A stretch of 64,000 bases of DNA from Flexivirga meconopsidis (GTDB taxonomy: Bacteria; Actinomycetota; Actinomycetes; Actinomycetales; Dermatophilaceae), in assembly GCF_026162425.1 (NCBI RefSeq), contig NZ_JAOBQJ010000001.1:248001-312000 (forward strand), in the 5' to 3' direction. The translations under genes and the position numbers were made by a program. The notes under the pieces are model-generated. The model did not search any database. It saw nothing but the letters and a program-made list of their open reading frames with translations, and was not told the DNA's origin. Shown piece after piece: positions 1 through 64,000 of the stretch. Position 1 is the first letter of the stretch, and each line of letters starts with the position of its first letter.

Positions 1-947
1 TGGGCGATGTCGTCGAGGTCGACTTCCTCGGTGCCGGTCGCCGGCCGCTCGTCGAGCTGGGCCAGCAGCAGCAGGTCATTGACCAAGCCCGTCATGCGGC
101 CGATCTCGTCGCGCACGGTCGGCGCCACCTGCCGCCACTCGTCGTCGTCGGTCGCGAGCTCGACCGCCGCCTGCAAGGTGGCCAGTGGTGACCGCAGCTC
201 GTGACTCGCGTCCGCGACGAAGCGCCGCTGCTCCCCCTGCGCATGCTCGAGCCGGTCAAGCATGCGGTTCAAAGTCGTTGCGAGAGCAGCGATTTCGTCC
301 TGCTGTCGCGGCACCTCGACCCGAGTGTCGAGGCTGCGAGCCTCGATCTCGTCGACCTCCCGTCGCATGCGCTGCACCGGCGCGAGTGCCAGTCCGGACA
401 CCCACCAGGCGAGCAACGCGGCCAGCACAGTCAGCACCGGGGTGCCGAGCAGCAGGATCTTGACGTCGGTGCTGATCGCCTCGTGCTGCGCCTGCTGCGA
501 CGACGACACCTGTATGACGAAGTCGCGCCCTCCCGAGCGCACCCCCTGCGAGACGATCAGTGGTGTCTCGACGTCACCGGGCCGATACCAACGGCGTTCT
601 CCCCGAACGGAACTGGTGTTCGGCCGCGGACGATCGGCGGACAACGGTGCCTGGTCGCCAGGTGCCGAGGACGCCACCACCGCGCCGGTCCGGTCGAGCA
701 CCACCGCCCGCAGCGACGGGTCGACGTTGCTCACCGCAGCCTCCGTCGGCCCCTGCCGCTGCACCGCATTGGCCACCCCCGCAGCCTGGTCGCTGACCCG
801 CCCGACCAGCGAACCGGTCAACGAATGCTGCAGCAGCGTCGCGAGCACGAACACCCCGATGACGAGCGGCACCACCACGGCGAGCGCGGTGACCAGGGCG
901 ATGCGCACCCGCAGACTGCGGGCGAGACGCACGAGGGAGGCAAGCAC
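1..947 (-). CDS. Sensor histidine kinase, N-terminal part (runs off left edge)
   Basis: Reading leftward from a GTG at 947, the protein has an N-terminal membrane segment (about residues 12-35, VTALAVVVPLVIGVFVLATL), an extracytoplasmic region of about 100 residues, a second membrane segment (ILLLGTPVLTVLAALLAWWV), a HAMP-like linker, and a dimerisation box RRFVADASHELRSPLATLQ with the phospho-accepting His. The ATP-binding domain lies beyond base 1. This is the layout of an EnvZ/MprB-type two-component kinase that would phosphorylate a response regulator outside the window. An in-frame stop at 996-998 with no ATG or GTG before 947 decides the start; GTG at 932 is an alternative. The signal sensed cannot be read. 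Confidence 0.9.
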   Translation of the reverse strand, partial: MLASLVRLARSLRVRIALVTALAVVVPLVIGVFVLATLLQHSLTGSLVGRVSDQAAGVANAVQRQGPTEAAVSNVDPSLRAVVLDRTGAVVASSAPGDQAPLSADRPRPNTSSVRGERRWYRPGDVETPLIVSQGVRSGGRDFVIQVSSSQQAQHEAISTDVKILLLGTPVLTVLAALLAWWVSGLALAPVQRMRREVDEIEARSLDTRVEVPRQQDEIAALATTLNRMLDRLEHAQGEQRRFVADASHELRSPLATLQAAVELATDDDEWRQVAPTVRDEIGRMTGLVNDLLLLAQLDERPATGTEEVDLDDIA

Positions 948-1014
948 CCCGCCATACTGCCTGCTCCTGCGGCGGATCCGCGTCTCAGCATCCGCTCAGC
1001 GACCTGCGGGCAGC

Positions 1015-1836
1015 ATGCCGGTTGTGTCACATCACCCTGCCCGCGCCGACTTCGCGACAGCCGCCTCCTGGGTGGCTCCGGTTGGCGCCCTCTTCTGGAT
1101 CATCAAACTCGTCTCGACCGCGTTCGGCGAGGCCGCCTCCGACGGGCTGGCCAAGCAGAGCCCCGCGCTCGCGGTCGCCGTCGGCGGCCTGCTGCTCGTC
1201 GCGGCGTTGCTGTGGCAGCTGCGCACCCGCGGCTTCGTGCCGGTGCGCTACTGGACGGCCGTGGCGGCGGTCGCGGTCTTCGGGACCGTGCTGGCCGACG
1301 GAGTGCACGTCGTGCTCGGCTTCAGCTACCCCCTCACCAGCGTCCTGTATGCCGCGGCCACCGCCTTCGTCTTCTGGCTCTGGCACCGCACCGAGGGCAC
1401 CCTGTCGATGCACGACATCAACACCACCCGCCGCGAGCTCTTCTACTGGGCCGCGGTCATGTGCACCTTCGCGCTCGGCACCGCGGTCGGTGACCTCACC
1501 GCCGCCACCCTGAAGCTCGGCTACTGGCCGTCGGTGGTGCTCTTCGCGGTCGCCATCGCCGTGCCCGCGATCGGCTGGCGGGTCACCGGGCGCCACGAGG
1601 TGTTCTGGTTCTGGTTCGCCTACGTGCTGACCCGGCCGCTCGGCGCGTCGATCGCGGACGGTTTCGCCAAGCCCAAGAGCCCCGCGCACGGGCTCGACCT
1701 CGGTGACTTCCCGGTCGCGCTCGTGCTCGGAATCGTGCTGGTCGTGCTGATCGTGGTCGCGCAACGGGTGTATGCCGCCCAGACTCGTCGTCAGCCGCAG
1801 CCGCTGGAGCTGGCCACTTTGCGGGGTGCCCGATGA
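1015..1836 (+). CDS. COG4705-like integral membrane protein
   Basis: This is a 273-residue protein of about seven to eight membrane helices. It contains paired motifs of the COG4705 'membrane-anchored protein' family: ALFWIIKLVSTAFGEAASD near the N-terminus and FWFAYVLTRPLGASIADGF near the C-terminus. The family has no established function; the two related helices each carry an acidic Asp/Glu. The reading frame is open far upstream, but the histidine kinase occupies that stretch on the other strand, so ATG 1015 is preferred; no strong ribosome binding site precedes it. uppP follows 55 bases later, so co-transcription is possible. Confidence 0.75.
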   Translation: MPVVSHHPARADFATAASWVAPVGALFWIIKLVSTAFGEAASDGLAKQSPALAVAVGGLLLVAALLWQLRTRGFVPVRYWTAVAAVAVFGTVLADGVHVVLGFSYPLTSVLYAAATAFVFWLWHRTEGTLSMHDINTTRRELFYWAAVMCTFALGTAVGDLTAATLKLGYWPSVVLFAVAIAVPAIGWRVTGRHEVFWFWFAYVLTRPLGASIADGFAKPKSPAHGLDLGDFPVALVLGIVLVVLIVVAQRVYAAQTRRQPQPLELATLRGAR

Positions 1837-1885
1837 TCGCCCCACAAAGTCCTCCGCTCCTTCGTCGCTCCGGTACTTTGCGGGG
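1816..1885 (+). promoter_or_regulatory. Alternative hairpins before uppP
   Basis: The 11-mer ACTTTGCGGGG occurs at 1816-1826 and again at 1875-1885. Between them, 1840-1850 reads CCCCACAAAGT, which pairs with either copy with one mismatch. The two hairpins exclude each other, and the downstream one ends 6 bases before the uppP start codon at 1892. The arrangement resembles an attenuator or translational switch, but a degenerate intergenic repeat would look the same. Confidence 0.4.
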
Positions 1886-1891
1886 GCCCCG

Positions 1892-2773
1892 ATGAGCGAT
1901 CTGTCCTACTTCCAGTCGGTCACTATCGGCGCCCTGCAGGGCGTCACCGAACTCTTCCCGGTCTCCAGCCTCGGCCACTCGATCCTCGTGCCGGCCTGGA
2001 TCGGCGGCTCGTGGAAGGACCTGGTCACCCAGCAACAGCAGTCCGGGCACACGCCGTTCCTGGCGTTCATCGTCGCGCTGCACGTGGCAACCGCGCTCGC
2101 GCTCATCGTCTGCTTCTGGCGGGACTGGCTGCGGGTCGTCCAGGGGCTGATCGACATCGTGCGACGCCGCGACCTGCACACCGCCCGGTCGCGCTATGCG
2201 CTGCTGCTGATCGTCGCGACCATCCCGGTCGGCATCGTCGGCCTGCTCTTCGAAAAGCCTTTGCGCACAGCGTTTTCGACGCCGTTGGTCGCCGCGATCT
2301 TCCTGACCGTCAACGGCGGCGTGCTCGCCGTCGCAGAGCTGCTGACCCGGGCGAGCGAGGCGTCATACCGACGGCACGCGACGAGTGAGCGCAGCCTGTC
2401 GACGATGCCGTGGAGCGACGCGCTGATCATCGGCAGCTCGCAGATCCTGGCGCTGATGCCCGGCATCTCGCGGTCCGGTGTGACCATCTCCGCCGGGCTG
2501 CTGCGCGGCTTCAGTCACGAGAAGGCGACGAAATTTGCGCTGATGCTCGCCACCCCGGTGATCCTCGCGGCGGGCGTGCTGAAGATGCCGGAGCTCGCCG
2601 GGCCGGAGGCGTCCGGCATACACGGCCAGGTGATCGTCGGCATGCTCGTGGCGTTCGTCGCGGCGCTCTTCGCGACCAAGGTGCTGACCCGCTTCGTGCG
2701 CACGCACACGCTGTGGCCGTTCGTCGTCTACTGCCTCATCGCGGGGATCGCGAGCATCATCCGGTTCGCCTGA
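1892..2773 (+). CDS. uppP: Undecaprenyl-diphosphate phosphatase UppP
   Basis: UppP (BacA family) dephosphorylates undecaprenyl diphosphate at the membrane, recycling the lipid carrier for peptidoglycan and other envelope glycans. The 293-residue protein has the family signatures: the N-terminal block GALQGVTELFPVSSLGHSIL with its catalytic Glu, and the second block LMPGISRSGVTISAGLLRG with the Ser/Arg active site. About eight helices and the length match the family. The start is ATG 1892; the longer upstream frame is only read-through. The preceding region can form alternative hairpins, and a strong bidirectional terminator follows. Confidence 0.96.
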   Translation: MSDLSYFQSVTIGALQGVTELFPVSSLGHSILVPAWIGGSWKDLVTQQQQSGHTPFLAFIVALHVATALALIVCFWRDWLRVVQGLIDIVRRRDLHTARSRYALLLIVATIPVGIVGLLFEKPLRTAFSTPLVAAIFLTVNGGVLAVAELLTRASEASYRRHATSERSLSTMPWSDALIIGSSQILALMPGISRSGVTISAGLLRGFSHEKATKFALMLATPVILAAGVLKMPELAGPEASGIHGQVIVGMLVAFVAALFATKVLTRFVRTHTLWPFVVYCLIAGIASIIRFA

Positions 2774-2803
2774 CCGGCGGTGTCCGGCGGACTGGTGCCA
2801 CGA

Positions 2804-2847
2804 AAAGGGGACTTGTCACGTGCTCTAGCACGTGACAAGTCCCCTTT
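2804..2847. terminator. Bidirectional terminator between uppP and the alcohol dehydrogenase
   Basis: There are perfect 21-base arms at 2804-2824 and 2827-2847 around a two-base centre, beginning with AAA and ending with TTT, between two convergent genes. This is a classic two-way intrinsic terminator. Its inner part, GACTTGTCACGTGCTCTA, recurs at 4111-4142 on the other side of the dehydrogenase gene, so it is also one copy of a dispersed palindrome. Confidence 0.85.
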
Positions 2848-2875
2848 GTGCGGACGAGATCGGCGTATGCCGGGG

Positions 2876-3925
2876 CTACTTGCCGATCGTCGCGGTGTCG
2901 ATGACGTAGCGGTAGCGCACGTCCCCGGCCACGACCTTGTCGTAGGCGTCGTCGACCTGTCCGGCGTCGATCCGCTCGATGGTCGCGCCGATGCCGTGCT
3001 CCGCGCAGAAGTTGAGCATCTCCTGAGTCGCCGGGATGCCACCGATCAGCGAACCGGCGACCGCCTTGTCGCCGTGCACGAGCGACCCGGGCGCGATCGA
3101 GTAGGGCTTGCTCGGCAGCCCGACGTTGACCATCGCACCGAACGGCTTGAGCAGCCGCAGGTAGTCCTCCATCGGCAGGTCGGCGCTCACCGTGTTGAGG
3201 ATCAGGTCGAAGGTGCCGGCGAGCTTGTCGAAGGTCTTCGCGTCCTTGGTCGACAGGTGGTCGGCGGCGCCGTAGGACTTGGCGTCGGCGGACTTGTCGG
3301 TGCTGCGGGAGAGCACGGTGACCTCGGCGCCCATCGCCGCGGCGATCTTGACGCCCAGGTGGCCGAGGCCACCCATGCCGACGACCGCGACCTTCGCACC
3401 CTTGTCGGCGCCCCAGCGCTTCAGCGGGGCGTAGGTGGTGATGCCGGCGCAGAGCAGCGGCGCCGCCTCGTCGAGCTCGATGCCCTCCGGGATCGACAGC
3501 ACGAACCGTTCGGAGGCGACGATCGCCTGGGCGTAGCCGCCCTGGGTGAGCTCCCCGTCATACCCCTCACTGGCGTAGGTGAAGACGGCGCCCTTCTCGC
3601 AGTATTGCTCGTTGCCGTTCTTGCACTGCTCGCACTCGCCGCAGGAGTCGACCATGCAGCCGATGCCGACGCGGTCGCCGACCTTGTGGCGGGTGACGGC
3701 CGAGCCGACCTCGGTGACGATGCCGGCGATCTCGTGGCCGGGCGTGAGCGGGAACGGGGTCTGGCCCCACTCCTCGCGGATGGTGTGGATGTCGGAGTGG
3801 CAGATGCCTGCCCACTTGATGTCGATGCGCACGTCGTCGTCGCGCAGATCGCGGCGCTCCAGCTCGATTGCACCGAACGGCTGCCCAGCGGCTGGCACGG
3901 ACAATGCGGGTGTTGTTGTTGGCAT
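2876..3925 (-). CDS. Zinc-dependent NAD(P) alcohol dehydrogenase (YahK/AdhC type)
   Basis: This 349-residue medium-chain dehydrogenase oxidises alcohols or reduces aldehydes using NAD(P). The catalytic zinc site is visible (GICHSDIH with Cys and His, then PGHEIAG), as are the four structural-zinc cysteines in CGECEQCKNGNEQYC. The Rossmann motif is VGMGGLGHLGVK. The motif pattern is that of the cinnamyl-alcohol/aldehyde reductase subgroup (YahK, AdhC). ATG 3925 is preceded on the coding strand by a GGAGG about 14 bases upstream; the frame is open further, but that sequence is intergenic repeats. The gene is monocistronic, with a shared repeat-rich promoter region towards the divergent reductase at 4223. 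The physiological substrate is unknown. Confidence 0.93.
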   Translation of the reverse strand: MPTTTPALSVPAAGQPFGAIELERRDLRDDDVRIDIKWAGICHSDIHTIREEWGQTPFPLTPGHEIAGIVTEVGSAVTRHKVGDRVGIGCMVDSCGECEQCKNGNEQYCEKGAVFTYASEGYDGELTQGGYAQAIVASERFVLSIPEGIELDEAAPLLCAGITTYAPLKRWGADKGAKVAVVGMGGLGHLGVKIAAAMGAEVTVLSRSTDKSADAKSYGAADHLSTKDAKTFDKLAGTFDLILNTVSADLPMEDYLRLLKPFGAMVNVGLPSKPYSIAPGSLVHGDKAVAGSLIGGIPATQEMLNFCAEHGIGATIERIDAGQVDDAYDKVVAGDVRYRYVIDTATIGK

Positions 3926-4043
3926 AACCAAAAACAATACCTCCGGAGACGGTGTCCGTGAAATCGTCGATCCCGTTGATATCCAACCGCTTTCACCCTT
4001 TTGTATGACGGTGCCCACGTTGCGGCCGGCGTGACTCGTCCGC

Positions 4044-4118
4044 GCCGGGGGCACTTGTCCCGTCACAGTGGGACTTGTCCAGGCCGGGGGCACTTGTCCC
4101 GTCACAGTGGGACTTGTC
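4044..4118. repeat. Two 36-base direct repeats (39-base period) between divergent oxidoreductases
   Basis: Bases 4044-4079 and 4083-4118 are identical. Each unit contains a small hairpin (GTCCC...GGGAC) and two CACTTGTC/GACTTGTC boxes. The block lies in the 297-base gap between the divergent dehydrogenase and FAD-reductase genes and runs straight into the palindrome at 4111-4142. It could hold operators controlling both promoters, or be a repeat array of no regulatory meaning. Confidence 0.8.
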
Positions 4119-4142
4119 ACGTGCTCTAACACGTGACAAGTC
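4111..4142. repeat. Second copy of the CACGTG-centred palindrome
   Basis: Arms GACTTGTCACGTG (4111-4123) and its exact complement (4130-4142) flank a six-base loop. The same sequence with one loop difference forms the core of the terminator at 2804-2847. One copy follows and one copy precedes the dehydrogenase gene. Confidence 0.8.
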
Positions 4143-4222
4143 GACCGAACGTGGACGAGTCGCGCGCGGGACTCCCGTCATACGATCGAGCCGAGAGCAC
4201 CCACGGAACCGCAGGAGAAGTG

Positions 4223-5428
4223 ATGGCGAGTCTGGACGGAACCAAGTACGACTACGTGATCGTCGGCGGTGGGGTCGCCGGCGCGGCGGCCGCGAAGGCG
4301 ATTCGCGAGCGGGACGCCGAGGGTTCGGTGCTGGTGCTCGGGCTCGAACCCGACCCGCCGGTCTACCGCCCGGACCTGTCGAAGGGGCTGTGGCTGAGCG
4401 AGGAGACCAAGCTCGACGACATCTGGCTGATGGACGGCAAGGGCGCCGAGCTGCACACCAGCCTCCCGGTCACCTCGATCGACACCGAGGCGCACGAGGT
4501 GGAGATCGACGGCGGTGCGAAGGTCGGCTACGGCTCGCTGCTGATCGCGACCGGTGCGCAGCCGCGACACCTCGACCTGCCGGAGTCGGACCGGATCGTC
4601 TACTACCGCACGGTCGCCGACTACCGCCGGCTGCGGGAGTTGGCGGCAGCCGGGTCGGCGGTCACCGTGGTCGGCGGTGGCTACATCGGCGCCGAACTCA
4701 CCTCCGCCCTGGCCCAGAACGACGTCAAGGTCACGATGATCCTCGAGGGCGAGCTGGTGCAGGAGCACATGTTCCCCGCGTCGATCGCCGAGTTGGTGAC
4801 CAAGGACTTCCGCGGTCACGGCGTCGAGCTGCTGACCGGCACCAGGGTCGTGTCCGGTGAGGTCACCGGCGACACCGTCGCGGTGCGCACGCAGGACGGC
4901 AAGCTGGTCGAGGGTGTCGCCGCGGTCGTCGGCATCGGCGTCGAACCGCGCACCAAGCTCGCGCAGGACTCCGGGCTCACCGTCGAGGGTGGCATCGTGG
5001 TCGACGACCGGCTGCGCACCAGCGCCACGGACGTGTATGCCGCAGGCGACGACACCAGCTTCCCCGACCCACTGCTCGGGCGGCGCCGGGTCGAGCACGT
5101 CGACAACGCCGAGACGATGGGCAAGGTCGCCGGCGAGAACATGGCCGGCGCCGACCAGCCCTACGACCACACGCCGTTCTTCTGGTCGGACCTGTTCGCC
5201 AACGGCTACGAGGCGATCGGCGAGCTGTCGTCCGCGATGGACACCGTCGAGGACTGGAACGGCGAGCACACCGCTGCGGTCGTCTACTACCTCGCCGACG
5301 GCACGGTCCGCGGCGTACTGCTCTGGAACACCTGGGACAGCGTCGAGAAGGCGCGCGAGGTGATCGAGAAGTCCGGCAAGGGCGAGCTCGGCAAGGACCA
5401 GCTGAGCGGTCTGATCCCGCCCGGTTAG
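4223..5428 (+). CDS. FAD-dependent pyridine nucleotide reductase (ferredoxin/rubredoxin reductase-like)
   Basis: This 401-residue flavoprotein has two nucleotide-binding folds: the FAD motif YDYVIVGGGVAGAAAAKAI near the start, an internal NAD(P)H motif VVGGGYIGAELTSAL around residue 150, and the C-terminal FAD signature VYAAGDDTSF. These, together with a C-terminal domain after HVDNAETMGKVAGENM, match the ferredoxin-NAD reductase/AIF-like family that passes electrons from NAD(P)H to a small redox protein or directly to a substrate. ATG 4223 has a good ribosome binding site (AGGAGAAG). An SDR follows 10 bases downstream, so the two probably share a transcript. No ferredoxin gene is adjacent, so the partner is unknown. 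Confidence 0.88.
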   Translation: MASLDGTKYDYVIVGGGVAGAAAAKAIRERDAEGSVLVLGLEPDPPVYRPDLSKGLWLSEETKLDDIWLMDGKGAELHTSLPVTSIDTEAHEVEIDGGAKVGYGSLLIATGAQPRHLDLPESDRIVYYRTVADYRRLRELAAAGSAVTVVGGGYIGAELTSALAQNDVKVTMILEGELVQEHMFPASIAELVTKDFRGHGVELLTGTRVVSGEVTGDTVAVRTQDGKLVEGVAAVVGIGVEPRTKLAQDSGLTVEGGIVVDDRLRTSATDVYAAGDDTSFPDPLLGRRRVEHVDNAETMGKVAGENMAGADQPYDHTPFFWSDLFANGYEAIGELSSAMDTVEDWNGEHTAAVVYYLADGTVRGVLLWNTWDSVEKAREVIEKSGKGELGKDQLSGLIPPG

Positions 5429-5438
5429 TGCGGCGGGT

Positions 5439-6209
5439 ATGACGGCACTCCCGCGCACCGCACTGGTCACTGCGAGCACGGTCGGCATCGGGCGCGCGAT
5501 CGCACAGCGCCTCATCACCGATGGCGTGTCGGTGACCGTCCACGGACGTGATTCCGCACGCGCCGCGGCCACCGCCGGCGAGCTGGGCGCGGCAGGTGCC
5601 GTCGCCGCCGACGCGACCACCAGCGCGGGGCTCGACGTCCTGGGTGACTGGCTGCGGGCGCACCCGGTCGACATCCTGGTCAATGCGCTCGGGCCGTTCG
5701 CCGAGCACGACGTCGAGTCGGCGCGACCGGAGGATTGGCTGGATGCCTACCGCGGCAACGTGGTCGGTGCCGTCGAGTTGGCGCGAATCGCGTTGCCGCA
5801 CATGCGATCCGAGGGGTTCGGGCGGGTGATTTTCCTCGGCACGCGGGCCACCCGCACGCCGATCCCGACGATGATCGAATACTCCGCGGCCAAGGCCGCG
5901 CTCGCGAACGCGACGATCAGCCTGGCCCGGTCGGCGACCGCACCCGGTGTCACCGTCAACATGGTCAGCCCTGGCGTGATCCTGACGCCGAGCCTGCGGG
6001 CGATGTTCGCCGACCGTCCGGAGAGCGCCGGGCGGACCTGGGAGGACATCGAGCCGGAGGTGACCCGTGACTACGCGCCCAACCCGATGGGCCGACTCGG
6101 CCGGCCGGAGGACATTGCCGCCGCCGTGAGCTTCTTGTGCGGGAGCGAGGCGTCATACATCAACGGTGTCGACCTGCCCGTGGACGGTGGCATCACGGGG
6201 ACCCACTGA
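5439..6209 (+). CDS. SDR family oxidoreductase with altered signature residues
   Basis: This 256-residue protein has the short-chain dehydrogenase/reductase fold: cofactor loop TASTVGIG, ILVNALG in place of NNAG, YSAAK active-site motif near residue 147, and a C-terminal SYINGVDLPVDGG typical of FabG-like enzymes. Two changes stand out. The first Gly of TGxxxGIG is Ala, and the position 13 residues before the catalytic Tyr, normally Ser, is Thr. Activity is still plausible because Thr can replace Ser. It lies 10 bases after the FAD reductase and probably in its operon. The substrate cannot be inferred. Confidence 0.85.
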   Translation: MTALPRTALVTASTVGIGRAIAQRLITDGVSVTVHGRDSARAAATAGELGAAGAVAADATTSAGLDVLGDWLRAHPVDILVNALGPFAEHDVESARPEDWLDAYRGNVVGAVELARIALPHMRSEGFGRVIFLGTRATRTPIPTMIEYSAAKAALANATISLARSATAPGVTVNMVSPGVILTPSLRAMFADRPESAGRTWEDIEPEVTRDYAPNPMGRLGRPEDIAAAVSFLCGSEASYINGVDLPVDGGITGTH

Positions 6210-6532
6210 CCCCCGGACGTACCGATGCGGTGCCCGAAGCACCTCCCCAAGTACCACGGACACCGCACCAGCGATCCCCCTCCGACGCTCGCGACGGGTG
6301 CAGTGCGAACCCCCGAGTCCGCCGCATCCCGCGTGGCCCACCCCCCAGCGGCCACCTCGAGCGCCTGCCGGTCTTCACCGGCCCCGACCGGTTTGTCCGA
6401 CACCAGCAACATTAGGAGCGACGCGTCGGGGTCGCTATGGGACCGAGGCCGAAATCGGTCGCAGCCAATCTCAGCCCAAGTCGCAGCAACCTCGACCGCT
6501 GCCGTGCGTCTTTAGCTGATTAGGGTTGAACG
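6210..6532. other. 323-base intergenic region before fbiC
   Basis: No convincing gene is visible. An inverted repeat CCGGTC (6368-6373) / GACCGG (6386-6391) may form a hairpin or terminator after the SDR. Short open frames here lack ribosome binding sites and family features. The fbiC promoter presumably lies in the last 100 bases, but no clear -35/-10 pair was found. Confidence 0.5.
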
Positions 6533-9055
6533 GTGCGACCACTCGACGTGCTGCCCACCGAGTCCGCCATGCGCCGCGCTCTGCGGCGAGCTCGTGACGG
6601 AGCGACCCTCAACGCCGACGAGTCCGCGACACTGCTCGCGGCCCGCGGTGGCGACCTCGACGATCTGTGCGCAAGCGCGGCCCGGGTGCGCGATGCCGGC
6701 CTCGAGGCAGCGGGCCGGGCAGGGGTGGTGACCTACTCCAAGAAGGTCTTCATCCCGCTGACCCGGCTGTGTCGCGACCGCTGCCACTACTGCACGTTCG
6801 TCACCGTCCCCGGCAAGCTCGCCGCCGCCGGTCACGGCGCCTACCTCGAACCCGACGAGGTGCTGGAAATCGCCCGGCGCGGCGCCGAACTCGGTTGCAA
6901 GGAAGCACTTTTCACCCTTGGCGACCGACCGGAGGACCGCTGGCCGGAAGCCGCGCAGTGGCTGGACGAGCGCGGCTACGACTCGACGCTCGACTACGTG
7001 CGAGCAATGGCGATCCGCGTGCTCGAGGAGACCGGCCTGCTCCCGCACCTCAACCCGGGCGTGCTCAGCTGGGAAGAGATCGGCCGCCTCAAGCCGGTGT
7101 CCGCGTCGATGGGGATGATGCTCGAGACGACCTCGACGCGCCTGTTCACCGAGAAGGGCGAGGCCCACTACGGCAGCCCCGACAAGGACCCCGAGGTGCG
7201 GCTGCGGGTCATCACCGACGCGGGCCGGCTGACGGTGCCGTTCACGACCGGCATCCTGGTCGGCATCGGCGAGACCCGCGCCGAGCGGGCCGACTCGATC
7301 CTCGCGATCCGCAAGGCACACAAGGCTTTCGGGCACGTGCAGGAAGTCATCGTGCAAAACTTCCGCGCCAAGCCCGACACTGCCATGCGGCACACGCCCG
7401 ACGCCGATCTTGACGAATACCGCGCCGCGATCGCGGTCACCCGGCTCGTGCTCGGCCCCGCCATGCGCGTGCAGGCGCCGCCCAACCTGGTCGACGCAGG
7501 CGAATGCGCCGCGCTGCTCGCGGCGGGCGTGGACGACTGGGGCGGCGTGTCCCCGCTGACCCCCGACCACGTCAACCCTGAGCGGCCGTGGCCCAACCTC
7601 GACGCGCTCGCCGAGATCTCGGCCGCTGCCGGTTTCACGCTCACCGAGCGGTCCGCGGCGCAGCCCGAGTATGTCCTCGCCGGCGCGCCCTGGATCGACC
7701 CGCGGGTGCGCCCGCACGTGGCGGCTCTCACCGACGAGGAGACCGGTCTGGCGCGGGCCGGCGCCATACCGGCCGGGCTGCCGTGGCAGGAGCCGGACCC
7801 GGAGTGGGAGTCCAGCGGCCGCACCGACCTGGCGACCTCGATCGACACCGAAGGCCGTAACACGCAGGCTCGCAGCGACCTCGGCAGCGCGTTCGGCGAC
7901 TGGGAGACCGTGCGCGAGCAGGTGCTTGCCGTGGCCGGACCGGCCAGACTCGAGTCGGACGTGAAGTCTGCGCTCGCGGCCGTCGAGAAGGACCCCGGCG
8001 GCGCGTCGGAGGCCGACTATCTGGCGCTCGCCCATGCGAACGGCGATGGTCTGGAAGCCCTTGTCTCGCTTGCGGATTCGCTGCGCAAGGAGGCCGTCGG
8101 CGACGACGTGACCTATGTCGTCAACCGCAACATCAACTTCACCAACATCTGCTACACCGGCTGCCGCTTCTGCGCGTTCGCGCAACGCAAGGGCGACGCC
8201 GACGCGTTCACCCTGTCGATGACCGAGGTGGCCGACCGCGCCGCGGAAGCCGTCGCCGCGGGCGCCACCGAGGTGTGCATGCAGGGCGGCATCGACCCGG
8301 AGCTGCCGGCGACCGGGTATGCCGACCTGGTGCGCGCGGTGAAGGCGCGCGTGCCGCAGCTGCACGTGCACGCATTCAGCCCGATGGAGATCGTCAACGG
8401 CGCGTCGCGCCGCGGCATACCCGTGCGGGACTGGCTGATCGAGCTGAAGGAAGCCGGCCTCGACACCATCCCCGGCACCGCGGCCGAGATCCTCGACGAC
8501 GAGGTGCGCTGGATCCTCACCAAGGGCAAGCTGCCGACCAAGACCTGGGTCGAGGTGATCACCACCGCGCACGAGGTGGGCATCCGATCCAGCTCGACGA
8601 TGATGTATGGCCACGTCGACCAGCCGCGACACTGGGTCGGGCATCTGCGGCTGATCGCCGAAATTCAAGACCGCACAGGCGGATTCACCGAGTTTGTACC
8701 GCTGCCCTTCGTGCACCAGAGCTCCCCGATCTACCTGGCCGGCGCCGCTCGGCCGGGACCGACTAAGCGCGACAACCGGGCGGTGCACGCGTTGGCCAGG
8801 GTGATGCTGCACGGTCGGATCGCCAACATTCAGACCAGCTGGGTCAAGCTCGGCGTCGCCGGGACTCAGATGATGCTGCGCGGCGGCGCCAACGACCTCG
8901 GCGGCACGCTGATGGAGGAGACGATCTCCCGGATGGCCGGCTCACAACACGGATCCGAGCTCACCGTGCAGCAGCTGCGGCAGATTGCCGGGGACATCGG
9001 CCGTCCGGCCCGCGAGCGGACCACGACGTACGACGAAGTGCTGTCTCGCGCCTGA
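6533..9055 (+). CDS. fbiC: Bifunctional FO synthase FbiC
   Basis: FbiC makes 7,8-didemethyl-8-hydroxy-5-deazariboflavin (FO), the chromophore of coenzyme F420, from tyrosine and 5-amino-6-ribitylamino-uracil. The 840-residue protein is the fused form found in actinobacteria, with two radical-SAM modules. The CofG-like N-half has the cluster motif CRDRCHYC near residue 82, and the CofH-like C-half has CYTGCRFC near residue 540. Other conserved blocks are visible, such as [12 protein letters not shown] in the first half and [10 protein letters not shown] in the second. It starts at GTG 6533. It stands alone; the remaining F420 genes are elsewhere. Its presence means the organism makes F420. Confidence 0.97.
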
Positions 9056-9126
9056 ACTTTCGTCGGATCGGCCATGGACCTCGGCACGATGTGCGCAGGC
9101 CCGGATCACGCATAGTGTCGGCGACC

Positions 9127-9639
9127 GTGAGTGACGACGCCATACATCTGGGCAAGCCGGACGGACCCGACGAGAAGCCGGCCAGCCTCGGATATACCCG
9201 CGAGGACCGCCGCTGGATGATGGGGCTGTTCGGCGCAGGAGCCGCGATCCTGTTGGGCGCCGCGCCCTGGATCGCCCGATGGCTGCAGGACGTGCCGGGC
9301 GTGCCCTATCAAGACGCGATCGACGCGATCAGCCGATTCGACGACTGGTGGGCGCACGTAGTGCTGGCGGCGGCCGGGCTGGTGGTCGGAGTCATTGGCG
9401 CGGTCGTCATCGCGGCCACCGCGCACTACCTCGAGGTGTATGACGACCGGCTCGTCATCCGGCACGGCGAGGACCGGCGCACGGTCCCGCGCGACGAGAT
9501 CGTCGGTGTCTACCGGGAGGGCAAGAAGGTCGTGATCGACGGCAAGGGCGGACGCCGCATCTTCGAGCAGGAGGTCGAGGCGAAGGCTGCGCAGGTGCGC
9601 GACGCGTTCACCGGCAAGGGCTACCCCTACGAGTCGTGA
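9127..9639 (+). CDS. YqeB-like membrane protein with PH-like domain
   Basis: This 170-residue protein has two membrane segments (about residues 38-55 and 78-102, LAAAGLVVGVIGAVVIAATA) and a soluble C-terminal domain (HYLEVYDDRLVIRHGEDRRT ... REGKKVVIDGKGGRRIF) with the look of a bacterial PH domain. It resembles actinobacterial proteins annotated as YqeB family, whose role is unknown. Three in-frame GTG codons are possible (9091, 9115, 9127); the third is preferred because the sequence before it looks non-coding. It lies 71 bases after fbiC and is convergent with the TetR gene. Confidence 0.7.
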   Translation: MSDDAIHLGKPDGPDEKPASLGYTREDRRWMMGLFGAGAAILLGAAPWIARWLQDVPGVPYQDAIDAISRFDDWWAHVVLAAAGLVVGVIGAVVIAATAHYLEVYDDRLVIRHGEDRRTVPRDEIVGVYREGKKVVIDGKGGRRIFEQEVEAKAAQVRDAFTGKGYPYES

Positions 9640-9648
9640 CCCGCGCGG

Positions 9649-10293
9649 TCAGGCCTGCCTGGGCAGGATCTGCAGCAGGTCCTGGTAGAGCTGATCGGCG
9701 GCGTCGGGGGCGCCGAAGCTGTCCTCGCGCACCGCACGCTCGATCAGCGCGTCGACCTGCGCGGCCAGCAGCGCGAACGGCGGGTCGAACGTCCAGCCGA
9801 ACTCCCGATAGCGCTGCTCGATCTTGTCGTTGCGCTCGTAGCGGATCTTCTCCAGTTCGTCGGCATAGGTGCGCAGTGTCGAGTCGAACTGGCTCTGGTT
9901 GCGCAGGTCGTAGCGGATGCGGTGCATCTGTCGGTTCTCGCGGAAGCTGCTGGCGATCGCCGCGGCCAGGCCGGCGGAGTAGCTGGTCACGTCGACGGCC
10001 TCGTCGAGGCCGGCGGTGTCGAAGGTGTGGTTGTTGGACAGCATCCGCACGCACTCGGCCACGAGCGCGTCCTTGCTGCTGAAGTAGTAGTGCACCATCC
10101 CGTGCGAGAAGCGGGTGCGTCGCGCGACGTTGCGCACCGACACATGGGAGTAGCCGTGTTCGCTCCAGGTCTGGAGCGCGGCGACCGCAAGGTCGTGCCG
10201 GCGTCCGCGGTGGGTGGCGCTGTCGTTGGACGAAGCCGGTGAGGGCGCGGATTCGGTGAAGGGGATGGAGGCGCTCGTCGAGGTCACCTTCAT
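9649..10293 (-). CDS. TetR family transcriptional regulator
   Basis: This 214-residue regulator has an N-terminal TetR helix-turn-helix around residues 40-85 (SVRNVARRTRFSHGMVHYYF, then SSKDALVAEC) and a helical C-terminal ligand-binding half. ATG 10293 is preferred over the extended frame from 10335, which would add 14 residues of intergenic sequence. It is divergent from the PadR/transporter operon across a 146-base gap, so it may control that operon, itself, or both. The ligand is unknown. Confidence 0.88.
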   Translation of the reverse strand: MKVTSTSASIPFTESAPSPASSNDSATHRGRRHDLAVAALQTWSEHGYSHVSVRNVARRTRFSHGMVHYYFSSKDALVAECVRMLSNNHTFDTAGLDEAVDVTSYSAGLAAAIASSFRENRQMHRIRYDLRNQSQFDSTLRTYADELEKIRYERNDKIEQRYREFGWTFDPPFALLAAQVDALIERAVREDSFGAPDAADQLYQDLLQILPRQA

Positions 10294-10403
10294 AGTTTTG
10301 CACGCAGTTGTCCGCAGATTGTCGCTGCGGTGCAAGGAAAGTGGCGCGTGTTGTTAGGGCGGCTGTCAAAGTCGCGCACAAAACCTTTCATATTCGTGGC
10401 GGG

Positions 10404-10430
10404 CCTTAGGCCACGCCCCATCGCCTAAGG
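10404..10430. promoter_or_regulatory. Inverted repeat before the PadR-like gene
   Basis: CCTTAGGC (10404-10411) and GCCTAAGG (10423-10430) are perfect 8-base arms 11 bases apart, ending 9 bases before the GTG start of the PadR-type regulator. The position suits an autoregulatory operator for that regulator or for the divergent TetR protein. Confidence 0.5.
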
Positions 10431-10439
10431 TGCGGTGAC

Positions 10440-10991
10440 GTGGCGGACGACGACGAGCTACGACCGGCGACCCTCGCCGTGCTCGGTGTCGTCGCGGAGT
10501 CGCCGACGCACGGCTTCGCGGTCGCCGGCCTCTTCGCGGCGAACGGTGACCTGGGGCGGGTATGGCGCCTGCCCCGGCCGGTCATCTACCGCGAGCTCGC
10601 GCGTCTCGGCGAGGCCGGTCTGGTGCGGGAGGTCGGCGTCGAGACCGGCGGGCCCGGCCCGAGCCGGGTGGTCGTCGAGGTGACCGACGAGGGACGCGCG
10701 GTGCTTGACCGCTGGCTGGTCGAACCGGTGCAGCGCGCTCGCGAGGTGCGGGACGCACTGCTGCTCAAACTGGCGCTGCTGCATCGTCGCGGCGGTGACC
10801 CACGGCCGCTGATCGACGCGCAGCGCGCCGTCTTCGAGATGCGCGCGCGCGAGTTGGGCGCCGCGGCGGCGGCCACGTCGGTCGATGACTTCGAGCGCAC
10901 GCTGCTGCTCTGGCGCCTGAGCTCGACGCGGGCGGCGCTGGATTTCCTGAACGCGGTCGCGGCGGGCGCCATACCGGATGATGGCGAGTAG
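10440..10991 (+). CDS. PadR-type transcriptional regulator
   Basis: This 183-residue protein starts with a winged-helix domain (LAVLGVVAESPTHGFAVAGL, then YRELARLGEAGLVREVG), where PTHGFAVAG corresponds to the PadR pattern P.hGy.l. A helical C-terminal region (about 95-175) fits the PadR dimerisation domain. The start is GTG 10440, just after an inverted repeat. It is the first gene of an apparent operon with a molybdate/tungstate-type transporter (37 bases to the next start), so it may report metal-oxyanion supply. A 17-base palindrome covers its stop codon. Confidence 0.78.
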   Translation: MADDDELRPATLAVLGVVAESPTHGFAVAGLFAANGDLGRVWRLPRPVIYRELARLGEAGLVREVGVETGGPGPSRVVVEVTDEGRAVLDRWLVEPVQRAREVRDALLLKLALLHRRGGDPRPLIDAQRAVFEMRARELGAAAAATSVDDFERTLLLWRLSSTRAALDFLNAVAAGAIPDDGE

Positions 10992-11005
10992 TCACAGTGT
11001 GACTA
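10989..11005. promoter_or_regulatory. 17-base palindrome before the oxyanion-binding lipoprotein gene
   Basis: TAGTCACAGTGTGACTA is a perfect palindrome with a single central base. It overlaps the stop codon of the PadR-like gene and ends 23 bases before the next start codon. It may be an internal operator that lets the transporter be regulated separately from the regulator. Confidence 0.5.
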
Positions 11006-11028
11006 GTTGCCTGCTAGGTTCGTCGATC

Positions 11029-11952
11029 ATGAGCGCCCTCACTCGCCGCGGCCTGTTCGGACTGACCCTGGCCGGTGGCGTGTCGGCGTTGGCGGCCTGT
11101 GGGTCGTCGGGCAGCGACGGCTCGGGGGCGTCGCCGTCCGCACCTGCCGCAGCCGGTTCGTCGGGTGGTCCGACCGGCTCCGGCACGGTGAACGTGCTCT
11201 ATGCGGGGTCGCTGGTCACCCTGATGGAGAAGCAACTCGGCCCGGCTTTCGCCAAGGCGACCGGCTTCGACTTCGCCGGATTCGGAGCCGGCTCAACGGC
11301 GCTCGCCGCACAGATCAAGGGCAAGGTCCGCAAGGCGGACGTCTTCGTGAGCGCGAGCCCGAAGGCCGACGAGGCGATCATGGGCGAGCAGAACGGCAAC
11401 TGGGTGCAGTGGTACATCACCTACGCGGCCTCACCGCTGGTGCTCGGTTACAACCCCAAGAGCAAGTTCGCCGACAAGATCAAGGCCGGACCTTGGTATG
11501 ACGTGATCACTGCCGACGGCATCCGGATCGGGACCACCGACCCCAAGACCGACCCGAAGGGCAAGCTCGCCGCCCAGGCGCTGACCGACAACGGCAAGGA
11601 GCACCCGAAGCTGCTCGAGGTCGCCAAGGACGAGAAGACGATCTTTCCCGAGGAGACGCTCGTGGCCGATCTGCAGTCGGGGCAGCTGGATGCCGGCTTC
11701 TTCTACTCCAGCGAGGCCAAGGCCGCCGGCATCCCCACGGTGCAGCTGGCCGGCGTTTCGCTGAAGGCGACCTACACGGTGACCATCGTGAAGGACGCCC
11801 CCAACCCCGCCGGCGCCGAGTCGTTCATCGCCTACCTGCTCGGACCGAAGGGCACCACGACGTTGCGGCAGGACGGTTTCGAGCTGACCACCCCGCCCAA
11901 GGTGACCGGCACCGGCGTGCCCGCCGCGATCAGCAAGGTCATCACCTCCTGA
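11029..11952 (+). CDS. Molybdate/tungstate-type ABC transporter binding lipoprotein
   Basis: This 307-residue extracytoplasmic protein begins with a twin-Arg-like leader (TRRGLFGLTLAGG) and a lipobox LAAC, so it is probably exported folded and lipidated. After a Ser/Ala/Gly linker, the mature part (VNVLYAGSLVTLMEKQLGP ... KADVFVSASPKADEAIM) matches the WtpA/ModA class of binding proteins for molybdate or tungstate. ATG 11029 lies within a longer frame from 10978 that overlaps the PadR gene. The fused permease-ATPase gene begins 8 bases after it. Which oxyanion is bound cannot be told from the sequence alone. Confidence 0.86.
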   Translation: MSALTRRGLFGLTLAGGVSALAACGSSGSDGSGASPSAPAAAGSSGGPTGSGTVNVLYAGSLVTLMEKQLGPAFAKATGFDFAGFGAGSTALAAQIKGKVRKADVFVSASPKADEAIMGEQNGNWVQWYITYAASPLVLGYNPKSKFADKIKAGPWYDVITADGIRIGTTDPKTDPKGKLAAQALTDNGKEHPKLLEVAKDEKTIFPEETLVADLQSGQLDAGFFYSSEAKAAGIPTVQLAGVSLKATYTVTIVKDAPNPAGAESFIAYLLGPKGTTTLRQDGFELTTPPKVTGTGVPAAISKVITS

Positions 11953-11960
11953 GCAGCGCC

Positions 11961-13829
11961 GTGCCCAACTCGCGCCCCGTGCCCGGTCACCGCGCTCGCC
12001 CGCTCGGCTGGCTGGGGGCCTTGCTCGCGCTCTACCTGGCGATCCCGCTCGGCTACTTCCTGCTGCGTTTCGTCACCACTGAGGACAGCCGCGGCTTCGG
12101 CGAGCCCGGCCTCTGGGACGCGGCGCGCACTTCGGCGGTCTCGGCGGCCATCTCGGCGGCCGTCGTCTTCGTGCTCGGGGTGCCGCTCGGTTACTGGCTC
12201 GCGCACGCGCGCGGGCCGGTGCAGCGCGTGGTCGGGATGCTCGTGCAGCTGCCGCTCGCGCTGCCGCCGGTGATGAGCGGCATCGTGCTCATCTACCTGG
12301 TCGGGCCCTACACCTGGCTCGGTGAACTCTTCGACGGCCGGCTCACCGAGTCGCTCGCCGGAGTCGTCATCGCGCAGACGTTCGTGGCCGCGCCGTTCCT
12401 GGTGATCGCGGCACGGTCGGCGTTCGCCGCGGTCGATCCGGAGCTGGACGACATCGCGGCAACCCTCGGGCACCGGCCGCTGGCCCGTTTTGCCCGGGTC
12501 GACCTGCGGATCGCGGCCCCCGCCATACGAGCGGGACTGCTGCTGACCTTCTTGCGCGCCATCGGTGAGTACGGCGCGACGGTGCTGCTCGCCTATCACC
12601 CCTACACGCTGCCGGTCTTCACCGCCGTGCAGTTTCAGTCGACCGGCATCCCGTCGACGCAGGCCCCGACTGCCGTCGCGCTGGCGACTGCGGCAATCGT
12701 GTTGCTGGTGGCGGGTTTTCGGCTGCCGCGCCGCTGGCGGAGCCGTATGACGAAGGCCGCATCCGTGCCGCCGCCGACTCACCCGCCGGCAGTCTCACCG
12801 GAGCGGGTCAGTTTCGATCTCGACACTCGCGTGGGTGATTTCCACCTGCGGATGGCGCATCAGGCGACCAGCACCCGCGTGGCGGTGCTCGGCGCGTCGG
12901 GTGCCGGCAAGTCCATGTTGTTGCGGGCGCTCGCCGGCCTGCTCGGGCCCGACGTCGGCACCGTGCGGTGCGGCTCGGACGACCTGTCCCGCGTGCCTGT
13001 GGAGCGACGCCGGCTCGGCTACGTGCCACAACGGCACGGGCTGCTGCCGGACCGAACTGCCTGGCAACAGGCGACTTTCGGGGTGCGCGCTGATGCAGGT
13101 GTCGCGGCCTGGTGGTTTGAGACGCTTCGGCTGCAGGGTCTGCACGGGCGGCTGCCCGACCAGCTCTCGGGCGGGCAACAGCAGCGCGTCGGGCTGGCGG
13201 CGGCGCTCAGCCAGACGCCGCGCCTGGTGCTGCTCGACGAGCCGTTCACCGCGCTCGACGCGCCGGTCCGGCAGGAGCTGGTCACCGAGTTGCGGCGGTT
13301 GCAGCGCCGGGACGCGCTGTCGACCATCGTCGTCACGCACGATCCGCAGGAGGCCGCGATGCTCGCCGACGAGTTGGTCGTGGTTGCCGACGGCCGCATC
13401 GTCCAATCGGGTTCGGTGCGTGAGGTTTTCGATGCTCCGGCGTCGCCGCAGGTGGCCCGCCTGCTCGGCATCGAAAACGTGCTCGAAGGTGTCGCCGACG
13501 GTGGCGAACTCGTTGCCGGGTCGGTGCAGGTGCCGGTGCGGACCTGGCTGCCAGCCGGCACGCCGGTGACCTGGTGTGTGGCACCCCAGGACGTGCTGGT
13601 CGGCGCGGCCGGTGTGCCCGCGACCGTCGTTGACGTCGCCGACGTCGGCACGTCGGTGCTGGTCGACGTGGAGCTCGACGGCGGACCCTACCTGCGTGCC
13701 CGGTGCTCGACGGACGCTGCTGCCGCGCGGCTGGCTCCCGGTGCGCCGGTCTCGGTCGACTTCCGCCCGGACAGCGTGACCGTGTGGGCGCAGCCCGACT
13801 CGGCGCCCGTGCTCACCGGCCGACGCTGA
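11961..13829 (+). CDS. Fused ABC permease and ATPase for molybdate/tungstate (ModB-ModC type)
   Basis: This 622-residue protein joins two subunits that are usually separate. Residues about 15-265 are a ModB-type permease with five to six helices and the EAA-like loop (DDIAATLGHRPLARFARVDL). Residues about 275-490 are an ABC ATPase with Walker A GASGAGKS, signature LSGGQQQR, Walker B LVLLDEP and H-loop THD. Residues 500-615 resemble a TOBE oxyanion-sensing region. The fusion fixes a 1:1 ratio and implies a homodimeric transporter fed by the lipoprotein encoded just upstream. It starts at GTG 11961 and is convergent with the glycosyltransferase operon. Confidence 0.88.
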   Translation: MPNSRPVPGHRARPLGWLGALLALYLAIPLGYFLLRFVTTEDSRGFGEPGLWDAARTSAVSAAISAAVVFVLGVPLGYWLAHARGPVQRVVGMLVQLPLALPPVMSGIVLIYLVGPYTWLGELFDGRLTESLAGVVIAQTFVAAPFLVIAARSAFAAVDPELDDIAATLGHRPLARFARVDLRIAAPAIRAGLLLTFLRAIGEYGATVLLAYHPYTLPVFTAVQFQSTGIPSTQAPTAVALATAAIVLLVAGFRLPRRWRSRMTKAASVPPPTHPPAVSPERVSFDLDTRVGDFHLRMAHQATSTRVAVLGASGAGKSMLLRALAGLLGPDVGTVRCGSDDLSRVPVERRRLGYVPQRHGLLPDRTAWQQATFGVRADAGVAAWWFETLRLQGLHGRLPDQLSGGQQQRVGLAAALSQTPRLVLLDEPFTALDAPVRQELVTELRRLQRRDALSTIVVTHDPQEAAMLADELVVVADGRIVQSGSVREVFDAPASPQVARLLGIENVLEGVADGGELVAGSVQVPVRTWLPAGTPVTWCVAPQDVLVGAAGVPATVVDVADVGTSVLVDVELDGGPYLRARCSTDAAAARLAPGAPVSVDFRPDSVTVWAQPDSAPVLTGRR

Positions 13830-13839
13830 TGTCAACCGG

Positions 13840-13855
13840 CCGCGCTCGTGCGCGG
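13840..13855. terminator. Short hairpin between convergent operons
   Basis: CCGCGC-TCGT-GCGCGG lies between the stop codons of the transporter gene and the glycosyltransferase operon. No T-tract follows on either strand, so termination is only likely from the position. Confidence 0.4.
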
Positions 13856-14818
13856 TCACGACTGCAGCACCCGCGCCAGTTGGTGGGCGGCCCGCTCCGG
13901 GCTGGGTTGCACGGCGAGCGCACTCGGCAGCACCGTCGAGTCGGGGTCGTCCCACGCTCGCCGCAGGGCCGCGGCAAGGTCGTCGACGAGGCAGATGGCG
14001 CCGGGATTGAGCGTGGCAACCTCCTCGGCAAACGGGTTCCTGGTCGCGACCGGCCGGCGCCCGGCGGCGTTCCAGTGCGTGAGCGACCCGGACGCGGAGA
14101 CGTGCGCCGGCGCGGCGACCGGCACGCGGACCGTGGCCATGGCGTCGAGCAACTGCGCGTCCGGCAGATAGCCGGTGCACGCGAACGTGCGGCCCAGCTC
14201 GGCGGCGCTCCCGGCATACCGGTCGACCAGCGTCTCGTGCCCGGGCGAGGGGGCGCCGAGGTTGAGCAGGCGTGCCGCCCGAGGCAGCCCGGCCATTGCC
14301 GCGAGGACCTGTTCGTGGCCCTTGCCTGGGTAAATGAACCCTGCGATCGCCACAGCGCAGCCGCCTGGGCGAGCGGTCCGTTGCCGGGGCAGCACCGGTA
14401 GCGCGACCACCTCGACCGGCACGTCCGCCAGCCCGAGGTCGGCGAGCAGCCGGGCCTCGTGCCGGCTGCTGACGACCACCAGCCTGCTGCCCCGGGCGAC
14501 GCTTCGATAGACCTCGCTGCGCGCCGACTGAAGCGGTCCGTCGGACGGTTGGGGCACATCGTGCAGGGTGACCGAATACCGCCGGCCGGCAGTCAATTCG
14601 GCCAGCGTCGAGCGCGCCCGCCCGACTCCGCCGAACAGCTGGTCGGTGAAGTGCACGTGCACATCCGTGTCCGGGTGTGGGCGCAGGCGCGCGCGGGCCT
14701 GCTGTGCGTCGGCCGCGCGGACCACGGACGTGCCGGCGAAGGGCGGCTGGCTCAGCAGAAGCTGTGCGTGTGCCACTACGCCGTGGTGCTCCGGTCCCAC
14801 GACCAGGTGCACGGTCAC
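13856..14818 (-). CDS. Glycosyltransferase, GT-B fold (last gene of operon)
   Basis: This 320-residue protein has a GT4-like layout: an N-terminal nucleotide-binding half (MTVHLVVGPEHHGVVAHAQL, later RYSVTLHDVPQPSD and LVVVSSRHEARLLADLG) and a C-terminal donor half (AVAIAGFIYPGKGHEQVLAA, NLGAPSPGHE). The usual E-x7-E donor motif is weak. GTG 14818 overlaps the upstream stop as GTGA, which decides the start against an extended frame. It is the last of eight translationally coupled genes and presumably adds one sugar of the operon's product. Donor and acceptor are unknown. There is no signal peptide or membrane segment. Confidence 0.78.
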   Translation of the reverse strand: MTVHLVVGPEHHGVVAHAQLLLSQPPFAGTSVVRAADAQQARARLRPHPDTDVHVHFTDQLFGGVGRARSTLAELTAGRRYSVTLHDVPQPSDGPLQSARSEVYRSVARGSRLVVVSSRHEARLLADLGLADVPVEVVALPVLPRQRTARPGGCAVAIAGFIYPGKGHEQVLAAMAGLPRAARLLNLGAPSPGHETLVDRYAGSAAELGRTFACTGYLPDAQLLDAMATVRVPVAAPAHVSASGSLTHWNAAGRRPVATRNPFAEEVATLNPGAICLVDDLAAALRRAWDDPDSTVLPSALAVQPSPERAAHQLARVLQS

Positions 14819-17076
14819 CTGCGCCAGCCCCACTCTGCCTCGAGGTCAACCGGGTGGACGAGCGACCGGGGAACGACCCAGGGTGGCACCCTGTGGACGA
14901 CTCGCGAGGGAGTATGCCGGTGCGCCGCCCGCACGTCGACCACGCTCGCCTCGAGGTCGGGATGCCGGTAGATCACCGGACCGGCGCTGACGATCGCTTG
15001 AACGGTCTCAGTGAGGACGCACGGCGTCGACAACCGGATCTCCCACGGCGTGCGCCCTCGTCGATAGGTGGCGCGCACCCGATGGTCGGTCGCCAGCTCC
15101 GGCGGCGCGGTGATGCCCGGTGGAATGATGAGTGCAACGTCGCCAGACGCGAATACGCTTGCGGCGCAAGCGATCAGAGCAGCTTGGTTGTTCGCCTCGC
15201 GCAGCAGCACCGCGACCTGCGGGTGCTCCCAGGCCAGTGAACCGTGCCGCAATCTCGGGTCGGGTATCAGTTGCGCCAGCGCGCGCAGCTCCTTGTTCTT
15301 GCGCTCCACCCGGTCCGCGGCGGCGCCCCGCCTGCCCTGCTCCTCACCGTCGTGCCAGGCCACCGCGGCACCCACATGACGCAGGTCTGCGCCAGCGATC
15401 CAGGCTCGATGGGCAAGTTCCCAGTCCTCACCGCCGTACGCCCGGAAGGACTCCTCGAATCCGCCGATCCGCTCGAACAGGGCGCGGTCGATCCCGGCGA
15501 CCGCGCTGATGACGAAGCGGTAGGACCGCTCGTCAGCGTCGCGCAGCTCGCGGGTCGCGGCGTATCCCTCGTCGAGCCATGCCGGCTGTGGGAGCAGCTG
15601 GGCGCCGGCCGGCGCCTGGTCACCGTCCGGGCTCGACCAGGGTGTCTCGGGGTCGAGCAGCGCGTGCATCCGGCGGCCGACGACGAGGCCGCGCGTCTCG
15701 CGCACCGCGTCATACATGCGCTGGACGTAGGTGGCTGTCGGGGCCATATCGGCATCCAGGAAGAGCAGGACCGGTGCGCTGCCCGCGCCCACAGCCAGGT
15801 TGCGGGCGGCGCCCGCGCGGAAGCCGTCACGTCGCTGACGCCGCACCACAACCTGGAAGGGTCGCTGCCCGATGGCCGGTGGTGCCGGCGAGCCGTCGTC
15901 GCCGACCAGCACGGTCATCCGGTGCATGGGGAAGGTCTGTTGCTCCAGCGCGCTGAGCAACCGGTCGAGCGCTCGCTGATCGCGAAACCACGGGATGACG
16001 ACGTCCACCCTGGGCTCGACCAGGGCGGCGTAGCGCCGCGCGTGCGAGTGCGCCGTCCGCTCGCGATCGCGTGCCCGGGACGTCGCCAGCGTCGCCCGGT
16101 CGACGGGAGGGGCAGCCAGGCAGTCGGACAGCGCAGCATGCAGCGACTGCTCGGTGGCCGCCCGGTCCCCGAGCCGGTAGAGCGCGGTCGGTTGCTGGTC
16201 GGCATACGCGCCATGGTCGGGGGCCACGACGTGGACGCCGGCGTCGCGACATGCCTCGGCCCACCCGGAGTGCGTGCCCCAGCGGTAGGGCAGGACCGCG
16301 ATGTCCTGGCTTTCCAAGCCGGCTGCCAGAGCGTCATCATCCTGCCAGCCGAGGCGTTCCACCTCGACTTCATCGCCGCGCCGGGCGAGCCAGTCCGCCA
16401 GTTCGGCCGACCCAGCCCGCGGCCGCAGGTCGACGCGCAGCCGCACCGCCCGGCCCTCGGTCGAGAGGCGACGCACCACCTGCAGCAGTGGCTCGAGCAG
16501 CTCGACCGTCGCGGTCGCGGCGCGCACCGCACCCAGGTGCACTCCCACGATCACCGGCCCGTCCGGTGGCTTGGCAGGCCGTTGCCGGATGCGCTCCAAC
16601 GGCAGCACATGCGGATGAGCCACGACCGTCGTGGCGCGGTCCCACCGCTGACGGACACTGCGAGCCGCGGTCGGGGTGAGTGTGAAGAGTTCGTCCGCCG
16701 CCGGCACGAACACGTCGAGCAACCGGTCGTATGACGTTTGGTCCCTCAGGTGCGGGTTTGTCAGGTCGTGGACGGTCATCGCCAACGGCTTACCGAGGTC
16801 TCGTAGTGCCGCCACGAAGTCACGGGCCTGCTCGACGGTGAGGTGCTCGAAGCCGAAGTGCAGATGGACCAGGTCGAAGTCGTCGGCGTGCTCGCGGAGC
16901 CACGACACCGTCAGCCCCTGGTGCGGCCACCACTGACCGGGTTGCGGCTTGAGCGCGTCCGGCACCGGCGGGTCGGCAAGGTGCACCACGGCAGGAGCGC
17001 GCGCCGGCCCAGTGCCCGGCGCCGGGAGCAGATGTCGCACGTAGGTGTGGCCGGCGGGGATCGCGAGGACTCTCAC
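14815..17076 (-). CDS. Two-domain glycosyltransferase (GT-B plus GT2 fusion)
   Basis: This 753-residue soluble protein fuses two transferases. Residues 1-345 are a GT-B enzyme (DLVHLHFGFEHLTVEQARDF, MTVHDLTNPHLRD, then IAVLPYRWGTHSGW near 262). Residues about 357-600 are a GT2/GT-A enzyme (VDVVIPWFRDQRALDRLL, metal-binding LFLDADMAP near 442, FRAYGGEDWELAHRAW near 530). A C-terminal tail of about 130 residues is not recognised. GTG 17076 overlaps the previous stop as GTGA; the frame stays open 66 codons further but overlaps the preceding gene. Two activities in one chain suggest consecutive sugar additions. Confidence 0.82.
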   Translation of the reverse strand: MRVLAIPAGHTYVRHLLPAPGTGPARAPAVVHLADPPVPDALKPQPGQWWPHQGLTVSWLREHADDFDLVHLHFGFEHLTVEQARDFVAALRDLGKPLAMTVHDLTNPHLRDQTSYDRLLDVFVPAADELFTLTPTAARSVRQRWDRATTVVAHPHVLPLERIRQRPAKPPDGPVIVGVHLGAVRAATATVELLEPLLQVVRRLSTEGRAVRLRVDLRPRAGSAELADWLARRGDEVEVERLGWQDDDALAAGLESQDIAVLPYRWGTHSGWAEACRDAGVHVVAPDHGAYADQQPTALYRLGDRAATEQSLHAALSDCLAAPPVDRATLATSRARDRERTAHSHARRYAALVEPRVDVVIPWFRDQRALDRLLSALEQQTFPMHRMTVLVGDDGSPAPPAIGQRPFQVVVRRQRRDGFRAGAARNLAVGAGSAPVLLFLDADMAPTATYVQRMYDAVRETRGLVVGRRMHALLDPETPWSSPDGDQAPAGAQLLPQPAWLDEGYAATRELRDADERSYRFVISAVAGIDRALFERIGGFEESFRAYGGEDWELAHRAWIAGADLRHVGAAVAWHDGEEQGRRGAAADRVERKNKELRALAQLIPDPRLRHGSLAWEHPQVAVLLREANNQAALIACAASVFASGDVALIIPPGITAPPELATDHRVRATYRRGRTPWEIRLSTPCVLTETVQAIVSAGPVIYRHPDLEASVVDVRAAHRHTPSRVVHRVPPWVVPRSLVHPVDLEAEWGWRR

Positions 17077-17978
17077 CGGGCGCACAGCTGCCACCCCGCG
17101 TCGTGTCGTGAGACCAGACCCTGGCGCTCGAAGCCGGTCAGCCATCCCTCCGCCGGCCACCACCCCCATCGATCGGCGAAGATCTGGCCGTTGCGCACGA
17201 TCGAGCGCACGTGCTCGGTCGGTGGCGTGCTCGTCGGATGATGCTGGTGATAAGTGTCGGCGCCGCCGACCCACCCCAGGCCGACCCCGGACGCGGTCAC
17301 CCGGCAGGCGAAGTCGGTGTCCTCGACGCCATATCCGACGTAACTTTCGTCAAACCCGCCGACGCGCGCCCAGGTGTCGAGGGTGCACGCCATGGACAGC
17401 GACCAGAGCAGCGCATGGTCGCCGAGTTCGGCGGCGTCAGCGGGTGCCCGGCCAAGACCCGGCACGCGCGCTGTCGTGCCGGGTCGGGGATCCGGACGCG
17501 CCGGGTGAGGTGAGCGGTGGCGTGCGCAGAGGTCGAGCACGGCAGCGCCGGCAAACGGCAGGTCCAGCGGAGGAAGGTAGGTGACGGCGCCACAGGCGAC
17601 GGTGTGCGGATCGGCTTGCAGCGCCGCGGCATACCGCGGGAGTGTGCTGGCGGCCGGCAGGCAGTCGACGTCGAGGAGCAGCACCGCGTCGGCACCCAGG
17701 GACGCGGCCGTTGCCACGCCGACGTTGCGGGCGGTCGCCAGCGGCAGCTCCGGTCCGGACGTCGGGAGGTCGACCACGGTGGAGGTGGGCGCGACGAGTG
17801 ATCGCACGCTGGGGTCGCCCATCGCCACGACAACCCGCGGGCCGATCGACGGCAGGAGGGCGAGGACGGCCTCCTGCCGTCGTAGGTGCTGGTGCCGCCC
17901 CCGGACGATTGTCACGACCGCCATCGTGCTCGGAGTCGTGGCACCCACAGCCATGGCACTCACAGCCATGCCACTCAC
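17073..17978 (-). CDS. Glycosyltransferase family 2
   Basis: This protein of about 301 residues has a GT-A core: AVLLLDVDCLPAASTL (the DxD-like DVD), then VGGFDESYVGYGVEDTDFA, the conserved GFDE...G.EDtd region of GT2 enzymes. GTG 17978 overlaps the upstream stop as GTGA, but an internal ATG at 17924 (MAVVTIVRGR) begins the recognisable domain. The 18 codons between are an imperfect SGMAV/SAMAV repeat, so the true start is uncertain. There are no membrane segments. The fourth-last to second-last genes of this operon are all transferases, which suggests a defined oligosaccharide rather than a polymer. Confidence 0.82.
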   Translation of the reverse strand: MSGMAVSAMAVGATTPSTMAVVTIVRGRHQHLRRQEAVLALLPSIGPRVVVAMGDPSVRSLVAPTSTVVDLPTSGPELPLATARNVGVATAASLGADAVLLLDVDCLPAASTLPRYAAALQADPHTVACGAVTYLPPLDLPFAGAAVLDLCARHRSPHPARPDPRPGTTARVPGLGRAPADAAELGDHALLWSLSMACTLDTWARVGGFDESYVGYGVEDTDFACRVTASGVGLGWVGGADTYHQHHPTSTPPTEHVRSIVRNGQIFADRWGWWPAEGWLTGFERQGLVSRHDAGWQLCAR

Positions 17979-19036
17979 AGCCACCGTCCGATCACCTCCA
18001 GGGCACGGTCCACGGCGTCCGCGGGTGCCCACGCTGTCCAGTCCCGCGGCCAGGCGATGGCCTGCTCGTAGATCGGCTCCCAGTCGGTCGGTTCGTGCAA
18101 AAGTGCGCGGGCCAGACCGTGATGGTGCAGCACAGCGGCGGTCGCCGCCTGCTCCCCGAAGGGCCGGTGTTGCGGGATGACGACCGCCGGCCGGTCGGCG
18201 GCGGCGACCTCGGCGATGAGGTTCTGTCCGGCATGGCAGACCACGACCTGACTGGAGGCGATGGCGGCGGGTACGTCGTCACACCATTCGGCCGGCCCGA
18301 TTGCCTTCCGGCGCCATGGGCGTTCTTGGTGCCCTGTCCGCGGCGGGACGGTCGTCGGGCACGCGCGCCCGGTCCGCCACGGGTCTGCAAGCTCCGCCGA
18401 TCCGGCGTCCGGTGCCACGGCCTGATCGAAGAGCTGGGCCGAACCGCCGGCTCCGGTGACTTCGAGGACGGTGCCGGGTATGGCGGCGGTCGCATCCGCC
18501 AGCGCGTTTCCCGTCGGTGCTCCGGTGAAAACGACTCGATCGCGCACCGCCGCCAGCCAGTCGGGGCGGTAGAAACGCTCGGGCCACGGGGCGATGATCG
18601 CGTCGGCGCAGGCGAAGCCCAGCCGGTGCGCCGCGTCGGTGCGCTCGCCTGGCTGAGTGACCACCACGGTCGGTATGCCGAGCAGCCGCGCCAGCAGGGT
18701 GACCTCCACCGAGGTGTCGGTGACCAGGACCGCCGGCCGGTGAGCGACCAACCAGGCAGCAAGCCGGCGCATACGCTCCGCGAACTGCCCGTCAGCGCCG
18801 CGCGGCGCCCAGTGCAAGAGCCCGTGGACGCTCGGATCCCCCGATGCCGGCGGGTCGTCGGCATCGGGACCGATGCGTTCGCAGGCCACCCCCGGCAGGC
18901 TCGGTGCGTGCGGCAACTCGCCGAGCAGAGTCACGGCTGCACCGCCCGCGGCGAGTTCGCAGCCCAGCAGCGTCGTACGGGCAAGATGGCCTCGCCCGTG
19001 GTGGTGGACGTAGAAGGCGACTTCCCCCCGCGTCAT
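17975..19036 (-). CDS. MurG/GT28-like glycosyltransferase
   Basis: This 353-residue protein opens with FYVHHHGRGHLARTTLLGCE, the glycine-rich G.GH loop of GT28/macrolide-type transferases. It has the C-terminal donor-binding block VVCHAGQNLIAEVAAADRPAVVIPQHRPFGEQ, closely resembling the GGHN/E region of MurG-like enzymes that use UDP-sugars. The start ATG 19036 overlaps the previous stop (ATGA). No membrane segment is seen, unlike a lipid-carrier polymer pathway, although MurG itself is peripheral. The acceptor is presumably the product of the preceding transferases. Confidence 0.82.
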   Translation of the reverse strand: MTRGEVAFYVHHHGRGHLARTTLLGCELAAGGAAVTLLGELPHAPSLPGVACERIGPDADDPPASGDPSVHGLLHWAPRGADGQFAERMRRLAAWLVAHRPAVLVTDTSVEVTLLARLLGIPTVVVTQPGERTDAAHRLGFACADAIIAPWPERFYRPDWLAAVRDRVVFTGAPTGNALADATAAIPGTVLEVTGAGGSAQLFDQAVAPDAGSAELADPWRTGRACPTTVPPRTGHQERPWRRKAIGPAEWCDDVPAAIASSQVVVCHAGQNLIAEVAAADRPAVVIPQHRPFGEQAATAAVLHHHGLARALLHEPTDWEPIYEQAIAWPRDWTAWAPADAVDRALEVIGRWL

Positions 19037-20163
19037 ACCGGGTGACTCAGGGCGGTGTGACTCCGGTTGGCCGTCAATCCCTGATACAGCCGCAGGTAGC
19101 TGTCCATCATGACGTCCACGGACAGGTGGCGCTCAGCGGCAGTCCGGATCTGGGCGCGGTCCAGGCTGTCGACGATCGCAACCCCGCCCGCGAGCTCGTC
19201 GGGGTCGTCCACCAGCGCGCCGTTGAGGCCCGGCCGCACGATTTCGGTCAAGCCGCCGCGGGCGAGGGCAACCACGGGCGTGCCGCACATCAAGGACTCC
19301 GCTGCCACCAGGCCGAATGGCTCGGGCCAGTCCGGAGTGACCAGCGTCGCCGCGCTGCTGCCGTAGAACGCTGCCAGCTCCCGCCCGGACAGGTGGCCGG
19401 CATACTGCACGCGCACGCCGTCGATGGCCGGGAAGACGTGCGTGGCGGCATACTCCTTGTCGCTGACCGGGCCGGCGATCCGCAGCGGCCGACCACTTCG
19501 TAACGCCGCCCGGATGGTGAGGTGGGGGGCCTTCTCCGGGGTGATTCGACCAACCCACGCGAGCGCCTCCCCGCCCGGTCCGGGCGGAAAGCGAGCCGGG
19601 TCAACACCGTTGTGCACCACCCGAATTCGCGCGGAGAGCGTGCTCCACTGCGCAGCAAGGAAGGCGCTCACGCCGGTGAAGACATGCCGCTCCCCGGCCA
19701 GCTGCGCGCACACCTCGAGCCAACCGAACGGTGGTGTGTGCAAGGTGGTCAGCATGGGTGCCGGCACGAGATCGGCGAGCGCGACCGGATAGTGATGCAG
19801 GCTGTGGTTGTGGACTACGTCGATGTCCACCCGGTGGCGCAGCTGCTGCATCGCCCACAGGTAGGCGAGGTGACTCCCGATCTCCTCCGGTGGTGGGCAC
19901 GTGGTGTCCATCCAGGACGCGTCGCTCAACGTAACGGGCGGAAACGCCTGCAGCTCATCGCAGATGCTCGGATCGGAGCCGGCCGGGGCATACAGCACCA
20001 CCTGCGCACCGCGCGCTCGGAGGGTCGCGCAGAGATGCCAGACGAATGACTCCTGCCCGCCCGCGAAGGGCTCGGCGACCGGGAATCGGCTCGGGGCGAT
20101 GACGGCGATCCTCAGGTCGTGCGTCGGCGATGACAGCACTGCAACCTCCGATGAATAGCTCAT
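19033..20163 (-). CDS. Glycosyltransferase family 4
   Basis: This 376-residue GT-B enzyme has clear GT4 features: an N-terminal glycine-rich stretch PFAGGQESFVWHLC, IDVVHNHSLHHYPVAL, the hinge RIRVVHNGVD, LAWVGRITPEKAPHLTIRAA at the donor domain, and the E-x7-E motif PEPFGLVAAESLMCGTPVVA. The family transfers sugars with retained configuration, for example GDP-mannose or UDP-glucose. ATG 20163 and the stop at 19033 both form ATGA overlaps with neighbours. Of the operon's transferases this one is the most canonical. Confidence 0.92.
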   Translation of the reverse strand: MSYSSEVAVLSSPTHDLRIAVIAPSRFPVAEPFAGGQESFVWHLCATLRARGAQVVLYAPAGSDPSICDELQAFPPVTLSDASWMDTTCPPPEEIGSHLAYLWAMQQLRHRVDIDVVHNHSLHHYPVALADLVPAPMLTTLHTPPFGWLEVCAQLAGERHVFTGVSAFLAAQWSTLSARIRVVHNGVDPARFPPGPGGEALAWVGRITPEKAPHLTIRAALRSGRPLRIAGPVSDKEYAATHVFPAIDGVRVQYAGHLSGRELAAFYGSSAATLVTPDWPEPFGLVAAESLMCGTPVVALARGGLTEIVRPGLNGALVDDPDELAGGVAIVDSLDRAQIRTAAERHLSVDVMMDSYLRLYQGLTANRSHTALSHPV

Positions 20164-20915
20164 GTGCCGGTCTGGTGGACTACCGCCCGGACAGCTTGAC
20201 TGCCAGGCCGACGCGAGCTCGCACCAGCGAGGGCGTTTAGGTAGGCGGCGAATCCGCTTGGTGCGCGGCCGATTCGACGACCCGAGGTGATCACGGGGTC
20301 CGCCCCGTCGGCATGTATGACGAAACCACCGGCACTCAGCTTGCGGGCCAGGAGCACGTCCTCATCGTGTGCGACGGCGGGAAAGCCGCCGACCGCGTCG
20401 TAGGGCGCCGCGCGGAAACCCAGATTCGCGCCGTGCACGTGCCGGTGCCCATCGCGATCGTCATGGCGGGCACGCCAGGCGCGCAGGACGTCCGTCGGCA
20501 GATCCGCGGCATCCGGCTCGACCCGGCCGAGCACCAGGTCGGTGCCGTCGTGCGCGTGGTCGAGTTGGCGAGTGAGCCAGCCTGGGGGGACGACACTGTC
20601 GGCGTCGGTGCAGGCGATCCAGATCCGTGAGGGTTCGACCGCAACGGTCGCAGCGGTCGCGCGGGCGCGTGCCACCCCGAGGCGTCTGGCGAGTCCTACG
20701 CAACCGCAGTGGGATTCGACGACATGGGCGCCGGCGCATGCGGCGATTTCGGCGGTGTCGTCCGTGCACGCGTCGGCGACGACGACGCACGCGGTGCGCA
20801 CGCCATGCTGCTGCTCGGCATGGCGGCGGGCGACGTTCGCCGCTGCGACCGCCCTTGCCACCAAGGCGGATTCGTCCCGCGCCGGGATCACGACCAGCGC
20901 CTGCGCAATCGTCAT
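20160..20915 (-). CDS. Glycosyltransferase family 2
   Basis: This 251-residue GT-A enzyme has ALVVIPARDESALVARAVAA at the N-terminus, CVVVADACTDDTAEIA (the nucleotide-binding D.StD.T block) and IWIACTDADSVVPPGWL (DxD). A later GGFPAVAHDEDVLLARKL carries the catalytic-base ED. It is short, with no membrane helices, so it is probably a cytosolic transferase using a nucleotide sugar. ATG 20915 overlaps the previous stop (ATGA); the long frame upstream is a shadow of the PIG-L/methyltransferase gene. It follows the deacetylase directly, so it may extend the amino sugar. Confidence 0.87.
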   Translation of the reverse strand: MTIAQALVVIPARDESALVARAVAAANVARRHAEQQHGVRTACVVVADACTDDTAEIAACAGAHVVESHCGCVGLARRLGVARARATAATVAVEPSRIWIACTDADSVVPPGWLTRQLDHAHDGTDLVLGRVEPDAADLPTDVLRAWRARHDDRDGHRHVHGANLGFRAAPYDAVGGFPAVAHDEDVLLARKLSAGGFVIHADGADPVITSGRRIGRAPSGFAAYLNALAGASSRRPGSQAVRAVVHQTGT

Positions 20916-22237
20916 GCCGTCGGGTCGGGGAGGCACTCGGCGGCGCAGTGCAGGACGATCTCCACGTCGCGATCGCGATAGACCGCCGACGCCGGCGGCA
21001 GCGGTGCGGCCGCGAATGCCGCATGCACGGCTGCGGCATCCAACGGCCACCCGTCGATCGGGTGCCGCCAGTGCGCGAGCGCGACGACCCCGTCGTCTGC
21101 GAGTAGTTCGCCGATGCGTCGGATCGTGCCGGTCAGCGCGTCGGGGCTGAGGAAGTAGCCGACCTCGGAGCAGACGACGAGGTCGAACGGCTCGCCGTCC
21201 GGCAGGTCGGCTGGTGTGCTCCCGTGCCTGATCTGCACGTGGGGAGTGGGCACGCGGGACCGGGCCGCGGCGATCGCGGTCGGTGCGTTGTCGAGTGCCT
21301 CCAACCGGTCGGTGCGCTCGGCGAGCTCCCGGGTGAGCACCCCTGTCGAACAACCGATTTCGAGCGCCCGACGAAATCGCGCCCGAGGCAACATCGCGAG
21401 GAGGATCTGTCGTTTGCGCTCCTCGTACCAACGGGTGTCCGCGCCCCACGGCTCGGCGGTTTCGCGATGCAACCGCTCGAGGCGGTCGTCGGCTCCGACG
21501 TCCGACCGGACGAAGAGCTCCGTCATACCGGTGAAGTGCTCGAGGAAGTCCGGCAGCAGGATCGGCTCATCGCCGGGCTCCTCGGACAGCGGCTGCAATT
21601 GGCTGCGATGCGCGGCGATCGCCGCCGATTTGGTTGTCTGGGCGTCGGTTTCGAGCTTGAGACCGACCAGCTTGCCGTCCGGAAGCGTGCTTGGCAGACC
21701 GACGTGCCGAAACCAGATCGGATACTCCAGCAGCCGGCTGTTGGTGCGGTGCGCGGCCGTCGCAGCGGCTGCTCCAGCGGCTTCGTGGTCGGGATGGCCG
21801 TCGTGACGGTACGGCGCGACGACCAGGGTCCGGCGGGGGTCGTGCAGCCGGCGGACAAGGTCGGCGACGATCTCGTCGGTGGCGGTCTGCACGGCGCCGT
21901 CGGGGATGTGGCCGACGGTGACAGCGCCATACGGCAGGCCGAGCGCGGACGCCGCATGACGGGCCTCGACGCGGCGCAGCGTCGCGAGGATCGACGGGCT
22001 GTGAGTCGACGAGTCGGGGTGGGAGCCTTCGCCGGCGGTCAGGATGACCACTTCGACCGGCAGTCGGCGCCGCACGGCGGTCGCGATCAACCCGCCCGCG
22101 CCGAGGCTCTCGTCGTCCGGGTGTGCGGCAATGACCAGAACCCGGTCGATCCCGTCCAGGCCGACAGCGAGGTCCGGCTCGGCCGCCCAATCGGCTGCCG
22201 GAGTGCTGGGTTCGTCGTGCCGGAAGGTCGCGGTCAT
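20912..22237 (-). CDS. PIG-L deacetylase fused to SAM-dependent methyltransferase
   Basis: This 441-residue protein has two parts. Residues about 25-235 are a PIG-L/LmbE zinc deacetylase with the metal motif VIAAHPDDESLGAGG and the second motif HDGHPDHEAAG; such enzymes remove acetyl from N-acetylglucosamine conjugates (PIG-L, MshB, BshB). Residues about 265-440 are a class I methyltransferase of the NodS-like group with SAM motif ALEIGCSTGVLTRELAER. The fusion suggests that a freed amino sugar, or a neighbouring group, is then methylated. ATG 22237 overlaps the preceding stop as ATGA. It is the key to predicting the pathway product. Confidence 0.88.
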   Translation of the reverse strand: MTATFRHDEPSTPAADWAAEPDLAVGLDGIDRVLVIAAHPDDESLGAGGLIATAVRRRLPVEVVILTAGEGSHPDSSTHSPSILATLRRVEARHAASALGLPYGAVTVGHIPDGAVQTATDEIVADLVRRLHDPRRTLVVAPYRHDGHPDHEAAGAAAATAAHRTNSRLLEYPIWFRHVGLPSTLPDGKLVGLKLETDAQTTKSAAIAAHRSQLQPLSEEPGDEPILLPDFLEHFTGMTELFVRSDVGADDRLERLHRETAEPWGADTRWYEERKRQILLAMLPRARFRRALEIGCSTGVLTRELAERTDRLEALDNAPTAIAAARSRVPTPHVQIRHGSTPADLPDGEPFDLVVCSEVGYFLSPDALTGTIRRIGELLADDGVVALAHWRHPIDGWPLDAAAVHAAFAAAPLPPASAVYRDRDVEIVLHCAAECLPDPTA

Positions 22238-23310
22238 CGCCGGCCGGTCCCACCGGCATACACGGCCTCGCCGAGTGCCGCGAGGTCGCGCTCGGCGTGG
22301 TGCTGGCGCACGTAGAGACGCAGGTCGCTGACCCGCTCCGCATAGCGCCGATCGAGCGCCAGCGGGGCAGGACCCATCGCATGGTCGGCGATGCGGAGCA
22401 CTTCCTCGGCGATCTGCGCGCACTGGGCCCGCACCCGCAGGGCCAGCATCTGCGGTGTGGTGTCCATGCTGCCGTCGACCTGTGTTGCGGCCGACTGCAG
22501 CACCGTCTCGCCCGACCAGATGAGCAGATCGAGTTGTCCCAGGTGGAGTTTCGCGATCTGGTCCGGCGCGCGCCGGCGTCGTCGTACCTGATCGGCGATT
22601 GCGCGGGCGGCCCCGAACCAGATGACCGCGACTCCCATGCCTCCCCAGGCGAATCCGGGCCGGTCGAGATACCAGTGCGGCGGGCCGATAGGCCGCGCCG
22701 GCAGCCCGCGTGCCTCGATGGCGACACTGGTGACCTCCGGCAGTCCGTGGGCGACCCAGCCGGAGTCGTCGGCCGGCGTGACGCGCTCGTCGTGCAGGTC
22801 GATCGCGAAGAGTCCACGGGTGTCGTCGTCCAGCCACGCGGTGACCAGCGCGTGGTCGAGCCGGTCGGCCAGTGAGCACCACGGCTTGTTGCCGTCGAGG
22901 ACCCAGCCGTCGCCGGTGTCCGACCGGGACGCGCGAAGCCGGGCGTCCGGCGCCTCGGCCGCGAAAACGCCCCAACTGCCGGCAAATTCGAAGTCGCCGT
23001 CCAGGTAACCGTCCCGGCGGGCCTGCACGAGGATCGCGGCGGCGTCGAGGTGCGGCTCGACGGCGCGAGCCACGGTCAGGTCGATTTCGCCCAGATCGGC
23101 GAGCGTCGCCCACAATTCGGTGGTGCGGCCGTCGCCGGGGACCGGCAGGCGTGTGCCGAGCCGCTGGGCGAGCGCGAGGGCGGTGGTCACCCGCTCGGGG
23201 CTGTCGGCGGCTGTCCGCGCGGCATCTCGTATCTCGTCGCGGCCGATCGCCGGGGGTGCGGCCGTCGGGGGATCGCCCAGCGCGGGCAGGATGGACGAAC
23301 TGGCAGACAT
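22234..23310 (-). CDS. Acyl-CoA-dehydrogenase-like flavoprotein (first gene of operon)
   Basis: This 358-residue protein is shorter than the usual 380-400 residues of the acyl-CoA dehydrogenase family. It has the middle beta-domain pattern (FEFAGSWGVFAAEAPDARLR, GWVLDGNKPWCSLADRLDHA) and a helical C-terminal domain. The catalytic glutamate of classical enzymes could not be assigned. It starts the eight-gene operon; a Nudix gene is transcribed the other way across 73 bases. In this setting it may oxidise a carrier-bound or sugar-linked group rather than a fatty acyl-CoA. That role is inference. Confidence 0.75.
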   Translation of the reverse strand: MSASSSILPALGDPPTAAPPAIGRDEIRDAARTAADSPERVTTALALAQRLGTRLPVPGDGRTTELWATLADLGEIDLTVARAVEPHLDAAAILVQARRDGYLDGDFEFAGSWGVFAAEAPDARLRASRSDTGDGWVLDGNKPWCSLADRLDHALVTAWLDDDTRGLFAIDLHDERVTPADDSGWVAHGLPEVTSVAIEARGLPARPIGPPHWYLDRPGFAWGGMGVAVIWFGAARAIADQVRRRRRAPDQIAKLHLGQLDLLIWSGETVLQSAATQVDGSMDTTPQMLALRVRAQCAQIAEEVLRIADHAMGPAPLALDRRYAERVSDLRLYVRQHHAERDLAALGEAVYAGGTGRR

Positions 23311-23383
23311 GCCCGCTGACTACCCGTTTCGGCCCGCTTCACACCTGGCCGTATGGCGGAGGCTCCGATCACGAGAGGACCCG

Positions 23384-23896
23384 ATGGCTGCACCACTCGA
23401 TCCATATCTGCAGGGGCTGCGCGACAGGGTCGGACAGGACCTGTTGTGGTTGCCCGGAGTGACCGCGGTGGTATTGCGCGACAGCGCGGACGACGGCCCG
23501 GAGGTGCTGCTGGTGCGCCGGGCCGACAACGGTGCGTGGACCCCTGTCACCGGCATCGTCGACCCTGGTGAGGACGTCGACGCTGCCGCGGTCCGTGAGA
23601 TTCGTGAGGAGACGACTCTTTCCGCAGTGGTCGAGCGGGTCGTGTGGGTGCTCGCGCTGCCGGTGACCACCTACCCGAACGGTGACGTTTGCCAGTTCCT
23701 CGATACCACGGTGCGCTGCCGGGCCACCGGCGGTGAGGCGCGGGTCGGGGACGCGGAGTCCACCGATGTCGGCTGGTTCCCGGTGGCGGACCTGCCCGTC
23801 AGCTCGCCGCGGATGCGTCACCAGATCGAGCACGCCGCGAGCGGAGACCACGCTGTGCTCTTCGGGATGGATGGCCGCCGGCCGGGCGGGGCGTAG
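23384..23896 (+). CDS. Nudix hydrolase
   Basis: This 170-residue protein carries a Nudix box GIVDPGEDVDAAAVREIREE near residues 60-80. It departs from the consensus GX5EX7REUXEEXGU only at the final Gly, which is Thr (EETTL). The metal-binding glutamates are intact. Members cleave nucleoside diphosphates linked to other groups; the substrate is not evident. ATG 23384 is preceded by GAGAGGA; the longer frame from 23120 is antisense to the divergent operon. It stands opposite the glycosylation operon, so a nucleotide-sugar substrate is conceivable. Confidence 0.88.
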   Translation: MAAPLDPYLQGLRDRVGQDLLWLPGVTAVVLRDSADDGPEVLLVRRADNGAWTPVTGIVDPGEDVDAAAVREIREETTLSAVVERVVWVLALPVTTYPNGDVCQFLDTTVRCRATGGEARVGDAESTDVGWFPVADLPVSSPRMRHQIEHAASGDHAVLFGMDGRRPGGA

Positions 23897-23947
23897 TCGG
23901 TAAGGCGCGTTTCAGTCGCCCGCAGGTGCTCAGTCGTGCGGAGGTGC

Positions 23948-25627
23948 TCAGTCGGCGGGGTGGGTGAGGTAGGTGTGCCCGGCGGGGCTGGTCCAGGTGC
24001 AGGCACCGTCGGGTGTCATGGTGACGGTCCAGCCTGCTTCGTGTTTGGCGCGGTGGTGGTGTCGGCAGAGGCATTGCAGGTTGTGGGCTGCGGTCGGACC
24101 GTCCGGGTATGGGGTGACGTGGTCGAGGTCGGTGAGTGTTGCCGGTCGGGTGCAGCCGGGGAATCGGCAGTGCTGGTCACGGGCGCGGACGAACCGCGCC
24201 AACCGCGCACCGGGGGTGTAGGTCTGGTTGGCGGTTTCGGCCACCGTGCCGGTGTCGGCGTTGACCAGGGCGCGGGTGAGTTTGGTGCCGAGCAGGTCGG
24301 TGAGTTCGCGGATCGCATCGGCGGGGATGACCCCGACACCGGGGACGTGGATGTCGCCGAGCCGGTAACGCATCGGTGTTGGGTTGTCAGCGAAGCGGGG
24401 CACAGTCTCGCGCCGACGGGTTCGCGCTGGGTTAGTGGAGCGCGTTGGATCAGTGCTGCTCATCGGATGAGCCGGTGGCGCCGGGTCGGGTGGTGGGGCC
24501 GGTGGTGGTCGGGTGCCGGTCCGTGGTGCGGCTTCGCGCACCATCGCTTTGAGTTGGCGTTCGGCCTCACTGATCGGGTGGCAACTGGTCGGGCGGCAGG
24601 GGCCGAGGTCGAGGACGACCGGGTTGATCGGGAGCATGAACTCCCGCAGCGCGGGCGGTCGCACCTTGCCCGTGCATGTTTCGCGGGCCGGTCCGGTCGC
24701 CTCAACAGTCCCGGTCGCGTCCCCTGTGGCCGCGGCCGTTGTGGTGGTGGCGGGGTGGAAGGGGACGTGTAGGACGAGTTCGGTGGTCACGTGCGCGTTC
24801 GACAGGAGCAGGTCGGTAAGGGCGTCGACCCGGCATTCGCCGAGGCTCTTACCGGTGGCGGTCGAGCCGCGCAGCACTCTCGCGTGGGTGTTGATTGCGG
24901 TGATGAGTTTCGCCGCGTCCAGGGAGGGCAGGACGGCGGTGAGGGTGGACATGCCTGGCTCCCAGTGGGGTGCGACGGTCACGTCGGTGGACTCTCGCCG
25001 TCGTGCCGCCGCAGCGTGGTCGGCTGCGACGGGTGCGTGCTGGGTTAGTAGGCGGCGGGTGCGGCGGTGCAGTTTCGTCGATGTCGAGGTCTTCGGGGCG
25101 CTTGCGAGGATCTCGGCTTCGATGGTTGCGGCGAGGTCGACCGGACAATCAGCTGCCTCGGGTGTTTCGGGTGTGCCGGTTGCCGGGATCGCGTCGGCGA
25201 GGGTGTCGCTGACCGCGATCACTTTCCGTCCCTCCAACTCGCCGGTCCCGGCCTGGTGGAGCAGCAGCGGTGTGTAGCGGACACTCTCGACCGCTTGGCT
25301 GAGTCGCAGACTGGTTTGCCGGTCGGTCCACCCCAGCCGGGCACCGACTTCCAACGGTGTCCACGTGTCCGGGCTTTCGGGGTGTTTGTCGTATTCGCGC
25401 TGCGCGAGCTGGTCCAGCCGCAGGGTTTGGGTCGCCCACGCGGAGTTCTGCACCTGCTGGGTAGCGAGCACCTGATCGAGCAGGTCGTCATCCGAGAGAC
25501 CCGTGCCGTCGGGCTCGTGGGCCTTCTCGAACGCGGCGCGGAGCAGGGTTTGTGCTGCCTGCAGTAGTTCGCTGGTGGTGGCAGCGGTGATCACCTGGTT
25601 GGTGAGTGCCTGCTGCAGCTGGGACAT
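23948..25627 (-). CDS. DUF222 / HNH endonuclease domain protein (13E12 family)
   Basis: This 559-residue protein has a long N-terminal DUF222 region (about 20-330; WTPLEVGARLGWTDRQTSLR, LVLHVPFHP) and a C-terminal HNH nuclease domain (about 480-535) with HCRFPGCTRPATLTDLDHV and LCRHHHRAKH. This is the actinobacterial '13E12 repeat' family, present in many copies per genome and often linked to mobile DNA. Its biological role is not settled. A Thr/Pro-rich stretch lies between the domains. ATG 25627 is chosen over 25672. A REP-like sequence lies upstream. Confidence 0.9.
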   Translation of the reverse strand: MSQLQQALTNQVITAATTSELLQAAQTLLRAAFEKAHEPDGTGLSDDDLLDQVLATQQVQNSAWATQTLRLDQLAQREYDKHPESPDTWTPLEVGARLGWTDRQTSLRLSQAVESVRYTPLLLHQAGTGELEGRKVIAVSDTLADAIPATGTPETPEAADCPVDLAATIEAEILASAPKTSTSTKLHRRTRRLLTQHAPVAADHAAAARRRESTDVTVAPHWEPGMSTLTAVLPSLDAAKLITAINTHARVLRGSTATGKSLGECRVDALTDLLLSNAHVTTELVLHVPFHPATTTTAAATGDATGTVEATGPARETCTGKVRPPALREFMLPINPVVLDLGPCRPTSCHPISEAERQLKAMVREAAPRTGTRPPPAPPPDPAPPAHPMSSTDPTRSTNPARTRRRETVPRFADNPTPMRYRLGDIHVPGVGVIPADAIRELTDLLGTKLTRALVNADTGTVAETANQTYTPGARLARFVRARDQHCRFPGCTRPATLTDLDHVTPYPDGPTAAHNLQCLCRHHHRAKHEAGWTVTMTPDGACTWTSPAGHTYLTHPAD

Positions 25628-25764
25628 ACCCAAATCATACACGTGTTCGATGTGGTTGGGAAGGGTGCACAAGGCCGAATAGTGAGTGTTTCCAGTGTGA
25701 TTCGTGGGATCAGGCGGGGGTTGTCAGTGGCGGGTGGGATGGTGTTGCGTGGTGGAGTAGGAGT

Positions 25765-25816
25765 GGTCTCGATACGGGCTCCCCCGCATCGCCCCTCCGC
25801 CCTGCTCGACCAGCGC
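25765..25816. repeat. REP-like dispersed element
   Basis: The sequence begins GGTCTCGATACGGGCT and ends CTGCTCGACCAGCG. The same framework (GGTCTCGATACGG...CTACTCGACCAGCGAGACC) occurs at 33341-33391 and, in reverse orientation, within the repeats at 33122-33313. Intergenic elements with this core are common in actinobacterial genomes. Here it sits between the HNH gene and the next reverse-strand gene. Confidence 0.6.
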
Positions 25817-25843
25817 AAAACGACCGCAATTGGCCGCACGCAC

Positions 25844-26530
25844 TCAACGCGCCCGCACGAACTCCGCGCGGTAGCGCACGCCGCTGTCCTGGGAATGCAC
25901 CACGCGCTGGAGCACAACGTCATCGGCGGCGAACGCGGCGATCTCCTCGGGCGTGAGCCGCCACGGAGGTCCTTCCTCGAGCGGTATGCCTTCCGGGAGG
26001 GTGCTGCCGATCACCAGCAGCGTCCCCCCGGGCGCGACCAGCGACCGCACCGCGGCAGTGGCTCGCGCCCGGACATCGCCGTGCGGCATCGACTGCACGG
26101 TCATCACCTCGGCGACCAGGTCGAACGCGCCGACCCACTCGGACGGCAGCTCGAAAAGATCGGCGTCCCGGTAGTCGACCGGGCTCTGCGGGTGTGCCGC
26201 CCGCACAGTCCGCACGGCCGTCGGCGAAACGTCGAATCCCGTTGTCGCATAGCCGTATGACGCCAGCAGCTCGGAGTCAGCTCCCGGGCCGACGCCAGGC
26301 ACGATCGCGGACTTGCCGGTACCGTCGGGTGCGCCACCGCGTTGCTCCTGCGCCCAGTCGAGCAGCATCGGGTGCGGGCCGCCCCGGTCCCATGGCACGA
26401 CCGCCTCGCCGCGACCGGCCGCGTCATACAACGGCTCGAACCAGCCGGTCGGGTTGCCGGCTGCTACCGCGTCGTGAGCCAACCGCAGGGTTGCCTCGTC
26501 CTGGTCCGGGTTGTCGGGGTTGGTCGCCAT
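25844..26530 (-). CDS. TPMT-like SAM-dependent methyltransferase
   Basis: This 228-residue protein has the opening motif GNPTGWFEPLY ... VVPWDRGGPHPMLLDW of the thiopurine S-methyltransferase/HOL-like group. The SAM site (ILVPG.G in relatives) is here SAIVPGVGPGADSELLASYG, and AEVMTVQSMP and LVAPGGTLLVIGSTLP follow. Such enzymes methylate thiols, selenium or tellurium compounds, or halides; the tellurite-type cluster 4 kb away makes chalcogen methylation an attractive guess and no more. ATG 26530 is divergent from the SPOUT methyltransferase. Confidence 0.8.
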   Translation of the reverse strand: MATNPDNPDQDEATLRLAHDAVAAGNPTGWFEPLYDAAGRGEAVVPWDRGGPHPMLLDWAQEQRGGAPDGTGKSAIVPGVGPGADSELLASYGYATTGFDVSPTAVRTVRAAHPQSPVDYRDADLFELPSEWVGAFDLVAEVMTVQSMPHGDVRARATAAVRSLVAPGGTLLVIGSTLPEGIPLEEGPPWRLTPEEIAAFAADDVVLQRVVHSQDSGVRYRAEFVRAR

Positions 26531-26577
26531 ACCTGCAGCCTCCCACCCAACCGCAGCGAATGCAGCAGGATGGCGGG

Positions 26578-27435
26578 GTGACCGGACGAGTGCAGCGCAT
26601 CGGTAGCCGCAACGCGACCTTCCAGCAGTGGCAGGCGCTGCTCGACAACCGCACCAAGCGACACCGCTCGGCTCAGTTCGTCGTGCAGGGCGTGAGGCCG
26701 ATTTCCATTGCGCTGCAACAGGGTTGGGACTTCGCGGCCCTGCTGCGCCCGACCGGTGCCCGGCCGAGCGCCTGGGCCGATCAGGTATGGCGGGACGCCC
26801 CGGGGGACCGCTACGAGCTCGCGCCGGACTTGCTCGCCGAGCTGGCCGAACGCGACTCCGACGAACCTCCCGAGCTGGTCGCGATCGTCCGGATGTCGCC
26901 CGACGATCTGGACCGCCTCGCGGTGCCGGATCCGCTGATCACCGTCTTCGACCGGCCCACGCAACCGGGCAACCTCGGCACGCTGTTGCGGTCGATCGAC
27001 GCGTTCGGCGGCACGGGTCTGGTCGTGTCCGGGCACGCCGCCGACCCCTACGACCCGCGCACCGTGCGAGCCAGCACCGGTTCGATCTTCGCGGTGCCGA
27101 CGGTGCGGGTGAGTTCGGCCGCTGAAGTGCTCGACTGGGTTGCAGCACAACGAGATTCAGGCACGGCATACACGATCTACGGCACCGATGAGGGCGGCGA
27201 GAGTGACCTGCGCAAGGTCGACCTGACCGGACCCACGCTGCTGGTGATCGGCAACGAGACCCGCGGCCTAAGCCGGGCCTGGCGCGATGCCGTCGACGGC
27301 GTTGTCAGCATCCCGATGGTCGGCACCGCCAGCTCGCTCAACGCCGCGACCGCCGGGTCGATCGTGCTGCACGAGGCGCTGCGACAGCGCGGTCAGTCGT
27401 CCGACGGGAACGACCAGGCGGCCGGTTACCGCTGA
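26578..27435 (+). CDS. TrmH/SpoU-type RNA 2'-O-methyltransferase
   Basis: This 285-residue SPOUT enzyme has the three family motifs in order: QPGNLGTLLRSIDAFG, LLVIGNETRGLS, and IPMVGTASSLNAATAGSIVL. These form the knotted SAM site used for ribose methylation of rRNA or tRNA. An N-terminal substrate-binding region of about 110 residues (ATFQQWQALLDNRTKRHRSA, FVVQGVRPI) resembles the tsr-type and TrmH families. GTG 26578 has an AGGA 8-11 bases upstream; ATG 26560 is an alternative. The target nucleotide cannot be told. It is convergent with a TetR gene. Confidence 0.9.
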   Translation: MTGRVQRIGSRNATFQQWQALLDNRTKRHRSAQFVVQGVRPISIALQQGWDFAALLRPTGARPSAWADQVWRDAPGDRYELAPDLLAELAERDSDEPPELVAIVRMSPDDLDRLAVPDPLITVFDRPTQPGNLGTLLRSIDAFGGTGLVVSGHAADPYDPRTVRASTGSIFAVPTVRVSSAAEVLDWVAAQRDSGTAYTIYGTDEGGESDLRKVDLTGPTLLVIGNETRGLSRAWRDAVDGVVSIPMVGTASSLNAATAGSIVLHEALRQRGQSSDGNDQAAGYR

Positions 27436-27446
27436 GCGACGTCGTG

Positions 27447-28094
27447 TCAATCGCGAGCCGGCCGCGGCCGGCTCCACTGACGTGCGAGCCCGACGAGCTG
27501 GTCGTCGATGTCGGGCCACGGGAACTTGCTGAGCGGCGACCGCAGCATGACCATCCCGTGCAGGCCGCACCACAGCTGGGTGGCGCGCTGGACGGCGTCC
27601 TCGCGGTCGGTGCTGACCTCGGCCACGGCGTCGACGATCAGCTCGAACTGCGATTGGCCGACGAAGCTCTCGCCTTGGGGCAACTCGAGGTTCCAGGTGG
27701 TCGCGAACAGCGTGCGAAAGGCCCCGGGCTGTTCGGCGGCAAACCGCACGTAGGCCCGGCCGAAGGCGACGATCCGGTCGAAGGGGTCGGGCCCGGCCTG
27801 GTCGGCGGCCGAGACCATCTCGTCGCCGAATCGACCCCATAGCTCGGATTTGACTGCCTGCAAAAGGGATTCGAGTGAATCGAAGTGCAGGTAGATCGAA
27901 GTCGCCGCCACACCGACTTCGCGCGCTACCGATCGAAGCGAGAGTCGCCAAGGGTCGTCGAGCTCCTCGACCAGGGCAATCGCGGCGTTCAGGATCTCCT
28001 CGCGCAGGCGCGCTCCGTCCCCTCGGGCGGCGACTGAGCGTCGGGTGCGCGTGGTGCGCGGGCGCTGGTCGGACGGTGCGGTGCGGGCAGCCAT
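27447..28094 (-). CDS. TetR family regulator of the adjacent MFS exporter
   Basis: This 215-residue protein has a TetR helix-turn-helix (LRSVAREVGVAATSIYLHFD at about 57-76) and a C-terminal domain with FRTLFATTWNLELP and LWCGLHGMVMLRSP, typical of the TetR_C_13/WHG-like ligand domains. ATG 28094 is chosen over 28148, which would cross the promoter. It is divergently transcribed from an MFS transporter, with a palindrome in the shared promoter. It is therefore probably a repressor released by an export substrate. Confidence 0.9.
   Translation of the reverse strand: MAARTAPSDQRPRTTRTRRSVAARGDGARLREEILNAAIALVEELDDPWRLSLRSVAREVGVAATSIYLHFDSLESLLQAVKSELWGRFGDEMVSAADQAGPDPFDRIVAFGRAYVRFAAEQPGAFRTLFATTWNLELPQGESFVGQSQFELIVDAVAEVSTDREDAVQRATQLWCGLHGMVMLRSPLSKFPWPDIDDQLVGLARQWSRPRPARD
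27455..27474. terminator. 20-base palindrome at convergent gene ends
   Basis: GAGCCGGCCGCGGCCGGCTC is a perfect palindrome inside the last codons of the TetR gene, 20 bases past the stop of the convergent RNA methyltransferase. It could stop transcription from both sides; no T-tract is present. Confidence 0.45.
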
Positions 28095-28119
28095 ATGAGC
28101 ATCCTCGCAGAATTGTAAG

Positions 28120-28149
28120 TTGACAAGTGTAGCGCTACAGCTGTTCACT
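28120..28149 (+). promoter_or_regulatory. MFS promoter with operator palindrome in the spacer
   Basis: A consensus -35 box TTGACA (28120-28125) and a weak -10 TTCACT (28144-28149) are separated by 18 bases. That spacer contains the perfect palindrome TGTAGCGCTACA (28128-28139). On the other strand TACAAT offers a -10 for the TetR gene. A repressor bound at the palindrome would block both promoters. Confidence 0.6.
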
Positions 28150-28203
28150 GATCATCACACCACGCGCTGTGGCCGCGCCCCTCCCAACCTCAAGAGGCAT
28201 CCG

Positions 28204-29766
28204 ATGACCGTCGACCTGTCCCGTCGTCGCGCAACACCACCCGAGCCCACCGCCGACCGTGGCCGCCCCGGCGTCGCGCTCGCGCTGATCTGCATCGCAA
28301 TGTTCATGCTGATGCTGGACATGACGATCGTTGCGGTCGCGCTGCCGGACATTCAGAACGACCTGCACGCCGACCTCGGGGACCTGCAATGGGTCGTCGA
28401 TGCCTACACCCTGCCGCTCGCGGCCCTGCTCCTCACCGCTGCGACGCTCGGAGACCGCCTTGGGCGCCGCCGCCTCTTCAGCATTGGTATGGCGGTGTTC
28501 ACGCTCGCCTCGCTCGGCGCCGCCCTTGCGGTGAACCCGTTGATGCTCAACGGAATGCGCGCAGTGCAGGGCATCGGCGCAGCAATGCTCTTCGGCACGG
28601 CGATGCCGATCCTTGGCCACGCCTACCCCGACCCCAAGACACGCGCCAAGGCCATCGGGGCGTTCGGTGCGACGCTCGCCGGCGCTACTGCGGTCGGCCC
28701 TTTGCTCGGCGGTCTGATCGTCGACCACATCGGCTGGCAGTGGATCTTTGCGATCAACGTGCCGATCGGTGCGCTGGCCTTCCTCGGCGCACGCGTCGGT
28801 CTGCCCGAGTCACGCGCCGTCTCCGCCCGTCGCACCGACTGGCCGGGCACGGCGCTGCTGACGATTTCATTGGCGGCGTTGGTGTTCGGGCTGATCCGCG
28901 GCCAATCAGAAGGTTGGGGGTCCGCACTCATCGTTGCGTCGTTCGTCGTCGCGGCCCTGGCGCTCGCGGCCTTCGTCATACGGGCCGGCAAGGTGGTCGA
29001 CCCCATGGTCGACCTGGAGCTCTTCGGTCGCCCCGGCTACGTCGGCATCGGCATCACCGCGCTCATCATCTCCGGCACGATCGTCGCCGCGACCAACTAC
29101 GTCGGGCTGTATTTCGTGAATACACTGGGCTATTCGCCGTTCGAAGCCGGTGTGCGCTTCCTGCCGCTGACCGTCAGCTCGTTCGTCGCAGCGCCGGTCA
29201 TCGCCCAGCTGGCACACCGCATCCCGACGGTCGTTTCGCTCACCGGCAGCCTCGCTCTGGTCGCGATCGGGCTCTACTGGGCATCACGCGTCGATGCCTC
29301 GTCCGATTGGACCGCACTGGCCCCCGGATTCGTGCTCGCCGGCGTCGGCCTCGGCGCATCGAGCGCGACGCTGTCGAGCGCGGCCCTCGCGAGCGTCGAG
29401 CCCGATCGCGCCGGCATGGCGACCGGAGTCGTCAACACGCTCCGCCAGGTCGGCACCGCGGCCGGGGTGGCCTCGCTCGGTGCGGTCTTCTCGGCCCGCT
29501 CCGGGGATCGTATGGCGAGCAACGTCGCGCCGGCGCACCTTCCGGCGGACGCTGTGACGTCCCTCCGCGAAGCGGTCGCCTCCGGCGCAGGGCAGCTCGT
29601 GGCCAGCGCCGCGCCGCCGTCATTGCGCGCCCGGGCGGCGTCGGCGGCGGTGGACGCCACGGCATACGGCATTCACACGATCCTGTTGGTGGCCGCGGTG
29701 ATCTCGGTCGCCGCCACCGTCGTGGTCGCGCTGCTGCTGGCTCTCGGCAGCCGGCGAACGGCCTGA
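28204..29766 (+). CDS. MFS multidrug exporter, DHA2 (EmrB/QacA) type
   Basis: This 520-residue membrane protein has about 14 helices, the DHA2 family number. Motif C/D1-type LMLDMTIVAVALPDIQNDL follows the first helix, motif A LGDRLGRRRLF links helices 2 and 3, and GATAVGPLLGGLIVDHIGWQ is the antiporter motif C in helix 5. Such proteins expel hydrophobic or cationic drugs in exchange for protons. ATG 28204 is the start. The divergent TetR gene and the palindromic promoter indicate substrate-induced expression. Confidence 0.92.
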   Translation: MTVDLSRRRATPPEPTADRGRPGVALALICIAMFMLMLDMTIVAVALPDIQNDLHADLGDLQWVVDAYTLPLAALLLTAATLGDRLGRRRLFSIGMAVFTLASLGAALAVNPLMLNGMRAVQGIGAAMLFGTAMPILGHAYPDPKTRAKAIGAFGATLAGATAVGPLLGGLIVDHIGWQWIFAINVPIGALAFLGARVGLPESRAVSARRTDWPGTALLTISLAALVFGLIRGQSEGWGSALIVASFVVAALALAAFVIRAGKVVDPMVDLELFGRPGYVGIGITALIISGTIVAATNYVGLYFVNTLGYSPFEAGVRFLPLTVSSFVAAPVIAQLAHRIPTVVSLTGSLALVAIGLYWASRVDASSDWTALAPGFVLAGVGLGASSATLSSAALASVEPDRAGMATGVVNTLRQVGTAAGVASLGAVFSARSGDRMASNVAPAHLPADAVTSLREAVASGAGQLVASAAPPSLRARAASAAVDATAYGIHTILLVAAVISVAATVVVALLLALGSRRTA

Positions 29767-29810
29767 CCAATCCACGCCCGCAGCCGCCTTCGGTGTGCGA
29801 GGGTCGAAGC

Positions 29811-30164
29811 ATGGCTGAAAACATCGACCAGGACATCGACCCGAGCGTGCCGCCCTCCGGCACGGGCTGTGTGGAATGCCTGGCGAGCGGTGGCTGGTGG
29901 GTGCATCTGCGCCGCTGCGCCGCCTGCGGGCACATCGGCTGCTGCGACACTTCACCGTCGCAGCACGCCAGCAAGCACTACGCCACAGCCGGCCACCCGG
30001 TGATGGTCAGCTTCGAGCCCGGCGAGGAGTGGGCCTGGAACTTCGCCACCGAACAGGCCCTGGCCGCACCGGAACTCGCCGCACCGCACTCCCACCCGAT
30101 CGACCAGCCGGTGCCCGGCCCCGAGGGTGCGGTCCCGCCGAACTGGCAGGAGCTCATCCACTGA
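29811..30164 (+). CDS. UBP-type zinc finger protein
   Basis: This 117-residue protein contains a UBP/ZnF motif in its first 70 residues: GCVECLASGGWWVHLRRCAA, CGHIGCCDTSPSQHASKH, then AGHPVMVSFEPGEEWAW. The cysteines and histidines match the zinc ligands of the ubiquitin-protease zinc finger. Bacteria of this group lack a ubiquitin system, so it probably binds another C-terminus or flexible tail. The rest is acidic and Pro-rich. It lies 44 bases after the MFS gene. Confidence 0.88.
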   Translation: MAENIDQDIDPSVPPSGTGCVECLASGGWWVHLRRCAACGHIGCCDTSPSQHASKHYATAGHPVMVSFEPGEEWAWNFATEQALAAPELAAPHSHPIDQPVPGPEGAVPPNWQELIH

Positions 30165-30387
30165 CCGACGCTGTACGACGGGGGCCGCGAACTCCCCGCA
30201 CCCCTCGAGCGTTGAGTCCCGATGGAACGACCGTGCGTCATTCACGGTCTACCAGTACGACGACGGGGTGTTCCCGACCCCGCCGAAGTACGTAAGGTGA
30301 TGAGCGAACTCGGGGGTCCGCGGAACGGCCGCGGCAACAGCGCGTTCGGCGGAGTTCGCGAGCAAGGCACATAGGAGGCTTGCAGAC

Positions 30388-31815
30388 ATGTCCAACCTCG
30401 ACCTCAGTGGCGGGCTCGGCGACCAGTGGCAGCAGAACAACGGCCAGGGTCAGCCGCAGCAACCGCAACCCGGCCAGCAGGCGCCGGCCCCGCAGCCGCA
30501 GCAGGCGCCCGCTCCTCAGCAGGCTCCCCAACCGGCTCCGCCCACTCAGACGGCAACCCCGCCGGCCCCGAACCTGCCGCCGGTCGCCGCACCGAGTGAC
30601 ACCTCGCTCGTGCTCGAGGCGCCGCAGCCGGTTGCCGTCGTGCAGGACCAGCAGGCCGTGCAGGCGATCCCGGTCGCGCCCGAGGCGCAGACCGAGCTGG
30701 ACAAGAAGGCGCAGGCGTTCGTCAATGAGTTGACCGCGATGGACATGAAGGCACCGTCGTTCACCGAGAAGGTGAACTCGATCGTCAACATGGGCGACAC
30801 GGAGATCCGGCGCTCGTCCGATGTGTCCAACCGGATGCTGCAGCGCCCGGCCGCGCAGGCCGGCAAGGACTCCGCGCAGAGCAAGGTCGGCGGCACGCTG
30901 GTCGACCTGCGCCGTACGATCACCGACCTCGACCCCAACCGGGCCGACCTCAAGGGTGCCAAGAAGGTGCTCAAGTGGTTGCCGGGCGGCAACAAGATCG
31001 AGAACTACTTCATGAAGTACCAGTCGGCGCAGAGTCACCTCGACGCGATCATCCGGTCGCTCGCCGCCGGCCAGGACGAGTTGCGCAAGGACAACGCCTC
31101 GATCGAGGTCGAGCGAAACAACATGTGGCAGGCGATGCAGAAGCTCGGTGAGTACAACCAGCTCGCGACGGCCCTGGACACCGCAGTCGCGAGCAAGGTC
31201 GGCGAGCTGGAAGCGGCCGGCCGCACCGAGGACGCCAACATCATGAAGTCCGACGTGCTCTTCGCGGTGCGGCAGCGGCGGCAGGACATCATGACCCAGA
31301 TGGCCGTGTCGGTGCAGGGCTACCTGGCACTGGACCTGGTGCGTAAGAACAACCAGGAGCTGATCCGCGGTGTCGACCGCGCCCAGACCACGACGGTCGC
31401 GGCACTGCGCACTGCGGTCATCGTCAGCCAGGCGCTCGCCCAGCAGAAGGTCGTGCTCGACCAGATCACCGCGCTCAACAGCACCACCTCCAACCTGATC
31501 GAGCAGACCTCGCAGCAGCTCAAGACCCAGGGCGCCGAGATCAACCAGCAGGCGGCCAGCAGCACGATCGAGATCGACAAGCTGCAGGCAGCCTTCGACA
31601 ACGTCTTCCAGACCATGGACGCGATCGACCAGTTCCGTTCGCAGGCAACGCAGTCGATGGCGCAGACCATCGGCGCCCTGGAGGGTCAGGTGCAGCGCGC
31701 CAAGCCCTACCTGGAGCGGTCGATGCGTCAGCAGGGCATCGACGCGACCACCGCCGCGTCCTTCCAGCCTGCGGGTGACGGGCAGCAGCACCAGCTGCGT
31801 CCCGGCCAGCAGTGA
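30388..31815 (+). CDS. telA: Toxic anion resistance protein, TelA/KlaA family
   Basis: This 475-residue protein begins with a Pro/Gln/Ala-rich, low-complexity region (about 15-75), followed by the long helical TelA domain (about 100-450; FVNELTAMDMKAPSFTEKVN, LKWLPGGNKIENYFMKYQSA, WQAMQKLGEYNQLATALD, LVRKNNQELIRGVDRAQTTT). The family is linked to tellurite and other toxic-anion tolerance and to envelope stress; its mechanism is unknown. ATG 30388 has AGGAGG 12-13 bases upstream. It opens the Ter-type cluster and is followed by a small unknown gene and terD, an order that suggests joint action. Confidence 0.93.
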   Translation: MSNLDLSGGLGDQWQQNNGQGQPQQPQPGQQAPAPQPQQAPAPQQAPQPAPPTQTATPPAPNLPPVAAPSDTSLVLEAPQPVAVVQDQQAVQAIPVAPEAQTELDKKAQAFVNELTAMDMKAPSFTEKVNSIVNMGDTEIRRSSDVSNRMLQRPAAQAGKDSAQSKVGGTLVDLRRTITDLDPNRADLKGAKKVLKWLPGGNKIENYFMKYQSAQSHLDAIIRSLAAGQDELRKDNASIEVERNNMWQAMQKLGEYNQLATALDTAVASKVGELEAAGRTEDANIMKSDVLFAVRQRRQDIMTQMAVSVQGYLALDLVRKNNQELIRGVDRAQTTTVAALRTAVIVSQALAQQKVVLDQITALNSTTSNLIEQTSQQLKTQGAEINQQAASSTIEIDKLQAAFDNVFQTMDAIDQFRSQATQSMAQTIGALEGQVQRAKPYLERSMRQQGIDATTAASFQPAGDGQQHQLRPGQQ

Positions 31816-31925
31816 ACCTCAGCCGCACCTGGCTTCGGCACGGACGGCAGTTGGGTTGGGTATGACGGGGGCGTCTCGTCCGGGGCGCGACACGGCATAC
31901 CTGAGGCACGAGTAGGGTCGCGAAC

Positions 31926-32432
31926 GTGGGATTGCTGTCACGACTCTTCGACCCCGACGGGTCGTCGCGTGCGGCGCAGGCGGTCGCGTCGGTGCAGCAG
32001 CAGGTCACCGCCGACAGCGACTCGGTCGATGCACTGCTCGGCAAGATGCGCTCGCTGATCCTGGAGATCAACTCAAGCGCCGCCGACCTGCCGGCGATCG
32101 GCGTCGTGCTCGCGCGCGCGGTCACCGACACGATCCGCGAGGTGCTCACCGGTGGTGACGCCTCGCGCCTCGACATCGGGGTGCGGGTCGCGATCAACGG
32201 CACGCTGACCGACTACCTGCCCGGCACGATCCGGGCGTATGTCGGTGCGGTTCGCGCCGCCGGCCCCCAGGGCGAGGCAGCCGCGACCGACGCGCTGGTC
32301 GAGCAGCTGACCACGCTCCGCCGCAGCGTGGAGGAGCTCGCCGCCGCAGGGCGCCAGCGAGACCTCAGCGCGCTGCAGGTGCAGGGACGGTTCCTGCAGG
32401 ACAAGTTCGGCCAGTCCGAACTCGACATCTGA
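31926..32432 (+). CDS. Unknown helical protein between telA and terD
   Basis: This 168-residue soluble protein was not recognised. It is predicted to be mostly helical (VASVQQQVTADSDSVDALLG, VEQLTTLRRSVEELAAAGRQ) with a middle region GVRVAINGTLTDYLPGTIRA. Such helices could bind TelA, whose Firmicutes relatives pair with XpaC, but no XpaC-like membrane segment exists here. It starts at GTG 31926 with a weak ribosome binding site and ends 34 bases before a TerD gene. It contains the GTATGTCG sequence in frame. Confidence 0.75.
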   Translation: MGLLSRLFDPDGSSRAAQAVASVQQQVTADSDSVDALLGKMRSLILEINSSAADLPAIGVVLARAVTDTIREVLTGGDASRLDIGVRVAINGTLTDYLPGTIRAYVGAVRAAGPQGEAAATDALVEQLTTLRRSVEELAAAGRQRDLSALQVQGRFLQDKFGQSELDI

Positions 32433-32466
32433 CGGCCCCGACGAGCCTCAAGGAGGACAAGACATC

Positions 32467-33030
32467 GTGAGCCCCATGGCCAAGGGCGCGAACATCGCGC
32501 TGCGCCGGGAGTTGCCCGACCTCAAGGGTGTCGTCGTCGGGGTGTCCTGGAACACCGGCGGTGAGCGGTCGCTCGACGACAACCTGGCGTTGCTGACCGT
32601 GCTGGTTGGAGCCGATGGCCGCGCGCTGTCGCCCGAGCACCTCGTCTACTTCAACCAACTGGTCTCGGCGGACCTGTCCACCGCACAGTTGGAGCAGGCG
32701 CTCGGCGGCGACGACGAACAGGTCGAGGTCGAGCTCGACAGCGTGCCCGACGAGGTCGCCAAGATCGTCTTCGTGCTCTACCTGTCCGAAGGCGGCGGCA
32801 GCAGCCGCACGCTCGGCCAGCTGCGCAGCCTCGTGGTGCGGTTGCTCAACCTCGACGGCGGCGCGTCGATCATCTCCACCGTCGACTTCGCAGGCGGCCT
32901 CGGCAACGAGACCGCGCTGAAGCTGGTCGAGCTCTACAAGCACAACGGTGACTGGAAGGTCCGCGCGCTCGGGCTCGGCTACTCCGCCGGATTGGCAGGC
33001 GTGGCAAAGGAATTCGGCGTTCCACTATGA
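32467..33030 (+). CDS. TerD family protein with reduced calcium site
   Basis: This 187-residue protein has a TerD domain: N-terminal KGANIALRRELPDLKGVVVG, LVYFNQ, VEVELDSVPDEVAKIVFVLY, and C-terminal NETALKLVELYKHNGDWKVR. TerD proteins bind calcium and take part in tellurite, phage and oxidative-stress tolerance near the membrane. Here the usual GDNxTGEGxGDDE segment is reduced to LGGDDEQ, so calcium binding may be weakened. GTG 32467 has a strong AAGGAGGA. It is one of three TerD genes in the cluster and the most divergent. Confidence 0.9.
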   Translation: MSPMAKGANIALRRELPDLKGVVVGVSWNTGGERSLDDNLALLTVLVGADGRALSPEHLVYFNQLVSADLSTAQLEQALGGDDEQVEVELDSVPDEVAKIVFVLYLSEGGGSSRTLGQLRSLVVRLLNLDGGASIISTVDFAGGLGNETALKLVELYKHNGDWKVRALGLGYSAGLAGVAKEFGVPL

Positions 33031-33043
33031 ACGGCGACGACTC

Positions 33044-34087
33044 GTGAGCACCCGCACCGACCTGCCTTTCCTGCGGCGGCGCTCGCTGCGCGGTATGACG
33101 CAGCCCGCGTCGGCCACAGCTGCTGATCAAGTAGGGCGAGCCCCCGAGGGTGCGTCTTTGGACCTGGGTGGTCCACCCGCGCCGGCTGCGGATGCTGATC
33201 GAGTAGGGCGAGCCCCCGAGGGTGCGTCTTTGGACCTGGGTGGTCCACCCGCGCCGGCTGCGGATGCTGATCGAGTAGGGCGAGCCCCCCAGGGCGAGCC
33301 CGTATCGAGATCAGGCGGTACGTCGTTGGATTTGGGTGCTGGTCTCGATACGGCCTCCGCAGGCGCCCCGGCCTACTCGACCAGCGAGACCAGTGGGACG
33401 TCGCTCGACCTCGGCTCGTCCGACCCGGTCACGCCGCCGGGAGGCACCTCGCTGAGTCTCGACGCCCCGTCCGGCGCCGTCGCGCCGGCGGCGAGCAGCT
33501 CCCGTCATACGCTCCCGGCGAAGCACGACCTCGGGCTGCCGACGATCCACGCGGACGAGCGGCGGCTGATGACCGAGCACGAGCCGGTCGTCGAGCTGAC
33601 CCGGATGCAGTCCGCCGCCGGCGCGCTCGAGGCCAGGGTCGCGGTCGCCAACCCGTCGGAGGTGGTGCTCGGCACGGTCTTCGAGACCGCCGACGGCCGC
33701 GAGTCGCTCGTGCTGCCCGGGCTCGCCCAGCAGGGTCCGGACCCGCGCTCGCCGATCTTCCGGGCGACCTCCAGCGGGGTCGCGGTCAACCTGCGGCACA
33801 TCCGCGGCATCAACCGCTTCCTGATCTTCGCGGTGCCGACCCGACCCACCAAGCAGATGCCGGGCGGCACCGTCGCAGTCACCACCTACGGCCGGGCGCG
33901 ACTCGAGCTGCCGCTGGTCGCCGGGCCTAGTCTCGGCGCGCAGGCGCTGCTCACGGCATACGTCGTGGAAGGCCGGCTGGTGCTGCGTGCGGAACACGAC
34001 CCCTACTCCGGCACGTTGCAGCAAGTGACTGCGGCATACGGTTATCGCGAGCTGTCCTGGCGCGACCCCTACACCCCTCTTGTATGA
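33044..34087 (+). CDS. Ter-cluster protein with repeated SLDLG linker
   Basis: This 347-residue protein has an Ala/Pro/Gly-rich N-terminal half containing five SLDLG/SLSLD motifs, two of them inside exact 24-residue repeats, and a folded C-terminal half (about 165-347; [60 protein letters not shown]). The C-terminal domain is not recognised, but its location between two terD genes links it to the Ter system. The linker DNA contains REP-like elements read in frame. The start is GTG 33044, 13 bases after the terD stop; the longer frame overlaps terD. Confidence 0.75.
33122..33313 (+). repeat. 72-base tandem repeats with REP-like core, inside a gene
   Basis: Units start at 33122, 33194 and 33266; the first two are full length and differ by one base near the start, and the third diverges after 26 bases. 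Each contains GATCGAGTAGGGCGAGCCCC, and the block ends CCCGTATCGAGATCA, which is the reverse orientation of the intergenic element at 25765. Because 72 is divisible by three, the coding frame is kept. Confidence 0.9.
33341..33391 (+). repeat. REP-like element inside the SLDLG-linker gene
   Basis: GGTCTCGATACGG at the left and CTACTCGACCAGCGAGACC at the right form a seven-base terminal inverted repeat (GGTCTCG / CGAGACC). It is the forward-orientation counterpart of the element at 25765-25816, here translated in frame. Confidence 0.75.
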
Positions 34088-34118
34088 CGAAAAACGTTCC
34101 AACGAAAGGAAATTCGAC

Positions 34119-34706
34119 ATGGCAGTGAGTCTGACCAAGGGTGGCAACATCTCCCTGGAGAAGGCCGCACCTGGCATGACCAACGCGGTGATCGGCCTCG
34201 GCTGGGACCCGCGCACCACCGATGGCGCACCGTTCGACCTGGATGCCTCGGTGCTGCTGCTCGGCGAGAACGGCAAGGTCCGCCAGGACCAGGACTTCGT
34301 CTTCTACAACAATCTCACCGGCGACAACGGATCGGTGCAGCACCAGGGCGACAACCGCACCGGTGAGGGAGAGGGCGACGACGAGTCGATCAACGTGTCG
34401 TTGACGCAGGTGTCGCCGGACGTGGCGCGCATCGTGGTCGTGGCCTCGATCGACCAGGCCGACCAGCGCAGCCAGAACTTCGGTCAGGTCGCCGACGCCT
34501 ACATCCGCATCTACGACGCCGACGACCCACACAACGCCGACAAGGGCGTGCGGTTCGACCTCGGCGAGGACGCATCCACCGAGACCGCGCTGATCTTCGG
34601 CGAGCTCTACCGCCACGGCACGGAGTGGAAGTTCCGCGCGATCGGCCAGGGGTATGCCGGGGGTCTGGCCAGCGTGATCACCGAATTCGGTCTGCAGGTC
34701 GGCTGA
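34119..34706 (+). CDS. terD: TerD family calcium-binding stress protein
   Basis: This canonical 195-residue TerD/TerE protein has [12 protein letters not shown] at the start, [23 protein letters not shown], and the full calcium segment [18 protein letters not shown], followed by [20 protein letters not shown] and [20 protein letters not shown]. The domain is a beta-sandwich that binds two or more calcium ions. It is thought to form membrane-associated complexes with TerC-like proteins. ATG 34119 is preceded by GAAAGGA. The gene is convergent with copD 12 bases on. Confidence 0.95.
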
Positions 34707-34718
34707 CCCGGCGCGCGC

Positions 34719-35615
34719 CTACCCCGGCGCGAACTGCACCAGCACGGCGGTCGCGACCAGCACGCCCGCAGCGAGGCTGAACTCCATCCCGATGGCGACG
34801 CCGAGCGCCTGCACGCTGTGCGGTGGGGCCGTCTCGTCGATCTCGAGCGCGCTCCGGCGGGCGGCCTGGCCGGCATACTGTCGGCCGACGTTGCCGAGCA
34901 GCAGCATCGCCCCGAAGACCACGATCTTGACGATGAGCGACGTCCCGAATCGCGAGTCGATGAGCGCGTGCACCCCTCCGGCGACCGCGAGGGCGTGCAG
35001 CGTGCCGCTCACGACCAGAGTGATCACGCTGACGATCGCCACGATCGAGAAGCGCGGCAAGACCTCGTGCAGCGCGTCCAGCCCATCGCTCGGGATGAGC
35101 ACCGACGCGAGCGCGAGCAGACCGCCGAGCCATGCGGCCGTCGCCGCGAGGTGACCGGTGGTCGCGACGATCTTGACCGCCGCGAGTGACCCGCCCCAGG
35201 CGTCCGAACTCAGCACGTAGGTCTCGATCATTGCCAGTTGCCAGAGCGTGATCAGCAATCGATGCCGTCGCGTCGTGCCGCTGATGTCGGGGGCGAACGC
35301 AATCCCGAGCGCTACCAGGCTGATTCGGGCGAATGACCAGACGCCGTCACGTCCGGCATAACTGGACCAGGCGAAACCCGACCCGATCAGAGGTATGGCG
35401 AGGGTCGCGATCACCGTCAGCGCTGCCCCGAGAGCGATCAGCCTCCGGAAGGTCGGCAGCACCCGTCCTTCCGGCCACAGCCAGGTCAGGAAGAAGGTCG
35501 TCCCCACGAGCAGCACGAAACCGAGGTAGCCGAGCACTCGCACGCCGCCGAGTAGCACGGTGTCGAAGCCCGATGTCGTGACGTCACCGGCCACTGCGGT
35601 CGCGCCGGCGATCAC
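34719..35615 (-). CDS. copD: CopD-domain membrane protein
   Basis: This 298-residue protein has about eight membrane helices and CopD-type features: GYLGFVLLVGTTFFLTWLWP, then TTGHLAATAAWLGGLLALAS (with the conserved His) and GSTLIVKI-like SRFGTSLIVKIVVFGAMLLL. CopD domains are linked to copper transport across the membrane, usually with a CopC-like partner. GTG 35615 overlaps the upstream stop as GTGA, so it is coupled to the secreted protein before it. The longer frame is a shadow. Confidence 0.88.
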   Translation of the reverse strand: MIAGATAVAGDVTTSGFDTVLLGGVRVLGYLGFVLLVGTTFFLTWLWPEGRVLPTFRRLIALGAALTVIATLAIPLIGSGFAWSSYAGRDGVWSFARISLVALGIAFAPDISGTTRRHRLLITLWQLAMIETYVLSSDAWGGSLAAVKIVATTGHLAATAAWLGGLLALASVLIPSDGLDALHEVLPRFSIVAIVSVITLVVSGTLHALAVAGGVHALIDSRFGTSLIVKIVVFGAMLLLGNVGRQYAGQAARRSALEIDETAPPHSVQALGVAIGMEFSLAAGVLVATAVLVQFAPG

Positions 35616-36403
35616 CCGGAGCCGCCGTTCGGCGCGGCGAGCGTTGCCTGGATGACGACCGCGGCATCGGCGGCCGCCAGTGGGCGGGTGAGGAAGCTCC
35701 CGGTCGTGCCGACCGCGCAGAACTGACCCGGACCGCCCTGCCGCGGGCACTGCGCGCCGAGCACCCCGGTGCCGGTGATGCCGATGACCGTCGGTCCGGA
35801 CGCACCTGATCCGGTCACCTGCGCGGGCGCCAGGGCGATGAGTGCGCGGCCCACCGGCGCCGGCGAACTGCGCTGTGCCACTCCGGTCAGCCGGTAGCCG
35901 AGCGCGACCGACCGCGTCGGCTCCGGCAAGGTCACCGTCACGGTCCGGCCGATCTGCAGCGGCTCGGACGGGGCCACCGGCTGGTCGCCCACCTGGATCT
36001 GGACATCGCGCATCATCGGCTGCACGTCGCGCAGTCCGGGCAGGCTGCGCGGATCGGGCACCTGCACCTTGACGCTGGTGCTCGGCGCGGGCAGCAGCAC
36101 CCGCTGCCAGACCAGCACCGCACCCATGTTGTCCAGCGACGCGACGACGAAACTGCCGGGAATCGACCGCCCCGGGCCGCTTTTCGGGAATGGTGCGGCG
36201 TTCGGCCGACTGGTCGAGCTGGGCGCGCGGGGCGACGATGAGGCCGACGGCGAGCTCGACGGCGCGGCGGCCGGCCCGGACGACCCACCGATCACCGGTG
36301 CAGCCGCCGCCGACGGCTCCGGGGTGCGACCGGCGGCGACGGCGGCTGCCGCGCACGCGACGGCGAGGAGCAGCCCCGACATACGTCGCAGGTGCTGTCG
36401 CAC
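35612..36403 (-). CDS. Secreted Ala/Ser/Pro-rich protein upstream of copD
   Basis: This 263-residue protein has an N-terminal signal sequence (MSGLLLAVACAAAAVAAG preceded by Arg residues), then a Ser/Pro/Ala-rich linker (about 35-80) and an extracytoplasmic domain (VKVQVPDPRSLPGLRDVQPM, QIGRTVTVTLPEPTRSVALG) of no known family. GTG 36403 is preceded by a good GGGGAGG. Coupling to copD by GTGA suggests a periplasm-side partner for metal handling, but no His/Met-rich copper site typical of CopC was found. Confidence 0.75.
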   Translation of the reverse strand: MRQHLRRMSGLLLAVACAAAAVAAGRTPEPSAAAAPVIGGSSGPAAAPSSSPSASSSPRAPSSTSRPNAAPFPKSGPGRSIPGSFVVASLDNMGAVLVWQRVLLPAPSTSVKVQVPDPRSLPGLRDVQPMMRDVQIQVGDQPVAPSEPLQIGRTVTVTLPEPTRSVALGYRLTGVAQRSSPAPVGRALIALAPAQVTGSGASGPTVIGITGTGVLGAQCPRQGGPGQFCAVGTTGSFLTRPLAAADAAVVIQATLAAPNGGSG

Positions 36404-36541
36404 GCCCAACCTCCCCACCCCGAGGCACTGTCCAACATTGCGCACCCGCCTCGCTATCCGTCGACGGTGCGACGCGGGCGGGTGTAGTTTCTGCGGAGAT
36501 CGTACTGGTCATCCGTCCAGCCACTGCCGAAGGAACCCCAC

Positions 36542-37408
36542 ATGCGCAAGAATCTGCGGCTGTCGGCCGCCGCCATCGCCGTGACGAGCGTTGCCGGCTG
36601 CCTCGTCCTCCCCGCGGCTGCCGCGGCGCCCGCCGCTGCCCAGGGCGGCACCGTCTACGTCCTGCAAGGCCTGACCGGAGTCGACGCCGCGGTGCGGGTC
36701 GACGGCCGCACCGTCGCGGCGAAGGCCGCCGGCAAGGCCGTCATCGGACCGTTGCAACTGGCTGCCGGCAAGCACGAGGTCGCGGTCGACGCCCCGGGCA
36801 CGGCGGACGACACCAAGGCGTCGTTCACCGTCACCAGCGGCCGGAGCCTCGACGTCGTGGTCCACCGGCGCAACGACGCCAAGCGTTCGCCGACCGTCAC
36901 CACCAGTGTCAACAATCTCGCTCCCGTGGCCTCCGGCACCGGGCGGGTCACCGTGGCGCACGACGCCGTCGTCGGACCGGCGGACGTGCGGGTGGACGGC
37001 AAGACACTGTTCGCCAACATCGGCAACGGTGAGGAGCTCACCCTCGGCGTTCCCGCAGCCACCTACTCGGTGCAGATCGTCCCGGTCGGCAAGACCGGGC
37101 CGACCGTGCTCGGGCCGGTCGACCTGCCGGTCGCGGCGGGCAAGCTCACCCGCGTCTTCGCCGTCGGCGATGTCGCGGACGGCACGATGGACGCGATCGT
37201 GCAGGTGCTGCCGCTGACCGGCGCAGCCGCCGCACCGCCGGTCAAGGTCGACTCGGGCACCGGTGGTCAGGCGCAGGCACTGATCCGGCAATCACAGCAG
37301 ACCTCCACCGGCGAATCTTCAGCCGCGGCAACGCTTCTCGCGGTCGGCGTGCTCGGCGGCGGGCTGCTCGCGTCGCGGCGCAAGCTGCGTCATACCCGCT
37401 CATCTTGA
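36542..37408 (+). CDS. DUF4397 cell-surface protein
   Basis: This 288-residue exported protein has a signal peptide (MRKNLRLSAAAIAVTSVAG ... AAAAAPAAA), two DUF4397-like repeats (VYVLQGLTGVDAAVRVDGRT and VTVAHDAVVGPADVRVDGKT), and a C-terminal membrane anchor with a positive tail (LLAVGVLGGGLLASRRKLRH). The shape is that of a sortase substrate, but no LPxTG is seen before the anchor; only QTSTGESS lies there. The next gene encodes a sortase and overlaps its stop, which supports the pairing. Confidence 0.88.
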   Translation: MRKNLRLSAAAIAVTSVAGCLVLPAAAAAPAAAQGGTVYVLQGLTGVDAAVRVDGRTVAAKAAGKAVIGPLQLAAGKHEVAVDAPGTADDTKASFTVTSGRSLDVVVHRRNDAKRSPTVTTSVNNLAPVASGTGRVTVAHDAVVGPADVRVDGKTLFANIGNGEELTLGVPAATYSVQIVPVGKTGPTVLGPVDLPVAAGKLTRVFAVGDVADGTMDAIVQVLPLTGAAAAPPVKVDSGTGGQAQALIRQSQQTSTGESSAAATLLAVGVLGGGLLASRRKLRHTRSS

Positions 37409-38106
37409 TGCGGGGTGCGGTCGCTGCGCTGGTCGTCGGCCTGCTCCTCACCGCCTGCGGCTCCAGCCGTATGACGGGGGCTGCGTCCGCGCCGGGCGCC
37501 AGCGCGGCGACCGGTCCGGTCCGCACACTGACCCCTGCCGCGCCGCAGGCGCCGGAGACTGGCACGACGAGCGCCGAGGCGAGTCCGTCACCCTCCGCGC
37601 CCCCGGCCGTGGCCGCCCGGCCCGGACCGACGCAGCGGTTCACCTTCGTGCCGACCACCGTCCGGCTGGACCGAGGGCGGGTGAGCGCGCGGGTGCAGCC
37701 GATCACGCCCGGGGCGGGCGGGGTGCTGCTGCCGCCGGACGACTCGCGGGTCGTCGGCTGGTGGTCCGGCGGTGCGCGGGTCGGCGCGGCATACGGCAGC
37801 GTGGTGCTGGCCGGCCACGTCGACTCGGCAACGAGCGGCATCGGCGTCTTCGCCCAGCTGCTGACAGCGCAGCGCGGTGACCGGGTGAGGCTGGGCGGCG
37901 TCGCCGGGCGCCAGGATTTCCGGATCACCGAGGTCGATGACGTCAACAAACTGACGCTGACCGCGGGGGCCGATCCGTTCAACCAGGCGGTAGCGCTCCG
38001 GCTGGTCCTGATCACCTGCACCGGCACCTTCGACCCGGTGACCGGGCACTACGATCAAAACCGCGTGGTCGTCGCCGTCCCGGACGGGCCGGCGACCCGC
38101 GGCTGA
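37408..38106 (+). CDS. Class F sortase
   Basis: This 232-residue protein begins with a lipoprotein-like leader (LLLTAC). A Pro/Ser/Ala linker leads to a sortase domain with catalytic His in VVLAGHVDS, Cys in LVLITCTGTFD and Arg in YDQNRVVVAV, the class F (SrtF/E-like) layout of actinobacteria. Sortases cut and transfer surface proteins onto acceptor groups. ATG 37408 overlaps the DUF4397 stop (TGATG), so the two are co-translated and the upstream protein is its likely substrate. Confidence 0.9.
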   Translation: MRGAVAALVVGLLLTACGSSRMTGAASAPGASAATGPVRTLTPAAPQAPETGTTSAEASPSPSAPPAVAARPGPTQRFTFVPTTVRLDRGRVSARVQPITPGAGGVLLPPDDSRVVGWWSGGARVGAAYGSVVLAGHVDSATSGIGVFAQLLTAQRGDRVRLGGVAGRQDFRITEVDDVNKLTLTAGADPFNQAVALRLVLITCTGTFDPVTGHYDQNRVVVAVPDGPATRG

Positions 38107-38110
38107 ATTC

Positions 38111-38127
38111 GGCCGGGAACCCCGGCC
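38111..38127 (+). terminator. Hairpin after the sortase gene
   Basis: GGCCGGG-AAC-CCCGGCC begins 5 bases after the sortase stop codon. The stem is short but fully GC, and no T-run follows. It is a likely terminator separating the sortase from the TerC-like gene. Confidence 0.5.
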
Positions 38128-38247
38128 CGGGCCTCTCCGTTGGCCCCGTTGTGGGAACTCGGCGACAGCGCCGAACGTCCCACCACACGCCGGGCACCGG
38201 TCCGGCGCAGCACCCTTGTCCCGCCGTCACGCGAGAAGAGCCACACT

Positions 38248-39393
38248 TTGACCGCCCTCAAACACTTCCGGATCGACTTCGTCATCACGGCGCTCGTTCT
38301 GGTCGTCGCGTTCCTCTACGACAGTTGGACCGGTGTCACGCTCTGCGCGATCCTGATCCTGGTCGAGATCGTCTTCTCCTTCGACAACGCCGCGGTCAAC
38401 GCCAAGTATCTGGTGCGGCTCAACGAGTTCTGGCAGAAGATGTTCCTGACCGTCGGCATCCTGATCGCCGTCTTCGGCATGCGGCTGATCTTCCCCTTCG
38501 CCATCGTGACGATCTCCGGCGGCATCAGCCCGATGAAGGCGCTCGACCTCGCCTTGGAGAAGGGCGACCCGGCGGTGCCCGGCACCTACGGCTACATCCT
38601 CAACGAGGCGCACCCGGCGATCGCCGCCTTCGGTGGCATGTTCCTGCTACTGCTCTTCCTGGACTTCATCTTCGACCCGGAGCGGGAGATCACCTGGCTG
38701 TCCTGGATCGAGAAGCCGTTGCAGAAGCTGGGCAAGCTCGACGTGCTGTCCGTCGTGATCGCGGGCGTCTTCCTGCTGATCGCCAGCGAGACGCTGGTCC
38801 ACTCGACGCCAGTGCACACCGAGGTGCAGATGCGCTCGATCGTGCTGTTCTCCGGCCTGCTCGGCATCGTGCTCTATCTCGCGGTCAATGGCCTGTCGAC
38901 AATGATGGAGGCGCGCGAGGAGCGGATGGACCGGGAGTTCGAGGACGCCGACGCGCACTCCTCGACCGGCCACACCGCGCTGCTGGCCGGCAAGGCCGCA
39001 CTGTCGATGTTCTTCTTCCTCGAGGTGCTCGACGCGACGTTCTCCTTCGACGGCGTGATCGGCGCCTTCGCGATCACCCCCGACCCGCTGATCATCATGA
39101 TGGGCCTCGGTGTCGGTGCGCTCTACGTGCGGTCGATGACGATTTACCTGGTCCGTCAGGGCACGCTCGCCGAATACCGTTTCCTGGAGCACGGCGCCCA
39201 CTGGGCGATCGGCGCTCTCGCCGTGATGCTGATCCTCAGCATCAAGTACGAGCTGGGCGAGTTCGTGATCGGCGGAGTCGGCATCGCCTTCATCCTGGCG
39301 GCCTGGCTCAGCTCGATCGCAGCCAACAGGCGTGACGACGCGGCCGAGGGGGCCGACGACACGATCAACGAGGATCAAGGAGCTCGAGCATGA
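38248..39393 (+). CDS. DUF475/TerC family membrane protein
   Basis: This 381-residue integral membrane protein has about nine helices. It carries the two TerC-type acidic motifs, LVEIVFSFDNAAVNAKYL near residue 40 and LDATFSFDGVIGAF near 265, whose Asp residues probably bind or conduct metal ions. It belongs to the DUF475 branch of the family. The start is uncertain: no ATG or GTG lies before the first helix, so TTG 38248 is proposed, with a longer TTG start at 38140 possible. It is followed by terD and the phosphoribosyltransferase genes, the classic TerC-TerD association. Confidence 0.88.
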   Translation: MTALKHFRIDFVITALVLVVAFLYDSWTGVTLCAILILVEIVFSFDNAAVNAKYLVRLNEFWQKMFLTVGILIAVFGMRLIFPFAIVTISGGISPMKALDLALEKGDPAVPGTYGYILNEAHPAIAAFGGMFLLLLFLDFIFDPEREITWLSWIEKPLQKLGKLDVLSVVIAGVFLLIASETLVHSTPVHTEVQMRSIVLFSGLLGIVLYLAVNGLSTMMEAREERMDREFEDADAHSSTGHTALLAGKAALSMFFFLEVLDATFSFDGVIGAFAITPDPLIIMMGLGVGALYVRSMTIYLVRQGTLAEYRFLEHGAHWAIGALAVMLILSIKYELGEFVIGGVGIAFILAAWLSSIAANRRDDAAEGADDTINEDQGARA

Positions 39394-39447
39394 GCGAGCG
39401 CAGCGAGCGACCAAAGGCACGCGAGCGCAGCGAGCGACCAAAGGCAC
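39394..39447 (+). repeat. Perfect 27-base tandem duplication before terD
   Basis: Two identical units (39394-39420 and 39421-39447), each starting GCGAGCGCAGCGAGCGACC, begin at the base after the TerC-like stop codon. They leave 40 bases with a strong GGAGG site before the next gene. GAGCGnAGCGAGCG sequences are a frequent actinobacterial intergenic repeat. Confidence 0.9.
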
Positions 39448-39487
39448 GGCCGGCGAATGCTGGCTCACGACGAAGGAGGGAGGCAGC

Positions 39488-40078
39488 ATGAGCATTAATC
39501 TGTCCAAGGGTCAGTCGGTCAACCTGGCCAAGAACGACGGCGGCGCGCTGAGCCGGGTCCGGATGGGCCTGGGCTGGGACACCAAGGTGGTCACCAAGAA
39601 GGGCCTGTTTGGCGGCAGCAAGCAGGTGCAGCGGGCGATCGACCTCGACGCCTCGGCGATCGTGATCGGCGGCGGCCGGGTGCTCGACACCGTCTACTTC
39701 GGCAAGCTGCGCTCGGGCGACGGGGCGATCCAGCACACCGGTGACAACCTCACCGGCGAGGGTGAAGGGGACGACGAGTCGATCGTCGTCGATCTGCCCC
39801 AGGTGCACGGCTCGGTCGAGCACATCGTCTTCGTGGTCAACTCCTACAGCGGTGAGAACTTCACCGAGGTCGACAACGCCTTCGTCCGGGTCGTCGACTC
39901 GATGGCGGGCGACACCGAGCTGGCACGGTTCCAGCTGACCGGGTCGGGCTCGCACACCGCGTTGGTGATGGCCAAGGTGTCGCGCACCGGCGCCGGTTGG
40001 CAGTTCACCGCGATCGGCACGCCCGGCAACGGCCGCACCGCCCGTGACCTCGAGCCGCTCGCGATGAGCGCCGTCTGA
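39488..40078 (+). CDS. TerD family calcium-binding stress protein
   Basis: This 196-residue TerD protein has an intact calcium segment: [60 protein letters not shown], then HIVFVVNSYSGENFTEVDNA and TALVMAKVSRTGAGWQFTAI. An insertion KKGLFGGSKQ after strand 2 is typical of the CABP/TerX branch. ATG 39488 has a strong GGAGGGAGG. It is co-oriented with the TerC-like gene and the HAD/phosphoribosyltransferase genes that follow 25 bases later. Confidence 0.94.
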   Translation: MSINLSKGQSVNLAKNDGGALSRVRMGLGWDTKVVTKKGLFGGSKQVQRAIDLDASAIVIGGGRVLDTVYFGKLRSGDGAIQHTGDNLTGEGEGDDESIVVDLPQVHGSVEHIVFVVNSYSGENFTEVDNAFVRVVDSMAGDTELARFQLTGSGSHTALVMAKVSRTGAGWQFTAIGTPGNGRTARDLEPLAMSAV

Positions 40079-40103
40079 CCGTCGACCGACGGGTCGCCCC
40101 ACG

Positions 40104-40775
40104 ATGACGACTCCATTGCGCCCGGCCGGCGTCAGCCTCGACATCTGGGGCACGCTGCTCGGCAGCGATCCCGCCTTCAAACCGGCGCGCAACCAGATGG
40201 TGCGCGACGCGCTCGCCCCGACGGTCGCGACCGACGCCTTCGACGCTGCCATGCGGCAGGCCGACCGCGATGTCGACGACCAGGTGGTCGTCGACGGCGT
40301 CGATGTCGGCTTCGCCGGGCGCATCGAGGCCACCCTGCGCCGACTGGGTATGACGGAAGTCTCGGTCGAGACGCGAGCGCCGGAGCTGATGGCCCGTCAG
40401 GAGGCGCTCGCACTCGCGCACCCGCCGGTGCCGCTGGCCGCCGAGCTCCCCGAAGCGGTGGCGGCTGTGCCGGTGCCGGTCGTGCTCACCAGCAACACCG
40501 GCATGCTGCCGGGCGAGTTGATGCGAAAACTGTTGGCGCTGGCCGGTTTCGGCGGGCTCCCCGGAGTCTTCTCCAACGAGGTAGGCGTCGCCAAGCCGCG
40601 CCCGGAGATCTTTGCTGAGGCGCGCGCCGTGCTCGATGTCCCCGCGGAGCAGGTGCTGCACGTCGGCGACAACCCGGTGGCGGACGTGCAAGGCGCGCAG
40701 GCCGCGGGCATGGTGGCGGCGTTGGTGCGCCCCGATGGCGTGTCAACGCTCGAGGTGCTGCGAGGGGTCCGATGA
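40104..40775 (+). CDS. HAD superfamily protein of the Ter cluster
   Basis: This 223-residue protein shows HAD motif I as SLDIWGTLL, motif II as VLTSNTG, motif III Lys in VAKPRPEIF and motif IV as GDNPVADVQGA. The second Asp of DxDxT is Trp, as in haloacid-dehalogenase-like members with a Tyr or Trp there, so it may not be a simple phosphatase. In published surveys of Ter systems a HAD protein accompanies phosphoribosyltransferases in a predicted nucleotide-like metabolite pathway. Its stop overlaps the next start (ATGA). Confidence 0.85.
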   Translation: MTTPLRPAGVSLDIWGTLLGSDPAFKPARNQMVRDALAPTVATDAFDAAMRQADRDVDDQVVVDGVDVGFAGRIEATLRRLGMTEVSVETRAPELMARQEALALAHPPVPLAAELPEAVAAVPVPVVLTSNTGMLPGELMRKLLALAGFGGLPGVFSNEVGVAKPRPEIFAEARAVLDVPAEQVLHVGDNPVADVQGAQAAGMVAALVRPDGVSTLEVLRGVR

Positions 40776-41680
40776 GCGGGCCGACGACCCGGGTGGTCGC
40801 GCACCCGCTGACCGGCACCGCTGACCGGCCGGTCGACGGGCGCACCGGCGAAAACTTCGACACCGCAACCTATTCGCTGATGAAGCACGGGGATGTGCCG
40901 TCGATCCGGGCGCTCGGTGAGGAGCTTGCCGCGACGCTGCTGGAGCAGTGCCCGTGGTTGCGCACCGATCCGCGGCCGATCGTGCTCCCGGTGGCCTATC
41001 TCGTGGCGCCGCCGGCCTGCTATCACCTCGCCGCGGTCGTCGGCGAACACCTCGACGCACGGCGCCCCGATCTTCCCGCTGCCCGCATCGTCCACGTGCA
41101 CAAGGACTCGGTCACCCACATCGACTATGCGGCGTCGTCGGCGGATGACCGGCGAAAAGATCTGCAGAGCATCGGTTTTCGGCTGACTGAGTCCATCGAC
41201 GACGCGATCGCGATCGTGGTCGACGACATCCGGGTGACCGGCCTCGCCGAAGAGGTGATCCTCGGCACCCTCAAGGGAGCCGGGGCGGCGCGGCTGATCG
41301 CGGCATACGTCGCCGACTGTGACGTCACGCTGGCCACCGATCCGAGCATCGAGTCGGCACTCAACCACGCTCGTGTCCGGTCGATCACCGACATGCTGCC
41401 GAGCATCGAGCGCGGCGAGTTCGTGGTCACCATCCGCTTCCTGAAGCGGCTGCTCGGTGACCCGCAGGCAGCGCAGTTCCTGGCGCACTGCCCACCGGAG
41501 CTCATTGCGCAGTTCCGGGACTACGCATACGCGACCGGCCCGGAGTTCCTGGCCGGATATCCGCGAGGAACGGCCGCGCTGGACGCGGCGTCGGACCACG
41601 GGCACACCGGGGGCGAGCGAGTGTCCGCCAACGAGGGAGGGCTCTCATGCAGGACCATCGCACGCGACGCATCCGGCTGA
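40772..41680 (+). CDS. Phosphoribosyltransferase, Ter-associated (first copy)
   Basis: This 302-residue protein contains the PRPP-binding loop IAIVVDDIRVTG near residue 150, the defining motif of type I phosphoribosyltransferases. An N-terminal block YSLMKHGDVPSIRALG is shared with the next gene (YSRFKHGD), which shows the two are paralogues. Ter-associated phosphoribosyltransferases (PRTase_2/PRTase_3 families) are predicted to make an unknown nucleoside-like compound. ATGA overlap with the HAD gene and a 34-base overlap with the next gene indicate tight coupling. The substrate is unknown. Confidence 0.85.
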   Translation: MSGPTTRVVAHPLTGTADRPVDGRTGENFDTATYSLMKHGDVPSIRALGEELAATLLEQCPWLRTDPRPIVLPVAYLVAPPACYHLAAVVGEHLDARRPDLPAARIVHVHKDSVTHIDYAASSADDRRKDLQSIGFRLTESIDDAIAIVVDDIRVTGLAEEVILGTLKGAGAARLIAAYVADCDVTLATDPSIESALNHARVRSITDMLPSIERGEFVVTIRFLKRLLGDPQAAQFLAHCPPELIAQFRDYAYATGPEFLAGYPRGTAALDAASDHGHTGGERVSANEGGLSCRTIARDASG

Positions 41681-42486
41681 CCGCGCTCAAGTCCGAGGCC
41701 GGGCTGCCGAGCACTGGTCTGGTCGACGCCGTCGGCTATTCGCGCTTCAAGCACGGCGACGCGGCCGTCGGCCGGCGGTATGCGATGGCGCTCGCGGCGC
41801 TGGCCGCTCGCGCCCTGGACGGCCAGCCGGTGCAGGTCACCACGTCGGCCTTCGATCGCGTGCCGCCCGCCGCGCACAGCCTGCTGGCGCCGTTCGTGCA
41901 GCACCTGCGCACGCTGCGCCCAGACCTGGACGTCACCGCATTCCGGGTGCTCCGGCGCGGCGTCAGCAACGGCGACTACTCGCAGATGACGATCGCCGAT
42001 CGCCGCTGCGCCGTCGGGCCCGGCAATCTGACACCGGAGCGTGACGTGCGCGGTGCGCGCGTGCTCGCTCTCGACGACATTCGGGTGACCGGCACCCACG
42101 AACTCGCCATGGACGCCTGCCTGCTCGCCGCCGGCGTGGAGCAGGTTCGGCACCTCTACATCGTCGATGCTCACGACTTTGCGGGGTCGCCGCGCATCGA
42201 GTCGGTGCTCAACGAGGCCGCGATCGACGGTGTCGACACACTCCTGCAGATCGCCGCCACCCCGCGTTTCGTGCCCAACGCGCGGTTCTGCCGACGGGTC
42301 CTCGCGCTGCCGGCCGATCAGTTGGTCGTCTTCCTGCGTGGCGCGTCGCCGGCACTTCGGGGCTGGTTGTGCCAGGCCATCGAATTCGACGGATTGGCAG
42401 GCGTTCCCGCGTATGCCGAGCGGGTCCGCGCCTGGGAGGCGGTCGTCACCGGAGCAGGCCGCCGGGTCGGCGCGGGCGCGAGCTGA
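41647..42486 (+). CDS. Phosphoribosyltransferase, Ter-associated (second copy)
   Basis: This 279-residue paralogue of the preceding protein has N-terminal VGYSRFKHGDAAVGRRYAMA, PRPP loop ARVLALDDIRVTGTHELAM near residue 143, and a C-terminal helical region. It starts at ATG 41647 with GAGGGAGGG inside the end of the previous gene. Two related enzymes side by side could act as a heterodimer, or on two successive substrates. The ATP-grasp and aldolase-like genes found beside such enzymes in larger Ter systems are absent in this window. Confidence 0.84.
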   Translation: MQDHRTRRIRLTALKSEAGLPSTGLVDAVGYSRFKHGDAAVGRRYAMALAALAARALDGQPVQVTTSAFDRVPPAAHSLLAPFVQHLRTLRPDLDVTAFRVLRRGVSNGDYSQMTIADRRCAVGPGNLTPERDVRGARVLALDDIRVTGTHELAMDACLLAAGVEQVRHLYIVDAHDFAGSPRIESVLNEAAIDGVDTLLQIAATPRFVPNARFCRRVLALPADQLVVFLRGASPALRGWLCQAIEFDGLAGVPAYAERVRAWEAVVTGAGRRVGAGAS

Positions 42487-42505
42487 CCGGCGATTGCGGC
42501 TGCTC

Positions 42506-43282
42506 TCAGCCGGCGATTGCCGCCCAGCGGCCGCGGCGCCGCACGACCTCGATGGGATGCTCGAAGCACTCGGTGACCCGATCGGTGGTGAGGGTCTGCT
42601 CGACCGGACCAGCAGCAACCAGCCTGCCGTGCCGCAGCAGCGCGGCGTGCGTGGTCGACGGTGGGAGTTCCTCGAAGTGATGCGTCACCATCACCGTGGT
42701 GAGTTCGGGGTGGCTGACCGGAAGCTCTGCGATAGTGCGGATCATCTGCTCCCGCGCCGCGACGTCCAGACCGGTCGACGGCTCGTCGAGGAGGAGCAAC
42801 GACGGCTGCGGCATCAGCGCTCGCGCGATCAGCGCCCGGCCGCGCTCACCCTGGGACATCGTGTGCCAGTGCAGATCGGGGTCGACCCCCATCGTCTTCA
42901 GCAGCAGGTCTGCGCGATCGGCCACCTCCGGCCCAGGCTCCCACCGCGGCACCAGCTCGATCGTGCCGGTCTCGCCGGTGAGCACGATGCCGCGCGCTGC
43001 GAGATTGGACCGCAGCGGGTGTCGGGGGTTGACCAAGCCGATGGACCGGCGCAGGTCCCGCAGGTCGATCGTGCCGAGTCGGGAGCCGAGGATGCTCGCG
43101 GTGCCGCGGCTGGGGAAGGTCACCGCGCCGCAGATGTTCAGCAGCGTGCTCTTCCCGGCGCCATTCGGTCCGATCAGCGCCCAGTGCTCACCCCTGCCGA
43201 CGGTCAGGTCGATGTCCTCCAGCAGGTGCTTGCCCTCCCGGATGAACGCGACCTCGTGCAGCTCCAAAGCAGTCCCTGACAT
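42506..43282 (-). CDS. Stand-alone ABC ATPase
   Basis: This 258-residue ABC domain has Walker A IGPNGAGKSTLLN, signature MSQGERGRALIARAL, Walker B LLLLDEPSTGLD and H-loop VTHHFEELP. No permease or binding protein lies beside it. The best match in style is the ModF/YlmA group of orphan ATPases; these have no fixed transport role. It is convergent with the phosphoribosyltransferase genes and divergent from the amidase. Confidence 0.85.
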   Translation of the reverse strand: MSGTALELHEVAFIREGKHLLEDIDLTVGRGEHWALIGPNGAGKSTLLNICGAVTFPSRGTASILGSRLGTIDLRDLRRSIGLVNPRHPLRSNLAARGIVLTGETGTIELVPRWEPGPEVADRADLLLKTMGVDPDLHWHTMSQGERGRALIARALMPQPSLLLLDEPSTGLDVAAREQMIRTIAELPVSHPELTTVMVTHHFEELPPSTTHAALLRHGRLVAAGPVEQTLTTDRVTECFEHPIEVVRRRGRWAAIAG

Positions 43283-43350
43283 GGCCTACCGACTATGGCA
43301 TTTCGCGATCCGGGCGGTTGGCCCGGGCCGCCCCGGGTACGTTTGCGTAG

Positions 43351-44772
43351 GTGACGACCCAGGAGACCACGACCAGGGTGCATGCGTTCACCGACGACGC
43401 GTTGGGAGATCTCGACGCGACCGGTGTCGCTGAGCGCATTCGCACCAAGCAGATCAGCGCCCGCGAGGCGGTCGATGCCGCGATCGCCCGAGCCGAACGA
43501 CTCGAGCCGCAGCTGCAGGCCATGGCGTATGACGACTTCGCTCGCGCCCGGGATCGCGCCGCGGACCCGGGAGATGCCGAATTCGCCGGTGTACCAGCGG
43601 CTTTCAAGGACAACATCCGGGTCGGCGGGATGCCGATGACCGAGGGGTCGGCCGCCATACCCGCAGTGCCGCAGCAGAAGGACGGCCGGGTCGCGGCGCA
43701 ATTCCGCGCCACCGGGATCATCCCGATCGGCACCACCACGATGCCGGAGTTCGGTTGGACGGCCACCACCGAGACGCTCACCCGGCAGACGCACAACCCG
43801 TGGCACCTCGGCTATTCCAGCGGCGGCAGTTCCGGCGGCTCTGCGGCGTGGGTGGCTTCCGGCGTCGTGCCGATCGCGCACGGCAACGACGGTGGTGGGT
43901 CGATCCGCATCCCGGCGGCCGCCTGCGGGCTGATCGGCCTGAAGCCGACGCGTGGTCGCCTGCGGCTGACCGACGGCGGCGAGGCGATGCCGGTGCGCGT
44001 GGTCACCGACTCCGTGCTCGCGCGCTCGGTCCGTGACGTCGCCGGGTTCTATGTCGCGGCGCAGCGCAATCACCGCAACCGGTTGCTACCGCCGATCGAG
44101 GGTGTCGACCGGCCGATCGAGACGAAGCTGCGGGTGGGGCTGCTGCTCGACTCACCGGTCGGGCCGGCCACCGATGCCCCGACCCGCGCGGCGACGCTCG
44201 AACTCGCCCATCAGCTGGAGTCGCTCGGCCATCAGGTCGAGCCCTACGAGTTGCCGGTGCCGGAGTTCTTCAAGTCCGACTTCGTCGACTACTGGCGCTT
44301 CCTCTCGGCGGTGATCGAGGCGGCCGGGCCGGCAATGTTCGGCAAGGGCTTCGACAAGGCCAAGCTCGAACCGTTGACGCTGGGGCTCGCGGCGCAGGGG
44401 CGTCGCCGGCTGTGGAAGGCACCGATCTACCTGAGCCGACTGCTGGCCACCTCGGTCGCCTCGCGGGTTGCCTTCACCCGTGGCCCGGACGTTGTGCTCA
44501 CTCCGGTGCTGACCCACACCACTCCCGAACTCGGTTATCTCGCAGCGGATCTGCCGGCCGAGGAGCACTTCCGCCGGTTGGTCGACTACGCCGGCTTCAC
44601 CCCGCTGCACAACGCGACTGGCGGACCAGCACTGTCCGTGCCGGCCGGTGCGACCGAGCAGGGATTGCCGATCGGCGCGATGCTGAGTGCCAACCACGGG
44701 GCAGAGTCCCTGCTGCTGCGATTGGCATTGCAGCTGGAGCAGGCGAGGCCCTGGCGGCGCATTCAGGATTGA
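43351..44772 (+). CDS. Amidase signature family hydrolase
   Basis: This 473-residue enzyme has the Ser-Ser-Lys catalytic set of the amidase signature family: Lys in [11 protein letters not shown] (about 88), the Gly/Ser-rich [20 protein letters not shown], and the nucleophile region [20 protein letters not shown]. Such enzymes hydrolyse carboxamides, or form part of GatA-like complexes; the absence of gatB/gatC neighbours favours a free amidase. The start is GTG 43351. The next gene on the other strand is a PucR regulator, which in other systems controls nitrogen or purine catabolism, so joint regulation is possible. Confidence 0.92.
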
Positions 44773-44827
44773 GGCAAGCATCTGAGCGATGCGTCCGGAT
44801 GGTGAGTGTCCTGGCAGTCGGGCGCGC

Positions 44828-46051
44828 TCAGCCACTGCGTTCGCCGTCGCCCTCGCGCAGGTAGGCCGCCATACGCTCGCGATGCATGAAATTGACTGCA
44901 GCCAGGGCGAGTTCGCTCGTCTCGCGCGGATCCGTCAGCGACCGCCCGGTCAGCATCTCCAGCTTGCGCAGCCGATAGCGCACGGTGTTGGGGTGGCGGT
45001 CGAGCCGGCGACCGGCGGCCGCCATCGACCCGTGACTGTCCAGCCAGGTGAGGAAGGTGGTGAGCAGTTCTTCGCGGGTGCGCGCCGAGGCGTTGCGCAG
45101 CCCCTGCAGCACCTCGTCGGAGATCAGGTCCATCACCTCGGGTGAGGCGACGGTCGCCGCGGCGAGGGCGTCGTCGCCGAAGGTGCGCACGGCCATCTCG
45201 GGAGTGGCGGCCTGCAGCGCCACGCGCGCGAGCCGCCAGCCCTGCGAGATCTCCGGCGCACCGACCTCCGAGCTGATCCCGACCAGCGAACGCGCGACCT
45301 GCCGCAGCACCGATGTCAACCGGCGGAAGGTCAGCTCGGAAGCGATCCCGATGAGACCGGTCTGCCCGTCGAGGTCGCTGATCCAGACCGACGACACGCC
45401 CTCGTTGGTGAGCCGGGCGCGCACGCCCGGCAGCGGCACGCCGTCGTCGTGCGCCGGTCCCGCGATCACCACCCGGAAGCGGCCGACCGGGTCCAGGCCG
45501 AGGTAACCGAGCGCCTCCCAGACCTGCATGTGGTCGAATTCCCTGCCCGCCAACAGTGTTCGCAGATAGAAGGCAGCCTGCTCGGCCCGCTCGATGGTCT
45601 GGGTGGTCATGACCTCCCGGTAACCGGCGTCGGTCGCCGCCGAGACCCGGCGGAATCCCGTCCAGAGCAGTTCGGCGATCTCCACCATGGCCTCCGCGTC
45701 GAAGCCCGACTCGCGGGCGAATTCGGGCAGCCGGCGGGTCAGGTCCTCGAATGCCATCGCCATCGCCGTGTGCACGTCGGCGAGCGGGATGCCGGCGCCA
45801 GCGCTGCGCCGGCCGAAAAGAGTCAGCTCGTCCTCGTTGCCCTCCACCGACTCGTCGCCGAGCAGCCAGGCGACGAAGGCCCGGCTGGTCGCTTGCACCC
45901 ACGACCGCAACTGATCGACGGTGACCATGGCGTCGCCGAAGGAGGGGATCTCGGCCCGCAACCGGTCCACGAGCTGGCGGTTGCGCTCCACGGAGTCGGC
46001 TGCGAGTTGCCCGGCCCATGCCGTCGCGACCCGGCCCGATCCCGACGGCAT
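44828..46051 (-). CDS. PucR family transcriptional regulator
   Basis: This 407-residue protein has a C-terminal PucR helix-turn-helix (SMAAAGRRLDRHPNTVRYRL at about 360-380, then RKLEMLTGRSLTDPRE) and a central GGDEF-like/CdaR region (about 165-290). The N-terminal 150 residues are helical and may be a RsbRD-like sensor domain. Such regulators usually activate neighbouring catabolic genes. It is convergent with the amidase and divergent from an unknown gene across a 192-base region containing the TGTCA-CGA-TGACA palindrome. Confidence 0.9.
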   Translation of the reverse strand: MPSGSGRVATAWAGQLAADSVERNRQLVDRLRAEIPSFGDAMVTVDQLRSWVQATSRAFVAWLLGDESVEGNEDELTLFGRRSAGAGIPLADVHTAMAMAFEDLTRRLPEFARESGFDAEAMVEIAELLWTGFRRVSAATDAGYREVMTTQTIERAEQAAFYLRTLLAGREFDHMQVWEALGYLGLDPVGRFRVVIAGPAHDDGVPLPGVRARLTNEGVSSVWISDLDGQTGLIGIASELTFRRLTSVLRQVARSLVGISSEVGAPEISQGWRLARVALQAATPEMAVRTFGDDALAAATVASPEVMDLISDEVLQGLRNASARTREELLTTFLTWLDSHGSMAAAGRRLDRHPNTVRYRLRKLEMLTGRSLTDPRETSELALAAVNFMHRERMAAYLREGDGERSG

Positions 46052-46123
46052 GTCAGCACGATAGGACGCGGTGACCGCTCAGTTTGTCGCAACACACAAT
46101 GCGAGGCGCGCGGATTGGTCAAC

Positions 46124-46136
46124 TGTCACGATGACA
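46124..46136. promoter_or_regulatory. 13-base palindrome between PucR gene and unknown gene
   Basis: TGTCA (46124-46128) and TGACA (46132-46136) surround CGA in the divergent intergenic region. It is a possible operator for the PucR protein. Arms of five bases are short, so chance is not excluded. Confidence 0.3.
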
Positions 46137-46243
46137 AGAGCCGATGCGGCTTGGATCGTGGAGTGCAGACCGCAGGGTTCAGGGCACGGTTTGCCAGCGG
46201 CGGAAGTGTCCGTCGCGCAACGGAGTTCGGGGGAACGACACAG

Positions 46244-46840
46244 ATGACCACCTACGCAACCGTCATAACGACGCCGAGGACGAGGCGCACCAGATCGGTC
46301 TTCGGCAGCCTGCGCGGGAGCGCCGGATGTCCCGAGATCGGGTCGGCCGCCCTGGTTGAACGCACCGCGAGCGGGGCGATGCGCGTCGCCGAACGCACGC
46401 TTGAGTTGTCCCTGCGCCCGCCCCGCGAGGACTCGCTGCTGCCGTCGCTGATCTCGGCGGTGGGAGCCCGGATGGCGTCGTTGTTCGGGCGGGCCACCAA
46501 AAGCGTTGTCGGCACGCCGATCCCGGCGCGTGGGGTTCTCGATCCGGAACACCCGGTCGACACCGTCGACTGCACAGACACCATCGACACCTTCGCGGGG
46601 CTGGTCTCGCACGGCGGGGTGGCGATCGTGGCCGAGACCTGCGAGCGCGACACCAGTCTGCTCGACCTCTTCGTCACCGGATTCGGCGGCATGATCGCGC
46701 GGCGGCCGTCCGCGCAGGTCGCCGCCGAACTCCGGTTGCCACCGGCGCCCCACGGGCAGCCGGTTATCGACCACCCGACTCGTGCCGGAATTGGGTCGGC
46801 ACGAGGGCAGCGCGGCGGACCACCCCTTCCATTGCCGTAG
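46244..46840 (+). CDS. Unrecognised protein of 198 residues
   Basis: This frame has strong G/C third-position bias throughout, which favours real coding. The protein has no family I recognise. It contains a helical middle (GAMRVAERTLELSLRPPRED) and a mixed C-terminal part (TIDTFAGLVSHGGVAIVAET, LDLFVTGFGGMIARR); no signal peptide or membrane helix is evident. ATG 46244 follows a GGGGGAA. It lies 82 bases before a DUF308 membrane protein with the same orientation and opposite the PucR gene. Confidence 0.6.
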   Translation: MTTYATVITTPRTRRTRSVFGSLRGSAGCPEIGSAALVERTASGAMRVAERTLELSLRPPREDSLLPSLISAVGARMASLFGRATKSVVGTPIPARGVLDPEHPVDTVDCTDTIDTFAGLVSHGGVAIVAETCERDTSLLDLFVTGFGGMIARRPSAQVAAELRLPPAPHGQPVIDHPTRAGIGSARGQRGGPPLPLP

Positions 46841-46922
46841 CTGCCCCGCGGGGCCGGTGACCCGTCGGGGGATGGTCGCCGGCCCCGCACCTCATCTCAT
46901 CTCCCGATCAGCAGGAGGGACC

Positions 46923-47498
46923 ATGGCCGCTTCGGTCAACAGTGTCGAGACGCCGGTGAGCGGGTTTGCCGAGCACGGTTGGAAACTGCTCGTGGGCCTC
47001 GGTCTGCTGGGCATCGTCGTCGGTGTGCTGGTGCTTGCGTGGCCCGGCCGGAGCATCGAGCTGGTCGGGCTGCTCTTCGGTGTCTACCTGGTCGTGAGCG
47101 GTGTCATCGAGGTGGTCATCGGGCTCGTGGGTGAGCTGTCCGGTCCGGGCCGTGTGTTGCTGATCGTCAGCGGCGGCCTCAGCCTCGTGGTCGGAGCCGT
47201 CGCCTTTCGCGGCAGCTTTCAGTCGGTGCTGTTACTCGCGATCTGGATAGGCATCGGCTGGATCATGTATGGCGTCAGCCGCCTCGTCGACGGACTGGCG
47301 TCGACCCGGCCCGGGTCCGGCTGGGACGTGCTGGCTGGGGTGTTCCTGCTCATCGGCGGATTCGTAATGCTGGCAACGCCGTTCGAGTCACTCAGTGTGC
47401 TGGTGCTGGTCGCCGCCATCTTCCTGGTCGTCGGCGGAGTTGCTGAGGTCGCGCGTGGACTTCGGCTGCGATCGGCGCTGCGCCAGAGGGTCGCCTGA
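46923..47498 (+). CDS. HdeD-like DUF308 membrane protein
   Basis: This 191-residue protein has six membrane helices in three pairs, the first starting WKLLVGLGLLGIVVGVLVLA with WPGRS after it. This is the DUF308/HdeD pattern (helix pair repeated three times). In enterics HdeD supports acid tolerance; in actinobacteria the role is unknown. ATG 46923 has a strong CAGGAGGGA. It is convergent with the amidohydrolase, 3 bases apart. Confidence 0.88.
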   Translation: MAASVNSVETPVSGFAEHGWKLLVGLGLLGIVVGVLVLAWPGRSIELVGLLFGVYLVVSGVIEVVIGLVGELSGPGRVLLIVSGGLSLVVGAVAFRGSFQSVLLLAIWIGIGWIMYGVSRLVDGLASTRPGSGWDVLAGVFLLIGGFVMLATPFESLSVLVLVAAIFLVVGGVAEVARGLRLRSALRQRVA

Positions 47499-47501
47499 GC
47501 C

Positions 47502-49139
47502 TCAACCGGCCGACCAGCGCACCTCGCCGCCGACGACCGTCTGCAACACCCCGGTGTCCCGGATGCGGCCGGGCTCCGCCGCGACCGCGTCACCGGTGAT
47601 GTCGGTGTCGACCGCGATGAAGTCGGCGAGCCGTCCCGGGGTGAGCCGGCCTTTGCGGTCGAAATCGCCTGCCAACCGGGCGGATCCGGAGGTGTACGCC
47701 GCAATCGCCTCATCGACACGGATGCGCTCGTCGGGTTGCCACCCGCCGGTCGGCGACCCGTCCGGGCGCTGCCGGGTGACCGCCGCGTGTAGCCCGAAGA
47801 ACGGGTTGGCCTCCTCGACCGGCGCATCCGACCCGAAGGCGAGCATCGCGCCCGCATCGAGCAGGGTGCGCCAACCGTAGGCGACCAGTTCGTGGTCCGG
47901 CAGCAGCGCATTGACCAGGTCGATGTCGCTGGTGCAGTGGGTCGGTTGCATCGACGCGGTGACGCCGAGGCGGACCAGCCGCTCGACGTCGGGCGGCTGC
48001 AGGAATTGGGTGTGCTCGATGCTGAGCGGCAGTCGCGTGCCGGTCTCGGCGCGCAGGCGTTCGTAGACGTCGAGCACCAGGTGGTTGGCTTGATCGCCAA
48101 TCGCGTGCGTTGCCACCGCTATTCCGGCGTCGACCGCTGTGCGGGCTGCGTCATACAGCTGGTCGGTGGTCATCACCGCGATGCCGCGGTTGCCGGGGTC
48201 GCCGTGGAAGTCCTTGCCCATGTGGCTGGTGCGGGAGCCGAGGGCGCCGTCGCTGAAGAGCTTCACCGGGCCGACCCGCATCCAGTCGTCCCCGACTCCG
48301 GTGCGGCGTCCCTCGGAGATCGCTGCCGCCAGCGACTCGCGCGGAATGCCTTTGTTGACACGGATTTTCAGGTCTCCGTTTGCCTTGAGCTGCAGGTATG
48401 CCGCTCGGGCGTCCTCACCGTTGAGGTCGGTCACGCTGGTCAGGCCGACCGAGAGCAGCTGGTCCTGCGCCAGGACCAGCAGACTTGCCAGCTCACCGGA
48501 TGCCGGGCTCTCGGACAGCGAATCGATCGGGCCCTGAGCCTCTTCCCGCAGGATGCCGGTGGGCACACCGTCGGCATCGCGCACCACGTGACCACCGGCG
48601 GGGTCGCGGTAGTCGGCGTTGATGCCGGCGAGCCGCAGCGCCGCACTGTTGGCCCACATCGTGTGACCGTCGATGCTGGACAGCGCTATCGGGTGTCCGT
48701 CGCTCACCGTGTCCAGGTCTGCGGCGGTGGGCTGCACCGCGCGCTCCCACTTGTTGCTGTCCCAGCGCCCGCCGAAGACCCAGGCACCCTCCGGCATCGT
48801 CCGGACGTGCGCGCGCACGAGCTCGAGCGCTTCGGCGAGCGACCGCGCCGGGCGAAGGTCGACCGACACCAGCGACCGGGCGAGGGCGGCGGTGTGGATG
48901 TGCGCGTCATGCATGCCGGGCAGAACGAGCGCACCGGGCAGGTCGACGACCTGCAGTCGCGTGTGCGTGGCGGCCAGCTGGTCGGCGTCCCCTGCTTCGG
49001 TGATTACGCCATCGGTGACGAGGAGTCCGGTGACGAGCGGGCGGTGCGAGTCGCCGGTGTGAATGCGGGGGTGACGGAAGAGAGCGGGCACGGCGGTCAG
49101 CTTAGGCAGGGCACGAGCGTGGCGACTCGAGGGGCTCAT
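47502..49139 (-). CDS. YtcJ-like amidohydrolase
   Basis: This protein of about 545 residues belongs to the amidohydrolase 3 (YtcJ) group: VLPGMHDAHIHTAALARSLV holds the first metal ligands (HxH), GALGSRTSHMGKDF the region around the bridging residue, IGDQANHLVLD, SIEHTQFLQPPDVERL and AFGSDAPVEEANPFFG the remaining His and Asp ligands. Such metal-dependent hydrolases act on N-acyl or cyclic amide substrates; the true substrate is unknown. ATG 49139 is proposed, with ATG 49151 close by and a later GTG possible. It is divergent from the arfA-like gene. Confidence 0.88.
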   Translation of the reverse strand: MSPSSRHARALPKLTAVPALFRHPRIHTGDSHRPLVTGLLVTDGVITEAGDADQLAATHTRLQVVDLPGALVLPGMHDAHIHTAALARSLVSVDLRPARSLAEALELVRAHVRTMPEGAWVFGGRWDSNKWERAVQPTAADLDTVSDGHPIALSSIDGHTMWANSAALRLAGINADYRDPAGGHVVRDADGVPTGILREEAQGPIDSLSESPASGELASLLVLAQDQLLSVGLTSVTDLNGEDARAAYLQLKANGDLKIRVNKGIPRESLAAAISEGRRTGVGDDWMRVGPVKLFSDGALGSRTSHMGKDFHGDPGNRGIAVMTTDQLYDAARTAVDAGIAVATHAIGDQANHLVLDVYERLRAETGTRLPLSIEHTQFLQPPDVERLVRLGVTASMQPTHCTSDIDLVNALLPDHELVAYGWRTLLDAGAMLAFGSDAPVEEANPFFGLHAAVTRQRPDGSPTGGWQPDERIRVDEAIAAYTSGSARLAGDFDRKGRLTPGRLADFIAVDTDITGDAVAAEPGRIRDTGVLQTVVGGEVRWSAG

Positions 49140-49166
49140 AGCACCCGTCATACCGGATATCAAGTA

Positions 49167-49184
49167 TTGGTAACGATTTGGTAA
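49167..49184. promoter_or_regulatory. Direct repeats in the arf-like promoter region
   Basis: TTGGTAA occurs at 49167-49173 and 49178-49184, an 11-base period, about one helical turn, in an unusually A+T-rich stretch between the divergent amidohydrolase and arfA-like genes. This spacing suits an OmpR/LytR-type response regulator binding one DNA face. Confidence 0.45.
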
Positions 49185-49289
49185 ATGTGCTGACAAGAAC
49201 GACGAATCGGTGCTTGATGCCATTCCCATCCAGGTGCGGAACGGCTAGTTTCCGCTGGGCTTGTACCTTCGCCTGGACAGGAGATCCGC

Positions 49290-50111
49290 ATGGACCCCGC
49301 TGATGGCAACACCTCACAAAGTCGTGACGGAGACGGCCAAGTCGTCCGTCGCGAGACGATCAGTAAGCGGGTGCGAAAGCCCGCCTGGTTGCCGTGGTTG
49401 CTCGGCCTCATTTTGGTACCCGCAGTGCTCGCCCTCATTACCGGGCTGGTGCGTCACGGGTCGATCGAGAAAGACTTGAAAGGTCGCACCACCGAGGCGC
49501 TGAAGGCGGGTGGAGTGTCCGACGCGGGCGTGAAGTTCGACGGCCGGGACGGCACGATCACGCTGCCGGACGGCGCCGACGCGGCGAAGGCCAAGAGCCT
49601 GGCGAAGAACGTGGACGGGGTGCGCGTCGCCGACGTGAAGGGCGGCGGCACGGCCGCTGCTCCGGCGCCGGCCCCGTCGAGCACCGAGCCGAGCCCCACC
49701 GAGTCGAGCCCGTCACCCAGTCCGTCCTCGTCGGCCGACGACTGCGCGACCTTGGGCGAGAAGTTGACCGCCCTGCTGAAGGGCAACGAGCCGAAGTTCG
49801 CGACGGCCTCCACCAAGTTGCAGTCGGCCACCGACCCGACACTGGACAAGGTCGCGAACCTGATCAAGGGCTGCCCGACCACCAAGTTCCAGGTCGGCGG
49901 CTACACCGACAACACCGGTGACGCGTCGTTCAACAAGACGCTGTCGCAGGGCCGCGCCCAGTCGGTCGTCGACTACCTGGTCGGCAAGGGCGACAACAAG
50001 GCAAACCTCAGCGCGAAGGGCTACGGATCGGCCAACCCGGTCGGCGACAACAAGACCGAGGAAGGGCGCGCCCAGAACCGTCGCGTCGAAATCACCGTGG
50101 TGGGAGGCTGA
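49290..50111 (+). CDS. arfA: ArfA-like BON/OmpA domain protein
   Basis: This 273-residue protein has a single N-terminal membrane segment (WLPWLLGLILVPAVLALITG), a BON-like domain (about 63-112; LKGRTTEALKAGGVSDAGVK, ITLPDGADAAKAKSLAKNVD), a Ser/Pro linker and a C-terminal OmpA-like peptidoglycan-binding domain (about 150-273; KFQVGGYTDNTGDASFNKTL, KGYGSANPVGDNKTEEGRAQ, NRRVEITVV). This is the order of mycobacterial ArfA/OmpATb, linked to acid adaptation. ATG 49290 has ACAGGAGA. Two genes follow at 1-base spacing or overlap, as in arfABC. Confidence 0.88.
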   Translation: MDPADGNTSQSRDGDGQVVRRETISKRVRKPAWLPWLLGLILVPAVLALITGLVRHGSIEKDLKGRTTEALKAGGVSDAGVKFDGRDGTITLPDGADAAKAKSLAKNVDGVRVADVKGGGTAAAPAPAPSSTEPSPTESSPSPSPSSSADDCATLGEKLTALLKGNEPKFATASTKLQSATDPTLDKVANLIKGCPTTKFQVGGYTDNTGDASFNKTLSQGRAQSVVDYLVGKGDNKANLSAKGYGSANPVGDNKTEEGRAQNRRVEITVVGG

Positions 50112-50112
50112 A

Positions 50113-50256
50113 ATGGGTTGGCTTTTCTTCCAGACCTGGATCTGGTTGCTGGTGGCATTCGTGGTCGGGGCAGTGATTGCGTTGCTGCTTGCGTACCTGT
50201 TGTTCCCGAACGAACGTGACGCGTTCAAGGACGTTCTCGAAGGAGGTCGGTCCTAA
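50113..50256 (+). CDS. arfB: ArfB-like small membrane protein
   Basis: This 47-residue protein consists of a single membrane helix (FQTWIWLLVAFVVGAVIALL) with a short charged tail (NERDAFKDVLEGGRS). ATG 50113 lies one base after the arfA stop, and its stop codon shares one base with the next start (TAATG). Length, topology and position match mycobacterial ArfB, a 50-residue membrane protein needed with ArfA. The longer frame from 49918 is a shadow of arfA. Confidence 0.82.
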   Translation: MGWLFFQTWIWLLVAFVVGAVIALLLAYLLFPNERDAFKDVLEGGRS

Positions 50257-53200
50257 TGGGTTGGCTGTTCAAACAAGAGTGGCTGTGGATTCTGATCTCG
50301 CTCATCCTCGGTTTCCTGATCACCTGGTTCCTGGTGGTCCGCAAGGTCAGCCGTGAGGTCGAGGTGCGTGAGCGCCGCGGTGCGAGCGGTGGCCTGCGCG
50401 GCAAGACCGCCGCTGCGGGTGCAGCCGCCGCCGGTGGCGCCGCTGCCGTCGGCGCCGGTGCGGCGTCGCTCGCCGGCAAGCGCAACAAGGACCGTGACAA
50501 CGATCGGGACAAGGCCGATGTCGAGGGCCGCCGCGTCGATGCGGACAAGCCCCAGGCGGATGTCGACAAGCCGAAGGCCGATGCCGGTCGTCCGGGCGTG
50601 AGCGGGAAGGCCGCCGGCGCCGCCGCGGCCGGCACCGCTGCCGTGGGCGCTGGTGCGGCGGCGGTTGCCGGCAAGCGGAAGAAGGACGACGACGCCGAGC
50701 CCGATCTGCGCAAGCGTGACGCGGACGCGAAGGTCACCGACACCACCAAGCCGGCGCAGCCGCAGACGACCACGCCGGTCGCGGGCAGTGCGGACGGGCC
50801 CGCTGACCGGGCTGCCGACAAGGCGCCCGAGGCGAGCGCGTCTGGCGCCGGAGCCAAGAAGCCGGATCCGGCGTTGGCCCGCAAGGACGACGACGGGCTG
50901 AGCACCGGCGAAAAGGTCGGCCTCGCCGGCGCCGCCGCGGGTGCGGCTGGTGTCGCGGGTGCTGCTGCGGCGCACCGCCACGAGGACAAGCAGAACCCCA
51001 AGACCGACGTCGAGAAGTCCGACGTCGGCAAGGTCGGTGGCCCGGGCGCCGGCACGACGACCGGCACAGCGGGCACCGCGAAGGCGGCAGACCCGAAGAC
51101 CGGTGCCTCGGGTGACCTGCATGACGCGCCGACCACGGCGATCCCTGCCGTGGGCGGTACGACGGGCAGCTCGACCACGACCGGCACGACTGGCAGCACC
51201 GGCACCACCGGCACTGCTGGCACGACTGGCAGCACCGGCACTGCTGGCACGACCGGCGCGCCGGCCGGTGCCGACCAGGGCACCGGCGCCGCGGGCACCG
51301 TGGCTGCCGGTGGCGCAGCCGCGGGGGCCGGTGCGGTCGCCGGATACGCAGTCGGCAAGAAGTCGGCCGATCAGAAGGACGGCGCCAAGGCCGGCTCCGC
51401 GACGGACGGCACCGATCCGATGACCTCGCGCTTCGGTGCGGGCGCCGCGTCGCCGACCGCCGACGGCAGTGCGCCGGCCGGTTACTCGATCAAGGGCAAC
51501 GCCGACTCGATGCTCTTCCACACCCCGGACAGCCCGCGCTACGACGCGACCAAGCCGGAGGTTTGGTTCAAGGACGAGGCATCGGCCACCGCGGCCGGCT
51601 TCGCTCACTGGGACCGCAGCAAGCGTGGCGGCGGTGCGTCGGGCGGTGCGGCCGGTGGCAGCGGTTCGGCCGCTCCTTCGGGCGCCGGTGCCTCGGCAGC
51701 CACCGGCACGACCGGCACCTCGGAGGCCCCGGGCACGTCCACCGACGCTGGTGCTGGTGCTGGCGCTGGTGCTGGTTCGGGTGCGGCTGGCTCGGCTACC
51801 GGCGCCGGTTCGACCACCGCGGGGTCCGGCAGCACGCCGGGCAGCGCGGGCGGCTCGACGGGTGCTGCGGCGGCCGGCGCGGCAGGTGGTGCCGCGGCTG
51901 CGGGCGGCGCGGCGTTCGTCGCGGGCAAGGCGTCCGGCAGCGGTGCCGGCACGACGGATGCGGCGACGGCCGGTGACTCCGCGACCGGTGCGTCGGGTGC
52001 CGCCGGGGCCGCTGCTCCGGTGGCCGGCTCGTCCAGCGCGACCGGTTCGGCACCCTCCAGCAGCACGACTGGCGCCGGCACGACTGGCGCTGCGGACACC
52101 GCAGGCGGTGCAGGCGCCGGGTCCGCGGCCGCCGGCGGCGACCCGCTGACCGCCAAGTACGGCAAGGGTGCTGCGTCGCCGAAGGCGGACGGTGCCGCGC
52201 CGGACTCGTCATACACGGTGAAGGGCAACCAGGACTCGGGGCTCTACCACGACCAGACCTCGCCGTCGTACAAGCAGACGCGGGCCGAGGTCTGGTTCGT
52301 GGACGTCTCCGCCGCGGAGGCGGCCGGCTTCAAGGCCTGGAACCACAAGCAGAAGGCCGCCGGGTCGGCTGCTGGTGGCGCCACTGCCGACAAGGGCGGT
52401 GTCGATTCGACGGCGTCCGGTGCGACCGGTGCTCCGACTGCCGGCTCGCCGACTGCTGGGGCGCCTGCTGCTGGGACGCAGACGTCCGGGAGCTCGACGA
52501 CCGGGTCGGCTGCTCCGCTCGCCGGCGCGGCCGGTGCCGGTGCGGCGGGCGTGGCCGGTGCCGGTGCGGCGGCAGCGTCGGGCAAGGACTCCGGCGCGAC
52601 GGGTACCTCCTCGTCGGTCTCGGACCCGATGGCGCAGCGGTACGGCCTCGGTGCGGCATCCCCGAAGGACGGCGGTGAAGCGCCTTCGGGCAGCTACACC
52701 GTCAAGGGCAATGCCGACTCGATGCTGTTCCACACCGAGGACTCGCCCTACTACAAGGCGACCCGTGCCGAGGTGTGGTTCACCGACGAGAAGGCAGCGA
52801 CCGCAGCCGGATTCAAGCGGTGGGATCACAACCGCCGACCGTCCAAGTCCGGTGACGAGTTCGACAAGACGCCGCCGAGCGACAAGGCGTCGAGCGGGAC
52901 GTCGACCGGCACGGCAGGTGCGACCGGTGCCGCGGCTGCCGGCGCGGCGGGTGCCGGCGCGGCGGGTGCTGGCGCGACGGGTGCCGCGGGTCTGACCGGC
53001 GCCGCCTCGGCGGGCTCGGCGGACGCGAAATCGGTCGCCGGTCAGGGCGGGACGACGTCGGCTGCGGCTGACAGCACGCCCGACCCGATCCAGGAACAGT
53101 TCGGCGACGGTGCAGCCTCTCCCCGCGAGGACGGCAGCGCCCCGTCGGACAAGTACAAGATCAAGGGCAACGCCGACTCGATGCTCTTCCACACCAGCGA

Positions 53201-53300
53201 CAGCCCGAGCTATCAGGCGACGGTTGCCGAGGTCTGGTTCGTCGACGAGGACGCCGCCAAGAAGGCCGGGTTCAAGCACTGGGATCACCGCAAGCGCTGA
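50256..53300 (+). CDS. arfC: Expanded ArfC-like protein with four sunset-type domains
   Basis: This 1014-residue protein begins with MGWLFKQEWLW and one membrane helix (ILISLILGFLITWFLVV). It then has long Ala/Gly/Thr/Ser-rich linkers carrying four homologous modules of about 70 residues at about 387-457, 629-700, 790-861 and 943-1014. Each module has the shape DP...G.GAASP, IKGN.DSMLFHT.DSP.Y..T, EVWF.DE..A..AGF..WD. This is the sunset domain seen in actinobacterial ArfC variants; mycobacterial ArfC has about 175 residues and one such region. The last module ends at the C-terminus. The first 380 residues alternate Lys/Asp-rich and Ala-rich stretches. It is anchored in the membrane and probably spans the wall. 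Confidence 0.85.
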   Translation: MGWLFKQEWLWILISLILGFLITWFLVVRKVSREVEVRERRGASGGLRGKTAAAGAAAAGGAAAVGAGAASLAGKRNKDRDNDRDKADVEGRRVDADKPQADVDKPKADAGRPGVSGKAAGAAAAGTAAVGAGAAAVAGKRKKDDDAEPDLRKRDADAKVTDTTKPAQPQTTTPVAGSADGPADRAADKAPEASASGAGAKKPDPALARKDDDGLSTGEKVGLAGAAAGAAGVAGAAAAHRHEDKQNPKTDVEKSDVGKVGGPGAGTTTGTAGTAKAADPKTGASGDLHDAPTTAIPAVGGTTGSSTTTGTTGSTGTTGTAGTTGSTGTAGTTGAPAGADQGTGAAGTVAAGGAAAGAGAVAGYAVGKKSADQKDGAKAGSATDGTDPMTSRFGAGAASPTADGSAPAGYSIKGNADSMLFHTPDSPRYDATKPEVWFKDEASATAAGFAHWDRSKRGGGASGGAAGGSGSAAPSGAGASAATGTTGTSEAPGTSTDAGAGAGAGAGSGAAGSATGAGSTTAGSGSTPGSAGGSTGAAAAGAAGGAAAAGGAAFVAGKASGSGAGTTDAATAGDSATGASGAAGAAAPVAGSSSATGSAPSSSTTGAGTTGAADTAGGAGAGSAAAGGDPLTAKYGKGAASPKADGAAPDSSYTVKGNQDSGLYHDQTSPSYKQTRAEVWFVDVSAAEAAGFKAWNHKQKAAGSAAGGATADKGGVDSTASGATGAPTAGSPTAGAPAAGTQTSGSSTTGSAAPLAGAAGAGAAGVAGAGAAAASGKDSGATGTSSSVSDPMAQRYGLGAASPKDGGEAPSGSYTVKGNADSMLFHTEDSPYYKATRAEVWFTDEKAATAAGFKRWDHNRRPSKSGDEFDKTPPSDKASSGTSTGTAGATGAAAAGAAGAGAAGAGATGAAGLTGAASAGSADAKSVAGQGGTTSAAADSTPDPIQEQFGDGAASPREDGSAPSDKYKIKGNADSMLFHTSDSPSYQATVAEVWFVDEDAAKKAGFKHWDHRKR

Positions 53301-53328
53301 TCCCGCGCGAACTCGTCGCTCATCGCAA

Positions 53329-53364
53329 GGAGCCCGCATCCCCGGCCCCGGGGGTGCGGGCTCC
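53329..53364 (+). terminator. Terminator after the arf-like operon
   Basis: GGAGCCCGCATCCCC (53329-53343) pairs with GGGGTGCGGGCTCC (53351-53364) with one bulged base. It lies 28 bases after the stop and is followed by GTGTTG rather than a long T-run. Confidence 0.75.
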
Positions 53365-53451
53365 GTGTTGCCGAGCGCACTTCGGGCCGGGAGCCTCGCC
53401 ATACCGCGGCGACTGACGTCCGCTCGTAGGTAGCAGTGTTTCAATGGCCCG

Positions 53452-54264
53452 GTGTCGGCGGTGATCGCTTCGTTGCGCAGCTTGTGGCGCGGCCCGCTCG
53501 ACGTGCCGCCGAGCAAGCTGACACCGCGCACCCTCAACACCGAAACGGTGCTGGTGCTGCTGCTCAGCCTCGGTGCATCGGCGATTTACTCGATCCTGTC
53601 GATCATCAAGCGCCTTGAGTCGACGACCGCGCTCAATCAGCAGACGTCGACCCTCAACACCACTCAGTCCACCAACGCCTGGCTGGACCTGGCGTATCAG
53701 GTGGTCGACATCGGTCTCGGTGTCGTGCCGGCGTTGTTGGCGCTCTACCTGCTCGGGCTCCAAATCCCTTCTCCGGCGCGCTATCTCGGCATCGACGGCC
53801 GTATGCCGGGGCGCGATCTGCTGCTCGGCGCCGGTTTGGCGGCGCTCATCGGCATACCGGGCCTGGTGTTGTATGTCGTGGCTCGCGATCTGGGGTTCAA
53901 CACCACAGTCGTCGCGACCGACCTCGGTGAATACTGGTGGACTGCACCGGTGCTCATCCTCTCGGCGTGCCAGAACGCGATCGTCGAGGAAGTCGTGATG
54001 GTCGGCTACCTCTTCACTCGCTGGACTCAGGCGCGCTGGAAGTTGCCGCTGATCATCGTGGTGTCCGCGGTGATCCGGGGCAGTTATCACCTCTACCAGG
54101 GGTTCGGCGGATTCGTCGGCAACATCGTGATGGGTCTGATCCTCGGGACGGTCTACCTGCGCACCCGCCGGGTGCTCCCGCTGATCATCACGCATGCGTT
54201 GCTGGATATCGTCGCATTCGTGGGCTATGCACTGTTGCACGATCATGTCGGCTGGTTGTCGTGA
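53452..54264 (+). CDS. CPBP (CAAX/Abi-type) membrane protein
   Basis: This 270-residue protein has about seven membrane helices and the CPBP fold motifs: AIVEEVVMVGYLFTRW (the paired Glu), SAVIRGSYHLYQGFGGFVGN (His) and LIITHALLDIVAFVG (His/Asp). The Arg of the EExxxR motif is Val, so intramembrane protease activity is uncertain. It starts at GTG 53452 and its stop overlaps the following ABC ATPase start as GTGA, which ties it to that transporter. Confidence 0.85.
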   Translation: MSAVIASLRSLWRGPLDVPPSKLTPRTLNTETVLVLLLSLGASAIYSILSIIKRLESTTALNQQTSTLNTTQSTNAWLDLAYQVVDIGLGVVPALLALYLLGLQIPSPARYLGIDGRMPGRDLLLGAGLAALIGIPGLVLYVVARDLGFNTTVVATDLGEYWWTAPVLILSACQNAIVEEVVMVGYLFTRWTQARWKLPLIIVVSAVIRGSYHLYQGFGGFVGNIVMGLILGTVYLRTRRVLPLIITHALLDIVAFVGYALLHDHVGWLS

Positions 54265-54911
54265 AAGCCCCTGCCTTTCAACAGGTCTCGGCCGACGATG
54301 TGACCTGCCGGCGCGGCGAGGTCACCATGCTGCCGCCCACGTCGCTGACCGTCGCGCCGGCGGAGAACGTCGTGATCACCGGCGAGAACGGCAGCGGCAA
54401 GACGACCTTCCTGCGGGTGCTGACCGGCAACCTGAAACCCACCGGCGGCACGATCACCCTCGACGGGCAGCCGATCGACGAGCGCGACGCGGGCACCCGA
54501 CGTGTCATCGCGCCGCTCATCGGCCCGGTCGCCGGCTATCGGGACCTGACGGTGGCCGACCATCTGATCCTGATCGATCAGACCTGGGGCGGCGACCGGG
54601 ATGGTGCCGGCGAGCGCATTGCGGCCGTGCTCGAACGGCTCGACATCATGCGCTTCGGCAACCGCTTCCTGGCCGAACTCTCCTCCGGGCAGCGCCAACT
54701 CGTGGAGTTGTCCATGGTGCTGCTGCGGCCGTCTGCACTGCTCGTGCTGGACGAGCCCGAGCAGCGTCTTGATGAGGGGCGCCGCAGCATGCTCGGCGAG
54801 GTGCTCCGGGAGCGTGTCGCCGCCGGAAGTTCGGTCGTCTGGGCCTGTCACGACCGGACGCTCGCGGAGGCGACCGCAACCCGGACCGTGCACTTCCCGG
54901 GCGCACGCTGA
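54261..54911 (+). CDS. ABC transporter ATP-binding protein
   Basis: This 216-residue ABC ATPase has Walker A ITGENGSGKTTFLRVL, signature SSGQRQLVELSMVLL and Walker B LLVLDEPEQRLD, with a His switch ACHDRTLA. It is short, close to the minimal domain. GTG 54261 overlaps the upstream stop and its own stop overlaps the next start, so three genes form one unit. The following membrane protein is the likely permease. Confidence 0.88.
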   Translation: MKAPAFQQVSADDVTCRRGEVTMLPPTSLTVAPAENVVITGENGSGKTTFLRVLTGNLKPTGGTITLDGQPIDERDAGTRRVIAPLIGPVAGYRDLTVADHLILIDQTWGGDRDGAGERIAAVLERLDIMRFGNRFLAELSSGQRQLVELSMVLLRPSALLVLDEPEQRLDEGRRSMLGEVLRERVAAGSSVVWACHDRTLAEATATRTVHFPGAR

Positions 54912-56248
54912 TGACGTCCCGGGTCGGCTCCGCCGAAGAACGCGAACGGCTCTCGGACGCCTACGAATTGCGCTTCCGTGGCGAGGGTGGCCCGATGTCG
55001 GCGCCGCTCTTCGGCGCCTATCTTGCCGGCCTGCTCGGCATCGTCTACGGGTCGGTGCTGGCGCACTACGTTTTCGACCAGTGGCCGGCGATCGCCGGCT
55101 GGATCGAGGACCGGCCGTTCGCGTCGATCGGCATCGTCATCGCGCTGATCCTGGTCGGCTCGGCGGTCGCCTTCCGGGTGGGACGAACCCGCGGGCCGGT
55201 GCTGCCCGAGCCCGGCCACCTCGAGTTCGTCGTCGCAACCGACCTGCCGCGTCGCCTGACCCTGCGCGACGCTTGGCGCGGATCGCAACTGGTCGTGCTC
55301 ACCACCTGCGTGTGTCTCGGGGTCGCGGTGCCCGCCGGGCTCGCGCTGAGCGGTGGGCCCGGGTGGTCGCTCGCGGCCGGCGTGCTGCTCGGCGCAGTCG
55401 GCGGCGCTGTCATCGTGCAGGCATGGCTGCGCGGCCAAGCCTGCGGCCACGTGCCGAGCCTGCTCGCCCCGGCGGGGTCGCTGGTTGCGGCACTGCCCGG
55501 CTCGCTGCTCCTGCGACAGTCGCTGCTGTCCGAGGCGGTCACGTCGTCGCTGATGATCGCCGACACCCGACGTGCTCGCGCTCAGGCATTCCCGATCGCG
55601 TTGCGGCGCAAGCCGGCTCGCATCCCGACAGCTGGGCGGTGGGTCACGGTCGTGCTGGCTGACCTCACTGGTCTGTTGCGCAGCGGCTGGTCGGTCGCGG
55701 CCTGGCTGATCGCGGAGCTGGCGGCACTCGTCGTGCTCGGCACGCGCGTCGTCCTTAATGCCGACTCACCCCTCGTCCTGCCGGTGCTCCTGCTGCTGGC
55801 GCACCTGGCCGCCACGGGCTTGACGCGCGGCCTGCAGCACCACGCCGGCTCGGTGGGCGAACCCGCGCTGCTCGGACTGCCGTGGCAGCAGGAGGTCGTG
55901 CTGCACCTGGCGCCGTTGGCCGTGCTGCAGTGCTGCGCAGTGACCGTGGCCGGTTTGGTGACCGGTGTCGGCGCGATCGCGCCGGCCTACGGCGTGGGGG
56001 TGGCGGCCGCGCTCGCCGGCAGCGGGCTGCTCTACGCCCACAAGGAGCCGCTCACCGGCGGCCTGATGTTGACCGGTCCCGGCCGCGGTGCGGGTGCACT
56101 GTGGGCGATGCACCCGGCGATCCTGGCGCTCGCCGCCGGCTTCGGGATGACCCTCGGCGCCAGCACGGCCGTCGTCGTCGGTCTGTTGTTGCTGGCGATC
56201 GGATATGCCCGTGCCGCAGCACGATTCGCGCCTGCTACAGCCCAGTGA
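54911..56248 (+). CDS. Multi-helix membrane protein, probable ABC permease
   Basis: This 445-residue protein has about ten hydrophobic segments (for example LFGAYLAGLLGIVYGSVLAH, FASIGIVIALILVGSAVAF, LLALPVLLL-like LVLPVLLLLAHLAATGL). It resembles DUF6297-type proteins found beside ABC ATPases in actinobacteria, which are treated as exporter permeases. ATG 54911 overlaps the ATPase stop by one base (TGATG). The substrate is unknown; the CPBP protein two genes upstream could process a peptide cargo. Confidence 0.7.
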   Translation: MTSRVGSAEERERLSDAYELRFRGEGGPMSAPLFGAYLAGLLGIVYGSVLAHYVFDQWPAIAGWIEDRPFASIGIVIALILVGSAVAFRVGRTRGPVLPEPGHLEFVVATDLPRRLTLRDAWRGSQLVVLTTCVCLGVAVPAGLALSGGPGWSLAAGVLLGAVGGAVIVQAWLRGQACGHVPSLLAPAGSLVAALPGSLLLRQSLLSEAVTSSLMIADTRRARAQAFPIALRRKPARIPTAGRWVTVVLADLTGLLRSGWSVAAWLIAELAALVVLGTRVVLNADSPLVLPVLLLLAHLAATGLTRGLQHHAGSVGEPALLGLPWQQEVVLHLAPLAVLQCCAVTVAGLVTGVGAIAPAYGVGVAAALAGSGLLYAHKEPLTGGLMLTGPGRGAGALWAMHPAILALAAGFGMTLGASTAVVVGLLLLAIGYARAAARFAPATAQ

Positions 56249-56251
56249 CGG

Positions 56252-57418
56252 TCAATCGACAACGCGCAGTGCGACGGGTCGCACCCCCGGATCGGGCAGA
56301 CGAAGCGGTGCGTCGCCCGGGCTGATCCGGCCGAGCACCCGCGCGTGGTCGGCGCCGGTGAGCGTGCCTGAGGCGCCGGCCAGAACGCCCGGGATCCCGT
56401 GCCAGGTCAGGTATCCGATCAGGCCCATCAGATAACCCTCCTTGGCATCGACCGGCAGCCCGAACCGGTCGCTGGTCAGCAGCCCGGTGGTGCCGAGGTG
56501 GTGTTGCAGCCGCGCCGTCAGGATCGGATTGTGCACTCCACCGCCGGACGCGTAGACCTCGCGCACGCCGTGCGGTCTGAGCGCTTCGGCGACGGTGATC
56601 GCAGTGAGTTCGGTGAGCGTTGCGACCAGGTCGGGCAAGGACAGCCCGGTGCCGCTCGGGACGTAGTCGCCCGAAAAAAGCTCGCGTCCAGTCGATTTGG
56701 GCGGTGGGAGTCGGTAGTAGGGCTCGGACAGCAGGTGCGTCAACAGGCGCCGGTCGACCTTGCCGGATGCGGCCAGGCGGCCGCTCTCGTCATACAACTG
56801 CTTGCCGCCGGTGGCTGCCGCGATCGTCGCGTCGATCAGGCAGTTGGCCGGCCCGGTGTCGAACGCGAGCGGCCCGTCGCTGAGGGTCACGTTGGCGATG
56901 CCACCGAGGTTGAGCAGCGCCCGAGGTATGACGGGGGTCATCCCGTGCAGCAGCAACACGTCGAGGGTGCCGGCGAGTGGCGCCCCCTGGCCGCCGGCTG
57001 CGATGTCCCGACTGCGCACATCGCTGACCACAGGCAGGCCGGTGCGCTCGACGATGGCCGCGGGTTGACCGAGCTGGAGCCCGCCTTGAGATCGGCCGTC
57101 GGCGACCCAGTGAAAGACGGTCTGCCCGTGACTGACGACGAAATCCGCTGCACCGCCGGCGAATTCGTCGATCGCCCGAGACACTGCAGCGGCGATCTCC
57201 CGGCCGGTCAGCACGTCGAGCCTGCATATCTGCTCGACCGTGGTGGTTGCGGGCGGCAGTAGTTCGAGCAGGTCCCGGCGGACCTGCGCCGACCAGCTGA
57301 ACGTGCGGGCGCCCAGCGCGCGCAAGGTCAGCCGGCCATCGGCCGCGCCGCCGAATTCGCCTACCGCAACGTCGATCCCGTCGATCGAGGTGCCGGAGAT
57401 GCAGCCCGCGACGATCAC
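56252..57418 (-). CDS. anmK: Anhydro-N-acetylmuramic acid kinase
   Basis: AnmK phosphorylates and opens 1,6-anhydro-MurNAc to MurNAc-6-phosphate for peptidoglycan recycling. The 388-residue protein has the ATP-binding opening GCISGTSIDGIDVAV, DFVVSHGQTVFHW, GGIANVTLSDGPLAFDTGPA and the catalytic VASGGGVHN-like VYASGGGVHNP. Length fits the family (about 370-390). The start is GTG 57418 overlapping the upstream stop (GTGA). With murQ 2 kb away it forms a MurNAc recycling set: the MurNAc-6-P made here is the murQ substrate. Confidence 0.96.
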   Translation of the reverse strand: MIVAGCISGTSIDGIDVAVGEFGGAADGRLTLRALGARTFSWSAQVRRDLLELLPPATTTVEQICRLDVLTGREIAAAVSRAIDEFAGGAADFVVSHGQTVFHWVADGRSQGGLQLGQPAAIVERTGLPVVSDVRSRDIAAGGQGAPLAGTLDVLLLHGMTPVIPRALLNLGGIANVTLSDGPLAFDTGPANCLIDATIAAATGGKQLYDESGRLAASGKVDRRLLTHLLSEPYYRLPPPKSTGRELFSGDYVPSGTGLSLPDLVATLTELTAITVAEALRPHGVREVYASGGGVHNPILTARLQHHLGTTGLLTSDRFGLPVDAKEGYLMGLIGYLTWHGIPGVLAGASGTLTGADHARVLGRISPGDAPLRLPDPGVRPVALRVVD

Positions 57419-58344
57419 GAGGCGACCCGGTCCGGGCGGCGCACGACGTGAGCTTCGTGTGGCGTCGTGGGGTCGATCGCGAGTCGCGCGGCGCCGGCGA
57501 GTGTGTCGCCCGCGGGGTCGACAAGTCGCAGTCTCGGGTCGAGCGAGGTTGCGGCGGAAAGGATTTGGCGCAAGAAGTCAGGGCCGATGGTGGTGAGCCG
57601 GCCGCGGATCACGCACGGCACCTCCTCCAGGTCCAGTGTCACCGACGCGTCGGCAAGTGTGCGGCCCAGCAACGCGGCCGCCGACCGGACCACGTGGTAG
57701 GCCTCGGGGTTGCCCGCCGTTGCCGCGGCAGCGATATCGCGTGCGAAGTCCACGCGCTGGGTCGTCACGTGCGGACCTTCGTCGGTCGCCAGCCCTTCCC
57801 ACGCCTCCCCGAATCGCGCGTGTGCGGCGTCGGCGAGTGCGCCGCCGTGCGTCATGGCAAGCAGCAAGCCTTGCCGGCCCATCCAGTGCGCACTGCCGAG
57901 ATCGCCGGTCTCCGGACCGCGCCCGTCGCGCAGCTTGAGTGCGCCGGTCGCGTCGATCCCGACCCCGATCGCGCCGGCGCCTGCGACGAGCAGCGCGCCC
58001 GGACGGCCGGCGAGTGCTCCGGCATGGGCGGCGACGGCCGACTCGGCAACGACCACCTGGGCACGGTCACCGGTCACCTCGCGGATGCGGCGGGCGGTCT
58101 GCGCGGGCTCCAGCGGTGGCGCTGCGGCAACCGCCAGCACGTCGCTTCGGCCGACCCGGTCGTTGTGCATGGCGTCCGACACCACGCGCGATGCAGCGAC
58201 ATACGACGCGGCGCCGCGGCCGTCGAGATCGGGCGTGTCAGGGACAGGTTGCAGCGCCTGCGGACTGGGTCGCGACCGAGGCACCTGGAAGGCCCGACCG
58301 ACGGTCTCCATCGGCCGGACCTCGACGGCGAGAACCCGAATCAC
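57415..58344 (-). CDS. N-acetylglucosamine-kinase-like protein (BadF/BadG fold) with altered N-terminus
   Basis: This protein of about 309 residues has an ASKHA fold. A central GALLVAGAGAIGVGID loop matches the second phosphate-binding motif of NagK-like kinases, and GDLGSAHWMGRQGLLLAM the sugar/dimer region. The N-terminal first motif (usually LAVDGGGTKT) reads LAVEVRPMET here, lacking the DGG, so ATP hydrolysis may be lost or changed. GTG 58344 or 58350 is the likely start. It is coupled to anmK and divergent from the RpiR gene, consistent with amino-sugar recycling. Confidence 0.78.
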   Translation of the reverse strand: MIRVLAVEVRPMETVGRAFQVPRSRPSPQALQPVPDTPDLDGRGAASYVAASRVVSDAMHNDRVGRSDVLAVAAAPPLEPAQTARRIREVTGDRAQVVVAESAVAAHAGALAGRPGALLVAGAGAIGVGIDATGALKLRDGRGPETGDLGSAHWMGRQGLLLAMTHGGALADAAHARFGEAWEGLATDEGPHVTTQRVDFARDIAAAATAGNPEAYHVVRSAAALLGRTLADASVTLDLEEVPCVIRGRLTTIGPDFLRQILSAATSLDPRLRLVDPAGDTLAGAARLAIDPTTPHEAHVVRRPDRVAS

Positions 58345-58477
58345 GCGCACAGAGTATGTGAATCGTTTCCGGCTCGTGCCGCGATAGTGTTGGTTGCTTT
58401 TCATACGATGGTTAGAGTGACGCCGTTGACATGGAATCGGTCGACATCTGTCCCCGCACAGCCGAGGGAGGCCAGTG

Positions 58478-59422
58478 ATGGATGACCAATCCCGCGAACT
58501 ACCGTCCGCAGATCCGACACGCGACGTGCTGGTCCGGATGCGTGCCGCGTTGCCGTCGTTGCAGCCCGCCGAGCACCGCGTCGCCGAGGTGGTGTTGCGC
58601 GACCCGGCGGCCGCGGCTCAACTGTCGATCACCGACCTGGCCGAGAGCGCGTCGACGTCCGTCGCCACCGTTGCGCGCTTCAGCCACAGTGTCGGTTTCG
58701 GCGGATATCCGCAGTTGCGGCTCGCGCTGGCCGGAGCCGCCGCCCGGGAGTCGGCCCTCGGAGGGCCACGGCGCCAACCGCCCGCCGACCTCGACGAGGC
58801 GGCCACGACCGAGGACATCGTCGCCACGATCGTGCACCACGAGGTGCGGGCCTTGCAGGAGACCGCCGAACACCTCGACCTGGCGGCGTTGGACGCCGCG
58901 ATCGAGGCAGTCGCCGGTGCGGCGCGGGTGGACGTCTTCGGCATCGGCGCGAGCGGCATGGTCGCCGACGACCTGCAGTACAAACTGCACCGGATCGGAC
59001 GAATCTCCTTTGCCTGGACCGAGTTCCATGCCGCGATCACGGCTGCGGTGCTGCTCGGGGATAAGGACGTCGCCATCGGCATCTCACACTCGGGCAGCAC
59101 CACCGATGTGGTCGAAACTCTCGCTGCCGCCAAGGAATCCGGAGCGACGACCATCGCACTGACCAACTTCGCGAATTCCCCGATCGTGGAGCACGCGGAC
59201 ATCGTGCTGACCACGGCAGCCCGCGAGACGACCTTCCGGTCGGGGGCGCTGGCCAGTCGCACCGCACAGCTGGCGATGGTCGATTTCCTCTTCGTCGGGG
59301 TCGCTCGCACTGCGCTGGACGTCGCGACCGAGGCCCTCGCCCGGACCCACCAGGCCGTGAGCGTACGACGACCGCCGCAGCGCGTCCGAAAAGGGCGCAA
59401 TGCCAAGGAAACTCGCTCGTGA
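58478..59422 (+). CDS. RpiR/MurR family regulator
   Basis: This 314-residue protein has an N-terminal HTH_6 domain (about 30-85; EHRVAEVVLRDP, LAESASTSVATVARFSHSVG) and a C-terminal SIS sugar-phosphate-binding domain (about 125-265; VDVFGIGASGMVADDLQYKL, IGISHSGSTTDVVETLAAAK). It resembles MurR, which senses MurNAc-6-phosphate. ATG 58478 lies six bases after GAGGGAGG; GTG 58475 is possible. It overlaps murQ (GTGA) and is divergent from the kinase operon, so it probably regulates both. Confidence 0.92.
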   Translation: MDDQSRELPSADPTRDVLVRMRAALPSLQPAEHRVAEVVLRDPAAAAQLSITDLAESASTSVATVARFSHSVGFGGYPQLRLALAGAAARESALGGPRRQPPADLDEAATTEDIVATIVHHEVRALQETAEHLDLAALDAAIEAVAGAARVDVFGIGASGMVADDLQYKLHRIGRISFAWTEFHAAITAAVLLGDKDVAIGISHSGSTTDVVETLAAAKESGATTIALTNFANSPIVEHADIVLTTAARETTFRSGALASRTAQLAMVDFLFVGVARTALDVATEALARTHQAVSVRRPPQRVRKGRNAKETRS

Positions 59423-60309
59423 AGCTAGGCGATCTCGACACCGAGACGCGCAATCCGCGCAGCTCCGGGCTGGACCTGATGAGCACCCATCAAGTGCTGG
59501 AGCTGATGAACGACGAGGACCAGACGGTCGCGTCCGCCGTGCGCAGCATGCTCCCTGAGATCGCGAAGGCGGTTGAGCTGATTGCCGATTCGCTGCGAGC
59601 AGGAGGCCGCTTGATCTACCTCGGCGCCGGGACCAGCGGCCGGCTCGGCCTGCTCGACGCGGTCGAGTGCCCGCCGACCTTCGACACCGATCCAGGCCAG
59701 GTGACCGCGTTGCTCGCCGGCGGCGACGGTGCCTTCATCCAGGCGGTTGAGGGTGCCGAGGACGACACCGACGCGGCAGCACGCGATCTCGAGCGGCTCG
59801 ACGTCGGGGACCGGGACACCGTGGTGGGGCTCGCGGCGAGCGGCCGCACGCCATACGTCGTGGCGGGGCTGCGCCGCGCGCGCGAGCTGGGTGCGCACAC
59901 TGTTGCGGTGGCATGCAATCCGGGATCCGCGATCGGCCGGGAGGCCCGCGTCGCCATCGAGGTGCCGACCGGCGCCGAGGTGCTGACCGGCTCAACCCGC
60001 CTGAAGGCCGGGACCGCGCAGAAGATGGTCTGCAACATGCTGTCGACCGCGGCGATGGTGCGCATCGGCAAGACCTACGGCAACCTCATGGTCGACATGC
60101 GGCCGACCAACGCCAAGCTGGTCGACCGGGCCGGCCGGATCGTCGCGGCGGCCGCCGAGGTCGATGCCGAGACTGCGGCCCGGACGCTTGACGAGGCAGG
60201 CGGCCGCACCAAGGTCGCGATCGTGATGCTGCTGGCCGGGGTCGATGCGGAGCAGGCCGACGAGCTGCTGCTTCGCGGTGGCGGGAGCGTGTCTTCCGCC
60301 ATACATTGA
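59419..60309 (+). CDS. murQ: N-acetylmuramic acid 6-phosphate etherase MurQ
   Basis: MurQ cleaves the lactyl ether of MurNAc-6-phosphate to give GlcNAc-6-phosphate and lactate. The 296-residue protein has the SIS-fold signature LIYLGAGTSGRLGLLDAVEC, PPTFDTDPGQVTALLAGGDG, the catalytic AVEGAEDDTDAAARDLERLD, and TRLKAGTAQKMVCNMLSTAA. Length is as expected (about 300). It starts at GTG 59419 overlapping the RpiR stop, completing the recycling route begun by AnmK. Confidence 0.97.
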   Translation: MKLGDLDTETRNPRSSGLDLMSTHQVLELMNDEDQTVASAVRSMLPEIAKAVELIADSLRAGGRLIYLGAGTSGRLGLLDAVECPPTFDTDPGQVTALLAGGDGAFIQAVEGAEDDTDAAARDLERLDVGDRDTVVGLAASGRTPYVVAGLRRARELGAHTVAVACNPGSAIGREARVAIEVPTGAEVLTGSTRLKAGTAQKMVCNMLSTAAMVRIGKTYGNLMVDMRPTNAKLVDRAGRIVAAAAEVDAETAARTLDEAGGRTKVAIVMLLAGVDAEQADELLLRGGGSVSSAIH

Positions 60310-60316
60310 AAGCTGT

Positions 60317-60889
60317 ATGACGCGAATGTTTGCGGCGGTGCTCCCGCCAGAGCCGGTCAAGGAAGAGCTCGCCGAGTTTCTGCAGCCGCGCTCCGAGCAC
60401 CCATGGATCGATCCCGAGCAGTGGCACATCACGCTGGCCTTCCTGGCACGGGTCAACGACGCCCGGCTCGACGAGCTCCTCGACGGTCTGCGTGCCGCCG
60501 GACGTCGGCGATCGCCGGTGACGTTGCGGCTGCACGGAGCCGGGGCTTTCCCGGATCCGGTGCAGGCCAAGGTGCTCTGGCTGGACATCGCCGCCTCGAG
60601 TGCCGATCTGGACGAGCTGCATCGGTTGGCAACCAATGTGCGCAGGGCCGCCGCGCACTCCGGAGCCCCGCCGGACGGCAAGGATTTTCGACCGCACCTG
60701 ACCGTCAGCCGGCTGAAACGTGCCGGCCAGCAACTCGATTGGCTGGACGTCCTCAGCACGTATGACGGGAGCCCTTGGCAGGCAACGGATTTCGCGTTGA
60801 TCGAGTCTCACCTGGGCGAGGGCCCACGAGGCCGGCCGCGCTACGAGATCGTCGAGCGCATCCCCCTGCTGGACGACCGGGTGCACTGA
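60317..60889 (+). CDS. thpR: RNA 2',3'-cyclic phosphodiesterase ThpR
   Basis: This 190-residue protein is of the 2H phosphoesterase (LigT/ThpR) family. The two catalytic HxTx motifs are seen as WHITLAFLAR (about 39) and RPHLTVSRLK (about 130). Such enzymes open 2',3'-cyclic phosphates or ligate tRNA halves in vitro; the cellular role is not settled. ATG 60317 sits in a GTATGACG sequence, 8 bases after murQ. Confidence 0.92.
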   Translation: MTRMFAAVLPPEPVKEELAEFLQPRSEHPWIDPEQWHITLAFLARVNDARLDELLDGLRAAGRRRSPVTLRLHGAGAFPDPVQAKVLWLDIAASSADLDELHRLATNVRRAAAHSGAPPDGKDFRPHLTVSRLKRAGQQLDWLDVLSTYDGSPWQATDFALIESHLGEGPRGRPRYEIVERIPLLDDRVH

Positions 60890-60955
60890 CCCGCGCGTAA
60901 CCGACTTCGCGCAAGGCCCTCCCGCTGCGCCGTGATCCCGCTTACAGTTGCGGCC

Positions 60956-62440
60956 ATGACGAATCTGGCGGCCAACCTCGCAGCGACCGCGGACAAGCAC
61001 CCCGACGTTGTCGCGATCAAGCTCGATGACTTCGAACTGACCTACGCCCAGTTGCGCGATGCGGCAGCGAAATTCGCGGGCAAGCTGGTCGCGCGCGGGA
61101 TCAAGCCGGGTGACCGGGTCGCGCTGTCACAGCCCAACCTGCCGACGTTCCCGGTGATCTTCTACGGGGCGCTCTGGGCCGGCGCCACCGTCATACCGAT
61201 GAACCCGCTGTTCAAGCCGCGGGAGATCGAGTACTACCTGTCCGACTCCGGTGCGTCGATCATGTTCGGCATGCCCGGCGACGGCGAGGCAGGTGCCAAG
61301 GAGGCAGGAGTCGACTTCGAGGCCGTCGACCCGGCGGACCCGGTGGCACTCATCGGCGACGCCGACCCGATCCCCGAGCCGGTCGACCGGGCGCCCGACG
61401 ACACCGCGGTCATCCTCTACACCTCCGGCACCACCGGCCGGCCGAAGGGCGCCGAGCTGACCCACCACAACCTCGACGACAACTGCCACATGGTCGTCGA
61501 CCAGTTGATCGGCACCGAGCCGGGCGACGTGATCATGGGCTGCCTGCCGCTCTTCCACGTCTTCGGGCTGACCTGCGGTCTCAACGCAGGTGTGCTGAGT
61601 GGTGCGACCCTCACGCTGGTGCCGCGCTTCGACCCGGCCAAGGTGCTGGAGGTCATGCAGCGCGACAAGGCGACGATCTTCGAGGGCGTCCCGACGATGT
61701 ACAACGCGATGCTCACCGCTGCCGGCGACGGCGAGATCGACCTGGCGACCCTGCGCACCTGCTGCTCGGGCGGCGCGGCGCTGCCGGGCGAGGTCATGCG
61801 CCAGTTCGAGGAGCGCTTCGGCGCCAAGATCCTCGAGGGCTACGGCCTGTCCGAGACGTCTCCGGTCGCGTCGTTCAACCTGCCCGATCACCCGCGCAAG
61901 ATCGGCTCGATCGGCTTGCCGCTGCGGGGAGTCCAGATGCGCCTGGCCGAGCGCGACGGCTCGGACACCCCCGAGGGCGAGGTCGGCGAGATCGCGATCA
62001 AGGGCGACCTGATCATGAAGGGCTACTGGGACAAGCCGGAGGCCACCGCCGAGGCGATCAAGGACGGCTGGTTCTTCTCCGGCGACCTGGCCACCAAGGA
62101 CGACGAGGGCTACTACTTCATCGTCGACCGGGCCAAGGACATGATCATCCGCGGCGGCTACAACGTCTACCCGCGTGAGGTGGAGGAAGTCCTCTACGAG
62201 CACCCCGAAGTCGTCGAGGCGGCGGTGCTCGGTGTGCCCCACGAGCACTACGGCGAGGAAGTTGCGGCATACGTCGTCCGGGCGCCGGGATCGAATCTGG
62301 CCGCTGACACGTTGACCGAGTGGGTGAAGGAGCGGGTTGCGGCCTACAAGTACCCGCGCACCATCACGTTCATCGAGGCGTTGCCCAAGGGCGCGACCGG
62401 CAAGATCCTCAAGCGAGAGCTGCGCGAGCCGCAGAAGTGA
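60956..62440 (+). CDS. Long-chain acyl-CoA ligase (AMP-dependent)
   Basis: This 494-residue adenylating enzyme has the P-loop-like motif [18 protein letters not shown], the acyl pocket region [17 protein letters not shown], the A5 motif [31 protein letters not shown], and the C-terminal hinge [20 protein letters not shown] with Lys in [13 protein letters not shown]. It activates fatty acids to acyl-CoA. ATG 60956 is chosen; 60932 would extend into intergenic DNA. It is followed by a MarR regulator in the same direction. Confidence 0.94.
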
Positions 62441-62450
62441 CGGCACAGAG

Positions 62451-62478
62451 TTGACAGCACATAGACTAACTATGTAAC
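62451..62478 (+). promoter_or_regulatory. MarR-gene promoter with operator-like inverted repeat
   Basis: A -35 TTGACA (62451-62456) is followed by the inverted repeat ACATAG-ACTAA-CTATGT (62459-62475), which overlaps the likely -10 region (TGTAAC or TATGTA), 9 to 11 bases before ATG 62487. It is unusually A+T-rich for this genome and is a natural autorepression site for a MarR protein. Confidence 0.6.
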
Positions 62479-62486
62479 ATTCGCCC

Positions 62487-62930
62487 ATGAACGACACCCC
62501 TGTCAACGAAACCGGCTCGAGGCTGCTGGGCGCCGTGGCGCGGCTCAATCGCTGGGCGACGCGGCACGCCGAGTTGAGCATCCCGCCGGCTCAGGGGCGC
62601 CTGCTGTCTCTGATCGACGAGCTCGGTCCGGCTCGCATCGGTGAGCTCGCAGTCGCCGATCACTGCAGCCAGCCGACGATGACCACCCAGGTGCAGCGGG
62701 TCGAATCCGCAGGCTGGGCAACCCGATCCACCGATTCCAAGGACGCCCGGGTGGCGCTCATCGAGCTGACCGACGCCGGCCGCGAGATGCTCGCCAGCCT
62801 GCGTGCCTCGCGCGCTCGGGCGCTCGCGCCGGAGTTCGACCGGCTCTCGCGGGAGGAGCAGGAGGCGTTGCGCAGCGCGACCGAGATCATCCTGCGCGTG
62901 GTCGGTGCGAACGAACGTCCGCAATCGTGA
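62487..62930 (+). CDS. MarR family transcriptional regulator
   Basis: This 147-residue protein has a winged-helix DNA-binding core (about 50-100; RIGELAVADHCSQPTMTTQV, QRVESAGWATRSTDSKDARV) flanked by dimerisation helices. It belongs to the MarR family of ligand-responsive repressors. Its promoter carries an inverted repeat, so it probably represses itself; the acyl-CoA ligase upstream is a possible target if the ligand is an acyl compound. Confidence 0.92.
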   Translation: MNDTPVNETGSRLLGAVARLNRWATRHAELSIPPAQGRLLSLIDELGPARIGELAVADHCSQPTMTTQVQRVESAGWATRSTDSKDARVALIELTDAGREMLASLRASRARALAPEFDRLSREEQEALRSATEIILRVVGANERPQS

Positions 62931-62953
62931 GTGGGCCCCTCTAGTCTGGCCGT

Positions 62954-64000
62954 ATGCCGAAGGTCCACCCTGCGTCGCGCGCCGAGGATGCGCTCAACGC
63001 GGTCGTCGCGCGCCGGCTGCGCAAGCGCGGGTGGCAACTGCAGGTGATGCCCTTCACCGGGTATGGCGGGGCCGGCTTCGCCCGCATCATGGCTCGGGTG
63101 GTGCTGGCCCGCGACGGGCAGCCCGCGACGGCGCCGACCGCCGACGAGGCCAAGGCGCGCCGCGGTTTCAAGGTCTTCTTCTCCGCTCCGCTGGCCGAGG
63201 TGGACGTCGAAATCAGGTGTGGTGCCGCGACCGCGCAGGTCACCACTGACCGCGGCGGCTACCTCGACGTCGAGCTGCGCGACCACGGCTTCGCACCGGG
63301 CTGGCACACCGCGACGATCGGGGTCGGCGACATACAGGCCGAGGCGCCGGTGCAGATCATCTCGCAGGCCGCTCGCTTCGGGATCATCAGCGACATCGAC
63401 GACACCTGCCTGATCACCGCGCTGCCGCGGCCGATGATCGCCGCGTGGAACACGTTCGTGCTGGAGGAGACCGCGCGCAAGGTGGTCCCGGGCATGCCGG
63501 CGATGTTCCGCTCGCTGCTCGCCGGCGAGCCGGGGGCGCCGATCATCTACCTGTCGACCGGCGCCTGGAACACCCAGCCGATCCTGACCCGCTTCTTCCG
63601 GCGGCACGGCTTCCCGACCGGACCCATGCTGCTGACCGACTGGGGACCGACGCAGGACCGGGCATTCCGCAGCGGGCGCGAGCACAAACGCTCGACGCTG
63701 CGCCGGCTCGCCGAGGAGTTCCCGGACATCCAGTGGCTGCTGGTCGGCGACGACGGCCAGCACGACCCGGTGATCTACGAGGAGTTCGCGGTGGAGCATC
63801 CGGACAACGTCGCCTGCATCGCGATCCGTCAGCTGACCCCGACCCAGCAGGTGTTGTCGCATGGTCACCCACTCGCGCGTGACGAGTTCCGCGGGCGGCC
63901 GGTGCAGGTGATGGTCTGCGAGGGTCCGGACGGCTTCACGCTGCACCGGCTGGTGCGAAAAGTGTTGGCCGGCAGCCCTATCGAGCCCGAAGAGGTGAGG
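62954..64000 (+). CDS. App1-like DUF2183 phosphatase (runs off right edge)
   Basis: The visible 349 residues include a N-terminal beta-rich region (FKVFFSAPLAEVDVEIRCG, YLDVELRDHGFAPGWHTATI) and an App1/HAD-type phosphatidate phosphatase domain starting at GIISDIDDTCLITALPRPM (DxDxT), with YLSTGAWNTQPILTRFFRRH, LTDWGPTQDRAFRSGREHK and LVGDDGQHDPVIYEEF. Such proteins may dephosphorylate lipid phosphates. ATG 62954 is embedded in GTATGCCG. The C-terminus is outside the window. Confidence 0.88.
   Translation, partial: MPKVHPASRAEDALNAVVARRLRKRGWQLQVMPFTGYGGAGFARIMARVVLARDGQPATAPTADEAKARRGFKVFFSAPLAEVDVEIRCGAATAQVTTDRGGYLDVELRDHGFAPGWHTATIGVGDIQAEAPVQIISQAARFGIISDIDDTCLITALPRPMIAAWNTFVLEETARKVVPGMPAMFRSLLAGEPGAPIIYLSTGAWNTQPILTRFFRRHGFPTGPMLLTDWGPTQDRAFRSGREHKRSTLRRLAEEFPDIQWLLVGDDGQHDPVIYEEFAVEHPDNVACIAIRQLTPTQQVLSHGHPLARDEFRGRPVQVMVCEGPDGFTLHRLVRKVLAGSPIEPEEVR

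Follow-up and report, generated by a model that had tools for sequence, protein, structure and literature searches.

A composite eight-gene operon of Flexivirga meconopsidis that may make a stress-linked amino-sugar glycoconjugate

Organization of the operon

We analyzed a 64,000-nt stretch of the Flexivirga meconopsidis genome (assembly GCF_026162425.1, contig NZ_JAOBQJ010000001.1, positions 248,001–312,000 of the forward strand), hereafter called the window. Eight genes (A–H; Table 1) are encoded at 13856–23310 on the minus strand, and all seven of their junctions are 4-base overlaps (ATGA at four and GTGA at three), as the original prediction had described. The operon is a composite of a core (genes A–C) and a separable, shuffled glycosyltransferase (GT) cassette (genes D–H). 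Most genes exceeded the cut-off of at least one relevant Pfam family, with the exception of genes A and H, which scored below cut-off, and the N-terminal half of gene G, for which no Pfam match was obtained at E 0.01. A hydropathy scan of the eight proteins revealed no clear membrane helix (a borderline peak of 2.11 lies at residues 633–651 of gene G), and Pfam and equivalog profile searches detected no polymerase, flippase, or sugar-nucleotide families among them. The proteins look soluble, in line with the initial proposal of soluble enzymes. The operon is flanked in the window by a NUDIX gene, a DUF222/HNH gene, and modABC.

Table 1. Genes of the operon and stretches that differ among Flexivirga genomes.
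Feature	Position	Strand	Basis
Gene A, ACAD-like flavoprotein, 358 aa, core	22234..23310	-	Pfam middle domain below cut-off; AF2 fold
Gene B, PIG-L deacetylase fused to NodS-like methyltransferase, 441 aa, core	20912..22237	-	PF02585 + PF05401 (NodS)
Gene C, GT2a, GT-A glycosyltransferase, 251 aa, core	20160..20915	-	PF00535; AF2 model
Gene D, GT4, 376 aa, cassette	19033..20163	-	PF00534 + PF13439 over cut-off
Gene E, GT28-like, 353 aa, cassette	17975..19036	-	PF04101
Gene F, GT2b with GT7C-type C part, 301 aa, cassette	17073..17978	-	PF02709
Gene G, probable GT-B + GT2 fusion, 753 aa, cassette	14815..17076	-	PF00535 + PF02709, C half
Gene H, probable GT-B, 320 aa, cassette	13856..14818	-	PF13439 + PF13579 below cut-off
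Stretch with genes D–H missing in G004 (nearest relative), flanks align	13807..20166	.	blastn, window vs. L030
Stretch without nucleotide similarity in G001, G002, G003	13651..25858 (ends approximate)	.	blastn, window vs. L201–L203

Enzymes of the core

Gene B encodes a PIG-L domain (PF02585; 92.4 bits against a cut-off of 28.2) followed by a NodS domain (PF05401; 57.4 against 24 bits). The HPDDE and HxDH motifs, which have metal-binding and catalytic roles in PIG-L enzymes, are both present in gene B, and among the matches of relatives that reached the N-terminal part (best 80 of 521 loci) they were conserved in 74 of 76 and in all 76, respectively. The PDB chains closest to the methyltransferase half were 4isc, a methyltransferase that we take to be from Pseudomonas syringae, followed by NodS (3ofj). 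As judged from these similarities, this half is NodS-like, a point added to the original prediction, and together with the PIG-L domain and its motifs it supports the proposed amino-sugar chemistry. A narrow SAM-motif pattern occurred in 57 of the 78 methyltransferase halves among the best 80 of 521 loci.

Gene B shares the PIG-L family and both motifs with MshB and BshB, but it scored below all the corresponding equivalog cut-offs: 23.2 against 224.35 bits for mycothiol MshB (TIGR03445), 65.3 against 182.5 bits for bacillithiol BshB1 (TIGR04001), and 55.5 against 195.25 bits for BshB2. Elsewhere in the same genome the MshB model found four stronger matches (best, 214.4 bits; none over the cut-off). 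On the basis of these family scores and the stronger matches elsewhere, a role in mycothiol or bacillithiol synthesis was rejected. A defense system was also rejected, since the PADLOC mad2 model matched the methyltransferase half alone (56 bits) and the other seven proteins had no match.

Gene A matched the Pfam acyl-CoA dehydrogenase (ACAD) domains through the middle domain alone, at 20.6 bits against a cut-off of 33.3. Its AlphaFold (AF2) model (pLDDT 92.5; alignment of 71 rows) has the ACAD superfamily fold (Foldseek best E 2.1e-12) and matched ACADs, DszC, and KijD3 about equally. The fold is common to ACADs and the group D flavin enzymes DszC, KijD3, and DnmZ (query TM-scores mostly 0.66–0.74), but gene A differs from them in its low identity (13–20%) and in missing the Pfam ACAD cut-off. 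The catalytic glutamate of ACADs presumably lies toward the C-terminus; near that position, which lies beyond the end of the PDB alignments, the tails of gene A relatives carried His in 58 of 80 cases and an acidic residue in nine. Gene C is a GT-A glycosyltransferase by profile (PF00535; 49.3 bits) and by its AF2 model (pLDDT 92.3; 43 rows).

Glycosyltransferases of the cassette

Gene E matched the GT28 C-domain (PF04101) at 39 bits against a cut-off of 22, and gene F matched GT7C (PF02709) at 32.9 bits against 23, with PF00535 below cut-off. The start of gene F (17930–17978) contains repeated ATG-GCT-GTG-like triplets, giving several possible start codons. The glycosyltransferase nature of the N-terminal half of gene G is deduced from homologues, one of which (Rhodococcus) is annotated 'glycosyltransferase', and the C-terminal half exceeded the Pfam cut-offs for both GT2 and GT7C. 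Gene G scored 56.1 bits against the 280 bits of the mycofactocin MftF model (TIGR03965). Its two halves were separate genes in all 16 relatives' loci that held both, and the fusion was not seen there. The GT4-type N-domain matches of gene H were both below cut-off; in relatives, the gene H homologue adjoins the GT2 half of gene G.

Distribution of the core

An ACAD-profile scan was evaluated for the best 80 of 521 confirmed relatives, the closest named match among which was Flexivirga endophytica. At these best 80 of 521 loci, the PIG-L/methyltransferase gene was present at 78 and GT2a at 74; in the DNA around the same matches, GT4 was found at four and GT28 at three. The eight genes do not behave as the one unit first envisaged: the three core genes are found together in many Actinomycetota as well as in further phyla, and the cassette is separable from them. 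The core-module protein P0002 matched 24 of 58 genomes, and the ACAD-like protein was found in 37 of 196 genomes of a class-wide sample, the source genome being included in both counts.

Plasmid-borne versions of the core also exist in Pseudomonadota, Deinococcota, and other Actinomycetota. P0002 matched 185 plasmid records, with ≥80% of the protein covered in 35; the matches in Rhizobium and Sinorhizobium plasmids may be true nodS. Among 22 plasmid loci, most of which were chosen for taxonomic spread without a matched control, 17 held the core, taken here to mean an ACAD-like gene that has both a deacetylase gene and a NodS-like or SAM methyltransferase gene in its vicinity: Kitasatospora, Deinococcus (two), Acinetobacter (two), Pandoraea, Comamonas, Bradyrhizobium, Komagataeibacter, Sphingobium, Novosphingobium, Roseomonas, Cupriavidus, Rubrobacter, Paracoccus, Legionella, and Sulfitobacter. 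The Sphingobium and Novosphingobium loci were selected for adjoining GT28 and ACAD matches, and a Rhodococcus plasmid locus, selected for GT28, held cassette genes only. The Natrinema and Methylobacterium FF17 plasmid loci had no module, and the Gloeothece locus had only ACAD-methyltransferase-SDR. In the last of the 22, the Acinetobacter baumannii record L168, which carries no gene annotation, ACAD and PIG-L/methyltransferase adjoin by match coordinates. In a further record, from Nostoc, the two matches adjoin as judged by coordinates only. In Deinococcus radiodurans another gene precedes the methyltransferase.

One Rubrobacter locus had a polysaccharide deacetylase gene upstream of the ACAD and NodS-like genes, with no PIG-L gene listed. 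At this single locus, the NodS-like gene is accompanied by a deacetylase of a different, unrelated family, which gives the strongest indication that de-acetylation of a HexNAc precedes its methylation.

Two further observations concern Acinetobacter: an incomplete, unannotated ACAD-like match lies beside the core on an A. soli plasmid (L025, 8947–9651), and aph(3')-Ia (15428–16240 of L168) lies ~6.6 kb from the A. baumannii core match. A phage origin was rejected, the phage matches being two records under one name, Acinetobacter phage MD-2021a.

Relationship of the cassette to the core

The GT set of relatives comprised the N-terminal half of gene G, GT4, GT28, GT2b, and the GT-B/GT2 pair, in varying order and strand. 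A WcbI-family gene (e.g., 11389–12300 of L174) recurred near the GT-B/GT2 pair at eight of 32 cassette loci and an FkbM-like methyltransferase gene lay near the cassette at three of 32, one representative being scanned in each case; the operon in the window has no WcbI-family gene. Among 149 genomes of the order, including the source genome, 35 had GT28, 46 had the ACAD-like gene, and 25 had both (Fisher p 1.2e-8, without correction for kinship). At the thresholds used, ACAD occurred without GT28 in 21 of these genomes and GT28 without ACAD in ten; the two lay <20 kb apart in nine of the 25 double-positive genomes, all from the family of the window. In Sphingobium and Novosphingobium, GT4-GT2a-GT28-ACAD-PIG-L-methyltransferase-GT2b form a single run behind catalase, although the ACADs there share 26–27% identity with gene A and the GT2a match covers ~150 residues. 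Because of this run, the core and the cassette probably serve one pathway. Conservation of the neighborhood, as originally expected, thus holds for the core; as for the full set, the exact eight-gene order occurs in the window only, and seven of the functions are found together in the Sphingobium/Novosphingobium run.

Within the genus, the nearest relative (G004) has the core and lacks the cassette, and the missing stretch is the only gap >1 kb between 5.4 and 27.4 kb of the window, with flanks aligning at 79–94% (blastn). In G004, the GT2a gene extends into the terminal part of modBC, encoded on the opposite strand; this may mean that G004 lost the cassette rather than that the window gained it. 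In three other genomes (G001–G003), similarity to the window ends at 13468–13650 and restarts at 25859–25923, with 200–490 bases between, so that the genes from 25.86 kb on follow almost directly after modBC. The stretch without similarity contains the operon, the NUDIX and DUF222/HNH genes, and the diverged 3' end of modBC. As judged by these alignments, this block is a ~12-kb island between modBC and a methyltransferase gene, its site being empty in three of the five genomes of the genus. The G003 core is located at another site (346–6168 of L031), near Hsp20 and PPK2 genes, and GT28 occurs in one of the five genomes, that of the window. A foreign composition of the cassette was rejected, with GC3 values of 0.82–0.87 against 0.78–0.85 for the core and 0.79–0.89 for five flanking genes.

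Association with stress genes

Within the annotated stretches covered, nine of the 17 core loci carried a catalase gene or genes related to trehalose (otsA, otsB, alpha-glucan maltosyltransferase), and the other eight had neither. The Comamonas locus has the order otsA-ACAD-PIG-L-MT-GT2-otsB, and catalase is the next gene in line at the Sulfitobacter locus; it was also near five of 32 cassette loci (one representative scanned). Dps-like genes were present at 21 of the best 80 of 521 loci, four of the 21 being weak at 29–31% identity. In 12 of these best 80 of 521 the gene lay directly upstream of ACAD, and these 12 fall into two groups, Arthrobacter/Pseudarthrobacter and Cryobacterium; no PIG-L/methyltransferase was detected at one of them (L126). 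A Pfam comparison of near and far reading frames (145/381 near vs. 148/297 far), a weak test, yielded BrkB (four), catalase (two), Usp (two), and GH15/trehalase-like (two) near the loci. None of these families appeared among the 25 of 140 far families listed, a list in which single far members could be hidden, and the 25 near families listed did not include Ferritin/Dps.

According to the relevant part of PMC5660220, the A. baumannii genes ACICU_02432–02435 (GT, SAM methyltransferase, LmbE, ACAD-related) form one operon and fell 31–62 fold alongside otsA, otsB, and catalase in colistin-dependent mutants, rather than on drying; they were among 33 genes reduced more than ten-fold. These genes resemble the core but are separate, and no cassette is named for them in that part of the paper. 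A passage of PMC6240043 likewise places a glycosyltransferase, a methyltransferase, an LmbE-like protein, and an ACAD beside blsA. Both gene sets were equated with the core by name and order, not by sequence. Together, the neighbors elsewhere (catalase, trehalose synthesis, Dps) and the part of the A. baumannii transcriptome described point to a stress role. A function for the operon is not assigned in section 8 of PMC5660220 or in the pertinent passages of PMC12029717, PMC2848557, PMC6181384, PMC13232832, PMC13130816, and PMC6240043. The literature and profile searches made gave no match to a characterized pathway of such composition, in agreement with the original prediction.

Proposed pathway and alternatives

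We favor, with about even confidence, the view that this is a stress-linked biosynthetic operon whose soluble enzymes make an amino-sugar glycoconjugate that the cassette extends. Based on the enzyme families, GT2a would add a HexNAc-type sugar to an acceptor, after which the PIG-L domain of gene B would remove the N-acetyl group and the NodS-like domain may methylate the freed amine, probably by N- rather than O-methylation. The ACAD-like flavoprotein could oxidize the product or its acceptor in a flavin reaction, and the cassette enzymes (GT4, GT28-like, GT2b, GT-B/GT2, and GT-B) would subsequently extend or decorate the glycan. The product would probably protect cells from drying or oxidative stress. 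The glycoconjugate is favored by the linkage of the core genes at the best 80 of 521 loci, the PIG-L and NodS scores, the similarity to 4isc and 3ofj, the Rubrobacter deacetylase swap, the Sphingobium/Novosphingobium run, and the co-occurrence of GT28 and ACAD; the stress role is favored by the catalase, trehalose, and Dps neighbors and by the A. baumannii decrease reported in that part of PMC5660220. Counted against the proposal were the genomes with either module alone, the limited <20-kb linkage, the incomplete SAM pattern, the low identity of the Sphingobium/Novosphingobium ACADs, and the equation of the A. baumannii genes by name and order; against the stress role stood the eight core loci without catalase or trehalose genes, the absence of stress genes among the neighbors in the window, and the restriction of the upstream dps loci to two groups.

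A rather unlikely alternative is that a single transcript serves two separate pathways, with a small N-methyl amino-sugar glycoside as the product of the core and an unrelated surface oligosaccharide as that of the cassette. Each module is indeed found alone, and WcbI-like and FkbM-like genes lie near some cassette loci, but the interleaved run in Sphingobium and Novosphingobium, the co-occurrence in 25 of the 149 genomes, and the translational coupling across the gene C/gene D border in the window argue for a common pathway. It is less likely still that the glycosyltransferases act on a membrane lipid to give an amino-sugar glycolipid, with PIG-L working as it does in GPI-type chemistry: the weak profile matches of GT2a to polyprenyl-phosphate transferases and the YihY/BrkB genes near some loci would fit such a product, whereas none of the Pfam matches of the operon is to a lipid or membrane enzyme family and the fold matches of GT2a reflect general GT-A similarity. 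We consider improbable a specialized metabolite resembling aminoglycosides or glycopeptides, for which deacetylation, N-methylation, and N-oxidation would be the tailoring steps. Profile matches to teicoplanin deacetylases, sugar N-methyltransferases, and DszC/nitrososynthase-type flavoproteins would suit it, but they are weak, Pfam found no scaffold-forming or export gene in the operon, and the core occurs across several phyla, in many cases close to stress genes.

The stress-linked glycoconjugate pathway invites comparison with Nod-factor synthesis, in which nodB, nodC, and nodS encode a deacetylase, a GT2, and a NodS-type methyltransferase. Both systems group these three activities around an amino sugar. 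The operon differs in that PIG-L replaces NodB, except at the Rubrobacter locus, that GT2a has no membrane segments, that an acyltransferase is lacking, and that gene B missed the NodS equivalog (NF041650; 59.5 against 300 bits). As a tentative and somewhat doubtful extension, the soluble GT2/PIG-L/NodS/flavoprotein route might yield an N-methylated, possibly N-oxidized general stress protectant, a cross-phylum, non-symbiotic counterpart of Nod factors that the cassette elongates with up to six GT domains in some lineages.

If the proposal is right, many bacteria hold a stress metabolite pathway that current annotation splits into unrelated enzymes, and genes that fall with catalase and trehalose synthesis in one published transcriptome would gain a testable product. 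Nod-type amino-sugar chemistry would then extend beyond symbiosis.
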